From Gammaproteobacteria bacterium (GTDB lineage Bacteria; Pseudomonadota; Gammaproteobacteria; Pseudomonadales; Halieaceae), in the NCBI GenBank assembly GCA_030426545.1, contig JAUHYL010000035.1, positions 1 to 41,057 on the forward strand: DNA of 41,057 bases, written 5' to 3'. The notes under the pieces are model-generated. The model had not been told where the DNA came from, did not search any database, and saw nothing but the letters and a program-made list of their open reading frames with translations. A program made the translations under genes and the position numbers. Below, piece by piece: positions 1-41,057 of the stretch. Numbering within the stretch: position 1 is the stretch's first letter; the number at the start of each line of letters is the position of its first letter.

Positions 1-1308
1 CTCGGCGAGAAAATCCGCCTTCGCCTTGAGGAAGGCCAGTTGCCCTTTCGCATAGCTGTGCCACTGCACCAGCGAAACGATCAGGCTGCTCTTGCCACTG
101 GGCAGGCGCAGATTGCTGCTTTCGCGTGCCAGAAACTCCGCCGAGTGTTGTGCGCGTTCAGCATCCGGGTCGGTAAAGACGACCCAGAAATGGTCGTCAA
201 TGACGTTCAGCGCTACCTGACCACGGCATACGGGACCTTTGATGAAACCCATGATGGTGAACTGCGCCTCGTCGAGCATGAACTTGTAGCGCGCTATTTG
301 CGGTAGAGCGCGGAAGGCCACGAAGGGATTGGAGGCGACCCTGGTGGCGTAGGAGGGCAGTTCACTCACCGTGTAATCGGGCTGCAGAAACAACTCGGTC
401 CAGCGCTGCATGCGTTTGCTATCCAGCGCGTAGGGCATGTGGCGTTTGTCGACGACGGCGGCCTGCAGCGGCTGCAACCGGTAATAGAATTTCTTCTCGC
501 CCGGTGAGTCGTAGGGGCGTCGTGTGGCGATAATCTCGACAGCCTGGCCCGGCGGTGTGTGTGAGCGCACCATTCGGTAGTAGCCGCTGTTGCTGTGCAA
601 CTCCGGAAAATAGAGATTGCCGATGAACAGGTGCTCGTAGATATAGCGCGACATCAGCTGTGCTTTCAGGCTGCTGCCATTGAAGAATGCCTCCCAGCGC
701 GCAACCGTTGCCAGTTCGTCTGCGGTGGCCGGCGCTGTCTCACTGCCGGGGGCGCCATCCAACAGCCAGTCCTTCAGGGTGCGGTATTTCTCTGTATCCA
801 GTGCGGGCAGGGCGTAGGGCATGCCCCAGAGGGGATAGTTGTCTGCGTAGGTCCCGAATTCTTCCTGCTTCACGCATTGTTGGTCACGATCCAGGCTGAG
901 GTCGAAGGACTTCGGCAGCCGCTCGCCGGTGGGCAGGGGGTGTTGTTGTTTGAGTTCCAGCATGCGGTAAAGCACGCTTTGCTCCGAGTCGGCGCCATCC
1001 ACGACAGGATAAAAGCCTTTCTCACGCCAGCTTTCGATGCTCTGCGCGTCCTCGAACAGGCGCGTCAGGCTGGCGGTGCGCAGCCGCGTACCGTCGTAAA
1101 CCTTTTCCTTACTGGCGCCACGGCGCAACCCTGCCCACGCATCCAGCTTTAGCTGGCAGGGCGCGTCGTAGCAGCCATGGCAGACCACACAACGACGCTC
1201 GACAATCTCCTTCACCCCCGGCGGGTAATCCTCGGCCGCCAGGGCGGGTGTGGACAGTACGGCGAGCAGCAGCGTGATTGGGAGCAGTAGTACGTGAATG
1301 GCAGGCAT
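1..1308 (-). CDS. cti: Fatty acid cis/trans isomerase (partial, 3' end outside window)
   Basis: The first 436 codons are present and the frame is still open at the window edge. The protein starts with a Sec signal peptide (about residues 1-25, ending in PALAA), so it should act in the periplasm. Residues 40-55 read CVVCHGCYDAPCQLKL, a c-type haem site (C40, C43, H44) in the form typical of Cti. Known family members isomerise cis-unsaturated membrane fatty acids to trans without shifting the double bond, a rapid response to solvents and heat. Cti proteins are usually about 750 residues, so roughly 40 percent is missing here. The gene is divergent from the MpaB-like oxygenase gene, with a 208-base gap. 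The ATG at 1308 is the only start that keeps the signal peptide. Confidence 0.93.
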   Translation of the reverse strand, partial: MPAIHVLLLPITLLLAVLSTPALAAEDYPPGVKEIVERRCVVCHGCYDAPCQLKLDAWAGLRRGASKEKVYDGTRLRTASLTRLFEDAQSIESWREKGFYPVVDGADSEQSVLYRMLELKQQHPLPTGERLPKSFDLSLDRDQQCVKQEEFGTYADNYPLWGMPYALPALDTEKYRTLKDWLLDGAPGSETAPATADELATVARWEAFFNGSSLKAQLMSRYIYEHLFIGNLYFPELHSNSGYYRMVRSHTPPGQAVEIIATRRPYDSPGEKKFYYRLQPLQAAVVDKRHMPYALDSKRMQRWTELFLQPDYTVSELPSYATRVASNPFVAFRALPQIARYKFMLDEAQFTIMGFIKGPVCRGQVALNVIDDHFWVVFTDPDAERAQHSAEFLARESSNLRLPSGKSSLIVSLVQWHSYAKGQLAFLKAKADFLAE

Positions 1309-1516
1309 GTAATTTGTCGGCAGCGTGAGAGGGGGGTGGGGTGGTCGCAGCGTTCGGTGCTGCTTCGACGGCCAATGTAACCGGCTGAGTGCGCCGATAC
1401 AAGCGTCTGGCGCACAGCCTCGGTGGCCCATGCCCGGTGCACCAGCGTTTGCCGGGTACATTGACAATTCGGTCAGGTCAGATACTTTGAGGGGATAATT
1501 CCAAGAGAGAATACCC

Positions 1517-2872
1517 ATGCCTCCAGCGCAGACCGCGCTCTACGCACCCGACGTGTTGGCACAGCAGAGCGATATCCCGGAGATTTACGGCAGCATTGAT
1601 TTTGGGGTGTTGCCGGAGCGCTATGTCTGCGGGGCTGATGTCAGCCACAAACTCCCCTCGCGCTACAAGACCTATGCAGAACGCGCCCTGGCTGACCCTG
1701 TCCGGGTAGAGCGGGTGCGCAACTATACGATGATGGGAGACCGCGTGGCCGATGCCTACGCCGCGCTGATTCCGAAGTACGGCTTCCGGGAGCTTGTGTC
1801 CATGTTGGAGCAGGCCTGTGAAGAGGGTGTCGAAGCCGTGCCCAACGCGCCACCGGAGCTGGCGGCTTTCATTCAGGCAATGGAGGCAACGCCCGACTGG
1901 GTGAACATGGCACTGGTGGAGGAGGGCGCGCGCCAGGAGCGCCTGCCACTGGCATTGATCTCCCCGTTTGCGATTCGCGGCGCATTTGTTGCGACGTTCA
2001 TGAACAAGTACACCGCGCTCCCCATGACGATGACCGGCACCCTGTCTGACGCCAAGTCCGCCCGCCGTGTATTCGAAACAGCGAGCTTCTTCACCGCCAC
2101 GGCCATGCCCGGTTCGCTGGACCGGTTCGGCGCGGGCTTCCGCGCGGCGGCCAAGGTACGGCTGATGCACTCCATGGTGCGATTCAATATTATGCAGAGT
2201 GGCAAGTGGGATTCGGCGACCTATGGCGTTCCCATACCCCAGGTTGACCAGATGCCAGCGGGGCTGATCGGCGTTTTCCTGTTGTCTTTTCAGCTACTGG
2301 CCAAAGGCAAGACTGAGTTTACGCCAGCACAGCGTGCGCGAGTTGAGCATGCCCGCTACCGCTGTTTTCTGCTCGGCCTGCCGCAGGAGCTGCTGGGTGA
2401 AACGCCGCTGGAAATCGTCGACCTGATGATGGCGCGAACCTTGTCCCTGCGCGAAGAGTTTGATGATGAAACCTGCGGCGAGCTGGTGCGTGGCACCATG
2501 CAGGCCGAACTGTTCAATGAGCCGTCTGTACGCGGGCGAATGCACCGCTGGATGGAGCGTGGCTTCTCCAAGTTCTTTTTCATACGCAACTTCTGTGAGG
2601 GCAAGGTCTCCAGGGCGGCACAAATCGGTGTGGCCTACACGCTCAGGGACAGGCTGGCTGCCGCGGTTGCAATGGGCGTGATCTTCGCCAGTGTGAGCGG
2701 TTACAAGGCCGGCATGCAATTACCCGGCGTTCGAGGCGTGCTCGATCGCAAGCTGGTGCAGAGGCTTGCCACGCTGTTGGAGCAGTACGGTCACGCAGAT
2801 TTCATTACGGATCCGGCGCAGTACAAGCTTGCTCGTTCGAGCGCCGGTGCCAAGTCGTTGGCAGCCGAATAG
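1517..2872 (+). CDS. MpaB/Lcp-type (DUF2236) oxygenase family protein
   Basis: A 451-residue protein of the ER-bound oxygenase MpaB / rubber oxygenase Lcp catalytic-domain family. The family hallmark is around residues 215-245, where an Arg/His-rich helix (RLMHSMVRFN) is followed by W and the GVPIPQVDQ segment; in Lcp the corresponding region holds the haem-ligand His. Lcp cleaves polyisoprene with O2 and fungal MpaB cleaves a prenyl chain, but most bacterial members have no assigned substrate. No signal peptide is seen, so a cytoplasmic or membrane-associated location is likely. It is convergent with the large oxidoreductase gene (25-base gap) and divergent from cti. The family is well supported; the substrate is unknown. 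Confidence 0.8.
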   Translation: MPPAQTALYAPDVLAQQSDIPEIYGSIDFGVLPERYVCGADVSHKLPSRYKTYAERALADPVRVERVRNYTMMGDRVADAYAALIPKYGFRELVSMLEQACEEGVEAVPNAPPELAAFIQAMEATPDWVNMALVEEGARQERLPLALISPFAIRGAFVATFMNKYTALPMTMTGTLSDAKSARRVFETASFFTATAMPGSLDRFGAGFRAAAKVRLMHSMVRFNIMQSGKWDSATYGVPIPQVDQMPAGLIGVFLLSFQLLAKGKTEFTPAQRARVEHARYRCFLLGLPQELLGETPLEIVDLMMARTLSLREEFDDETCGELVRGTMQAELFNEPSVRGRMHRWMERGFSKFFFIRNFCEGKVSRAAQIGVAYTLRDRLAAAVAMGVIFASVSGYKAGMQLPGVRGVLDRKLVQRLATLLEQYGHADFITDPAQYKLARSSAGAKSLAAE

Positions 2873-2897
2873 CGAAGCAGTAGCTTTAGCAATACTG

Positions 2898-5800
2898 CTA
2901 CTCAAGCAGCTTCAGTTGCTCGCGGTAGCGCTGAATATTGCCTTCCTTGATATGCCCGAAACCACGGATCATGTCTGGCAGCTGGGCGCGGCGCACCATT
3001 TCGTCGTAGTTGTCGCTGTCCAGTTGCTGCAGCCAATCCCGTAGCAGCTCGCGATACTCGATGATCAGCGCGCGTTCGGTGCGTCGCTCCGCGCTGAAGC
3101 CAAAAGGATCCAGCGGTGTCCTGCGCAGCCACTTCAGCCTGGCCAGTACCTTGAACGCTGGACGAATCCATGGGCCAAAAGCGCGCTTGCGCAGGTGGCC
3201 CGTCACCGGATCGCGCGGCGCCAGCAGCGGCGGCGCCAGGTGATGACGGATAGCCACGGGACCGTCAAATTGGTCGCGCAAGTTGTCGATGAAGTCACCC
3301 GTGGTGTGCAGGCGCGCCACCTCGTACTCATCCTTGTACGTCATCAGTTTTGCCAGGTTGTCGACTACTGCCCTGCTCAGACGCTCGCTGCCGTCACCGT
3401 GTTTTTCGTCAGCCGACCTTGCCGCAGTTATAACGTCCAGGTATTCCTCGGCCCAGGCCTCGTCCTGGTAGTCACGCAGCCGGGCGCGCTGGAAATCAAT
3501 GCGCTGCGCTAACGACTCGACCGGGGTCCTGACCGTTGACTGCTCCGTGTATTTCAGTACCTGCGCCGGATCGGTTGCATAGAGTCTGCCAAGTCGCAGT
3601 GCATTCAGATTGAACTCAACCGCTACGCCGTTCAGGCGAATGGCCTGTTGCAGTGCGCCCAGCGAAATAGGCAACAGGCCGCGCTGTAGCGCGACGCCCA
3701 GTAGGAACATATTGCCACCGATCGCGTCGCCGAGCAGTCGGGTGGCGATGCGGTTGGAATCCACCAGTTCCACCTGTGCTTCACCCGCGATGCGGGACAG
3801 TTCGAAATGCGGTGCGCTCAGGTCAACTGGCGCGAGGGAGTCGAGTGCGAGCACCGCGTTTGGCACCACCTGCGCCTGTGCGATCACTCGGGTGTGGCCC
3901 GGGCGAATGGAGGCGGCCGGATCGGCAGCCAGCGCTGCCATGGCGTCAAATGCCAGCATCATATCCGCCTCGCCTGGCCCGATTCTGGCCGACAGGATGG
4001 CGTCGCGGTCACGACCTATACGCAAATGGCTGAACACGGCCCCGCCTTTTTGCGACAGGCCTGTCATGTCGAAACACGTAGCCAACTGTCCGTCTATCAT
4101 TGCTGCCATGGACATAACCGCGCCGATGGTGACCACGCCGGTACCGCCGATGCCGGTGATCATGCAACCGAAACCGTCCTCCAGCGCAAGCTGCTCTGGT
4201 ATTGGCGGCTCTGCGCGCAACGCCTGTGGCAGGGAGAGCGCATTGCGTTTTTTCAGGTCTGCACCTTCGACGGTAACGAAGGAAGGGCAGAAGCCCTTCA
4301 GGCAGCTATAATCCTTGTTGCAGCTTGACTGATCTATCTGGCGCTTGCTGCCCAGTGGCGTTTCCAGCGGGTAGATGCTCATGCAGGTCGACTGCACGCT
4401 GCAATCACCACAGCCTTCGCATACCTGCGGGTTTATGAATACGCGCTTTAGCGGGTCGGGGAATTCGCCGCGTTTGCGGCGTCGACGTTTTTCCGCCGCG
4501 CAGGTTTGCTCATACAAGAGCAGGCTGACGCCCGGCACCTTGCGCAGGTCGCGCTGCAGCGCGTCGAGATCATCCCTGTGGTGGATGGTGACTCCCGCGG
4601 CGAGTTGGCTGCCGCTGTGGTAGTGCTCGGGGTAGTCGCTTACCAGCGCAATCCGGCGGACGCCCTCTGCCGCTACCTGGTGCGTGATCTGTGCCACAGA
4701 TAGCGGCCCGTCGATGGGCTGGCCACCTGTCAGCGCCACTGCATCGTTGTACAACAGCTTGTACGTAATATTGACGCCTGCCGCCACCGCGGCGCGGATC
4801 GCCATCAGGCCCGAGTGGTAATAGGTGCCGTCGCCCAGGTTCTGGAATACGTGCTGTGTCGCGGTGAAGGGCGCCGCGCCTATCCACGTCGCACCCTCAC
4901 CGCCCATGTGCGTGGCGGTTCGGGTATCGTCGCGGAAGCTCATCGTCATGCCATGACAGCCGATTCCTGCCTGGGCGATGCTGCCCTCGGGAACGCGCGT
5001 TGATGTATTGTGCGGGCAGCCGGAACAGAAAAAAGGTACGCGTTTGGCAAGGGGTGAGGGCTGTTGTCCGGTTGCGGGAGCGGGTAGGCGCTCAGCCGCA
5101 GCGGGCAGTGTCACGCCCAGTGCCTGCAGGCGATCGCACAGCGCGCGCGCAATCGTCAGTGTATCGAGCTGCACATCTGCCGGCAGCAGCGGCCTGCCGT
5201 CGGCAGATTGTTTGCCGGACAGTGCCGGTCGCTCATCCATCGAGTAGAGCACCCGCGCCGCCTGCTCCTCCAGAAAGGGGCGTTTCTCCTCGACGAATAG
5301 CAGCTCGTCATAGCCTGCGGCGAACTCGCGTATTCCCTCGGCTTCCAACGGCCAGATCATGCCCACCTTGTACAGACCGATGCCAAGCTCGCTGGCATCT
5401 GCGTTACCGAGGCCCAGCGTGCGCAGCGCCATCCTTACATCGAGGTAGGACTTGCCCGCGGTGACCACGCCAAGGCGACGTGTCTTGCCGTGAAACTCCG
5501 CGCGGTCCAGCCGATTCGCCCGGGCGAAAGCGCGCGCCGCGGGTAGGCGCTGGCGCTGGGTGGTTACATCGTCGGCTGCGGGCGCGAAGTGATTGCGGCG
5601 GAAATGTACCGCGCCGGGATCATGGTCGGGGAGGGTGATCGCCGGGTCTGGTATGTCGATGGTTTCGGTGCGTTCGACGCTTTCGTTGACGGTTTTCATG
5701 CTTGCCCAGCAACCGGCATAACGCGATAGGGCAAAGCCCAACAGACCAAACTCGATAATTTCATCGACCGTCGCCGGATACAGTACCGGCACGGAACAGG

Positions 5801-6296
5801 ACGCCATTGCCTGCTCGCTCTGGTGTGCCACGGTGGACGACTTGCCCGGGTGATCGTCGCCAAACACGATCAGCACACCGCCATTGGGATGAGTGCCGGA
5901 ATAGTTGCCGTGCTTGATGGGATCCAGTGAGCGGTCAACTCCCGGACCCTTGCCATACCAGATGCCGAATACGCCATCGACGTTGGATTTTTCGTAGTTG
6001 TCCAGTTGCTGCGTGCCCCAGACTGCCGTTGCTGCGAGATCTTCGTTCACGCCGGGCTGGAAACGGATGTTGTGCTCTGTCAAAAACTCACGCGCCTGCC
6101 ATAGCGCACTATCGTAGCCGCCAATGGGAGAACCGCGGTAGCCGCTGATGAAACCCGCTGTGTTGAGCCCGGCCGCGCGGTCACGCAATTGCTGCATTAT
6201 CGGCAGCCGCACCAGCGCCTGCACACCGGTGAGCATAATGCGTCCGGAGCGCGCCGTGTATTTATCATTGATGGAGATTGCGGGTGTGCTGGTCAT
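2898..6296 (-). CDS. Indolepyruvate:ferredoxin oxidoreductase family protein (fused IorA-IorB type)
   Basis: A 1132-residue single-chain 2-oxoacid:ferredoxin oxidoreductase. The N-terminal third is the pyrimidine-binding half (start GVQALVRLP, then SGYRGSPIGGYD). The middle carries the TPP-binding segment NLGDGTYYHS...LLYND. A cysteine-rich ferredoxin-like segment follows (CEGCGDC, then a CNKDYSCLKGFC stretch). The gamma-like domain (GIGGTGVVTIG) comes next, with a helical C-terminal extension. Family members oxidatively decarboxylate aryl-pyruvates or branched 2-oxoacids to acyl-CoA in aromatic amino acid catabolism and reduce ferredoxin. In aerobic proteobacteria this fused form is common and often has unproven substrate specificity. 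It appears to be a stand-alone gene. The ATG at 6296 fits the family N-terminus. Confidence 0.9.
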   Translation of the reverse strand: MTSTPAISINDKYTARSGRIMLTGVQALVRLPIMQQLRDRAAGLNTAGFISGYRGSPIGGYDSALWQAREFLTEHNIRFQPGVNEDLAATAVWGTQQLDNYEKSNVDGVFGIWYGKGPGVDRSLDPIKHGNYSGTHPNGGVLIVFGDDHPGKSSTVAHQSEQAMASCSVPVLYPATVDEIIEFGLLGFALSRYAGCWASMKTVNESVERTETIDIPDPAITLPDHDPGAVHFRRNHFAPAADDVTTQRQRLPAARAFARANRLDRAEFHGKTRRLGVVTAGKSYLDVRMALRTLGLGNADASELGIGLYKVGMIWPLEAEGIREFAAGYDELLFVEEKRPFLEEQAARVLYSMDERPALSGKQSADGRPLLPADVQLDTLTIARALCDRLQALGVTLPAAAERLPAPATGQQPSPLAKRVPFFCSGCPHNTSTRVPEGSIAQAGIGCHGMTMSFRDDTRTATHMGGEGATWIGAAPFTATQHVFQNLGDGTYYHSGLMAIRAAVAAGVNITYKLLYNDAVALTGGQPIDGPLSVAQITHQVAAEGVRRIALVSDYPEHYHSGSQLAAGVTIHHRDDLDALQRDLRKVPGVSLLLYEQTCAAEKRRRRKRGEFPDPLKRVFINPQVCEGCGDCSVQSTCMSIYPLETPLGSKRQIDQSSCNKDYSCLKGFCPSFVTVEGADLKKRNALSLPQALRAEPPIPEQLALEDGFGCMITGIGGTGVVTIGAVMSMAAMIDGQLATCFDMTGLSQKGGAVFSHLRIGRDRDAILSARIGPGEADMMLAFDAMAALAADPAASIRPGHTRVIAQAQVVPNAVLALDSLAPVDLSAPHFELSRIAGEAQVELVDSNRIATRLLGDAIGGNMFLLGVALQRGLLPISLGALQQAIRLNGVAVEFNLNALRLGRLYATDPAQVLKYTEQSTVRTPVESLAQRIDFQRARLRDYQDEAWAEEYLDVITAARSADEKHGDGSERLSRAVVDNLAKLMTYKDEYEVARLHTTGDFIDNLRDQFDGPVAIRHHLAPPLLAPRDPVTGHLRKRAFGPWIRPAFKVLARLKWLRRTPLDPFGFSAERRTERALIIEYRELLRDWLQQLDSDNYDEMVRRAQLPDMIRGFGHIKEGNIQRYREQLKLLE

Positions 6297-6450
6297 GCAA
6301 GCTGCCTCGTTCCGGCCAGTCGCGAAAGATTACCCCAGTTGGCTCATGAATGCTCAGTTACAAGCCATGACAAATGGTCAGCGAGGGTTCTCAGGCTGTT
6401 GTCCACGGAGTAGATTGTGCAGCGTTGGCAATCATCAACAGGGGATGAAC

Positions 6451-6984
6451 ATGAACGTAATACGCTATCACCCGCTTCTGGTCGCGCTACACTGGCTGGT
6501 AGCCTTTGGTGTCGTCGGCGGTCTCGTGTTTGGCGGTCTGGTGCTGGAGGACATGCCCAACGACGCCGCGAAACTTCAGCCGCTGGCTGCACACATGTTG
6601 GTTGGTATGACCATCGGCGTACTGATGCTGCTGCGGTTAGTGACACGCTTCACAACGCAGCGACCCCCGCGCGCCCTCACGGGCAATCGATTACTGGATG
6701 CGCTGTCCAGGGTTTCACACTTCCTGATGTACGTGCTTGTATTGTGCATGGTATCCACAGGGCTTGGTGTTGCTGCGATGGCGGGGCTGTTCGATATTGT
6801 GCTCGCGGGTTCCGGTCAGCCGCTGCCCGCAGACTTCCACGAGTTTCCTCCGCATGCCGGACACGGCCTGTTTGCCAGCCTGCTGGCCGCTCTGTTGTTG
6901 CTGCACATTGCAGGCGCGCTTTACCACCAGTTTGTTCTCAAAGACGGTCTGTTTCGCCGCATGTGGTTTGGCAGGCGCCACTAG
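6451..6984 (+). CDS. Cytochrome b561 family protein
   Basis: A 177-residue four-helix membrane protein of the bacterial b561 (CybB-like) family. Conserved histidines lie in or beside the helices: H14 (ALHW), H48 (LAAHMLVGM), VSHFLMYV, and the C-terminal LLLHIAGALYHQF. These give the usual two haem-b sites. The family oxidises ubiquinol or passes electrons to periplasmic acceptors, including superoxide. I chose the ATG at 6451 because AGGGG at 6440-6444 lies 6 bases upstream; an in-frame ATG at 6445 is the alternative. The longer upstream frame contains no family sequence. The next gene begins 29 bases downstream, so the two are probably cotranscribed. Confidence 0.9.
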   Translation: MNVIRYHPLLVALHWLVAFGVVGGLVFGGLVLEDMPNDAAKLQPLAAHMLVGMTIGVLMLLRLVTRFTTQRPPRALTGNRLLDALSRVSHFLMYVLVLCMVSTGLGVAAMAGLFDIVLAGSGQPLPADFHEFPPHAGHGLFASLLAALLLLHIAGALYHQFVLKDGLFRRMWFGRRH

Positions 6985-7013
6985 CCATACACTGATAAAG
7001 AGGTTATCCAGCC

Positions 7014-7664
7014 ATGAACCGCGATGACAAAAAAATCCGCCTCGGAATGTTGTGCTTCGTCCTGTACGGCGTGATGGCCAGTATCGGTTTACCGCTGCGT
7101 GGGCCGGTGATCATACCGTCGCAAAACCCGGACCTCTGGGCCGAAGTTGCGCTGTTGCCGACGCACGATATCGCCTGGGCGCTGTTGTTGCCGGCGCTGG
7201 TTGTGCAACTGTTCGGGTTCATGGCCTTCTGGGGGTTTATGAAGGATCGCCCCGGCGGTGAATTGGCGTTCTGGGGTATGGTGCTGTCCATTTTCGGCAA
7301 CGGATTGTTTTTGCCCAGCACCGGCATTCTGGCGTTTGCTGATCCGCACACGGCGGCACTTTACCAGTCCGGTGCCACCGATGCGGCGCTGACCATTGCC
7401 AGCGCCGGCGTCTCCGGTGCGCTATCTGGCACGATTCTCGCGGGCTCGGGCATCCTCCTGCTCATCGGCTCCATCCTGATCGGGATCACACTGTGGAAGT
7501 CACCGCTGTTCCCGCGCTGGACAGCGGTCGTTTACGTGCTGCACGCCTTTGCACTCACGCTGGCAGTGACGATGTCCTACACAGTGGAGCGCCTGGGCGG
7601 CTTCGCCATTCTTGTCGTGGCCATCGTGTTGGCCAGGGTGGTGTGGAAAGAGACTGCCCGTTAG
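7014..7664 (+). CDS. Hypothetical integral membrane protein, about six helices
   Basis: A 216-residue, strongly hydrophobic protein with about six predicted transmembrane segments (near residues 10-27, 52-76, 84-108, 125-160 as two helices, and 170-210). I recognise no catalytic motif and can assign no specific family with certainty; the overall look is of small DUF-type multi-helix proteins. There is no cleavable signal peptide, so it should sit in the inner membrane. It follows the b561 gene closely and probably shares its transcript, which makes an electron-transfer accessory role possible but unproven. A hairpin lies just after the stop, between this gene and the convergent NmrA-like gene. 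Confidence 0.75.
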   Translation: MNRDDKKIRLGMLCFVLYGVMASIGLPLRGPVIIPSQNPDLWAEVALLPTHDIAWALLLPALVVQLFGFMAFWGFMKDRPGGELAFWGMVLSIFGNGLFLPSTGILAFADPHTAALYQSGATDAALTIASAGVSGALSGTILAGSGILLLIGSILIGITLWKSPLFPRWTAVVYVLHAFALTLAVTMSYTVERLGGFAILVVAIVLARVVWKETAR

Positions 7665-7674
7665 GCTGAGCCCC

Positions 7675-7706
7675 TCGGGTGTCCGCATCCGTAACGGAGA
7701 ACCCGA
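7675..7706. terminator. Hairpin between convergent genes, possible bidirectional terminator
   Basis: TCGGGT (7675-7680) pairs with ACCCGA (7701-7706), and inside it TCCG pairs with CGGA, leaving a nine-base loop. It occupies the 54-base space between two convergent genes. There is no T-tract on either strand, so intrinsic termination is uncertain. Confidence 0.4.
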
Positions 7707-7718
7707 TCAAAACGAAGG

Positions 7719-8672
7719 CTATGCCGCGTCGCCGTGATCGAATTCTTTCATGACCGGCGTGATCAGTTTTCCAAGCCCGTCTTTCATGGCCGCGATTTCC
7801 TCCGAGTCCGGATCCCAGAAATTACGGTAGTCCTCCAGGTACTGGCGCATTGTGGTCGGCGGCCGTCCCAGCAGTTGTTCGAGGGCGTCTGTTTGCGGCG
7901 CGTTCTTGCCAAAGCGGGTCAGGGTGTACACGATGACCATGAAGCCGTAGACGTCCCAGGTCAGGCCGCGCTTTCTCAGCCGATGCACGAAGCGCGGCAG
8001 GGATGGGTTGGTGTATTTTATCCGGCGCCCCGCGACCTCTGAAATCATTGCTTCCACGTCATGGTAGGAGAGCTGCTCCGGCCCCGTCAGCACGTAGGTT
8101 TTTCCTCTGTGCGGCTGCGGCTCGCGCATGATCTTGACCGCCACTTCGGCGACGTCGCGTGAGTCGATGAACGAAGTCACACCTTTGCCGGCAGGGACAA
8201 ACAACTCGTCGGAATCGGCGATATCCAGGGCGTGCGTGGTGATGTCGCGACTCAGGTTCTGCGCGAAGAAGGCCGCCTGCAGTATGGTGAACGGCACGCC
8301 GCATTCGCGCACCGCCTTCTCAACGTGGTAGTGCGGCACAAACTTGAGCTGGTCTGCATTCGGCACCGAGACGTAAATGATGTGCTGCACGCCCGCTTCA
8401 GCGGCCGCCTGCACAAATGGCGCCATCCATAAGCGCGCGGTCTTTGGATGGGGCAGGGGAAACAGCAGAAAGAGCACGCTCACCCCTTGCAGCGCGTCGT
8501 GCCAGGTCGACCGGTCACCAAAATTGAATTTCACGCGCGGCACATCCGCGCCGTACAGGCGCGTGATTTTTTCTGGCGTGTGCGCGGCAATACGAAAGTC
8601 CAGATCGGTCTGCATGAGCTGCTTGACCAGTTCGGTGCCGACATTGCCGTTCGGTCCTGTGACGAGAATCAT
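7719..8672 (-). CDS. NmrA-like NAD(P)-binding atypical SDR
   Basis: A 317-residue NAD(P)H-binding protein of the NmrA/atypical short-chain dehydrogenase group. The N-terminal Rossmann motif is TGPNGNVGTELV, close to the family GxxGxxG. The protein continues with the usual 'LFLLFPLP', 'YVSVPNAD' and 'HVEKAVRECGVPFTILQ' blocks. It lacks the YxxxK pair of classical SDRs, as expected for this group, which includes quinone reductases, redox sensors and isoflavone-reductase-like enzymes. The ATG at 8672 has AGGAG seven bases upstream; the longer upstream frame is non-homologous. It lies 26 bases after the acyl-CoA dehydrogenase gene and is the last gene of the kinase-ANTAR-dehydrogenase transcription unit. 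Substrate unknown. Confidence 0.85.
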   Translation of the reverse strand: MILVTGPNGNVGTELVKQLMQTDLDFRIAAHTPEKITRLYGADVPRVKFNFGDRSTWHDALQGVSVLFLLFPLPHPKTARLWMAPFVQAAAEAGVQHIIYVSVPNADQLKFVPHYHVEKAVRECGVPFTILQAAFFAQNLSRDITTHALDIADSDELFVPAGKGVTSFIDSRDVAEVAVKIMREPQPHRGKTYVLTGPEQLSYHDVEAMISEVAGRRIKYTNPSLPRFVHRLRKRGLTWDVYGFMVIVYTLTRFGKNAPQTDALEQLLGRPPTTMRQYLEDYRNFWDPDSEEIAAMKDGLGKLITPVMKEFDHGDAA

Positions 8673-8698
8673 GATGGAGCTCCTGTAGTGAATCCGAT

Positions 8699-9985
8699 TT
8701 ATTGTGGCGGCGCGACGGGGGGCGGCATGTCTCCCGGGCCCTGCGGGGGCATACCGGGAGGTGGCGGCAAGTCGCCGCGCACCATACGCAGGAAGTTGAC
8801 GATGCCCAGCCGCAGCATGTCGCGGGTGCCATCGCATGCGTCGCCCACCCAGGCGTCATTCAGGAAGCGGCCCGGTTCGTAGGCCTCGCTGAGGCCGTAG
8901 CTGCCCAGAATCTTCAGGGCGCGTTCGGCGTTGCGAATGGCAACGTCTACCGCGAAGGTCTTGGCGGCCGGCGAGATGATGCCCGCCGCCTGCGGGTCGC
9001 CGTTGTCCGCAGCCCAGGCAAGTTTCCAGACCATCAGGCGTGCCGCTTCAAGGTCCGCGACCATGTCCGCAAGCTTGAGCTGTACCGCCTGGTGATTGAT
9101 GATCGGCGTGCCCCAGCTTACCCGTTCGTTGGCGTAGGCGTACGCAACATCCAGCGCGGCCCGTGCCAGGCCTATGTACGTCGCCGCGAGTCCGGCAGCG
9201 AGGTAGGGAATCGTCTGCATGAAGAAAATGGCGCCGTTGGCGCCCTCTTCGCCAATGCGGTTCTCCTCCGGCACCTGGACATTGTCGAGAAAGACCTCGC
9301 AGTGCATGGCGGTTTTCCAGCCGATAAGGTGATTTTTCGCCCCGAGACTCAGCCCTGGCGAGTCTGCGGGGACGAGGAACATGGAGGTACTGTCCATCGC
9401 CGGGCGGTTGAGGTCGGTGCGGGCCATCACGAAAAAGGACCTGGCGGCCCCCGCATTGGTAGAAAAGCCCGCCTTGCTGCCGTTGAGCGTGTACACACCG
9501 TCGCCGCGCACTGCAGTGGATCGCAGGCCGATCTTCGGATCGGGTATTGGGCAGAAGGAGTCGGCGCCGGCGACATTGGGTTCGCTGCTGGCAGAGGCGA
9601 GTACGTGGTCAGTCTCGCCGGTGAATCGATTAAGCCAGTACTCCCGCTGCTGGTCGTTGGCGCCCTTGAGTATGATGATCGGGGACGTGGTGCTGACATT
9701 GAAATAGGACGCCGCGATACCCAGGTCAACCGCGCCGAACTCTTCCATGATCAGCACGTTGTCCATGCAGGTTCCGCCCAGGCCGCCGTACTCCTCGGGA
9801 ATCAGAATTTTCGTGAACCCCAGTTCAACGCCGCGGGCGTAGGTGTCTTTCAGGATGTCCCAGGGCGTCTGGTCAGGTCTGCGCGCCATGATCGCCGCCG
9901 CGGCGGGCCGGATCTCCTTTTCCGCGAAGTCTTTTGCGGTCTGTTGGTACATTCTCTGTTCGTCAGTCAGACTGAAATCGATCAT
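8699..9985 (-). CDS. Acyl-CoA dehydrogenase family protein with Asp at the catalytic Glu position and a Pro-rich tail
   Basis: A 428-residue flavoprotein with all three acyl-CoA dehydrogenase domains: N-terminal helices (DFSLTDEQR), middle beta-domain (SSEPNVAG...), and C-terminal helices (ERVSWGTPIINHQA, ILGSYGLSEAYEPGRFLNDA). The family oxidises acyl-CoA thioesters to 2-enoyl-CoA using FAD. The usual catalytic Glu of the IYEGT motif is replaced: the aligned segment is ACDGTRDM with D385. The last 26 residues are a proline-rich tail, unusual for this family. It is paralogous to the enzyme at 27310. The ATG at 9985 gives the canonical N-terminus. The gene lies 58 bases downstream of an ANTAR-type attenuator, behind the kinase-regulator genes, so antitermination should control it. 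Confidence 0.9.
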   Translation of the reverse strand: MIDFSLTDEQRMYQQTAKDFAEKEIRPAAAAIMARRPDQTPWDILKDTYARGVELGFTKILIPEEYGGLGGTCMDNVLIMEEFGAVDLGIAASYFNVSTTSPIIILKGANDQQREYWLNRFTGETDHVLASASSEPNVAGADSFCPIPDPKIGLRSTAVRGDGVYTLNGSKAGFSTNAGAARSFFVMARTDLNRPAMDSTSMFLVPADSPGLSLGAKNHLIGWKTAMHCEVFLDNVQVPEENRIGEEGANGAIFFMQTIPYLAAGLAATYIGLARAALDVAYAYANERVSWGTPIINHQAVQLKLADMVADLEAARLMVWKLAWAADNGDPQAAGIISPAAKTFAVDVAIRNAERALKILGSYGLSEAYEPGRFLNDAWVGDACDGTRDMLRLGIVNFLRMVRGDLPPPPGMPPQGPGDMPPPVAPPQ

Positions 9986-10042
9986 CTTGTTGCATCCTGC
10001 ATTGCTTGCCGGTGAGTTCGAATAGGGAAAACTGGCGCGCAC

Positions 10043-10077
10043 AAAAAAGCCCTCCCCGCTGTATGCGGGGAAGGCTT
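10043..10077 (-). terminator. Strong intrinsic terminator (part of ANTAR attenuator)
   Basis: On the minus strand AAGCCTTCCCCGC (10077-10065) pairs with GCGGGGAGGGCTT (10059-10047) over 13 base pairs with one G-T wobble. The loop is five bases and a run of six T (10048-10043) follows. It lies after the ANTAR regulator gene and before the acyl-CoA dehydrogenase gene on the same strand. Confidence 0.9.
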
Positions 10078-10108
10078 CGTTACCTTTTTGCGAGACGCCA
10101 TTGCCTCG
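10043..10108 (-). promoter_or_regulatory. ANTAR dual-hairpin target RNA with overlapping terminator
   Basis: Hairpin P1 (10108-10091) is CGAGGC-AATGGC-GTCTCG, a six-pair stem with a hexaloop. After a four-base linker, hairpin P2 (10086-10071) is AAGGT-AACGAA-GCCTT, a five-pair stem with a hexaloop. Both loops have A at position 1 and G at position 4, the established signature of RNA targets of ANTAR-domain antiterminators such as EutV, NasR and AmiR. The 3' half of P2 (10077-10071) is also the base of the terminator stem, so P2 and the terminator cannot form together. The ANTAR protein should stabilise P1/P2 and allow read-through into the acyl-CoA dehydrogenase and NmrA-like genes. It starts 44 bases after the regulator's stop. 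Confidence 0.85.
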
Positions 10109-10152
10109 AAGTTGTGGAATTGTTAACCCGCGTTGTGGTGACTGTCAAGTGG

Positions 10153-10722
10153 TCAGTTGCCCGTGTACAACTCAATAATCAACTCTGCGACGCGTGACTG
10201 CGTTACGTTTTTGTTCATGCTGACCTTCTGGATTTTGCGGTACGCCTGCGCCTCGGTGATTTTCTCGTGTTCGCACAGCAGGGCCTTGGCGCGCTCCATT
10301 ACTTTTCTGTCCTGCAGTTGCTGCTGCAGGCGCTCGACCTTGTCACTGAGTTGCGCCTCGCGCAGAAAGTGCGTAACGGCCAGCTCCACCGCAGGCTCGA
10401 TATCCTGCTCCCGAAAGGGTTTGGTGAGGTATGCCATGACGCCTGCGTCGCGCGCCGCATGTACGAAATCGGGGCTGCTATGGGCAGTCAGCATGATGAT
10501 TGGAATGTCGCGCGCCAGAATGCGCGACACTTCGATGCCGTCGACATTGGGCATTCTGATGTCCAGAATGATCACGTCCGGCGCGGCCTGTTCGACCCGG
10601 GACAATACCTCGGCCCCGTCAGCCGCCTCGCCGCACACGCTGTAACCCAGGCCCTCCAGCAGTTCACGCAGGTCAGCGCGGATCAGTGCCTCGTCATCAG
10701 CGATCAGTACCTTAAGTGCCAT
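10153..10722 (-). CDS. ANTAR-domain response regulator (RNA-binding antiterminator)
   Basis: A 189-residue two-domain protein. The receiver domain (about residues 3-120) has the acidic pair D9/D10, phospho-acceptor D54 in ILDIRMPNVDG, T79 and K101. A coiled-coil linker (KVERLQQQLQDRKVMERAK) leads into the C-terminal ANTAR domain (about 125-185), with the pattern AKALLCEHEKITEAQAYRKIQ...VTQSRVAELII. ANTAR proteins bind two-hairpin RNA and block formation of a terminator; phosphorylation promotes dimerisation in EutV-type members. The ATG at 10722 overlaps the 3' end of the kinase gene by 11 bases, so the pair is translationally coupled. A matching dual-hairpin target lies immediately downstream, and related leaders occur at 12027 and 15756. 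Confidence 0.95.
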   Translation of the reverse strand: MALKVLIADDEALIRADLRELLEGLGYSVCGEAADGAEVLSRVEQAAPDVIILDIRMPNVDGIEVSRILARDIPIIMLTAHSSPDFVHAARDAGVMAYLTKPFREQDIEPAVELAVTHFLREAQLSDKVERLQQQLQDRKVMERAKALLCEHEKITEAQAYRKIQKVSMNKNVTQSRVAELIIELYTGN

Positions 10723-11878
10723 AATCGTAAGCGATCCCGCTAACCTCTGATTCCGCGCGCGGAAACTGCACCTGTGCGGATGTTCCGCAGGCGTTGCTGC
10801 TGAGGGTAAAAGACCCCTTGAGCTCGCCACGCACCAGTGTCTGTACGATGCTCAGCCCAAGACCCCCGTGCTCGTCCAATGTGAAACCCTCGGCCAACCG
10901 CTGGCCGGTATTGCTCACGCGGGTGAACAGCATGTCACCGCTCGATCCTACGGTCACCGTAATTCCCGCCTGCCCGCTGCCGCCGTGCTGTACGGCGTTG
11001 TCCACCAACTCGTTGATCACCAGCACCAGTGCTGTCGCCTGCTTTGAGTTGACCCGGATCGCCCCTTCGCCCTCCTGCTGCACATTGAGGTTGATAGCGG
11101 TGGGACGGGGCAATAGTCGGCACACCCGCACGGCGATATCCTGCAGATCCAGTTGCCCGATATCGCCCGCCGATAAGGCCTCATGGACCTGCGCGATACT
11201 CATGATGCGCTGAATGCTCTCGGTGAGCGCGCGCTCGGCCGTGGTTTCGTCCAGGCGCCTGAGTTGCATGCGCAGCAGTGAGGCGACGGTTTGCAGGTTG
11301 TTTTTGATGCGGTGGTGAATTTCTTTATAAAACGTGGTGTTCGCTACCTGCGACCGGGTGTGTGCGAAAACCGCCATTTGGCCGGCGATGGCGCGCAGCA
11401 GCTCGCTGCGTTGCGGGTCCAGCGGTTGCTCTGCATGAGGTGCATGCCCGGAGCCAAAATACAGGTTCAACGCACCGATCACTTCCTCCTGAAATTGCAG
11501 CGGAAGCGAAACGCTATAGCCGTCGTAACCGTCCGGGCGCGCCGGACCCGCGCCCACTTCACAGTTCAACTCGCTGGAAATGGCTTTGCCGTTGTGCATC
11601 TGCCAGCGCGCCAGACCTTTGTCATACTCGGCGAGTGGCTCCGTGGGTGCAAAGCCCGGTGCGTGGGCCTGGGCCTCCCGGATTAGCAGACGGTGCTGTG
11701 GATCGCGCACCCACAGGTGCAGTGCGTCCAGTTCCAATAGTTCGCGCAGCTTGGCCGCAACCTCCTGGTAGCCCTCACTGGACCCCAGTGCACTATCCAG
11801 CACGTGACCAATGCGGTTGAGAAATTCCACATGGTGGATGCGGTGGCGAAACATCAGATTCCAGGGCGTCGGTATCAT
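10712..11878 (-). CDS. GAF-domain sensor histidine kinase (HisKA_2/EutW-like)
   Basis: A 388-residue soluble kinase with no transmembrane segment, so it should sense a cytoplasmic signal. A GAF-type sensory domain covers about residues 25-175. The HisKA_2 phospho-acceptor helix follows, with H189 in EIHHRIKNNLQTVASLL, and then the ATPase domain with an N-box (NELVDNAVQHG) and G-box (HGGLGLSIV). This is the kinase class that pairs with ANTAR regulators, as in EutW/EutV. It overlaps the regulator gene by 11 bases. It is divergent from TonB receptor 1, with a 263-base shared upstream region. A second in-frame ATG (codon 9) is an alternative start. The ligand is unknown; a metabolite of the imported compound is a reasonable inference. 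Confidence 0.93.
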   Translation of the reverse strand: MIPTPWNLMFRHRIHHVEFLNRIGHVLDSALGSSEGYQEVAAKLRELLELDALHLWVRDPQHRLLIREAQAHAPGFAPTEPLAEYDKGLARWQMHNGKAISSELNCEVGAGPARPDGYDGYSVSLPLQFQEEVIGALNLYFGSGHAPHAEQPLDPQRSELLRAIAGQMAVFAHTRSQVANTTFYKEIHHRIKNNLQTVASLLRMQLRRLDETTAERALTESIQRIMSIAQVHEALSAGDIGQLDLQDIAVRVCRLLPRPTAINLNVQQEGEGAIRVNSKQATALVLVINELVDNAVQHGGSGQAGITVTVGSSGDMLFTRVSNTGQRLAEGFTLDEHGGLGLSIVQTLVRGELKGSFTLSSNACGTSAQVQFPRAESEVSGIAYDYGT

Positions 11879-11959
11879 GGAGCTATTACAGCAGAATCAG
11901 GGTGGCGTAGACAGCGAGCAGGGGTACCGGCCACCTAAGTTTCAGCTATGTCTGCCTGA

Positions 11960-11972
11960 GCATAAGTTATGC
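11960..11972. promoter_or_regulatory. Perfect palindrome GCATAAGTTATGC, candidate operator
   Basis: GCATAA-G-TTATGC is a perfect palindrome around one central base. It lies in the divergent region between the histidine kinase and TonB receptor 1. Similar words occur upstream of other genes here: CAAAAGTTATGAC at 25322, CCATAACTTATC at 27205 and CCATAACT at 17013. A shared transcription-factor site is possible; none of the regulators in the window can be tied to it. Confidence 0.4.
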
Positions 11973-11976
11973 AGAA

Positions 11977-12076
11977 CGGGTTGACTCCAGCCCGCGCTGC
12001 GAGGAGAGTGGAGCCATGAGAATTTCGGGTGACGAAGCCCCTTTGACTGCGTAAGCAGCAGAGGGGCTTTTTTTTT
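11977..12076 (+). promoter_or_regulatory. Leader attenuator of TonB receptor 1 with ANTAR-like P2
   Basis: Hairpin CGGGTT-GACTCC-AGCCCG (11977-11994) has a six-base loop. Further on, GGGT-GACGAA-GCCC (12027-12040) has the same geometry as P2 of the 10071-10086 element: a T-G closing pair, a hexaloop ending in GAA with G at position 4, and a 3' arm that opens the terminator stem. Loop position 1 is G rather than the consensus A, and no canonical A1/G4 first hairpin was found. It is therefore a divergent ANTAR target candidate or another attenuator type. Confidence 0.55.
12035..12076 (+). terminator. Intrinsic terminator in the 5' leader of TonB receptor 1
   Basis: AAGCCCCT (12035-12042) pairs with AGGGGCTT (12062-12069). 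An inner CTGC-GTAA-GCAG stem-loop closes the structure, and nine T follow (12068-12076). It lies 65 bases upstream of the receptor start, in the same direction. No gene upstream on this strand needs it, so it is most likely a regulated attenuator. Confidence 0.88.
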
Positions 12077-12141
12077 ACCGATTGCGCACGGCGTCGGAGA
12101 AAACGGCGCGCTACTGATCCCGTCCACGATGGAGGCTGATA

Positions 12142-14532
12142 GTGAACAAGCATAAGACCGAGAAAACGATCCTCCCCCTGGCACTTGCGTCTGCTCTGGC
12201 GACTGGCTCGCTGGTTCAGAGTGCAGCGGCACAGACTGCACTGGAGGAAGTGCGCGTTACTGCACAGAAGCGGGAGCAGAGCCTGCAGGAGGTCCCCGTG
12301 GCTGTCAGCGTATTCAACGCGGATGACCTGCAGAATGCGAGCTTTGTGTCGTTGTCAGATGCGCTGGACTTTTCGCCCAATGTGCGTCGCACCTCTGGCC
12401 CCAGCGGCACCAATGACGCCTTTTTCTTCTTCCGCGGCGTCGGCCAGACAGACAACAACATCAACGTCGACCCGGGTGTTGGTGTGTACATCGATGAGGT
12501 TTACCTTGGTCGCCTGCAGGGCGCATCCCTGAATCTGTTCGATGCCCAGAGAATAGAGATACTGCGCGGCCCGCAGGGTACGTTCTTCGGCCGCAACACC
12601 ATGGGCGGTGCGGTGAACATGACCACCCGTGACCCCAGCGAAGAGCCCTCGTTCCAGGCGAGGGTGGTGGCTGGGGAGCGCGATCGGTTCGACGTTTATG
12701 GCGCTGCGTCCGGTTATCTGACCGACAATTTCGGCGCGCGCATTTCTGCTTACACACGCAGCCAGGACGGTTGGACGGAGAGCATTTACAACGGCGAAAC
12801 CTACGGTGATGTAGACGAGCAGGGCGCACGCCTGAAATTACTCTGGGACGTTTCCGACCGGTTGATGGTCAGCTTTGGTGCTGACTACGCCACGGACAGT
12901 GGCACCCAGGTGGGCAGGAGCCTGATCGGCTTTAACCCGGAGGCGAACACGGTATTGGCGGGAACTTTCTCGCCGCCGGGAGCGCCCTTCATGATTCCGC
13001 CCTTTGATCTGGTGGGTAACTCGCCCACGCTGGTGCCCTTTCCACTGGACATGGGTGACGAGTTGGATGCGGATCCGTTTGACGACAGGATTTTTAGCGA
13101 GGGCGATGCCACCAGCGATACCGACCGCGGTGGGGCTAACCTCACGGTAAAGTGGGGCGGCGACAGCATCTCGATCAAGTCAATCACGGCCTGGCGCGAT
13201 GTTGACCAGGAGACCGGGTCCGATCTCGATGGCACCGGTTACCACTTTTACAATGCTGAATTCGATACCAGCGCAGAGCAGTTCAGCCAGGAGTTCCAGT
13301 TTACCGGCACGGCGCTTGATGATCGCCTGGCCTGGACCGGTGGCCTGTATTACATGGACGAGCAGGTGGAGGGTTTCACCGGTATCTGTGTGGGCGTGAC
13401 CGAACCGCCGCAGGGGCCACCAAACCCGTTCCCGCCACTGTGGATACCCGATCCTTCGACAACCCAACGCAACGACGATCGTTGTTTGCAGTTTGTATCC
13501 AACATCGAACTCGATGTTGAATCCTATGCCGCCTACGGCCAGGTTGAATATGATCTGACCGATCGCCTCACCGCTATTGCCGGGTTCCGCTATACCGATG
13601 AGGAGAAGGACCAGGAGTTCCTCACGTTCAGCGACAACACCGACGGCGTATTGTCCTGGCTGCCGCCACCCATTGCGCCGCTACCGGGCACCACCGCGCC
13701 GGGCGTGGGCCCCGAGACACCGCCCTACAAGTTCAACAAGTCGTGGGATGAATTCTCTCCCCGACTGGGTGTCGATTACACGCTGAACGACGATGCCAGT
13801 GTTTACTTCACCTGGTCCAACGGCTTCAAGAGTGGCGGTTTCGCCGGTCGCGCAACGCCGGGCAAGGCGGTGGAGGATTTTGACCCGGAAACACTGGAGT
13901 CCTGGGAGCTGGGCTTCAAATCGGAGTGGCTTGACCGGCGTGTGCGCTGGAACACTGCCGTGTTCTTCTCCGACTACGATGATATCCAGATGCTGGTGCT
14001 CGATTCCGTGATCGCGGGCAATCCCCAGTTCATCACGATCAACGGTGGGCGCAACGAGATCTGGGGTGTTGAGTCCGAAGTCTGGGCGATTCCTTTGCCT
14101 GGTCTGGAACTGACGCTGGGCGTCGGTTACCTTGAGAACGAGTGGAAGGACCTGGCGGAAGGTGCCGTCATTGAAGAAAGCGACGAGTTGCCCAACGCGC
14201 CGGAGTGGACAGTCAACTTCTCCGCGCAGTACATGCTGCCGTTGGGCGACCTGGGTAATTTGCTGATGCGCGGCGACTACTCCTACACGTCGGAAGTCTC
14301 TTTCCAGCCAGCCAACGAACCGCTGGACATCCAGGATGAGTACGACCTCGTGAATGTGCGTTTTGCCTACCTGCCCGTTTCGGGTAACTGGAGCGTCGCG
14401 CTGTACGGTCGCAACGTGTTCGAGGAGGAGTATTTCCTGACGGCGAGCGACAACAGCAACGATCTTGGCGTGGCCACTGCGGTGTCGGCGCCGCCCTCGG
14501 AGTGGGGTATCGAGCTGAACATCGATTTCTGA
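12142..14532 (+). CDS. TonB-dependent outer-membrane receptor 1
   Basis: A 796-residue receptor. The signal peptide covers about residues 1-30. A TonB-box-like EEVRVTAQ follows, then the plug domain (to about residue 165) with the strongly conserved LRGPQGTFFGRNTMGG. The rest is the 22-strand barrel, ending in aromatic F796 for outer-membrane assembly. The GTG start at 12142 has GGAGG six bases upstream. Family members import siderophores, vitamins, carbohydrates or hydrophobic and aromatic compounds using TonB energy. The position beside a kinase-ANTAR pair and catabolic genes argues for uptake of a carbon source rather than iron. It is paralogous to the receptor at 29415. A terminator follows the stop. 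Confidence 0.95.
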   Translation: MNKHKTEKTILPLALASALATGSLVQSAAAQTALEEVRVTAQKREQSLQEVPVAVSVFNADDLQNASFVSLSDALDFSPNVRRTSGPSGTNDAFFFFRGVGQTDNNINVDPGVGVYIDEVYLGRLQGASLNLFDAQRIEILRGPQGTFFGRNTMGGAVNMTTRDPSEEPSFQARVVAGERDRFDVYGAASGYLTDNFGARISAYTRSQDGWTESIYNGETYGDVDEQGARLKLLWDVSDRLMVSFGADYATDSGTQVGRSLIGFNPEANTVLAGTFSPPGAPFMIPPFDLVGNSPTLVPFPLDMGDELDADPFDDRIFSEGDATSDTDRGGANLTVKWGGDSISIKSITAWRDVDQETGSDLDGTGYHFYNAEFDTSAEQFSQEFQFTGTALDDRLAWTGGLYYMDEQVEGFTGICVGVTEPPQGPPNPFPPLWIPDPSTTQRNDDRCLQFVSNIELDVESYAAYGQVEYDLTDRLTAIAGFRYTDEEKDQEFLTFSDNTDGVLSWLPPPIAPLPGTTAPGVGPETPPYKFNKSWDEFSPRLGVDYTLNDDASVYFTWSNGFKSGGFAGRATPGKAVEDFDPETLESWELGFKSEWLDRRVRWNTAVFFSDYDDIQMLVLDSVIAGNPQFITINGGRNEIWGVESEVWAIPLPGLELTLGVGYLENEWKDLAEGAVIEESDELPNAPEWTVNFSAQYMLPLGDLGNLLMRGDYSYTSEVSFQPANEPLDIQDEYDLVNVRFAYLPVSGNWSVALYGRNVFEEEYFLTASDNSNDLGVATAVSAPPSEWGIELNIDF

Positions 14533-14552
14533 CCTCTTGCGGGTCTTTTGAC

Positions 14553-14587
14553 GGGCGCTTCTCTTGCGATTGGCGCCCTTTTTTTTT
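14553..14587 (+). terminator. Intrinsic terminator after TonB receptor 1
   Basis: GGGCGC (14553-14558) pairs with GCGCCC (14573-14578) and nine T follow. It starts 21 bases after the receptor's stop and makes that gene a single-gene transcript. Confidence 0.88.
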
Positions 14588-15038
14588 GCCGGCTGGGTCA
14601 AACCCGCCAGCGCAGGGGAAGGCGTCTGTCGAGATAGGGGCGCGTACCTGTGTTTCCACGTAGACATCGATTCCGCCGTGACCTACAGTTTCGCAATGGT
14701 CAAGCCGCGCGCGTTCTTCAGACGTTGGTTGGACGACGACAGACTGCTGGCGTGGAATACGAGTACGTCGTCCGATTTGTGCTCTGTGGGCAATCTGTAT
14801 GTCAACGGTACCCAGTACAGAGCGACAGAGCCTGTCGCGGACAATTTTCTTCACCGTCTGGTGTCGATCGATCCGTTTAGAGCCTCCGGGAGCACGCAAT
14901 TCGTGCGCACCTTCTCCTGGCTGCCGGGTGAACACTCGAGGCCGACGGCAATCAGGTTTCTCCGGTAGCTATCAAGCCTATCCAGGCGAATAGGGGCCGA
15001 TGCGGGGACAGACCCCCGGGGGTGACTGGCCCCTTCCT
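14588..15038. other. Non-coding stretch, no supported gene
   Basis: About 450 bases with no convincing gene. Open frames of up to 134 codons on the plus strand and a longer minus-strand frame have no ribosome site, no recognisable motif and atypical composition. A short G/C-rich inverted-repeat cluster lies near its end (15004-15033). The stretch could be a decayed gene remnant. Confidence 0.5.
15004..15033. repeat. REP-like inverted repeat (GGGGACAGACCCC type)
   Basis: GGGGACAGACCCC (15004-15016) is an inverted repeat with an ACAGA centre. It runs into CCCCCGGGGG and then GGGG-TGACTGG-CCCC. The word GGGGACAGACCCC resembles short palindromes scattered in many gammaproteobacterial genomes near REP-associated transposases. 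Only one copy is visible here, so the assignment is tentative. Confidence 0.35.
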
Positions 15039-15548
15039 TCAGAGATACCGGTAAGAGAGATCGCCGCGACCGCGCTCGCCCTTGGGCAGTTCGCTGTTCT
15101 CCTCGTACCAGCGCTCCGGAATCGGCAGCATGCGCGCCCAGTCGAGTACCTCGGTGCGCTGGCTGATCAGCCAGTTGCCGTCAATGCGTTCGAAGCGGTC
15201 GAGATAGCGCGCGCCGATTACCAGTTCCATGAGTTCGTCGCCCTGCTGAAGCACATGATGGGCGTACACGTAGGACTCGGCCGAGGCGCGTCCGCCATCG
15301 ACCTCGATGAGTATGTTGCTGACGCAGTGCTGCGTGTCGCGCATGCTGCCCTGGAAATCGATGGCCACATCGACAAAGCCGCCGGCGTCGCCCTGGTAGA
15401 TATTGCCGTAGTCGATATGCGCATCGTCCGCGAACAACCCCTGCAGCAAATCGCGGTCGAGGCGGTCCAGGGCTCGGCAGTAGCGGTAGAGAGTTTCCTG
15501 TATGGCCTGCTTGGCGAGCAGGGTTTCGATGGCCGCGTTTTCTGGCAT
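15039..15548 (-). CDS. SnoaL-like (NTF2-fold) protein
   Basis: A 169-residue protein of the SnoaL/NTF2-like superfamily. The typical start is a helix (IETLLAKQAIQETLYRYCRALDRLD) followed by LFADDAHIDYG. It then shows a beta-rich half containing VSNILIEVDG, YVYAHHVLQ and GARYLDRFERIDGNWLI. Family members include polyketide cyclases, dehydratases such as scytalone dehydratase, and ring-hydroxylating small subunits; the conserved Asp/His pattern fits a small-molecule lyase or isomerase. It stands alone on the minus strand, divergent from the DapA-like catabolic operon with a 401-base gap. Its location suggests a step in the same pathway. The reaction is unknown. Confidence 0.85.
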   Translation of the reverse strand: MPENAAIETLLAKQAIQETLYRYCRALDRLDRDLLQGLFADDAHIDYGNIYQGDAGGFVDVAIDFQGSMRDTQHCVSNILIEVDGGRASAESYVYAHHVLQQGDELMELVIGARYLDRFERIDGNWLISQRTEVLDWARMLPIPERWYEENSELPKGERGRGDLSYRYL

Positions 15549-15755
15549 GGGCGTTCTCCCGGTCGGTGATCAGTGTGCATGATAAGTGCAGATCCGGATT
15601 CCCGCACCTTCCCAGGGCAGGGGCAGGCATAACCATATGGAACCTCGCCCGGCAGAGAACGAATTTGAGCAGGGCCCGCCTGCTGCGCGATGATGCGAGT
15701 TCGCAGCGTTGTCGCAGCGACGGGCCAGGAGCAGAAACGGCAGCGCCACAGCACC

Positions 15756-15799
15756 GGGTGAAGAAGCCCCACCACCGCCAAGCGGTGGTGGGGCTTTTT
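15756..15799 (+). promoter_or_regulatory. Leader attenuator of the DapA/NicX operon with ANTAR-like P2
   Basis: GGGT-GAAGAA-GCCC (15756-15769) matches the P2 position at 12027-12040: the 15-base word GGGTGA(C/A)GAAGCCCC differs at one base. The 3' arm again opens the terminator stem. Upstream RNA can fold strongly (GGCCCG with CGGGCC, GCTGCG with CGCAGC, GTCG-CAG-CGAC), but no A1/G4 hexaloop was found for a canonical first hairpin. Loop position 1 is G, not A. Confidence 0.5.
15764..15799 (+). terminator. Very strong intrinsic terminator upstream of the DapA-like gene
   Basis: AAGCCCCACCACCGC (15764-15778) pairs perfectly over 15 bases with 15782-15796, leaving a CAA loop and a T5 tract. It lies 150 bases before the DapA-like gene in the same direction. 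The SnoaL-like gene runs the other way and away from it, so this terminator ends no upstream gene and is best read as a leader attenuator. Confidence 0.85.
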
Positions 15800-15949
15800 G
15801 CCTTGAGGGAGAGTAGTTTTGCCAAACGGTAAAGAAAACGTACAGGAGCGCGTGATATCCGCAGGCCAGGCCTGGACCGACCCGATGGTGTGCTGCGGTC
15901 TTTCTTGGTCAATCGTGGCGTGCTGCCGGCTTGAAACAGGGAGTCATCG
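15800..15949 (+). other. Leader region between attenuator and DapA-like gene
   Basis: This stretch has no gene. It holds the downstream part of the presumed operon leader; the start region CAGGGAGTCATCG immediately before 15950 supplies the ribosome site. A separate promoter inside this interval cannot be excluded. Confidence 0.4.
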
Positions 15950-16987
15950 ATGAGTATTGCCGCCGCGGAGCGCAAGGCCTGGGCCGGGGAGACATTGGTC
16001 GGGGTGCAGAACATCACCTTTCCCTCGTTCACCCCGGATATGTCGGAACTGGACGAGGAGGGCATCCGCCTGGATGTCAGGCAGGCCAAGGCGCACGGTT
16101 TCTTCGGCACGCTGTGCGCCTGCGAGACCGGGCTCAGTTTTGCCGAAGCGAAGCAGTTCGTCTCCATCGTGGCCGACGAGGCTGGTGACGAGTTGGTGGT
16201 GGCGGTGACCCTGCTGCTGGATTCGCTGCAGCGCAACCACGCACTGGCCCTGCACGCGGCGGGTGCGGGCGCCGACCTGCTGCAGGTCGGGTTTCCCCCC
16301 AACTACTACCCGGACGACGCGCAGCAGATCTACCAGACGCTGCACGCGCTGAGCGTGGCGACCGACCTCGGTATCGTGCTCTATCCCAGTCCGCACTATA
16401 ACCTCGAGCGATTTCATCCCAGCGGCTTCCCGCTGGACGTGCTCGAACGCATGGCGGAACTGGACAACGTCGTTGCCGTGGAGGCGGGAGAGCCTGGTCT
16501 CGCGGCAGACATGATCCAGCGCTTTGGGGGCCGGCTGCTGATCAACAACCCGATAGAGCGCCACCTGCCGTTGATGGTGCAGGCCGCTGGGCAGCAATAC
16601 ATCGGCCCTGGCTGCTACGAGTCATTGCAGTCCCCCGAGCAGCGCAATGTCGTCGATTACTTCGCCCTGCTGCGGGACGGCAAGACCGAAGCCGCCATGG
16701 ATATCTACTGGAAACTGACACCGGCGCGCGGTCTGTTCGAGGCAAAGATGATGCCCACCGCCATGCTCGGCTGCTATCACTGGCCGCTGCAGAAGTACTA
16801 CCAGTGGCTGGTCGGCGGGAATGGCGGCTATACGCGCCAGCCCTGCATGAAGCTCCACCAATTCGAGATGGAGCCCATCAAGTTCACGCTGATGCAGATG
16901 GGGATCGTGCCTCGTCAGCCGGACGAGGAATTCTACCTCGGTCGGGCCAACCTGGCGCGGGGTTTGAGCGCCGCGAAAACGCTGTAA
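15950..16987 (+). CDS. DapA/dihydrodipicolinate synthase superfamily protein lacking the Schiff-base lysine
   Basis: A 345-residue TIM-barrel protein of the DHDPS/N-acetylneuraminate lyase superfamily. It follows the family order: GVQNITFPSFTPD start, the G-x-x-G-T-L-x-A-x-E-T-G segment in place of GTTGE, QVGFPPNYYP, IVLYPSPHYN (Y145 at the catalytic Tyr position) and LDNVVAVEAGEPG. In family enzymes the last block reads NIVGIKEASGD with the catalytic Lys; here the aligned residue is E178. Classical imine-forming aldolase or lyase chemistry is therefore unlikely. It is the first gene of a plus-strand catabolic run (AhpD-like, CurA-like, NicX-like, hydrolase). AGGGAG precedes the ATG. It may act as a hydratase or a lysine-independent lyase; the reaction is unknown. 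Confidence 0.82.
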   Translation: MSIAAAERKAWAGETLVGVQNITFPSFTPDMSELDEEGIRLDVRQAKAHGFFGTLCACETGLSFAEAKQFVSIVADEAGDELVVAVTLLLDSLQRNHALALHAAGAGADLLQVGFPPNYYPDDAQQIYQTLHALSVATDLGIVLYPSPHYNLERFHPSGFPLDVLERMAELDNVVAVEAGEPGLAADMIQRFGGRLLINNPIERHLPLMVQAAGQQYIGPGCYESLQSPEQRNVVDYFALLRDGKTEAAMDIYWKLTPARGLFEAKMMPTAMLGCYHWPLQKYYQWLVGGNGGYTRQPCMKLHQFEMEPIKFTLMQMGIVPRQPDEEFYLGRANLARGLSAAKTL

Positions 16988-17130
16988 GCTGTTAGGTAAT
17001 CGCTGCCCTTATCCATAACTATTACTACTGCCCTCGGCGCACCCAGTCAGTGCACTATGGACGGGTCAGGCAGCATACTGTCGGTCACAGTCCGCCAGCC
17101 AACGCTTGGCGAAAACCAGGGAGAACACGC

Positions 17131-17733
17131 ATGGCACATATCGACCCGCTTCCACCCGAAGACCTGACGGAGTTTCAGCCACTGTTTGAGCAGATGGAAA
17201 AAATGGCCGGCTTCGTGCCGAACAGCCTCAAGACCATGGCGCGCCGACCCGCTATTTTGAAAGGTTACTTTGCCCTGGCAAACGGCGTGATGATGGACGG
17301 CGAGGTGGATCTGCAACTCAAGCGGATGGCGGCCCTGATGGCGTCCACCGCGTCGGGCTGCCGCTACTGCCAGGCGCACATGGCAATTTTCTCAAAAGTG
17401 ATGGGCGTGTCAGCCGAATCGCTGATGAAGATTTACCAGTTTGAGCTGGACGACAGTTTCACCGACGCCGAAAAAGCCGTTCTGCGCCTGGCGCGCGACG
17501 CCGGCAGCGTGCCCAACGCGGTGACCGCAGAGCACTTCGCCGAACTGGGCGAATTTTTCAGTGATGACCAGATCGTCGAGATTGTCGGTGCGATATCGCT
17601 GTTCGGCTTTCTCAACCGCTGGAACGACACCATGGGTACCGACCTCGAGGAGGCGCCGCTGCAGGTCGCCAGCGAAACCCTGGCCAACGTCGGTTGGCGC
17701 GCCGGTAAGCACGCTGGCGCTGATGCGGGCTAG
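17131..17733 (+). CDS. Carboxymuconolactone decarboxylase/AhpD-like protein
   Basis: A 200-residue all-helical protein of the CMD/AhpD superfamily. The redox motif is intact: SGCRYCQAH gives C77, C80 and H83, the C-x-x-C-x-x-H arrangement of AhpD-like peroxidase partners. True carboxymuconolactone decarboxylases lack the CxxC, so a peroxidase or disulfide role is more likely than decarboxylation. The ATG at 17131 has AGGGAG eight bases upstream; upstream codons in the same frame are unrelated. It ends 12 bases before the CurA-like reductase gene and lies in the same operon. CCATAACT at 17013, in its upstream gap, resembles the palindrome at 11960. Confidence 0.88.
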   Translation: MAHIDPLPPEDLTEFQPLFEQMEKMAGFVPNSLKTMARRPAILKGYFALANGVMMDGEVDLQLKRMAALMASTASGCRYCQAHMAIFSKVMGVSAESLMKIYQFELDDSFTDAEKAVLRLARDAGSVPNAVTAEHFAELGEFFSDDQIVEIVGAISLFGFLNRWNDTMGTDLEEAPLQVASETLANVGWRAGKHAGADAG

Positions 17734-17745
17734 GGCGACAACAGC

Positions 17746-18756
17746 GTGAGTGAAACAACACAGCAGTGGGTGGTCACCGCTTACCCGGACGGATTGCCGG
17801 GTCCTGCACACTTTGTGCTGGAGGAAAGCGATCTGCCCGCGCTGCAGGACGGCGAGGTGCTGGTGGAACCCATCTACCAGTCCATGGATCCGCTACCGCG
17901 CGTGCGGCTCAATCCCGACAACGGGCGTATCCCGCCCCTGCCGCTGGGCAGTGTGATGATCGGTCGTGCGGTCGGGCGGGTACTGGCCTCGCGCAGCACT
18001 GACTGCGCCGAGGGCGATATCGTCTGCGGCGAGATGGGCTGGCGCACGCGGGCGGTGGTTCGCGCGGCCGACCTCAGTGCGGTGGATCCGGCGCTGGCGC
18101 CGATCTCCACCGCGCTCGGCGTACTCGGTCCCTCGGGTATTGCCGCGTACTGTTCGCTGTTCGAACTGGGCCGGCCCGAACAGGGCGAAACCGTGCTGGT
18201 GCCCGCAGCCGCAGGATCAGTCGGGTCGATTCTCTGCCAGTTGGCGAGGATCAGGAATTGCCACGTGGTTGCCATAGGTGGCGGCGATGAGGAGTTGCAC
18301 TACCTGCGTGATGAACTGGGTGTGGCGCGTGTCGCCGACTGGCGCGGCGAAGGCTTTGACCAGGCGCTTGCGCAACAGCTGCCGGACGGTGTCGATGTAT
18401 TTATTGATCTCGTCGGCGGTGACATCCATAACCTAGCGATGCGCCACATCAACGTAGGAGCGCGCATTGCGCTGGTCGGGTATGTTTCTGCCTATAACGC
18501 GGCTGGCCGGCCGCAGAACTACGGCGACATTTATTCCGTCATTCACAAGCGCGCTACGATGCGTGGTTTTCTGGCGCCGGACTTCGCGGCGATGGTGCCA
18601 CAGGTGCTGTCCTCACTGGCCGGCTGGATCGACAGCGGTGAGTTGAGCTACACCGAGCATGTCGACCGGGGCTTTGACAGCCTGCCCGCGAGCTTCGGAG
18701 CACTGTTCAGCGGCTTTCATCCGGGCAAGAAACTGGTGCAAGTCGCTGATTTGTAA
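17746..18756 (+). CDS. CurA/PTGR-like NADP-dependent oxidoreductase (zinc-free MDR)
   Basis: A 336-residue medium-chain reductase of the leukotriene B4 12-hydroxydehydrogenase / CurA (YncB) branch. The diagnostic N-terminus is W-x-x-x-x-YPDGLPGPAHFVLEE, then GEVLVEPIYQSMDPLPRVR. The nucleotide-binding turn is AAAGSVGSILCQLA. There are no structural or catalytic zinc ligands, as expected. These enzymes reduce the C=C bond of enones and related alpha,beta-unsaturated carbonyls with NADPH. The GTG start at 17746 lies 12 bases after the AhpD-like gene. The position between ring or chain-processing enzymes suggests reduction of an unsaturated intermediate. Confidence 0.87.
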   Translation: MSETTQQWVVTAYPDGLPGPAHFVLEESDLPALQDGEVLVEPIYQSMDPLPRVRLNPDNGRIPPLPLGSVMIGRAVGRVLASRSTDCAEGDIVCGEMGWRTRAVVRAADLSAVDPALAPISTALGVLGPSGIAAYCSLFELGRPEQGETVLVPAAAGSVGSILCQLARIRNCHVVAIGGGDEELHYLRDELGVARVADWRGEGFDQALAQQLPDGVDVFIDLVGGDIHNLAMRHINVGARIALVGYVSAYNAAGRPQNYGDIYSVIHKRATMRGFLAPDFAAMVPQVLSSLAGWIDSGELSYTEHVDRGFDSLPASFGALFSGFHPGKKLVQVADL

Positions 18757-18886
18757 CGCGCGTCACACGATAACCGAATGTCATGGCCGGGCGCGCTGTA
18801 TGCATTACTTTCCCCGCCGGTGCTATGTCATCGTGCAACACATGACGCCCCGGCAGTGCGGGGCGCGCTGAGTGCAGGAACAGGCG

Positions 18887-19933
18887 ATGTTGAAAAACCG
18901 GATAGAAGGCAAGTGGATTGACTGTTTTACGCGACAGTTTGAGCTGTGCGGCGTCAAAGCAGGCGATGACGTGGTGATTCTTTCCGAAACGCAGTCGCGT
19001 GATATTAACGTCCATCTGTGCGAGCTCGCTATGCATCGGCTGGGCGCCAGCGCCGTGCATGTGGTGATGCCTACTCCGCCGCAGGAGGTGGGCGTGCCAG
19101 TACGTTCCACCGGTTCAACACATGCGCTGGGTATGAATGCACAGGCCCTGGCTGCACTGCAGGGCGGCGTGTTTGTCGCGGACTGCACGGTAGAAGGCCT
19201 GATGCACTCGCCAGAAACGCCGCTTATTCTGGGAAGCGGCAGCCGTATTCTGTATGTCAGCAATGACCATCCCGAGGCGCTTGAGCGCACCAGTACCGAT
19301 GAAAGCCTGATCCCGAAGATCCTGCGCGGGCGTGAAATGCTGCAGGCGGCGAAGCAGTTTCGCGTGCGATCCGCGGCGGGCAGCGATTTCACCTGTGGCC
19401 TTGAGGGCGCGCGCATCGGCGGCAACATCGGCGTGGCGCGGGATGCCGGCTCTATGGCCACCTGGCCCGGGGGTATTAACTCGTTTTTTCCGGCGGCCGG
19501 AACTTGTAATGGTACGCTTGTGCTGTCGCCCGGTGACATCAACCTCACTTTCAAGCGTTACTACGAAAACCCTGTCACGCTGCACATTGAAAATGATTTC
19601 GTAAGGGAAATCGAGGGCGACAACATCGATGCCGAGCTGATGCGCGAGCACTATGCTTTTTGGGACGACCGCAATGCTTACGGCGTCAGTCATCTGGGTT
19701 GGGGTATGAACCCCCACGCGCGCTGGGAAGCGCTGCTGATGTATGACAAGGGCGATATCAACGCCACCGAACAGCGCGCGTTTGCCGGTAACATGTTGTT
19801 TTCCACTGGCGCCAACCCGACCGCGGAACGCTACACCCTGGGTCACTTTGATATCCCGATGCGGCGCTGTGACATGTGGCTGGACGAAACACAGATCGTC
19901 GAGGAGGGTCGCTTGCTGGGGGAGCTTGCTTGA
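18887..19933 (+). CDS. NicX-family Fe(II) dioxygenase (2,5-dihydroxypyridine 5,6-dioxygenase-like)
   Basis: A 348-residue member of the NicX family, related in fold to M29 aminopeptidases. NicX opens the ring of 2,5-dihydroxypyridine to N-formylmaleamate using Fe(II) and O2. The three iron ligands known from NicX (H265, H318, D320) have counterparts here: H269 in YGVSHLGWGMNP, and H320 and D322 in LGHFDIPMRRC. Other shared blocks are LMHSPE, VRSAAGSDF, GTLVLSPGDI and MLFSTGAN. I chose the ATG at 18887, which has AGGAA six bases upstream, over the GTG at 18872. The next gene overlaps its stop. The exact ring substrate is not determined by sequence. Confidence 0.85.
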   Translation: MLKNRIEGKWIDCFTRQFELCGVKAGDDVVILSETQSRDINVHLCELAMHRLGASAVHVVMPTPPQEVGVPVRSTGSTHALGMNAQALAALQGGVFVADCTVEGLMHSPETPLILGSGSRILYVSNDHPEALERTSTDESLIPKILRGREMLQAAKQFRVRSAAGSDFTCGLEGARIGGNIGVARDAGSMATWPGGINSFFPAAGTCNGTLVLSPGDINLTFKRYYENPVTLHIENDFVREIEGDNIDAELMREHYAFWDDRNAYGVSHLGWGMNPHARWEALLMYDKGDINATEQRAFAGNMLFSTGANPTAERYTLGHFDIPMRRCDMWLDETQIVEEGRLLGELA

Positions 19934-20748
19934 CGGCCCTTGTCACTGAGCGTGTCGACGGCAAACCGGCGTTGGCGGTAGACCGCTGCGGCGACGCCGG
20001 TGAACTGGTGCTGTTTCTCCATGGCATTGGCGGCAACCGCAGCAACTGGCGCCTGCAGCTTCCCGAGGTTGGCAAGCGCTTTCGCGCTGTCGCCTGGGAT
20101 GCTCGTGGTTATGGCGACAGCGACGACTACGCAGGCGACCTCGAATTTGCCGCCTTCAGCGAAGACCTGCAGCGGGTGTTGCAGTTTTATGGTGCACAGC
20201 GCGCGCACCTCGTGGGGCTATCCATGGGGGGGCGCATTGCTCTGGATTTCTACGGCCGCTTCCCCGAACAGGTACAGAGCCTTACCCTGGCGGATACCAG
20301 CGTCAATTCCGACGACGCGGTAGACGAGGCAAAGATTGAACAGTTTCTGTCGTTGCGCCTGGAGCCGCTGCAACAGGGTCAGACCCCTGCGGATATCGCG
20401 CCACAGGTGGCCGAAAGTCTGGTTGGCGAGCATTCCAGTGCCGCACACCGGGCGGAACTGGAGGACAGCCTCGCCGCGCTGCACACCGACGCCTATATGA
20501 AAACCCTGCGTTGCGTAACACGCTACACCGACTTCCCGCCCTTCGCGGCTGTGGCAGTGCCGACCCTGGTGATTGCCGGACGTGAAGACCGTATTGCGCG
20601 TCCGGAACTAATCGATGCCATGGCTGCGGCGATTCCCGGAGCGACCCTGGCATGGGTGGAGAATGCCGGGCACGTCAGCAACCTTGAACAAGCTGCATCA
20701 TTCAATACAGCGCTGCTGGATTTCCTGGCTGCTACACGAGGGCAGTAG
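19930..20748 (+). CDS. Alpha/beta hydrolase, possible NicD-like deformylase or enol-lactonase
   Basis: A 272-residue alpha/beta hydrolase with oxyanion motif HGIGGNRSNW, nucleophile S98 in GLSMGG, acid D220 (AGRED) and H248 (NAGHVSN). The likely start is TTG at 19930, forming a TTGA overlap with the NicX-like stop; GGGGGAG lies five bases upstream. The family includes 3-oxoadipate enol-lactonase and NicD, the N-formylmaleamate deformylase that acts directly after NicX. Tight coupling to a NicX-family gene favours hydrolysis of that enzyme's product, which is an inference from context. It ends the operon; the convergent GMC gene begins 31 bases later. Confidence 0.87.
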   Translation: MTALVTERVDGKPALAVDRCGDAGELVLFLHGIGGNRSNWRLQLPEVGKRFRAVAWDARGYGDSDDYAGDLEFAAFSEDLQRVLQFYGAQRAHLVGLSMGGRIALDFYGRFPEQVQSLTLADTSVNSDDAVDEAKIEQFLSLRLEPLQQGQTPADIAPQVAESLVGEHSSAAHRAELEDSLAALHTDAYMKTLRCVTRYTDFPPFAAVAVPTLVIAGREDRIARPELIDAMAAAIPGATLAWVENAGHVSNLEQAASFNTALLDFLAATRGQ

Positions 20749-20779
20749 CGCCGCCCCCTGTGGCGGACAAGCAAACCTG

Positions 20780-22354
20780 TCATCGGTTGGCTGCGTAGTC
20801 ACTCCAGTTTTTCACCAGTTCGGCGGCGCCGCGCTCGGCGAGTGCGTGAATGGTAAACGTTGGGCTGGCGCCATTGCAGGCGGGTATCAGCCCACCTCCG
20901 GCCAGCCACAGGTTGCTGTGCTCATGCACCCGACCGTAGCCATCGGTGACCGAGTTTTCAGGGTGATCGCCCAGCAGAGTACCGCCCACCATGTGCCCGG
21001 TGTTCATGCGCGACGTCCAGTCCTCAGTGGCCCCGGCCGCCTGCATCACCGTCTTGCCCTGTCGCGCCATGTAGTCCCAAAGAGCGCGCGCTTCCTGCGT
21101 GAAACTGTGCGTCATGCGTGGCAGTGGCATGCCGGCACTGTCGCGTTGAGAGGTCAGCTCGATGCGGTTTTCGCTCCTGCCAAGGCAGCCCCCGAAGCCA
21201 ACCATGCTTGCCAGGTGGCGGCTGCCGCGATCAATGAACGCGTGCAGCGCATCGCCCATCAGGTCCGGGCGCGTAGCGGCAATGCCGAACAGGTCATTGG
21301 GTTTGACAGCCGGGGCGATCTGCCATTGCAGACCGCCGTCGACGCCATCGCGACCCGGATCGCGGAACGTCTCGCGATAGGTTAACTGGCCGGCGTTGAC
21401 GCCCAGGTGATTATCCGTGCGCTGCCTGAACAGGCCGTAGGTGCCAATCATGGTTTCCACTGAAAGGTGGCGCCCCACCCTGTCATGCCGATTGCCCAGC
21501 CCGGCGGGGTGTGCGGCGGACGTCGAGGCGAGCAGCAACCGCGGTGTTTGCACGATCGAGCCGGCAACGACCACCACGTCGGCGCTGCAAACAAGCGACT
21601 TACCTTGTTGTACGCAGCGCGCGCCAGTCACGCGGCCGCGGCGATCTGTGAGAAGCTCCAGCGCGGCCGTGTTGTGCAGTATTTCCGTACCGTGCCGGCG
21701 CGCCAGTGGCAGGTAGGTGAACAGGGGGTTAGCCAGCGCACCGATCGGGCAGCCGGCGTCGCACCAGCCATCGTAGAGACAGGCGGGGCGACCGGCGTAG
21801 GGTTTTGTGTTGATCGCCAGCGGTAGCGGCGCGACGGTTTTATCGAGTCGCTTGAAGCCGTCTGCCAACAATTCGCCCTGCGCGAACACCGGTACCGGCG
21901 GCATGGGGTAGGGCGCACCCGGGCCGCGCCAGGGCTCACGCGTCGCGTCCCCGCTGACGCCTACGAATGCCTGCACCTTGTCATACCAGGGCGCCAGTTC
22001 GGCGTAGTCGAATGGCCAGTCGCGGCCGCGGCCATGTTCGCTGTGCTGGCGGAAGACCTCGGGATGCAGGCGCGGCCAGGTCGCGTAGTGGTGTAGCGCG
22101 GCGCCACCGGTGCCCCAGCCGCTGCCGCTGTTGTGTGCGACGAAGTCCTTACCGCCGGGCAGCACCGGCGGCCCTCCCCATTTCAGCCGCCGGGCCCAGA
22201 GTTGGGAGGAGACGAGATCTTCCGCTTGCCACTGTGGCCCCATCTCCACGACCAGCACCTGCTTGCCGGCCTCGGCCAGTCGCGCGGCGTAAACCGAGCC
22301 TGCGGCCCCGGCGCCGATGACCAGCACCTGCGTGCTGTAGTCGGCCTTGCCCAT
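20780..22354 (-). CDS. GMC family oxidoreductase 1
   Basis: A 524-residue FAD enzyme. The dinucleotide-binding motif is VIGAGAAGSVYAARLAEAG with E at the end of strand 2. A cysteine-rich CLYDGWCDAGCPIGALANP segment is typical of gluconate-dehydrogenase-like GMC proteins. The first catalytic His is present (H454, TGHMVGGTLLG). The second His/Asn, 43 residues later in this family, is S497 in GASPT. It has no signal peptide; export could depend on a Tat-bearing partner such as the protein at 26559. Its ATG overlaps the preceding GMC stop as TGATG. The substrate is an unknown alcohol or similar compound. Confidence 0.88.
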   Translation of the reverse strand: MGKADYSTQVLVIGAGAAGSVYAARLAEAGKQVLVVEMGPQWQAEDLVSSQLWARRLKWGGPPVLPGGKDFVAHNSGSGWGTGGAALHHYATWPRLHPEVFRQHSEHGRGRDWPFDYAELAPWYDKVQAFVGVSGDATREPWRGPGAPYPMPPVPVFAQGELLADGFKRLDKTVAPLPLAINTKPYAGRPACLYDGWCDAGCPIGALANPLFTYLPLARRHGTEILHNTAALELLTDRRGRVTGARCVQQGKSLVCSADVVVVAGSIVQTPRLLLASTSAAHPAGLGNRHDRVGRHLSVETMIGTYGLFRQRTDNHLGVNAGQLTYRETFRDPGRDGVDGGLQWQIAPAVKPNDLFGIAATRPDLMGDALHAFIDRGSRHLASMVGFGGCLGRSENRIELTSQRDSAGMPLPRMTHSFTQEARALWDYMARQGKTVMQAAGATEDWTSRMNTGHMVGGTLLGDHPENSVTDGYGRVHEHSNLWLAGGGLIPACNGASPTFTIHALAERGAAELVKNWSDYAANR

Positions 22355-23934
22355 CAGGCGGACGCCCCGGTGCGCGTCGCCCAGTGATCGAGCGCGTGTT
22401 GACCGCTGCGCGCAGCCAGCGCGTAGAGGGTGAACGTGGGGCCGATGGCGCCGGCGCTGGGCAGCAGGCCAGCGCCGGTGATCTGCAGGTTGCGGTGATC
22501 GTGAGTGAAGCCAAAGCTGTCGGTGACCGAGGTAGCGGGATCTGCGCCCATGAGGGTGCCGCCCATGGGGTGCACGGTGACCAGGCGCGAAGTCCAAACG
22601 GCGCCCGCGCCCGCAGCGCGCATGACACGCTCGGCGGTGTCGCGTGCGTGCTGTGCCAGCGCCAGGGTATTCGCGCTGAAGGAATGCACAACGCGCGGGC
22701 CAGGCAGGAGCTGGCCGGTTCCGGTGGTCAGTTCAATGCGGTTATCCCGGGCGGGCACCACTTCGCATTCGCTGGTAATCGCGGCGAGCCGTTTGCCCTC
22801 AACGCTGAGGAAGTCATGCAGTGCCTGACCGTGCAGATCCGGGCGCGTGTTGGCAATGCCCATCAGGTCATTCGGTTTCAGTGCGGCGCCAAAGCCCAGC
22901 ATGATGCTGCCGAAAGGCCCCTTGGGGCGCAGCTTGCCGTATTCACTGAAGCTGATGTGCGAACCGGAGGTGATGCCAAGGTGATTGTCGGTAGGCGCCG
23001 GCATCACGCCGTAGGTCGTTGACAGGGCGTGGCAGTAGAAGTGGTGGCCGACCCGGCCGGAGCCGTTTGCCAGTCCGTTGTCGCCCGAGCGCAGCAGCAG
23101 TGCCGCGTTCTGGATGGCGGAACCCGCCAGTACGAAGAGCCGGGCGCGGCAGGTGCCGCTGCGTCCCTCGCGGTCTCGCCAGGAGAGCCTGGCGATGCGC
23201 CCGTCGGCGCCTGTCAGCAGTCGCTCGACGAAGGTGTCGCAGCGAACAGCGGCACCGTGTTCCCGCGCCTGCTGCAAATGGAGCACCAGCGGATTGGCCA
23301 GCGCGCCAGTGGGACAGCCCGCATCACACCAGCCGTCGTACTGGCAGCCGGGGCGGCCCTTGTAGGGACTGGTATTGACTGCCGCTGGTGCGGGGGAGGT
23401 GCGCAGGCCCTGGGCCTGGAAACCACGCTGCAGTATTGCCGCCTGTTTGAACTCGGGCAATGGCGGCATTGGATAAGGCTCGCCCGCCGGTCGTCCTTCC
23501 TCACGCTCGCTGTCACCGCACAGGCCCACCTCGGCCTGGATGCGGTCGTACCAGGGTTGAAGTTCGCTGTAGTTGAAGGGCCAATCCATGCCGCGTCCGT
23601 AGCGGCGCTGTAGTTCGAAATCGTCGGGCCGTAGCCGCGGCCAGCCGGCATAGTGGTGCAGCGCTGCGCCGCCCAGCCCCCAGCCAGTGCTCATATTGTG
23701 TCCCAGCGGGTTGGCGCCGGCCACGGGTACCGGTGCTCCGCCCCACTTCAGGCGGCGTGCCCAGATTTGTGAGCTGACCAGGTCGTCGGTACTCCAGCGC
23801 GGACCGGCCTCGAACAGGGTGACCTGCCTGCCGGCACGGGCGTACAGGCTGGCCAGGTACAGACCAGTGGCGCCGCCGCCGATGATGGCGACCTCACTGT
23901 GCAAATCGGTTGCGGTGTTGATTGCGTCGTTCAT
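22354..23934 (-). CDS. GMC family oxidoreductase 2
   Basis: A 526-residue paralogue of the next gene, collinear along the whole length. The FAD motif is IIGGGATGLYLASLYARAG. Shared blocks include DLVSSQIWARRLKWGG, GLGGAALHHYAGWPRL, and CQYDGWCDAGCPTGALANP. The first catalytic His is H455 in VHPMGGTLMG; the second position is G498 in AIGPT instead of His/Asn. The ATG at 23934 gives the family N-terminus; an open frame extending far upstream is not homologous. The stop overlaps the GMC 1 start, so the two are made together and may form a heterodimer. It is divergent from the YdhR-like gene with a 186-base gap holding the promoters. Confidence 0.88.
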   Translation of the reverse strand: MNDAINTATDLHSEVAIIGGGATGLYLASLYARAGRQVTLFEAGPRWSTDDLVSSQIWARRLKWGGAPVPVAGANPLGHNMSTGWGLGGAALHHYAGWPRLRPDDFELQRRYGRGMDWPFNYSELQPWYDRIQAEVGLCGDSEREEGRPAGEPYPMPPLPEFKQAAILQRGFQAQGLRTSPAPAAVNTSPYKGRPGCQYDGWCDAGCPTGALANPLVLHLQQAREHGAAVRCDTFVERLLTGADGRIARLSWRDREGRSGTCRARLFVLAGSAIQNAALLLRSGDNGLANGSGRVGHHFYCHALSTTYGVMPAPTDNHLGITSGSHISFSEYGKLRPKGPFGSIMLGFGAALKPNDLMGIANTRPDLHGQALHDFLSVEGKRLAAITSECEVVPARDNRIELTTGTGQLLPGPRVVHSFSANTLALAQHARDTAERVMRAAGAGAVWTSRLVTVHPMGGTLMGADPATSVTDSFGFTHDHRNLQITGAGLLPSAGAIGPTFTLYALAARSGQHALDHWATRTGASA

Positions 23935-24120
23935 GCTCGCTCGCTGCTGGTCAACCGGCAGGATACCTGTCGCGCGCGGTGATTGCAGGGTCCAAGCGAG
24001 GGTCAGGCCATTCCCAAAATTTATGCCGTGGCAGTGCGTGCTCAGTTGCCACAGGGCAGCGCTCGCTGCCATGCTGGCGCCAGTGTCAATTTGAATGCTG
24101 GAACAGGAGTTGTGCCGATC

Positions 24121-24444
24121 ATGTATACCGTTATTACCCGCCTGCAGTTGCCGCCCGATATTACCGCCGAGAAAGCCAAAGCCCATATGGAGGAAAGTAT
24201 TCCCGTGTACAAGGGTTGTCCCGGACTGGTGCGCAAGTACATAGGCTGCGACCTTGAGGCCAAACAGGCCATCGGCGTCTACCTGTGGGAAACACGGGAG
24301 CAGTTTGAGACCTACTTTGCCCGGGCGTCTGCGATGATCAAGGCGCAGACGGGCACGGAGCCGCAGTACGAGATTTTTGAGACCCCGGTGATCGTCGACA
24401 ACAAGAGCGACGAGGTGATAATCGAGCCTTTCCCGAAGGGGTGA
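24121..24444 (+). CDS. YdhR/antibiotic-biosynthesis-monooxygenase-like small protein
   Basis: A 107-residue ferredoxin-like-fold protein. The pattern ITRLQLPPDITAEKAKAHME...YKGCPGLVRKYIGCD...GVYLWETREQFETYF is that of YdhR and ABM-domain proteins, which are small dimers acting as cofactor-free monooxygenases or binding small aromatics. No catalytic residue can be assigned. The stop is 3 bases before the GTG of the NmrA-like gene, so the two form a coupled pair divergent from the GMC operon. AGGAG lies about 12 bases before the ATG, a little long. The reaction is unknown. Confidence 0.8.
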   Translation: MYTVITRLQLPPDITAEKAKAHMEESIPVYKGCPGLVRKYIGCDLEAKQAIGVYLWETREQFETYFARASAMIKAQTGTEPQYEIFETPVIVDNKSDEVIIEPFPKG

Positions 24445-24447
24445 CCG

Positions 24448-25320
24448 GTGATTAAGCGGGTACTGGTCGTCGGTGCCACTGGCACACTGGGTGCTCCCGT
24501 GGCACGCGCCCTGCTGGATCACGGTTACGCCGTGCGGGCCCTGGTCCGGTCGACAGCGCGCGCCGCGGCCAACCCGCTGCTGGACGGCGCCGAATGGGTA
24601 GAGGGCGATGTGCTGGATGCGAAATCCGTGCGCGTCGCGATGCAGGATTGCCAGGCGCTGTACAGCAGCCTCAGCAGTGACTCCTTCGATTTGAAGCAGA
24701 GCGTCGAATACCGCGGCAACCGCGTGCTGTGCGCCGCCGCCGCTGAAGCGGGCCTGGCGTGGGTAGGCTATATCTCCGGCGCTGGAGATCTCGCAGCGTT
24801 TGGGGAGCACCGGCCACTGGTCATCAAAGCGAACTGTGAGGCGCTGTTCCGGCATTGCGGCGTACCGTATACCGTGTTCAAGCCCACACATTTTTTTGAG
24901 AGCCTGCCGCTGTTTGTGCGTGATGGACGCATCGCTATTCCCGGGCGTCAGGTGCAGCGCTATCACTATCTCGCCGCCGCAGACTACGCACAGGTCGTGG
25001 TTGCCGCGATGGCGGAGTCCGGCTGTCACCGGCAGTCGCTGACACTGCTTGGGCCCGAGGCGTTGTCCATGGCTGAGGCACTGGCCATCTATCGCGACGC
25101 GGTCATGCCCGGACAGCGCATCGGCTACCTGCCATTGTGGCTGGCACGTACGTTGGGCCGCCTGCCGCCGCTGGCGGATATGGGTCGCATGGCAGAGTTG
25201 TTCACCACCTTCGACGCGGGCATTCCCGAGGGCGAGGCCAGTTTGCTGCCCGCGCATTTTCCCGCGATCAGTACACGGTGTAAGCAGTGGAGTGAAGCGC
25301 AAGCATTGTCATCTACATAG
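24448..25320 (+). CDS. NmrA-like NAD(P)-binding atypical SDR 2
   Basis: A 290-residue atypical SDR with Rossmann motif VVGATGTLGAPVARALLDHG and R at the NADP-selecting position (ALVRST). Later blocks are WVEGDVLDAKSV, YISGAGD and the NmrA-type GVPYTVFKPTHFFESLP. It belongs to the same broad group as the gene at 7719 but is not a close copy. The GTG start at 24448 lies 3 bases after the YdhR-like stop, with AAGGGG upstream. It is probably an NADPH-dependent reductase or isomerase in the same pathway as the GMC enzymes; the substrate is unknown. Confidence 0.85.
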   Translation: MIKRVLVVGATGTLGAPVARALLDHGYAVRALVRSTARAAANPLLDGAEWVEGDVLDAKSVRVAMQDCQALYSSLSSDSFDLKQSVEYRGNRVLCAAAAEAGLAWVGYISGAGDLAAFGEHRPLVIKANCEALFRHCGVPYTVFKPTHFFESLPLFVRDGRIAIPGRQVQRYHYLAAADYAQVVVAAMAESGCHRQSLTLLGPEALSMAEALAIYRDAVMPGQRIGYLPLWLARTLGRLPPLADMGRMAELFTTFDAGIPEGEASLLPAHFPAISTRCKQWSEAQALSST

Positions 25321-25419
25321 CCAAAAGTTATGACAAGTCGGACAGCTCTGGATTGCGTGGGGCGACAGGTCACGTAACCTACGGGGTGACAACATGGAAG
25401 TTGGCTTGATGCAATCAGC

Positions 25420-25485
25420 CTGGGGCGGTGCTGCACAATGCGGTGCCCGTCGCAGGCATCACCGCGCGGGTTTGCGGTGCCCCAG
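25420..25485. repeat. Inverted repeat CTGGGGC/GCCCCAG with GC-rich interior
   Basis: CTGGGGC (25420-25426) and GCCCCAG (25479-25485) can pair across 52 bases that themselves contain several GGTG/CACC-type short repeats. It lies in the 227-base gap before the quinone-oxidoreductase-like gene. It could be a structured leader or chance in GC-rich DNA. No T-tract follows. Confidence 0.3.
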
Positions 25486-25547
25486 AGCCGGCGTGGATGC
25501 TGCGTTAACCGATCCTTTTACCCTGAACACAACGAGATGGATATAGC

Positions 25548-26501
25548 ATGAAAGCCATAGTAATTGAGGATTTTGGCGCGCCGGAAGCGTTTACCGAAGT
25601 CGAACAGGAACAGCCCAGACCGCTGCACAATGACGTGTTACTGGAAGTGCATGCGGTGGGCCTGAATCCCTTCGACTGCAAAATACGCGTTGGCAAGCTA
25701 CAGCCGTTTTACAACCACCCGCTGCCACTGAACATTGGCTGGGATGTCGCCGGCGTGGTGGTGGACGTGGGCTTCGATGTCTACGAATTTAAGGTGGGCG
25801 ACAGGGTTTACGGTATGGGCTCACCCATGCGTCCTGGCGGCTGCGCCGAGTATATGGGTATCACCGACGACTACGTGCGTAAAATCCCTGAGGGTATGCG
25901 CTTCGAGGAGGCGGCAGTGATCCCCATGGCCGCGCAGACTGCCTGGCATGGCCTGGTGGAACTCGGCGGCGTCAAGTCCGGTGATCGTGTGCTCATCCAG
26001 GCGGGTGCCGGCGGTGTCGGTGCAATGGCAATCCAGATCGCCAAGGCGCGCGGCGCCTGGGTGGCGACAACGTGCAGCGCAGGCAATGTTGATTTCGTGC
26101 GCGAGTTGGGCGCCGACGAGGTTGTGGACTACACCCGCCAGGATTTCACCGAGGTGTTGAGCGATATCGATGTCGCGCTGGACGTGCTGGGCGGGCAGGT
26201 GATCGTCGATACCTACAAGGTGATGAAGCGCGGCGGCAAACTGCTGTCAGTATTGCGCTACGACCCGACAGACCTGGAAACCCGGGACAAGCTCAGTGCC
26301 GAGTACGGCGTCAACGTGGAGACGGTGGTCTTCGCCAACAAGCCGCACTATCTGGACGAGATTAATCGGCTGGTTAGTGATGGCAAGTTCAAGTCGCCGT
26401 TAACCGAGACACTGTCGTTCTCCGCCGCGGATATGACACGCGGACACGAGATGCTGGAGACTGGCCACACGCGCGGCAAAATCGCGATGAAGGTGAAATA
26501 G
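25548..26501 (+). CDS. Quinone-oxidoreductase-like NADP-dependent MDR
   Basis: A 317-residue medium-chain dehydrogenase/reductase of the zeta-crystallin/quinone reductase branch. It begins MKAIVIEDFGAPEAF and contains VHAVGLNPFDCKIR, GWDVAGVV and the cofactor loop AGAGGVGAMAIQIAKARGA. Zinc ligands are absent. Such enzymes reduce quinones or alpha,beta-unsaturated ketones with NADPH. It is a separate transcription unit, with a 227-base upstream gap that holds AAAAGTTATGA, similar to the palindrome at 11960. It is convergent with the gluconate-dehydrogenase subunit-3-like gene. The role in the surrounding pathway is inferred from position only. Confidence 0.88.
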   Translation: MKAIVIEDFGAPEAFTEVEQEQPRPLHNDVLLEVHAVGLNPFDCKIRVGKLQPFYNHPLPLNIGWDVAGVVVDVGFDVYEFKVGDRVYGMGSPMRPGGCAEYMGITDDYVRKIPEGMRFEEAAVIPMAAQTAWHGLVELGGVKSGDRVLIQAGAGGVGAMAIQIAKARGAWVATTCSAGNVDFVRELGADEVVDYTRQDFTEVLSDIDVALDVLGGQVIVDTYKVMKRGGKLLSVLRYDPTDLETRDKLSAEYGVNVETVVFANKPHYLDEINRLVSDGKFKSPLTETLSFSAADMTRGHEMLETGHTRGKIAMKVK

Positions 26502-26558
26502 GGGCGGGCTAACGTTCGCCGGTGCGCTGCACGCCGTCCCGAGGGTGCTGTGCCCTGA

Positions 26559-27119
26559 TCACCAGGGTGTGGGCGGTCGTATGTGCGCCATGTACGGCAC
26601 ACCCAGGCGCTCAAAGCCTTTCTCCGTGCCGTAGTAAACATCGACCGCGTCTGAGCGCAATGCAAAATAGAATAGTGGTGAAGGAGGCCCGCGCCAGTCG
26701 GCCGGTTGCTTGAAACTGATTTGACCGACCATTGCGCTGCGCTGTTCGTTGCTGCAGGCCGCGAAGGCCTTCTTGTGATGCCCCTGGGCAAACTGCTCCA
26801 GCGCCGCCAGGCCGCCGCGGTAGAAATCTGCATAGGGCGGCGGTACGTCGAGGTAGCGCAGCATCAGTAGACAGTCCGCCTCGGGCTGCGCAAGGTGGAA
26901 ATCAACGAACTCGCACAGGCCTTCCTCGCGGCTTCCCGGCAGGAGAACTTCACCCAGGGCACCCAGCGTCGTGCGTTCCTGATTATTCAACACACTGAAC
27001 TCGTAGTCGCCGGACGCGTGCGCCTCGGCGGGGCTGAGATAGTGTATCGAGGCACCGCTGCCCACGGCGATCATGCCCAGGCCCAGTTGGCGCAGAAAGT
27101 CTCTTCGTTCTGTCTGCAT
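26559..27119 (-). CDS. Gluconate 2-dehydrogenase subunit 3 family protein (Tat signal)
   Basis: A 186-residue small subunit of the gluconate 2-dehydrogenase type. The N-terminus carries a twin-arginine signal, ERRDFLRQLGLGMIAVGS, with a likely AHA cleavage site near residue 35. The mature part has the family pattern NNQERTTLGALGEVLLPGS, a C-x-F-V-D-F segment and the late W-x-G-P-P-S block. In known complexes this subunit partners a GMC flavoprotein without its own signal and carries it through the Tat system; a cytochrome c subunit completes the enzyme. Two such GMC genes lie at 20780-23934. No cytochrome subunit is seen here. The ATG at 27119 is set by the Tat motif. Confidence 0.88.
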   Translation of the reverse strand: MQTERRDFLRQLGLGMIAVGSGASIHYLSPAEAHASGDYEFSVLNNQERTTLGALGEVLLPGSREEGLCEFVDFHLAQPEADCLLMLRYLDVPPPYADFYRGGLAALEQFAQGHHKKAFAACSNEQRSAMVGQISFKQPADWRGPPSPLFYFALRSDAVDVYYGTEKGFERLGVPYMAHIRPPTPW

Positions 27120-27204
27120 GCGACGGCTCCACGTTAGCGCTGCGCGAATAAGGAGCACTCTAGCCAATTGTCCCGCGGCACACCACCTGCGTTGCCTGCG
27201 CAGG

Positions 27205-27216
27205 CCATAACTTATC
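27205..27216. promoter_or_regulatory. Candidate operator CCATAACTTATC
   Basis: The reverse complement GATAAGTTATGG shares ATAAGTTATG with the perfect palindrome at 11960-11972. It lies in the 190-base divergent region between the Tat small subunit and the second unusual acyl-CoA dehydrogenase. Functional status is unknown. Confidence 0.35.
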
Positions 27217-27309
27217 GCCATTACCGTCGGGCTCACAGGGAGTTGATTCGTGTGCGGCGCCTGTGCCTAGATGGAGCGGTAATCAAATGCGAAGAGGTAG
27301 ATACCCACC

Positions 27310-28512
27310 ATGGATTTTGCGCTCAGTGACGAACAGAGGGAATTACAGAGTGTCGGTCGGCGCTTTGCTGCTGCAGAAATAGCCCCCTTGGCCGAGGACG
27401 TCGCAAAACACGGACTGCAGGCGGCAGACGAGCGCATTCGCGCTATGTATGCCCGCGGTGTAGAACTTGGCTTCACCCGCCTGATGATTCCGCAGGCGCA
27501 CGGCGGCCTGGGGATGCGCTGCGCCGACGCGGTGGTACTGTTTGAGGAGCTGGCCTGCGCAGACATCGCGATTACCGCCGACTATTTCTCCCTGAATGCC
27601 TGTATGCCACTGGTATTGCTGCGCGGCGGCACCGAAGCGCAGCAACAGCACTGGATGCGGCTGCTCACTCAGGGCGACGCGGTGATTATGTCCGGCGCCC
27701 AGAGCGAACCCAATGTGTCGGGCGGTGACCTGTTCAGCCCCGATCCCGCGCACGGCATGAAAACCAGTGCGGTGCAGGAGGGTGACGACTGGGTGATCAG
27801 CGGGAACAAGTCAGCCTTTGTCACCAACGCCGGTGCCGCAGACTATTACCTGATCATGGCGCGCACCACACCGGGCAAGGCGCAGATGGAGAGCGTGTCC
27901 ATGTTTCTGCTCGATGCCGACAGTCCCGGTTTCACCGTCGCGCCGCGTACCGAGTTGATCGGCTGGCACTCCACGCACCACAGTGAACTGTTACTGGACG
28001 AGGTGCGAGTGCCGGGTGACCGGCTGCTGGGGCAGGCCGGCATGGCGTTGCCCACGTTCGCGCAGGTGCCCGAGATGGGGATTTGCCTGGCCGCCTGCTT
28101 CGTCGGCCTCGCGCGGCGCGCCTACGAGTATGCACTGGCCTATGCGCACGAGCGCGTCAGTTGGGGGAAGCCGATCATCGAACACCAGGCGGTGGCGCTG
28201 AAGCTCGCGCAGATGTACATCGATGTGCAGAGCGCCAGGCTGTTGACAAGGGATGCCGCCAGCACGCTTGAATCCAATCCCATGGTGGCGGGCACCCTGA
28301 AAGGGCCGGCTGCCAAAACGCACGCCGTTGATGTGGCGATCAGCGTCAGTCAGCGCGCGGTTGAAATACTGGGCGCCTACGGTGTGGCGAAGGAGTACCC
28401 CACAGGCGGTTTCCTGAATGACGCGATGGTGGGCTACGCCTGCGATTTTACCCGCGAGGTGCTGCAACTGGGTATGGTGCCTTTTCTTGCGCAGCAGGTC
28501 GACGCGGGCTGA
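27310..28512 (+). CDS. Acyl-CoA dehydrogenase family protein with Asp at the catalytic Glu position (2)
   Basis: A 400-residue acyl-CoA dehydrogenase, paralogous to the one at 8699. Shared features are DFALSDEQRELQ, LGFTRLMIPQAHGGLG, QSEPNVSGGDLF, ERVSWGKPIIEHQAVALKLA and ILGAYGVAKEYPTGGFLNDA. The segment aligned with IYEGTNEI is ACDFTREV, giving D379 where most members have the catalytic Glu. E in VPEMGICLAA lies near, but not exactly at, the alternative Glu position used by isovaleryl-CoA dehydrogenase. It lacks the proline-rich tail of its paralogue. The stop is 2 bases before the GTG of the hydratase gene, so they act as a unit. Confidence 0.9.
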   Translation: MDFALSDEQRELQSVGRRFAAAEIAPLAEDVAKHGLQAADERIRAMYARGVELGFTRLMIPQAHGGLGMRCADAVVLFEELACADIAITADYFSLNACMPLVLLRGGTEAQQQHWMRLLTQGDAVIMSGAQSEPNVSGGDLFSPDPAHGMKTSAVQEGDDWVISGNKSAFVTNAGAADYYLIMARTTPGKAQMESVSMFLLDADSPGFTVAPRTELIGWHSTHHSELLLDEVRVPGDRLLGQAGMALPTFAQVPEMGICLAACFVGLARRAYEYALAYAHERVSWGKPIIEHQAVALKLAQMYIDVQSARLLTRDAASTLESNPMVAGTLKGPAAKTHAVDVAISVSQRAVEILGAYGVAKEYPTGGFLNDAMVGYACDFTREVLQLGMVPFLAQQVDAG

Positions 28513-28514
28513 GG

Positions 28515-29279
28515 GTGTACGCTGAACTGCAGGCTGCATTGCTGGCGGCGCGACACGAGCATCGCTTTATCGCCACCGCGGCGCTGCCCGCACTTCCCTC
28601 GAGCGAAGCCGAGGCCTACGACGTTGCCGATTGGCTGCATGCGCAACGCGGTGGCGAGTTGCTGGGCTGGAAGCTGGGCGCCACCTCCGCTGGTGCGCAG
28701 GCCTTTCTCCAACTGCAACACCCCTTCCTGGGGCGAATCTATGCTGACCAGACCCAGGGCAGCCCTGCGCAACTGCCTCACTACGGTGGCGAGCTGGCGC
28801 TGGAGGCGGAGTTCGGCCTGCGGCTGGCGCGGGACCTTGGCGTGGACGAGCAACCGGATACGCTGTGGCAGGCCATCGACGCCGTCGTACCCTTGATCGA
28901 GGTGAACCGGCCCAGCTTTTGCGCACCGTTCGAGGTGGGCGCACTGGCACTGATTGCGGACAATGGCGTGAATGCCGGTGCTGTGCTGGGCGAGGCGATA
29001 ACCGGCCTTTCGCACACGTCGCTCGTCGCCATGCGTATCCAGGTGAGTGTCAATGGGACAAGCGTGGGGGAGGGCGGTTTTGCCGCCGCCTCGAATGCGC
29101 CCATGGAGCAACTCGCCTGGGCCGCGCGGCACCTCGCCCGCCGTGGCGCGCCGCTGCGCGCAGGGATGCTGATCGCGTCTGGCGCCTGTGCAGGCACCCA
29201 GGTCATGCAGCCCGGAGACCACCTGATCGCAGACTTTGGCGACGGTGGTCTGCTTGAGGCATACTGCTCGTTGCAATAA
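28515..29279 (+). CDS. 2-keto-4-pentenoate hydratase-like protein (FAH superfamily, MhpD type)
   Basis: A 254-residue protein of the MhpD/2-hydroxypenta-2,4-dienoate hydratase branch of the FAH superfamily. Key blocks are GWKLGATSAGAQ near residue 50, the metal-binding LALEAEFGLRLARDL with its two Glu, and VVPLIEVNRPSF. MhpD adds water to 2-hydroxypentadienoate after meta-cleavage of aromatic rings; relatives are 4-oxalocrotonate decarboxylases. The GTG start at 28515 follows the acyl-CoA dehydrogenase stop by 2 bases. TonB receptor 2 starts 135 bases downstream. This points to ring-cleavage product processing, though the exact step is inferred. Confidence 0.87.
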   Translation: MYAELQAALLAARHEHRFIATAALPALPSSEAEAYDVADWLHAQRGGELLGWKLGATSAGAQAFLQLQHPFLGRIYADQTQGSPAQLPHYGGELALEAEFGLRLARDLGVDEQPDTLWQAIDAVVPLIEVNRPSFCAPFEVGALALIADNGVNAGAVLGEAITGLSHTSLVAMRIQVSVNGTSVGEGGFAAASNAPMEQLAWAARHLARRGAPLRAGMLIASGACAGTQVMQPGDHLIADFGDGGLLEAYCSLQ

Positions 29280-29414
29280 CCTGCAGCTATGGGTTCCCAC
29301 TACTTTACTATTGGCGCGCCCGGTCGCGCTTCCACATTATCGTGGACTGGCATTGAACCCTGACAGGTCGTGCCTGCCATCGATTCCCGATACTAAAAAA
29401 AGCGAGGAAGGGTC

Positions 29415-31778
29415 ATGTCAACCACGAACACCGAAGCTCATCAGGTCTCCCGGTCGCGACTCAGTGTCGCGGTCTTCGCCGCGCTCACGCTGTCTGCCGG
29501 CGCACTGGCGCAGGAGCGCGAACTGGAGGAAGTGCGCGTGACGGCGGAGAAGCTCAGGGGTGACGTGCAGGATATCCCCATCGCAATCACCAGCTTCAGT
29601 AGTGAAGATATGGAGCAGCTGTCGGTTAACCAGATCAAGGAACTCGTTGCCTTTACGCCCGGGCTGACGGCCACCCCGGGACCCAACGGTGGCAATGAGG
29701 GCTTGTTTTTCATTCGCGGCATCGGCCAGGCCGATGGCAACGCAGCCACCGATCCCGGTGTGGGCACCTACCTGGATGGCGTCTACCTTGGTCGCACCTC
29801 CGGAGCCTCGCTGGACACCCTGGATTTGCAGCGCGTCGAGGTGCTGCGCGGGCCGCAGGGCACCCTGTTCGGCCGCAACACCATTGGTGGCGCGATTAAC
29901 GTGGTGACGGAAAATCCCAGCCTGGATGGTTTTCACGGCAAGGTGAAAGGTTCGATCATGGACCGGGACGGCTACAAGCTGCAGTTCGTGGCGAATGCAC
30001 CGCTGGGAGACGATGCGGCACTGCGCGTCAGTGGGTTGAATACCCAGCGCGACGGCTGGGGCGAGAGTGTCTACAACAACGACACCTTTGGCGATGAGGA
30101 CACGACCGCTGGGCGCGTGAAGTTCCTGTGGAACGCGAACGACAGCATGCAGTTCATTCTGTCCGCCGACGCGACCAAGGCGCGCGGGACGTCACTGCCG
30201 ACAGTGTTGACGGCCTTTGATACCTCGCAGGAGCTGCCGCATATGGGCGCCACGCCACTGGCTGCGCCCTTCCCGCCTGACTCGGCCGGTGAGCGCTCGA
30301 ACGACACCAAGGACATCTTCGCCTCTATCGACCCGCAGAACGATATGGATGTCTGGGGCACCTCCCTGCACTTCAACTGGGATCTGCAGTGGGCCCGTCT
30401 GTCCTCCATCACCGCGTACCGCGACATGGAAACGTTCACCACCCAGGACTTTGACGCCGGTGCTTACGCCACTTACGACAACTTCATGGATCAGGCGCAG
30501 GAACAATTCAGTCAGGAGCTGATCCTTGCGGGCGAGGCGTTTGACGATCGCCTGGAATGGCTGGCGGGTCTGTACTGGTACGAGGAGGAGGTTGATTACA
30601 CCAACGGCATCAACCTCGGCCACAACACCAACCTGTTTCCCTTTTCGTGGGAGAAGCTCGATGGCCGCGGCATTCAGAACAACCAGCGCTTCAACCTGGA
30701 CGTGGAGTCGCAGGCAGTCTTCTTCCATCTGCGCTATCGCATCACGGACGCGTTTTCCCTGACGGTGGGCGGTCGCTACAACGAGGAGGAGAAAACCCAG
30801 GACTTCGATTTCTTTATCGACAATACCGATGGCATCTTCTCGTTTATCCCCGCGCCAATACCGGGTAACCCGGCCTGGCCCAACCCTGGCTATATCCAGT
30901 TGTTTACGCCGGGTGAGATCACGCCGACGCTGTCGCCGAACAACCCGTTTCTGCCGCCCAACGTCCCCACCAGCTACAACGAAAGCTGGGAGGAGTTCAC
31001 GCCCAAGGTGGTGCTCGATTGGCAGGCCAGCGAGGACATCCTGTTTTTCCTCAGCTACGCAGAGGGCTTCAAGAGCGGCGGCTGGAATGGCCGTCCGCAG
31101 GACACCTTCGCCGAGGTGCCGACGTACGAGCCGGAAGAGGTCACCAGTTATGAACTGGGCATGAAGTCCACCTTCGCCGATGGCGATGTGGTGTTTAACG
31201 CCTCCTACTACTTCTCTGACTACGAGAATATTCAGCTGCTGGTGTTGAATCCTGGTTCAGGGTTCTTCGAGACCAATAATGCGGCGCAGGCTGAGGTGCA
31301 GGGCATCGAGTTTGAAGTGAGCGCCAGGCTCATGGACTCGCTGCAGGTTTTCTGGACGGGTTCGTGGATTGATGCTGAATACACTGAGCTCGACCTCGAA
31401 GCGCGCATCTCCGGCATCGATGATAATGACATGTTGCCGCTGACGCCCGAGTACAGTACCAGCCTGGGGCTGCAGTACACAGCGTCGCTGGGTGACGCGG
31501 GCGCGCTGATTGCGCGCGGCGATTATAGCTGGCAGGACGACATTGCCTACGGCGCGGCCAACGGGCAGTACGAGGTGGAAGACGACTATGGTCTGCTCAA
31601 TCTGCGTCTGTCGTGGTTGTCGCGCAGCGAGCAGTGGACCGTCGCGGGCTGGGTGCGTAACGCCACCGACGAGGAGTACTTCTCCAACGGCCAGGATGTG
31701 GTCAACGGCCTGGGCGTAGCGTTCGCCGGAGTAGGCCGCCCACGCGAGTACGGCCTGGACGTTATCTACAGCTTCTGA
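29415..31778 (+). CDS. TonB-dependent outer-membrane receptor 2
   Basis: A 787-residue receptor with signal peptide (about residues 1-33, ending GALAQ), TonB-box-like EEVRVTAE, plug motif LRGPQGTLFGRNTIGG, and a barrel ending in aromatic F787. It is collinear with the receptor at 12142, including the DPGVGxYxDxVYLGR block and the EEYF segment near the C-terminus, so the two are paralogues that may import related compounds. AGGAAGG precedes the ATG. Unlike receptor 1, its 135-base upstream region holds no terminator, so the leader control is not shared. It is flanked by FAH-family enzymes and probably cotranscribed with the FAH gene downstream. Confidence 0.95.
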   Translation: MSTTNTEAHQVSRSRLSVAVFAALTLSAGALAQERELEEVRVTAEKLRGDVQDIPIAITSFSSEDMEQLSVNQIKELVAFTPGLTATPGPNGGNEGLFFIRGIGQADGNAATDPGVGTYLDGVYLGRTSGASLDTLDLQRVEVLRGPQGTLFGRNTIGGAINVVTENPSLDGFHGKVKGSIMDRDGYKLQFVANAPLGDDAALRVSGLNTQRDGWGESVYNNDTFGDEDTTAGRVKFLWNANDSMQFILSADATKARGTSLPTVLTAFDTSQELPHMGATPLAAPFPPDSAGERSNDTKDIFASIDPQNDMDVWGTSLHFNWDLQWARLSSITAYRDMETFTTQDFDAGAYATYDNFMDQAQEQFSQELILAGEAFDDRLEWLAGLYWYEEEVDYTNGINLGHNTNLFPFSWEKLDGRGIQNNQRFNLDVESQAVFFHLRYRITDAFSLTVGGRYNEEEKTQDFDFFIDNTDGIFSFIPAPIPGNPAWPNPGYIQLFTPGEITPTLSPNNPFLPPNVPTSYNESWEEFTPKVVLDWQASEDILFFLSYAEGFKSGGWNGRPQDTFAEVPTYEPEEVTSYELGMKSTFADGDVVFNASYYFSDYENIQLLVLNPGSGFFETNNAAQAEVQGIEFEVSARLMDSLQVFWTGSWIDAEYTELDLEARISGIDDNDMLPLTPEYSTSLGLQYTASLGDAGALIARGDYSWQDDIAYGAANGQYEVEDDYGLLNLRLSWLSRSEQWTVAGWVRNATDEEYFSNGQDVVNGLGVAFAGVGRPREYGLDVIYSF

Positions 31779-31806
31779 GCGGGGGGGCGCAGCGGTTGCA
31801 GCCTTC

Positions 31807-32640
31807 GTGACAGCCGCGCGTCTGCTGCGCGACGCGCACAGCGGTGACTGGTGGTACTGCGACGCGAGCGGGTGCCGGGAGGTGGCGCCCGCTTCGGCCT
31901 GTCCACGCTCGGTTATCCAGGCGTTTCACCAGCGCGAGTACACGGGTGCCGCGGACATGCGCCGTGCTGTCACTGATATCGTTCCCGGACTACCCGTGCC
32001 CGCCGATGCGGCGGTGTACGGCGTTGGCCTCAACTACGCAGATCATGCGCGGGAAGTCGGGCGCGAGGTTCCCGCCGAGCCCCACCTGTTTCTCAAGGCG
32101 CCCGGGGGGCTGGTTGGCAGCGGTACACCGCTGTTGCGGCCAGTTGATCACGAGTGCCTGGATTACGAGGGTGAGCTGGGCGTGGTCATCGGTAGCGCCT
32201 GCCACCGCGTCCCCGCGCGGGACGCCGCGCGCTTCATTGCCGGGTACACGGTGCTCAATGATGTCACCTTGCGCTCCCTGGCCCGGCCAGAGACGCTGGT
32301 GCTGGCGAAAAGCGCGCCGGTGCGCGCAGCGATAGGCCCGGCGCTGGTGGCGCTGCCGCTGGCGGCGGCCTCCGATCTGGCGCTGCGCACCTGGGTAAAC
32401 GGGGCGCTGCGCCAGGACTCGCGCACTGCCCAGATGGTGCACGGTATTGCCGACCTGGTGGCCCTGCTGTCCGCGGTGATCGAATTGCGTCCGGGTGATG
32501 TTATCGCAACCGGCTCGCCGTTTGGTTCTGGCGCAGGACAGTCCCCGGCGCGATACCTTGAGGCGGGCGACAGCGTACGCATCGAGATCGAGCAGGTGGG
32601 TGCAATAGAAAACCCCGTGGAAGACGAGGCGGCTGGCTGA
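31807..32640 (+). CDS. Fumarylacetoacetate hydrolase (FAH) family protein
   Basis: A 277-residue protein of the FAH/2-hydroxyhepta-2,4-diene-1,7-dioate isomerase family. The start of the catalytic domain is YGVGLNYADHAREVG. The metal-binding ExE is in LDYEGELGVVIG, with the third acidic ligand in YTVLNDVTLRSL and the loop ATGSPFGSGAGQSPARYL. Family members hydrolyse C-C bonds, decarboxylate or isomerise oxo-acid products of ring cleavage. The GTG start lies 28 bases after receptor 2. It is distinct from the MhpD-type protein at 28515; two FAH-superfamily enzymes flanking one receptor suggest consecutive steps. Confidence 0.88.
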   Translation: MTAARLLRDAHSGDWWYCDASGCREVAPASACPRSVIQAFHQREYTGAADMRRAVTDIVPGLPVPADAAVYGVGLNYADHAREVGREVPAEPHLFLKAPGGLVGSGTPLLRPVDHECLDYEGELGVVIGSACHRVPARDAARFIAGYTVLNDVTLRSLARPETLVLAKSAPVRAAIGPALVALPLAAASDLALRTWVNGALRQDSRTAQMVHGIADLVALLSAVIELRPGDVIATGSPFGSGAGQSPARYLEAGDSVRIEIEQVGAIENPVEDEAAG

Positions 32641-32729
32641 ACCATTGGCGGCTCACCGGGGTGGCGCGATGACGGGCGGCTGCTAACCTGTGGCCTCGAA
32701 ATAAAGGATACTCACAGAGAAGGCGCACC

Positions 32730-33632
32730 ATGGACTCCCGACGATTACGACATTTTCTGGCTGTTTACGATGCCGGCAGTCTCGGTCAGGCCGCTGAGGA
32801 AATTCACCTCACGCAGCCGGCGTTGAGCAAGAGCATTCACCAGCTCGAAGACGAACTCAACGTGAAGCTGTTCGAACGCACGCCGCTGGGTGTGGTGCCC
32901 ACCGTGTTTGGCGAGGCACTGTCGCTGCATGCGCGGTTGATCCAGGCCGAACTGCGCAATGCCAAGTCGGAACTGCAGCGCCTGAAGGGCACCAACCAGG
33001 GCCACGTGCGCGTGGGCATAGGGCCCAGCAGTGCACCGTATATGATGCCCGAGGTGACGCACGCCTTGCGCACCACGCACGACAATATCCAGCTCACGGT
33101 CATCGAGGGCCTGGGGGGACAACTCATTCCCTCGGTGCGGCGCGGTGAACTCGACATGGCCGTGGGCACCTGGCCTGCAGTGAATGAAAAGGGCCTGGTG
33201 TCGGAGACCCTGATCGCCGACAGAATGTGCCTGGTGGTGCGCGGTGATCATCCGCTGGCCGGCAGGTCGCCGGATATCGGGGAGTTGCTGGAGTTTGCGT
33301 GGATTCTACCGCCGCATCCCCAGTTCTGGCGCGAGCGTCTGGATGAGCATTTCTTCGCGGCCGGTTTGGCGGCACCCGACCCGGACATCGTGAGCAACTC
33401 TTCCACCTATATCGAACAGATGCTGCTCAGTGAAGACCTGGTCAGCTACCTGCCGCGCCAGCTATTGAAAGAGGATATTCGGCGCGGGGAAATTGTAGAA
33501 GTGGAAGTGGCCGGGCTGGTGCACGAAACCGATGTCACGCTGACCTACCGCGAACGTGCCGTGATCACGCCGGCCTGCCGCGAGTTCATCAACATATTGA
33601 GACAGGTATGCACAACGCAGGACGCCGACTGA
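32730..33632 (+). CDS. LysR-family transcriptional regulator
   Basis: A 300-residue LysR regulator. The winged helix-turn-helix occupies residues 1-60 (RRLRHFLAVYDAGSLGQAAEEIHLTQPALSKSIHQLE), and the periplasmic-binding-protein-like effector domain runs from about residue 92 (GHVRVGIGPSSAPYMMPE) to the end. Such proteins typically activate nearby catabolic genes with a pathway metabolite as coinducer. It lies at the end of the acyl-CoA dehydrogenase/receptor/FAH run, 89 bases after the FAH gene, and overlaps the sulfatase start by 25 bases. Candidate targets are the plus-strand genes from 27310 and the sulfatase; this is inference. Confidence 0.92.
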   Translation: MDSRRLRHFLAVYDAGSLGQAAEEIHLTQPALSKSIHQLEDELNVKLFERTPLGVVPTVFGEALSLHARLIQAELRNAKSELQRLKGTNQGHVRVGIGPSSAPYMMPEVTHALRTTHDNIQLTVIEGLGGQLIPSVRRGELDMAVGTWPAVNEKGLVSETLIADRMCLVVRGDHPLAGRSPDIGELLEFAWILPPHPQFWRERLDEHFFAAGLAAPDPDIVSNSSTYIEQMLLSEDLVSYLPRQLLKEDIRRGEIVEVEVAGLVHETDVTLTYRERAVITPACREFINILRQVCTTQDAD

Positions 33633-35323
33633 CGCTGGCTGGATGGGTCCTCCTGTTGCTGGCCGCCTGTGGCAGCCGCGACACGTCAATCACTCCCTTC
33701 CCTGAGCCGCCGCCGGCCGACACGCAGGCGCAGGGCCCGAATATTCTGTTGATCCTGGTCGACGACCTGGGCTTCACCGACCTGGGTCTGACCGGCGGCG
33801 AGATCAGCACCCCGAATATTGACCGGCTGGCGCTGGGCGGCATGTTGCTGACCGGTCTTCACGCGGCGCCGAGTTGTTCGCCGACGCGCGCGGCGCTGCT
33901 GACCGGTGTGTCGCCGCACCTTGCAGGGCTGGGCACCATGTCCCATGGCGTCCAGGCCAATCAACGCGGGCGCCCCGGCTACGAGGGCTACCTGAACGAC
34001 CGTGTGGTGACCCTGCCAACACTGCTGCGTGACGCGGGCTATCGCACCTATATGGCGGGGAAGTGGCATCTTGGGGGAGGCGCGGGGCAGACGCCGGATG
34101 CGCGCGGCTTTGAGCGCTCCTGGTCGCTGCTTGGCGGCGGCGCCAGCCACTTCCAGGACGCTGCCGGACTGATCGTATTCGAGCGCAAGGCGACCTACCT
34201 CGCGGACGGTGAACGGGTCGACCCACCGCCGGGATTTTTCTCGTCCACGTTCTACACCGATCGTCTGATCCACTACCTGGAGGAGGATCGCGGTAGCACC
34301 CGGCCGTGGTTCGCCTACGCCGCCTACACGGCGCCGCACTGGCCGCTGCATGCGCCGGACGACATGCTGCAGCGCTACCGGGGGCGCTACGACAAAGGCT
34401 ATGAATGGTTGCGCGATCAGCGCATTGCCGGCGCGCGGCAGCGCGGCCTGTTTCCCGCGGACGCCGCGGTGACGCCGCTGCCGGCTTTCGTGCCGCGCTG
34501 GGAGTCGCTGACGCCGGAACAGCAGCAGCGCAGCGCGCGCAGCATGGAGATCTACGCCGCCCTGGTCGAGCACCTGGACGCCGAGGTCGGTCGCTTGTTG
34601 GACTACCTGGCCACATCCGGCCAGTTGGACAATACGCTGGTTGTGTTCACCTCGGACAACGGGCCCGAGGGCAACGATATCGGCGCGCTGCCGTTTAACC
34701 GCTGGTGGCTGCCGCTGGCGTTTGACAACAGCCTCGACAACATGGGGCGGCGCGGCTCCTATGTCTGGTACGGCGAGGGCTGGGGCGCGGCCAGTGCGGG
34801 GCCGCTGTCACTGTTCAAGGCGTTTCCCACCGGCGGCGGCACGCGCGTGCCCGCGCTGGTGCGGCTGCCCGGGGAGGCGCAGGAGCAGATCCGGTTGCAC
34901 GGACGGATGTCGATGATGGATCTCTTTGCCACCCTGCTCGAGGCTGCCGATGTCACTCACCCCGGGGAACGCTATCGCGGCAAGTCCGTGCTGGCACAGC
35001 AGGGGGTTTCGCGCTGGCAAGACTGGCGTCGGCAGCGCGACTGGCAGGCGCGGTTGCCGCTGGTGATCGAACTGTACGGCAGGCGGACGGTGTTGTTCGA
35101 GCGCTACAAGGGCGTGTTGTTCCCACCGCCTCTGGGCGACGGTCGCTGGCAGCTCTACGACCTGTCGCGTGACCCCGGTGAGAGCAGCGACCTCGCGGGT
35201 TCACTGCCTGAAGTGGTGGCGCAGATCGAAGCGCACTGGCAGGCCTATGCAGACGTCAACGGCGTCGTGTTGCCAGAGGGCGACGCTGCCTACGTAACAC
35301 CCTCGCTGGAAAGCGAGCGCTGA
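33608..35323 (+). CDS. Lipoprotein arylsulfatase (type I sulfatase)
   Basis: A 571-residue sulfatase. The N-terminus is a lipoprotein signal with lipobox LLAAC (C21), so it should be anchored in the envelope. The catalytic signature is CSPTRAALLTG with C90, the residue converted to formylglycine, and R94. Metal ligands D52/D53 lie in LVDDLGF, and later blocks GKWHLGG and FTSDNGPEGND are as expected. It removes sulfate from aryl, steroid or carbohydrate sulfate esters. The maturation enzyme is not in the window. The start overlaps the LysR gene by 25 bases; the 3' end overlaps the FadJ-like gene by 34 bases on the opposite strand. Confidence 0.92.
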   Translation: MHNAGRRLTLAGWVLLLLAACGSRDTSITPFPEPPPADTQAQGPNILLILVDDLGFTDLGLTGGEISTPNIDRLALGGMLLTGLHAAPSCSPTRAALLTGVSPHLAGLGTMSHGVQANQRGRPGYEGYLNDRVVTLPTLLRDAGYRTYMAGKWHLGGGAGQTPDARGFERSWSLLGGGASHFQDAAGLIVFERKATYLADGERVDPPPGFFSSTFYTDRLIHYLEEDRGSTRPWFAYAAYTAPHWPLHAPDDMLQRYRGRYDKGYEWLRDQRIAGARQRGLFPADAAVTPLPAFVPRWESLTPEQQQRSARSMEIYAALVEHLDAEVGRLLDYLATSGQLDNTLVVFTSDNGPEGNDIGALPFNRWWLPLAFDNSLDNMGRRGSYVWYGEGWGAASAGPLSLFKAFPTGGGTRVPALVRLPGEAQEQIRLHGRMSMMDLFATLLEAADVTHPGERYRGKSVLAQQGVSRWQDWRRQRDWQARLPLVIELYGRRTVLFERYKGVLFPPPLGDGRWQLYDLSRDPGESSDLAGSLPEVVAQIEAHWQAYADVNGVVLPEGDAAYVTPSLESER

Positions 35324-37254
35324 TACATTGGCCCGCCCAGGTGGCGCGGAAAGCCGTAACCGTTGCACCAGATGATATCAATGTCGCTTTCGCGCTCGAC
35401 GATGCCTTCCGCTATGGCGTGCTCAGCCTCGTTCTGGATCGCCCTCAGCAGGCGCCCGACAATTGTGTCTGCGTCCATGGCACGCCGCGTGATGCCGAGG
35501 CCTTGCGCAGTACTGTCGATTAGCGCCTGGGCTTGCGTTGAGGCGCCGCGGGTGTTGCCGTAACAGTAGAAGCCTTCGCCGCTCTTGCGGCCCAGTAATC
35601 CGGCGTTGTACAGCGCGTCGCTCACTGCAAAGTAACGCGGATCATCGGGCCTGTTTGCTTGCGCGCGTCGCGCCATCACCCCGATATCGATGCCAGTCAG
35701 GTCGGTGACGGCGCACGGGCCCATGGCCATGCCAAACTCGCGCATCGCGGCATCAACCTGCTCTATGCCCGCACCTTCCAGCAGCAGGTTCTGTACTTCC
35801 CGATTGTAGGCTGCGTAGGTGCGGTTGGCTGCGAAGCCGTAGCAGACGCCGACGGTGACGGGCAGTTTTCCTATTTTCCTGGCGAAGGCAAGCGCAGTAG
35901 CGAGCGCGGCGTCGCTGGTGGCCCCGGTACGGATCACTTCCAGTAGCTTCATGCGCTCTGCCGGACTGAAAAAGTGCAGTCCCAACACCTGTGTGGGGCG
36001 CGAGGTGATGCGACCCAGTGCATCGATGTCCAGATAGGACGTGTTGCTGGCGAGCAGGGCGCTGGCTTTGCAGTGTTCGTCCAGCGCTGTGAAAATGGTT
36101 CGTTTTACCTCCAGGTCTTCGAACGCGGCTTCTATCACCAGGTCGCTGTCGGCGAGGTCTGTGTAGCGGGTTGTGCCTGTCAGGCGCCCGCGAGCAGCGG
36201 TCGCTGCAGCGGCGGTTTGGTAGCCGCCGTCGACGACGCGCCTGTAGTGGTCGTCTATTCTTTGCAGGCCACGCCGCAGGGCATCCCCATCAATTTCCAG
36301 CAGATGTACCGGAAAGCCTGCGTCTATCAGGCTGATCGCGATGCCGCTGCCCATGGTTCCCGCGCCGACGACGGCGGTGCTGCGGATTTCGCCGACATGC
36401 GCGTCTTGCGGGGCGCGTCCCGCCTGGCGCTCGGCAAAGAACTGGTAACGCAGCGCGCTCGATTGCGGTCCTTGCACCAGTTGCAGGAAGCGCTGTCGCT
36501 CTTCCTTCAGTGCTTCGTCGATTGGCAGCGATTGGGTCACTTCAAGACACTCCAGGACGCTGGCTTGTGCTGCCAGCCCCCGGTACTTCTTCTGCACCAT
36601 GGCATGCAGTCGGGAGAGTAGGTCGGGTTGGTCGTCGAAAACCGGCATGGCGCGCAACCCCGTTGGTCGGGGCGCGTCCAGTTCCTGCGCGAAAGCCAAT
36701 GCCTGAGCCGGTAGTTCCGTCTCGCAAACGCGATCCACCAGCCCGATTTCCAGTGCGTGCTGCGCGCTGACAGGCTGGCCCGAAAGCATTATCTGCGCCG
36801 CTTCCTCCAGCCCTACCAGACGAGGCAGGCGTTGCGTACCGCCGGCTCCGGGCATCAGCCCCAGGTTGACCTCCGGGAGACCCATCTGCGTACCCTGCAG
36901 CGCAATACGGTAGTGGCAGGCCATAGCCAGTTCCAGGCCGCCTCCCAGCGGGTTGCCATGCATGGCCGCCACCACCGGGATGGTTGAGGCCTCGATCTGT
37001 TGCAGCAGCTCTCCCAACACCGGCGATTTCGGCGGTTTGCCAAACTCACGTATATCCGCACCGGCAAAGAACGTCCTTCCCTCGCAAAGTATCACGGCGG
37101 CTGTTACGCCTGCGCCGTGGGCTTTTGCCAAAGCGTCGGCGAGTCCGCTGCGCACAACATGCGAAAGTGCATTGACCGGCGGCGCGTCGACGCGCAGCAG
37201 CGCGACCTGATCAACCACCTCGCAGACTACCGGGTTTCTTTCAGTCTCTGTCAT
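35290..37254 (-). CDS. FadJ-like enoyl-CoA hydratase/3-hydroxyacyl-CoA dehydrogenase, C-terminally shortened
   Basis: A 654-residue bifunctional beta-oxidation enzyme. The crotonase domain (1-190) has GADIREFG, NPLGGGLELAMA and LPEVNLGLMPGAGG. The NAD domain near residue 300 has VVGAGTMGSGIA, followed by LGLHFFSPAERMKLLEVI and the C-terminal dehydrogenase domains. It hydrates 2-enoyl-CoA and oxidises 3-hydroxyacyl-CoA. The protein stops soon after GYGFPRHLGGPMY, where relatives continue for about 40-50 residues; the last few residues are antisense to the sulfatase end. The ATG at 37254 overlaps the thiolase stop as ATGA, so the two are coupled, as in a FadJ/FadI-type pair. Confidence 0.9.
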   Translation of the reverse strand: MTETERNPVVCEVVDQVALLRVDAPPVNALSHVVRSGLADALAKAHGAGVTAAVILCEGRTFFAGADIREFGKPPKSPVLGELLQQIEASTIPVVAAMHGNPLGGGLELAMACHYRIALQGTQMGLPEVNLGLMPGAGGTQRLPRLVGLEEAAQIMLSGQPVSAQHALEIGLVDRVCETELPAQALAFAQELDAPRPTGLRAMPVFDDQPDLLSRLHAMVQKKYRGLAAQASVLECLEVTQSLPIDEALKEERQRFLQLVQGPQSSALRYQFFAERQAGRAPQDAHVGEIRSTAVVGAGTMGSGIAISLIDAGFPVHLLEIDGDALRRGLQRIDDHYRRVVDGGYQTAAAATAARGRLTGTTRYTDLADSDLVIEAAFEDLEVKRTIFTALDEHCKASALLASNTSYLDIDALGRITSRPTQVLGLHFFSPAERMKLLEVIRTGATSDAALATALAFARKIGKLPVTVGVCYGFAANRTYAAYNREVQNLLLEGAGIEQVDAAMREFGMAMGPCAVTDLTGIDIGVMARRAQANRPDDPRYFAVSDALYNAGLLGRKSGEGFYCYGNTRGASTQAQALIDSTAQGLGITRRAMDADTIVGRLLRAIQNEAEHAIAEGIVERESDIDIIWCNGYGFPRHLGGPMYQRSLSSEGVT

Positions 37255-38456
37255 GGCTGTGATCTCTCCAATACCATCGCGATCCCCTGGCCTACCCCGA
37301 TGCACATGCTGACCAATGCGTAGCGAGCGCCACTTTCCTCTAACCGGCGCATTGCAGTGAGGGCGATGCGTGCACCTGAGGCGCCCAGCGGATGGCCGAT
37401 GGCAATTGCCCCGCCGTTGCTGTTCACGCGCGTGTCGTCCAGCGGCAGCTTGAGCAGCTTCAGACAGGACAGCACCTGGCTGGCAAAAGCCTCGTTGATC
37501 TCAATGACATCGATGTCACTCATGTCCAGGTGCGCGCGAACAAGTGCCTTTCGGCAGGCTTCTACAGGCCCGATCCCCATCACGCGCGGGGCGACCCCCG
37601 CGACGGCTGAAGACACAATGCGCGCCCGTGGCGCAAGCCCGCAACGGGCACCCACTGCAGCGTTGCCTACCAGCAGCCCCGCGGCGCCGTCGTTGACGCC
37701 CGAGGCGTTGCCCGCCGTGACAACGCCACCCGCAAACAGCGGCGGCAGGCTGGCCAGGTTTTCTCTGTCGACGTTCGCGCGGGGGTGCTCATCCTCACTA
37801 AACAGCGTGCTGTCGCGCCGGCCGACGGGCACCTGCACGGGCAGTAGTTCGCCGCTGAAAAAGCCGCGTTCGCGGGCGGCCTGATACTGCAGCTGGGAGC
37901 GGTGTGCATACTCGTCACACTGTTCACGGCTGATACCCTGCTCGGTGGCGACAATATCGCCGGTCTGCGGCATGGTGTCATCACCAACGCGCTCCAGCAG
38001 CGCCGGGTTCTGGAAGCGTGAGCCGATAGTCGTATCGTATACAGCGTTGTTGCGTGTGAACGCGCTGTCGGCTTTGGGCATGACGAAGGGTGCCCGGCTC
38101 ATGCTCTCCACACCTGCGGCGATGACACATTCGGCGTCACCGCAGTGCACAGTGCGAGCTGCGTCAATCAGCGCCGCGAGAGAACTGCCGCATAGCCTGT
38201 TGATAGTCTGGCCCCCCACGGTCAGAGGCAGGTCTGCCAGCAGCACAGCCATGCGCGCGACGTTGCGACAATCTTCGCCCGCCTGGTTGGCGACGCCAAC
38301 GTATACATCTTCGAGCAGGCTCGTATCCAGCGACTGTCGCGCTACCACGGCACGTAGAACCAGTGCCAGCAGGTCATCAGGTCGCACCCTCGACAGGGCG
38401 CCACCGTAGCGACCGAAGGGTGTTCGCACACCATCGTAAATATAAGCGTCGTACAT
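37251..38456 (-). CDS. Acetyl-CoA acyltransferase (thiolase, PcaF/FadA type)
   Basis: A 401-residue thiolase. The nucleophile Cys is in NRLCGSSLAAL. The catalytic His is in NGGAIAIGHPLGASG and the second Cys in MCIGVGQG. N-terminus MYDAYIYDGVRTPFGRYGGAL and the YDTTIGSRF block resemble beta-ketoadipyl-CoA thiolases (PcaF/PaaJ) as much as fatty-acid thiolases. It cleaves 3-oxoacyl-CoA with CoA. The ATG at 38456 gives the family start; the upstream frame is non-homologous. It overlaps the FadJ-like gene by four bases and is divergent from the MarR regulator gene with an 86-base gap, a likely site of control. Confidence 0.92.
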   Translation of the reverse strand: MYDAYIYDGVRTPFGRYGGALSRVRPDDLLALVLRAVVARQSLDTSLLEDVYVGVANQAGEDCRNVARMAVLLADLPLTVGGQTINRLCGSSLAALIDAARTVHCGDAECVIAAGVESMSRAPFVMPKADSAFTRNNAVYDTTIGSRFQNPALLERVGDDTMPQTGDIVATEQGISREQCDEYAHRSQLQYQAARERGFFSGELLPVQVPVGRRDSTLFSEDEHPRANVDRENLASLPPLFAGGVVTAGNASGVNDGAAGLLVGNAAVGARCGLAPRARIVSSAVAGVAPRVMGIGPVEACRKALVRAHLDMSDIDVIEINEAFASQVLSCLKLLKLPLDDTRVNSNGGAIAIGHPLGASGARIALTAMRRLEESGARYALVSMCIGVGQGIAMVLERSQP

Positions 38457-38542
38457 GCTGCGTTTCCTCGCTTCGAATTTTGTTGTTGCAGCTATGCGCA
38501 ATGGCTTTACACTTAGCCCGAAGCCAGCGTTGTTGCCTACTG

Positions 38543-39034
38543 ATGCCAGAAAAAAAGCCCGACTCCAAATCTTCCATGGATCACAGCAAGAACGCGCTGC
38601 GTGCCTGGCTGATGCTATTGAAAACCTGCAATGAAATGCAGCGCTTCACCAACAGCCGTCTGCAGACGGGTTTTCAGACATCCCTTAGCCGCTTTGATGT
38701 GCTCGCCAATCTCGACCAGGCAGGCGGCACATTGAGTATTGGCAATCTGGCAGACCGCCTCATCGCCTCAAGCGGCAATATTTCCCGCCTGCTGGACCGT
38801 ATGATCGATGATGGCCTGATCGAGCGCCGCACCAATCCCCAGGACCGCCGCGTCAATGACATCAGCATGACCGCGAGAGGGCGCCGGCTGTTTCGCCGCA
38901 TGGCGTCCAACCACGAGCAATGGGTGGACAGCATCTTCTCCTCGATCAACAACGAGGACATCGTTGAACTGCTGCGGCACTTATCCAGCGTGCGAGGTAA
39001 CATAGAAGTCGCTGAGTCCGGGGACGCAAACTGA
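38543..39034 (+). CDS. MarR-family transcriptional regulator
   Basis: A 163-residue MarR protein with the winged helix-turn-helix in the middle: FDVLANLDQAGGTLSIGNLA, SSGNISRLLDRMIDDGLIER, wing NPQDRRVNDISMTARG. Helices at both ends form the dimer interface. MarR proteins often sense aromatic acids or acyl-CoA thioesters and repress the adjacent operon. It is divergent from the thiolase/FadJ-like pair, the most likely target. Start choice is uncertain: ATG at 38543 is used here, and ATG at 38576 would give 152 residues. Neither has a strong ribosome site. Confidence 0.88.
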   Translation: MPEKKPDSKSSMDHSKNALRAWLMLLKTCNEMQRFTNSRLQTGFQTSLSRFDVLANLDQAGGTLSIGNLADRLIASSGNISRLLDRMIDDGLIERRTNPQDRRVNDISMTARGRRLFRRMASNHEQWVDSIFSSINNEDIVELLRHLSSVRGNIEVAESGDAN

Positions 39035-39070
39035 GCCCGTGAGCGCGTTCATTTTTTCCTGTACCTCACC

Positions 39071-39457
39071 CTAGAGCAGCGCCGTGGTCTCAATTTCCAC
39101 TTTGGCGCGATCCTCCATCAGTGCCACTACCTGCACCATCGCCATCGCGGGGAAGTGGCGGCCGATGACCTCGCGGTAGGCCGCACCCACCTCGCGCAGT
39201 GACGCCAGGTACTCGCGCTTGTCGGTGATGTACCAGGTCATGCGCGCGATGTTCTCTGCGCTGCCGCCCGCGGCCTCGAGTACTGCCACCGTGTTAAGCA
39301 AGGCCTGGCGCACCTGGTCGACGAAATCGTCGCTGTCGAATTCCTCGTTTTCGTTCCAGCCGATCTGGCCGCCGATAAACAGGACCTCACCGCTGCCGGC
39401 CACGCCGTTGGCGTAGCCTTTCGGCTGTGGCCAGCCTTCCGGTTGAATCGTTCGCAT
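39071..39457 (-). CDS. RidA/YjgF-family protein
   Basis: A 128-residue trimeric-barrel protein of the Rid superfamily (QPEGWPQPKGYANGVAGSGEVLFIGGQIGW...VEIETTAL). The Arg that RidA proper uses to bind the substrate carboxylate, in a PAR-x-x-V context, is replaced: the aligned sequence is FPAMAMVQV. It therefore probably belongs to the Rid4-7 type branches, whose members often sit in catabolic operons with unknown roles, rather than being a 2-aminoacrylate deaminase. It is the last gene after acyl-CoA dehydrogenase 3, with a 28-base gap, and so part of the enoyl-CoA hydratase/dehydrogenase operon. Confidence 0.9.
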   Translation of the reverse strand: MRTIQPEGWPQPKGYANGVAGSGEVLFIGGQIGWNENEEFDSDDFVDQVRQALLNTVAVLEAAGGSAENIARMTWYITDKREYLASLREVGAAYREVIGRHFPAMAMVQVVALMEDRAKVEIETTALL

Positions 39458-39485
39458 AATTTGCTACCTGCGCTTGAATGTATTG

Positions 39486-40634
39486 TCAGTTCGCCATGAC
39501 CTGCCGGGCGATCACCAGCTTCTGCACCTCGGAGGCCCCTTCGTAGATTCGCAGCGCGCGTATTTCCCGGTACAGCGACTCCACCGGAATGCCGCTGGTG
39601 ACGCCCAGGCCGCCGTATAGCTGTACCGCCTTGTCGATGGTCTGCTGCGCACTGTCAGTCGCATAGAGCTTGGCCATCGCCGCCTCGCGTGTGACGCGCT
39701 CAGCGCCGTTGTCGCGCGTCCACGCCGCGCGGTAAATCAGCAGGGCGCTGGCGTCGATATCCACTGCCATCTCGGCCACTGCGGTCTGCACCAGCGGCAG
39801 TTCGCGCATCGGCGCGCCGAACAGTTCGCGGCTGTTGCTGCGCGCCAGTGCCTCGTCCAGGGCGCGGCGCGCAAAACCCAGGGCGGCGGCCCCCACCGTG
39901 GTGCGGAAAATGTCCAGCGTGGCCATGGCGATCTTGAAGCCCTGGCCCTCCTCGCCCAGGCGCATGGACGCGCTCACCCGGCAGTTGTCAAAACGCAGGC
40001 GGCCCAGCGGGTGCGGTGCGATAACGTGGATGCGCTCCGCGATACTCAGGCCAGGATTGTCGGCTTCGACGATGAACGCGCTGATGCCGCGCGCGCCGTC
40101 ATCGCTGGTGCGCGCAAAGACCACGTAGAAATCGGCGATGCCGCCGTTGGAGATAAAAGTTTTTTCACCGTTCAGCACGTAGCTGTCGCCGTCGGTGCGG
40201 GCCGACAGCGCCATGGCAGCGACATCGGAACCGGCGTCGGGTTCGGTCAGGGCAAAGGCGGCGATGGCGCTGCCTTCGGCGACGCGCGGCAGCCAGGCTT
40301 CCTGTTGCTCCCGGGTGCCAGCCACGGTAATCGCGCCGGAACCCAGGCCCTGCATGGCAAAGGCGAAGTCCGCCAGGCCGTCGTGGCGCGCCAGCGTCTC
40401 GCGGATCAGTGCCAGGCTGCGTACGTCGAGGCCGCGCCCGGCAGTGCCGATGGAGACACAGTGCTCGAGAAAACCCGCCTCGCCGAGCTGCGTGACCAGC
40501 GCGCGGCAGGCGGCGTCGATGTCGCCGTGATCGATACTGGCGGCGCGCTCGCCGATCCAGTGCTCAACCTCGGCGGCGAGCCGTCGATGTTGCTCTTCAA
40601 AAAAAGGCCAGTGCAGAAAGCTCTTGTCGCTCAT
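39486..40634 (-). CDS. Acyl-CoA dehydrogenase 3 (canonical)
   Basis: A 382-residue acyl-CoA dehydrogenase with a complete fold: [16 protein letters not shown] in the beta-domain, [10 protein letters not shown], the flavin-contacting region [16 protein letters not shown], and the catalytic motif IYEGASEV with E365. It converts a short or branched acyl-CoA to the 2-enoyl-CoA, passing electrons to ETF. The intact Glu contrasts with the two Asp variants elsewhere in the window. The ATG at 40634 lies one base after the stop of the enoyl-CoA hydratase gene, so translation is coupled. Confidence 0.94.
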
Positions 40635-40635
40635 C

Positions 40636-41057
40636 TCAGTTTCCCTGGAAGACCGGCTTTTGTTTCTCGACAAAGGCATCAAAAGCGCGCACGAAATCCT
40701 GCGTCTGCATGCAGATCGCCTGGGCCTGCGCTTCGGCTTCAATCGCCTGGTCGATGCCCATGTTCCACTCCTGCGCTAGCATGGTCTTGGTGATGCCGTG
40801 TGCGAAGGTGGGACCGCTGGCAAGGCTGGCGGCGAACGCCTGCGCCTCGCCAAGCACCACGTCGGGCTCGCACAGGCGGTTGAAAAAGCCCCAGCGTTCG
40901 CCTTCCTCGGCGCTCATCATGCGGCCACTGTAGAGCAGGTCCGCTGCGCGTCCCTGGCCGATGATGCGCGGCAACATGGCACAGGCGCCCATATCACAGC
41001 CGGCGAGGCCGACGCGGGTGAACAGGAAGCCGGTATTTGCGCGCGCCGTGCCGTAGC
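40636..41057 (-). CDS. Enoyl-CoA hydratase/isomerase family protein (partial, 5' end outside window)
   Basis: The C-terminal 139 residues of a crotonase-family protein; the frame continues past the window edge with family-like sequence ([28 protein letters not shown]). It shows the usual GLAG-x-D-MG-x-x-x-x-LPR-x-IG block and the terminal helices ([25 protein letters not shown]). The active-site Asp of GLAGCDMG, in place of the second catalytic Glu of canonical hydratases, hints at a specialised hydratase or a hydrolase/isomerase. It is first in the visible part of the operon with acyl-CoA dehydrogenase 3 and the RidA-like gene. Confidence 0.9.

Follow-up and report, generated by a model that had tools for sequence, protein, structure and literature searches.

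Putative ANTAR-controlled attenuators, mostly of a single hexaloop, around a histidine kinase/ANTAR regulator gene pair and catabolic genes of a gammaproteobacterium

The window, which means here the whole 41,057-nucleotide stretch of DNA analysed, carries a sensor histidine kinase gene (P0002, 10712–11878, minus strand; HisKA_2, HATPase_c, and GAF matches) that overlaps the gene of a response regulator (P0001, 10153–10722, minus strand), and it is taken as the cognate kinase. EutW is also a HisKA_2-type kinase. For the regulator, the ATG at 10722 suffices as the start, without recourse to the longer listed ORF; its product consists of a receiver plus an ANTAR domain, since both PF00072 and PF03861 scored above their cut-offs. 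PF03861 gave a single match in the whole assembly (97.85% complete), namely this regulator, the sole ANTAR gene. An acyl-CoA dehydrogenase gene (8699–9985, minus strand, ATG at 9985) and an NmrA-family gene (7719–8672, minus strand, ATG at 8672) were assigned by Pfam, and the site under study (10043–10108, minus strand) lies between the two gene pairs with everything on one strand, which agrees with its placement in an earlier sequence-only reading. Genes located near the elements described below encode two acyl-CoA dehydrogenases, an NmrA-family protein, cytochrome b561, and two TonB receptors (Pfam), as well as GMC oxidoreductases, a Gluconate_2-dh3 protein, FAA hydrolases, a sulfatase, an enoyl-CoA hydratase/3-hydroxyacyl-CoA dehydrogenase, and a thiolase. 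A Pfam scan of 27 window proteins revealed no nitrate- or ethanolamine-type gene. The genes near the elements point to some carbon compound being taken up and oxidized, though the substrate itself is a guess; only the genes directly behind the three window elements are claimed as targets. Adjoining the cytochrome b561 gene is that of a 216-aa protein (7014–7664, plus strand), which had no Pfam or NCBIfam match and is kept in two related genomes (G246 and G280) at 46–58% identity. Two adjoining GMC oxidoreductase genes were located at 20780–25302 (minus strand) and a Gluconate_2-dh3 gene at 26559–27236, whose relatives in G280 sit beside DHDPS-family genes.

Among solved structures, P0001 was closest to 1s8n (3.4e-46), which we take to be Rv1626/PdtaR, and the EutV entries 6wsh/6ww6 gave 1.6e-34. 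The EutV residues that hold G4, the fourth base of the hexaloop, are described in the accessible part of the structure paper (PMC8934654), and the EutV numbering was carried to P0001 with an offset of 2. Equivalents of the G4-holding residues Arg142, Lys149, and Glu160, together with that of Met172, are invariant among the four orthologs, in which the equivalent of Tyr164 is Y, H, Y, and F. Arg168, Arg175, and Arg177 of EutV correspond to Q, N, and T in the window's regulator.

A dual-hexaloop ANTAR target is described, in the accessible text of PMC3369931, as two hairpins, P1 and P2, whose hexaloops carry A1 and G4, P2 overlapping a terminator. At the site under study, RNAfold placed P1 (CGAGGC-AATGGC-GTCTCG) at 10091–10108 on the minus strand, with six pairs and an A1/G4 hexaloop (AAUGGC in the RNA) at 10102–10097, and P2 (AAGGT-AACGAA-GCCTT) at 10071–10086 on the same strand, with five pairs, at least three being looked for, and an A1/G4 hexaloop (AACGAA) at 10081–10076 closed by a U.G pair. 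The linker between them is CAAA (4 nt), and sequence and folding thus confirm the two hexaloop hairpins with a four-base gap noticed in the sequence-only reading. P2 overlaps an intrinsic terminator of the right direction (10043–10078, minus strand; T6 at 10048–10043), which takes the 3' arm of P2 and loop bases 4–6 into its own 5' arm. This overlap and the T6 tract stood as previously read, and the seven shared bases and 13 pairs given there became approximately 8 bases and 14 pairs by RNAfold. Folding of 10115–10070 produced exactly P1 and P2 (−11.6 kcal/mol, z −1.6), an energy that is not significant alone, as it was equalled by 16 of 200 shuffles. When the 3' arm was included (10090–10040), the terminator beat P2, with −27.7 kcal/mol (z −6.0; 0/200 shuffles). 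The chance rate of such a P1 (A1/G4 hexaloop, at least six pairs, linker ≤8) was evaluated as 0.0003 from 3000 dinucleotide shuffles of its upstream stretch. Rfam gave no window match at gathering thresholds, and the sub-threshold rows at E ≤ 10 contained nothing relevant. A simple consensus scan listed neither the terminator of this site nor that of the TonB-receptor leader, a point against the attenuator reading; we think that the first, which RNAfold does find, was missed because its stem extends into the T tract.

Two further attenuators were found on the plus strand, both without an A1/G4 P1. The second (12027–12076), composed of the P2 GGGT-GACGAA-GCCC, an overlapping terminator, and a T tract, sits where the kinase gene and a TonB-dependent receptor gene (12142–14532, plus strand; Pfam) diverge. 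The third (15756–15799), composed of the P2 GGGT-GAAGAA-GCCC, an overlapping terminator, and T5, lies ahead of a DHDPS-family gene (15950–16987, plus strand; weak Pfam match), divergent from a SnoaL_4 gene; a CMD-family gene (17050–17733) and a zinc-binding-dehydrogenase-type gene (17746–18756) come after it. Because the upstream neighbors of both sites run in the opposite direction, these terminators look like leader attenuators rather than gene ends. The pattern ACGAAGCC-N{6,36}-GGCTTTT, derived from the given and TonB-receptor sites themselves, had exactly two matches in the 4.35-Mb assembly and none in the reversed control. Two looser markers were rejected. The relaxed pattern AAAAN{8,38}GGCTTCNTY gave 40 rows in the assembly (G000) versus 24 in the control, and 13 of the 34 strings passed a loose hairpin test; only folding separated the three window sites, which were the three of 34 distinct sites below −15 kcal/mol. 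When one mismatch was allowed, GGTRACGAAGCC, the P2 sequence, gave 81 matches versus 65 in the reversed control for G000 and 70 versus 53 for G018, so that the bare sequence is not informative without a terminator.

Orthologs of the regulator were identified in G018 (53% identity), G246 (60%), and G280 (54%), all of which keep the order kinase, ANTAR regulator, acyl-CoA dehydrogenase, with a small ORF also between the latter two genes in G280. The interval between these two genes, whose comparison among relatives had been proposed from the sequence, retained a P2-terminator in all four regulator-bearing genomes, including the window's. Seven more P2-terminators were found in the three other genomes, giving a total of ten, and the four not associated with acyl-CoA dehydrogenase precede TonB-receptor genes (G018 and G280), an NmrA gene (G246), and a cytochrome c gene (G280). 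All ten P2s align gap-free as GGU-[AG]A[ACU]G[AG]A-GCC (GGU-RANGRA-GCC), where G4 is present in 10/10 and A1 in 8/10, the remaining two having G. The GGU and loop base 2 are invariant although they lie outside the terminator, whose function does not therefore explain their conservation. In the stem, the three inner pairs are constant, the next two show A-U/G-C exchange, and the outermost fails in 6/10. Covariation of P2 is modest, lying above most shuffles (12/500 as high), and the pair-type count lies below them (488/500 as high). The P2-terminator overlap seen at all ten sites is a condition built into the scan. Short-motif matches close to a T run but outside the set of elements were removed by eye, with counts of three for the window, one each for L148 and L151, and four for L149; a further match, which duplicated the L149 acyl-CoA dehydrogenase site in an overlapping register, was removed as well. 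Terminator-like matches lacking a GGU/GCC P2 were also dropped, five from the window, six from L148, one each from L150 and L185, and fourteen more from 20 background loci (210,672 bases); a few of these rival the elements in folding energy, one in L185 reaching −26.6.

Close orthologs of the regulator, with the window's own included, were present in 2/140 family genomes (E ≤ 1e-30), 3/369 genomes of a class sample, and 2/398 of a phylum sample (both E ≤ 1e-32). An order sample gave 3/390 matches (E ≤ 1e-32), two of which were NasT-like at 33–34%, and the orders of G246 and G280 contained a close ortholog in 1/4 and 1/1 genomes (E ≤ 1e-32). A related-locus search found none above 46% identity among the 80 loci listed, and none of the 21 records obtained from the plasmid collection reached 60% identity. 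The kinase/ANTAR/acyl-CoA dehydrogenase module is thus patchy (2/140 in the family) and has relatives in further families of the class, a distribution that suggests horizontal transfer. The P2-plus-terminator pattern was detected in 9/369 class-sample genomes, consisting of the three regulator-bearing ones (3, 2, and 2 sites) and 6/366 others, and its reversed control matched in two genomes. Since the pattern was built from regulator-bearing genomes, their 3/3 and the Fisher p of 1e-5 for association with the regulator are partly circular. The informative part of this search is the rarity elsewhere together with G399, a genome in which P2-terminators were found at L204 8062 (minus strand; GGGT-AACGAA-GCCC) and L205 8068 (minus strand; GGGT-GAAGAA-GCCC). 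The genes that follow them encode a nitrite reductase and a formate/nitrite transporter. Both sites have upstream hairpins without an A1/G4 hexaloop, and the contig of the second match carries an NIT-ANTAR gene (L205 3347–4753). Matches in the five further genomes without a close ortholog are unexplained and count against the regulator link.

A P1 with an A1/G4 hexaloop, four or more contiguous pairs, and a linker no longer than 20 was present at 1/10 family sites, namely the given one. For comparison, nine control elements near other ANTAR genes were compiled (L187, L188, two in L189, L206, two in L207, L209, and L151), where the records of L187, L206, and L207 carry no annotation and L151 was assigned from Pfam. 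Not counted were L187 −17525, L189 +9673, L151 +10460/+10463, L148 −18422, window +3992, and three L208 sites, whose exclusion leaves L208 without a control element; L210 repeats L188. A P1 of at least six pairs was detected in 5/9 controls versus 1/10 family sites (p 0.06), and a sixth control element has a P1 with an interrupted stem that was found by eye. The value changes with the counting, to p 0.02 for 1/10 versus 6/9, to p 0.07 for 2/10 versus 6/9, and to p 0.15 or 0.06 when the two G399 sites are added to the controls (5/11 or 6/11). These counts are suggestive of P1 being commoner in the controls. All four controls located before annotated eut or nitrate genes (L188, both in L189, and L209) have a P1. 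Candidates without a good P1 also occur outside the family, in G864, in G399, and in Caballeronia. The G864 site (L151 8692, plus strand) has the P2 GGGC-AATGAA-GTCC with a terminator between NMT1-like binding-protein and MFS transporter genes, adjoins a receiver-ANTAR gene, and lacks an A1/G4 P1. On the unannotated Caballeronia plasmid record L207, the same P2 (GGAC-AACGGC-GTCC) appears near an ANTAR gene at 7432 (minus strand) and 7884 (plus strand), without a good P1; a 4-pair hairpin 29 nt away from one of the L207 sites was not scored as P1.

It is possible, on balance rather doubtful, that all ten sites are dual-hexaloop targets whose P1s are hidden by interrupted stems, other loops, longer linkers, or farther-upstream starts. 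The P1 scanner is strict enough for the interrupted P1 of the Acetoanaerobium control to escape it. The NmrA site of G246 has a weak AAUGGU hexaloop of four pairs approximately 23 nt away, which reaches six pairs with a bulge when folded, the acyl-CoA dehydrogenase site of G280 has an upstream hairpin with the loop GAGCAC, and three sites lack the TTGAC motif considered below. However, no A1/G4 hexaloop of even three pairs was found at the remaining 8/10 sites, the upstream 40 nt are nearly unstructured at two family sites (0.0 and −1.8 kcal/mol), and the comparison with the controls (5/9 versus 1/10, p 0.06; other counts p 0.02–0.15) points in the same direction. As for the conservation of loops and stems on which the sequence-only reading had been staked, P2 was kept in all ten sites and a firm A1/G4 P1 in one. 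The given site is a well-supported candidate ANTAR target on the combined basis of four genomes, one ANTAR gene, and the eut 13-mer; the established architecture ascribed to it holds to that extent, and the word "canonical" applies here only, P1 being absent or weak at the nine others.

A promoter-like sequence, TTGACA-18-AACAAT (10119–10148, minus strand), is situated between the ANTAR stop codon and P1, with a 10/12 match that none of 1000 shuffles equalled. TTGAC occurred within 75 nt upstream at 7/10 family sites (shuffle mean 0.80, maximum 5, 2000 rounds), being absent from that interval at the other three, and 40–52 nt ahead of the P2 loop at 6/10 (shuffle mean 0.13, maximum 2), a range picked after the data were seen. 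It was found at 1/11 control sites, and between the ANTAR stop codon and P2 at 3/4 acyl-CoA dehydrogenase sites. In the TonB-receptor leader, TTGACT (11981–11986, plus strand) is a possible −35 box, and the promoter scan detected none at this leader at its own threshold. The −10 boxes downstream of TTGAC match in only 3–4/6 bases, and at 5/10 family sites the top promoter was no better than 16–68% of shuffles. Read as a −35 box, TTGAC would place the start 5–14 nt before the P2 loop at six sites, and TTGACA at the given site would place it approximately 30 nt before the P2 loop, just ahead of P1. Transcripts may hence start almost at P2 at those six sites.

These observations bear on the proposal that the system controls read-through from its own operon as a direct feedback. 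That a canonical dual-hairpin target mainly governs read-through from the kinase–ANTAR operon into the acyl-CoA dehydrogenase gene fits the gene order, the strand, and the presence of both a good P1 and a good P2 at the given site. It is nevertheless unlikely, as a promoter-like sequence precedes P1, TTGAC separates the ANTAR stop codon from P2 at most of the acyl-CoA dehydrogenase sites, and the two other elements lie on the opposite strand, so that the regulator operon cannot read into their genes. The feedback design is hence not supported as the main account, and read-through from the regulator operon may occur at the given site in addition to its own promoter. That the sites are ordinary intrinsic terminators whose 5' flank is A-rich and conserved, with a coincidental ANTAR link, is very improbable, as the ability of loop bases G4-A5-A6 to pair with the U tract explains part of the loop conservation but leaves the invariant GGU and loop base 2 outside the terminator, the two window terminators in divergent leader regions, and the rarity of the pattern elsewhere (6/366 class-sample genomes without a close ortholog).

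The best explanation, to which we assign a probability of approximately 0.8, is that the three window attenuators, the given site being one, are controlled by the local histidine kinase and ANTAR regulator and read into catabolic genes. This explanation draws on the sequence, the predicted structures, their conservation, and the gene context, and the regulon is probably one of ANTAR attenuation for carbon catabolism by mostly single-hexaloop elements. Transcripts would begin at promoters just 5' of each element and, by default, stop at the strong terminator. Upon sensing a signal, the kinase would lead to phosphorylation of the regulator, which would bind the emerging P2 hexaloop and keep GCC paired with GGU, away from the 3' arm of the terminator. 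Antitermination would then allow the polymerase to continue into the acyl-CoA dehydrogenase/NmrA, TonB-receptor, and DHDPS-family genes. P1 of the given site could be a first landing point, as proposed for EutV, and the regulator would need to catch P2 alone at the P1-less sites.

The window may serve as a natural test of single-hexaloop use, with three attenuators (one with P1, two without) and one ANTAR gene, which is widened by the relatives in three other genomes. According to the accessible text of PMC3369931, eut linkers are 5–12 and a linker of 3 is harmful, deletion of P1 lowers induction, and a pair of stem-loops is bound better than a single one. The 2022 EutV-RNA structure paper (PMC8934654), in its accessible sections, describes one hexaloop as the minimal binding motif, reports a similar affinity for single hexaloops, and requires the dimer to contact each hexaloop, successively, to prevent termination; it leaves the use of single-hexaloop sites open. 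We tentatively propose, at somewhat less than even odds, that this is a natural ANTAR regulon whose single-hexaloop elements lie within approximately 15 nt of the transcription start and are sufficient for antitermination. If true, a promoter-proximal position would replace P1 as the loading step, contrary to the model of a dimer contacting both hexaloops. The regulon would also extend ANTAR attenuation to apparent carbon catabolism, versus the mostly nitrogen-management targets of the 2012 survey in its accessible text (PMC3369931). In the accessible parts of the open-access literature, neither this regulon nor any set of ANTAR attenuators with a single hexaloop was described, and the supplementary tables of the 2012 survey may list single sites.

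Among known systems, EutW/EutV of Enterococcus faecalis likewise consists of a kinase and a receiver-ANTAR regulator with a target beside the regulator genes, and eut leaders likewise place a P2 hexaloop over a terminator, with several leaders per regulator, as described in the accessible parts of PMC3369931 and PMC8934654. A Cetobacterium eut control has a dual-hexaloop element between the kinase gene and eutA, so a target beside its own regulator genes was already known. The P2 loop of the window family fits the AANGRR of the eut 13-mer AGCAANGRRGCUY given in the accessible text of PMC3369931, but its closing pair is U.G rather than C-G, loop base 1 is G at 2/10 sites, P1 is absent or weak at 9/10, and the genes served are not ethanolamine genes. 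Actinobacterial targets, according to the accessible text of PMC8164766, often cover a start codon or ribosome site, and terminators occur in few of them, whereas every family element lies on a terminator, as the scan required. PdtaR is the closest solved sequence to P0001 (1s8n, 3.4e-46). The NasR/NasT nitrate leaders likewise have the P2-terminator layout in proteobacteria, and the P2 of G399, with its NIT-ANTAR gene, is GGGU-RANGAA-GCCC, the same as in the family; these leaders serve nitrate/nitrite genes, unlike the cluster of the window.
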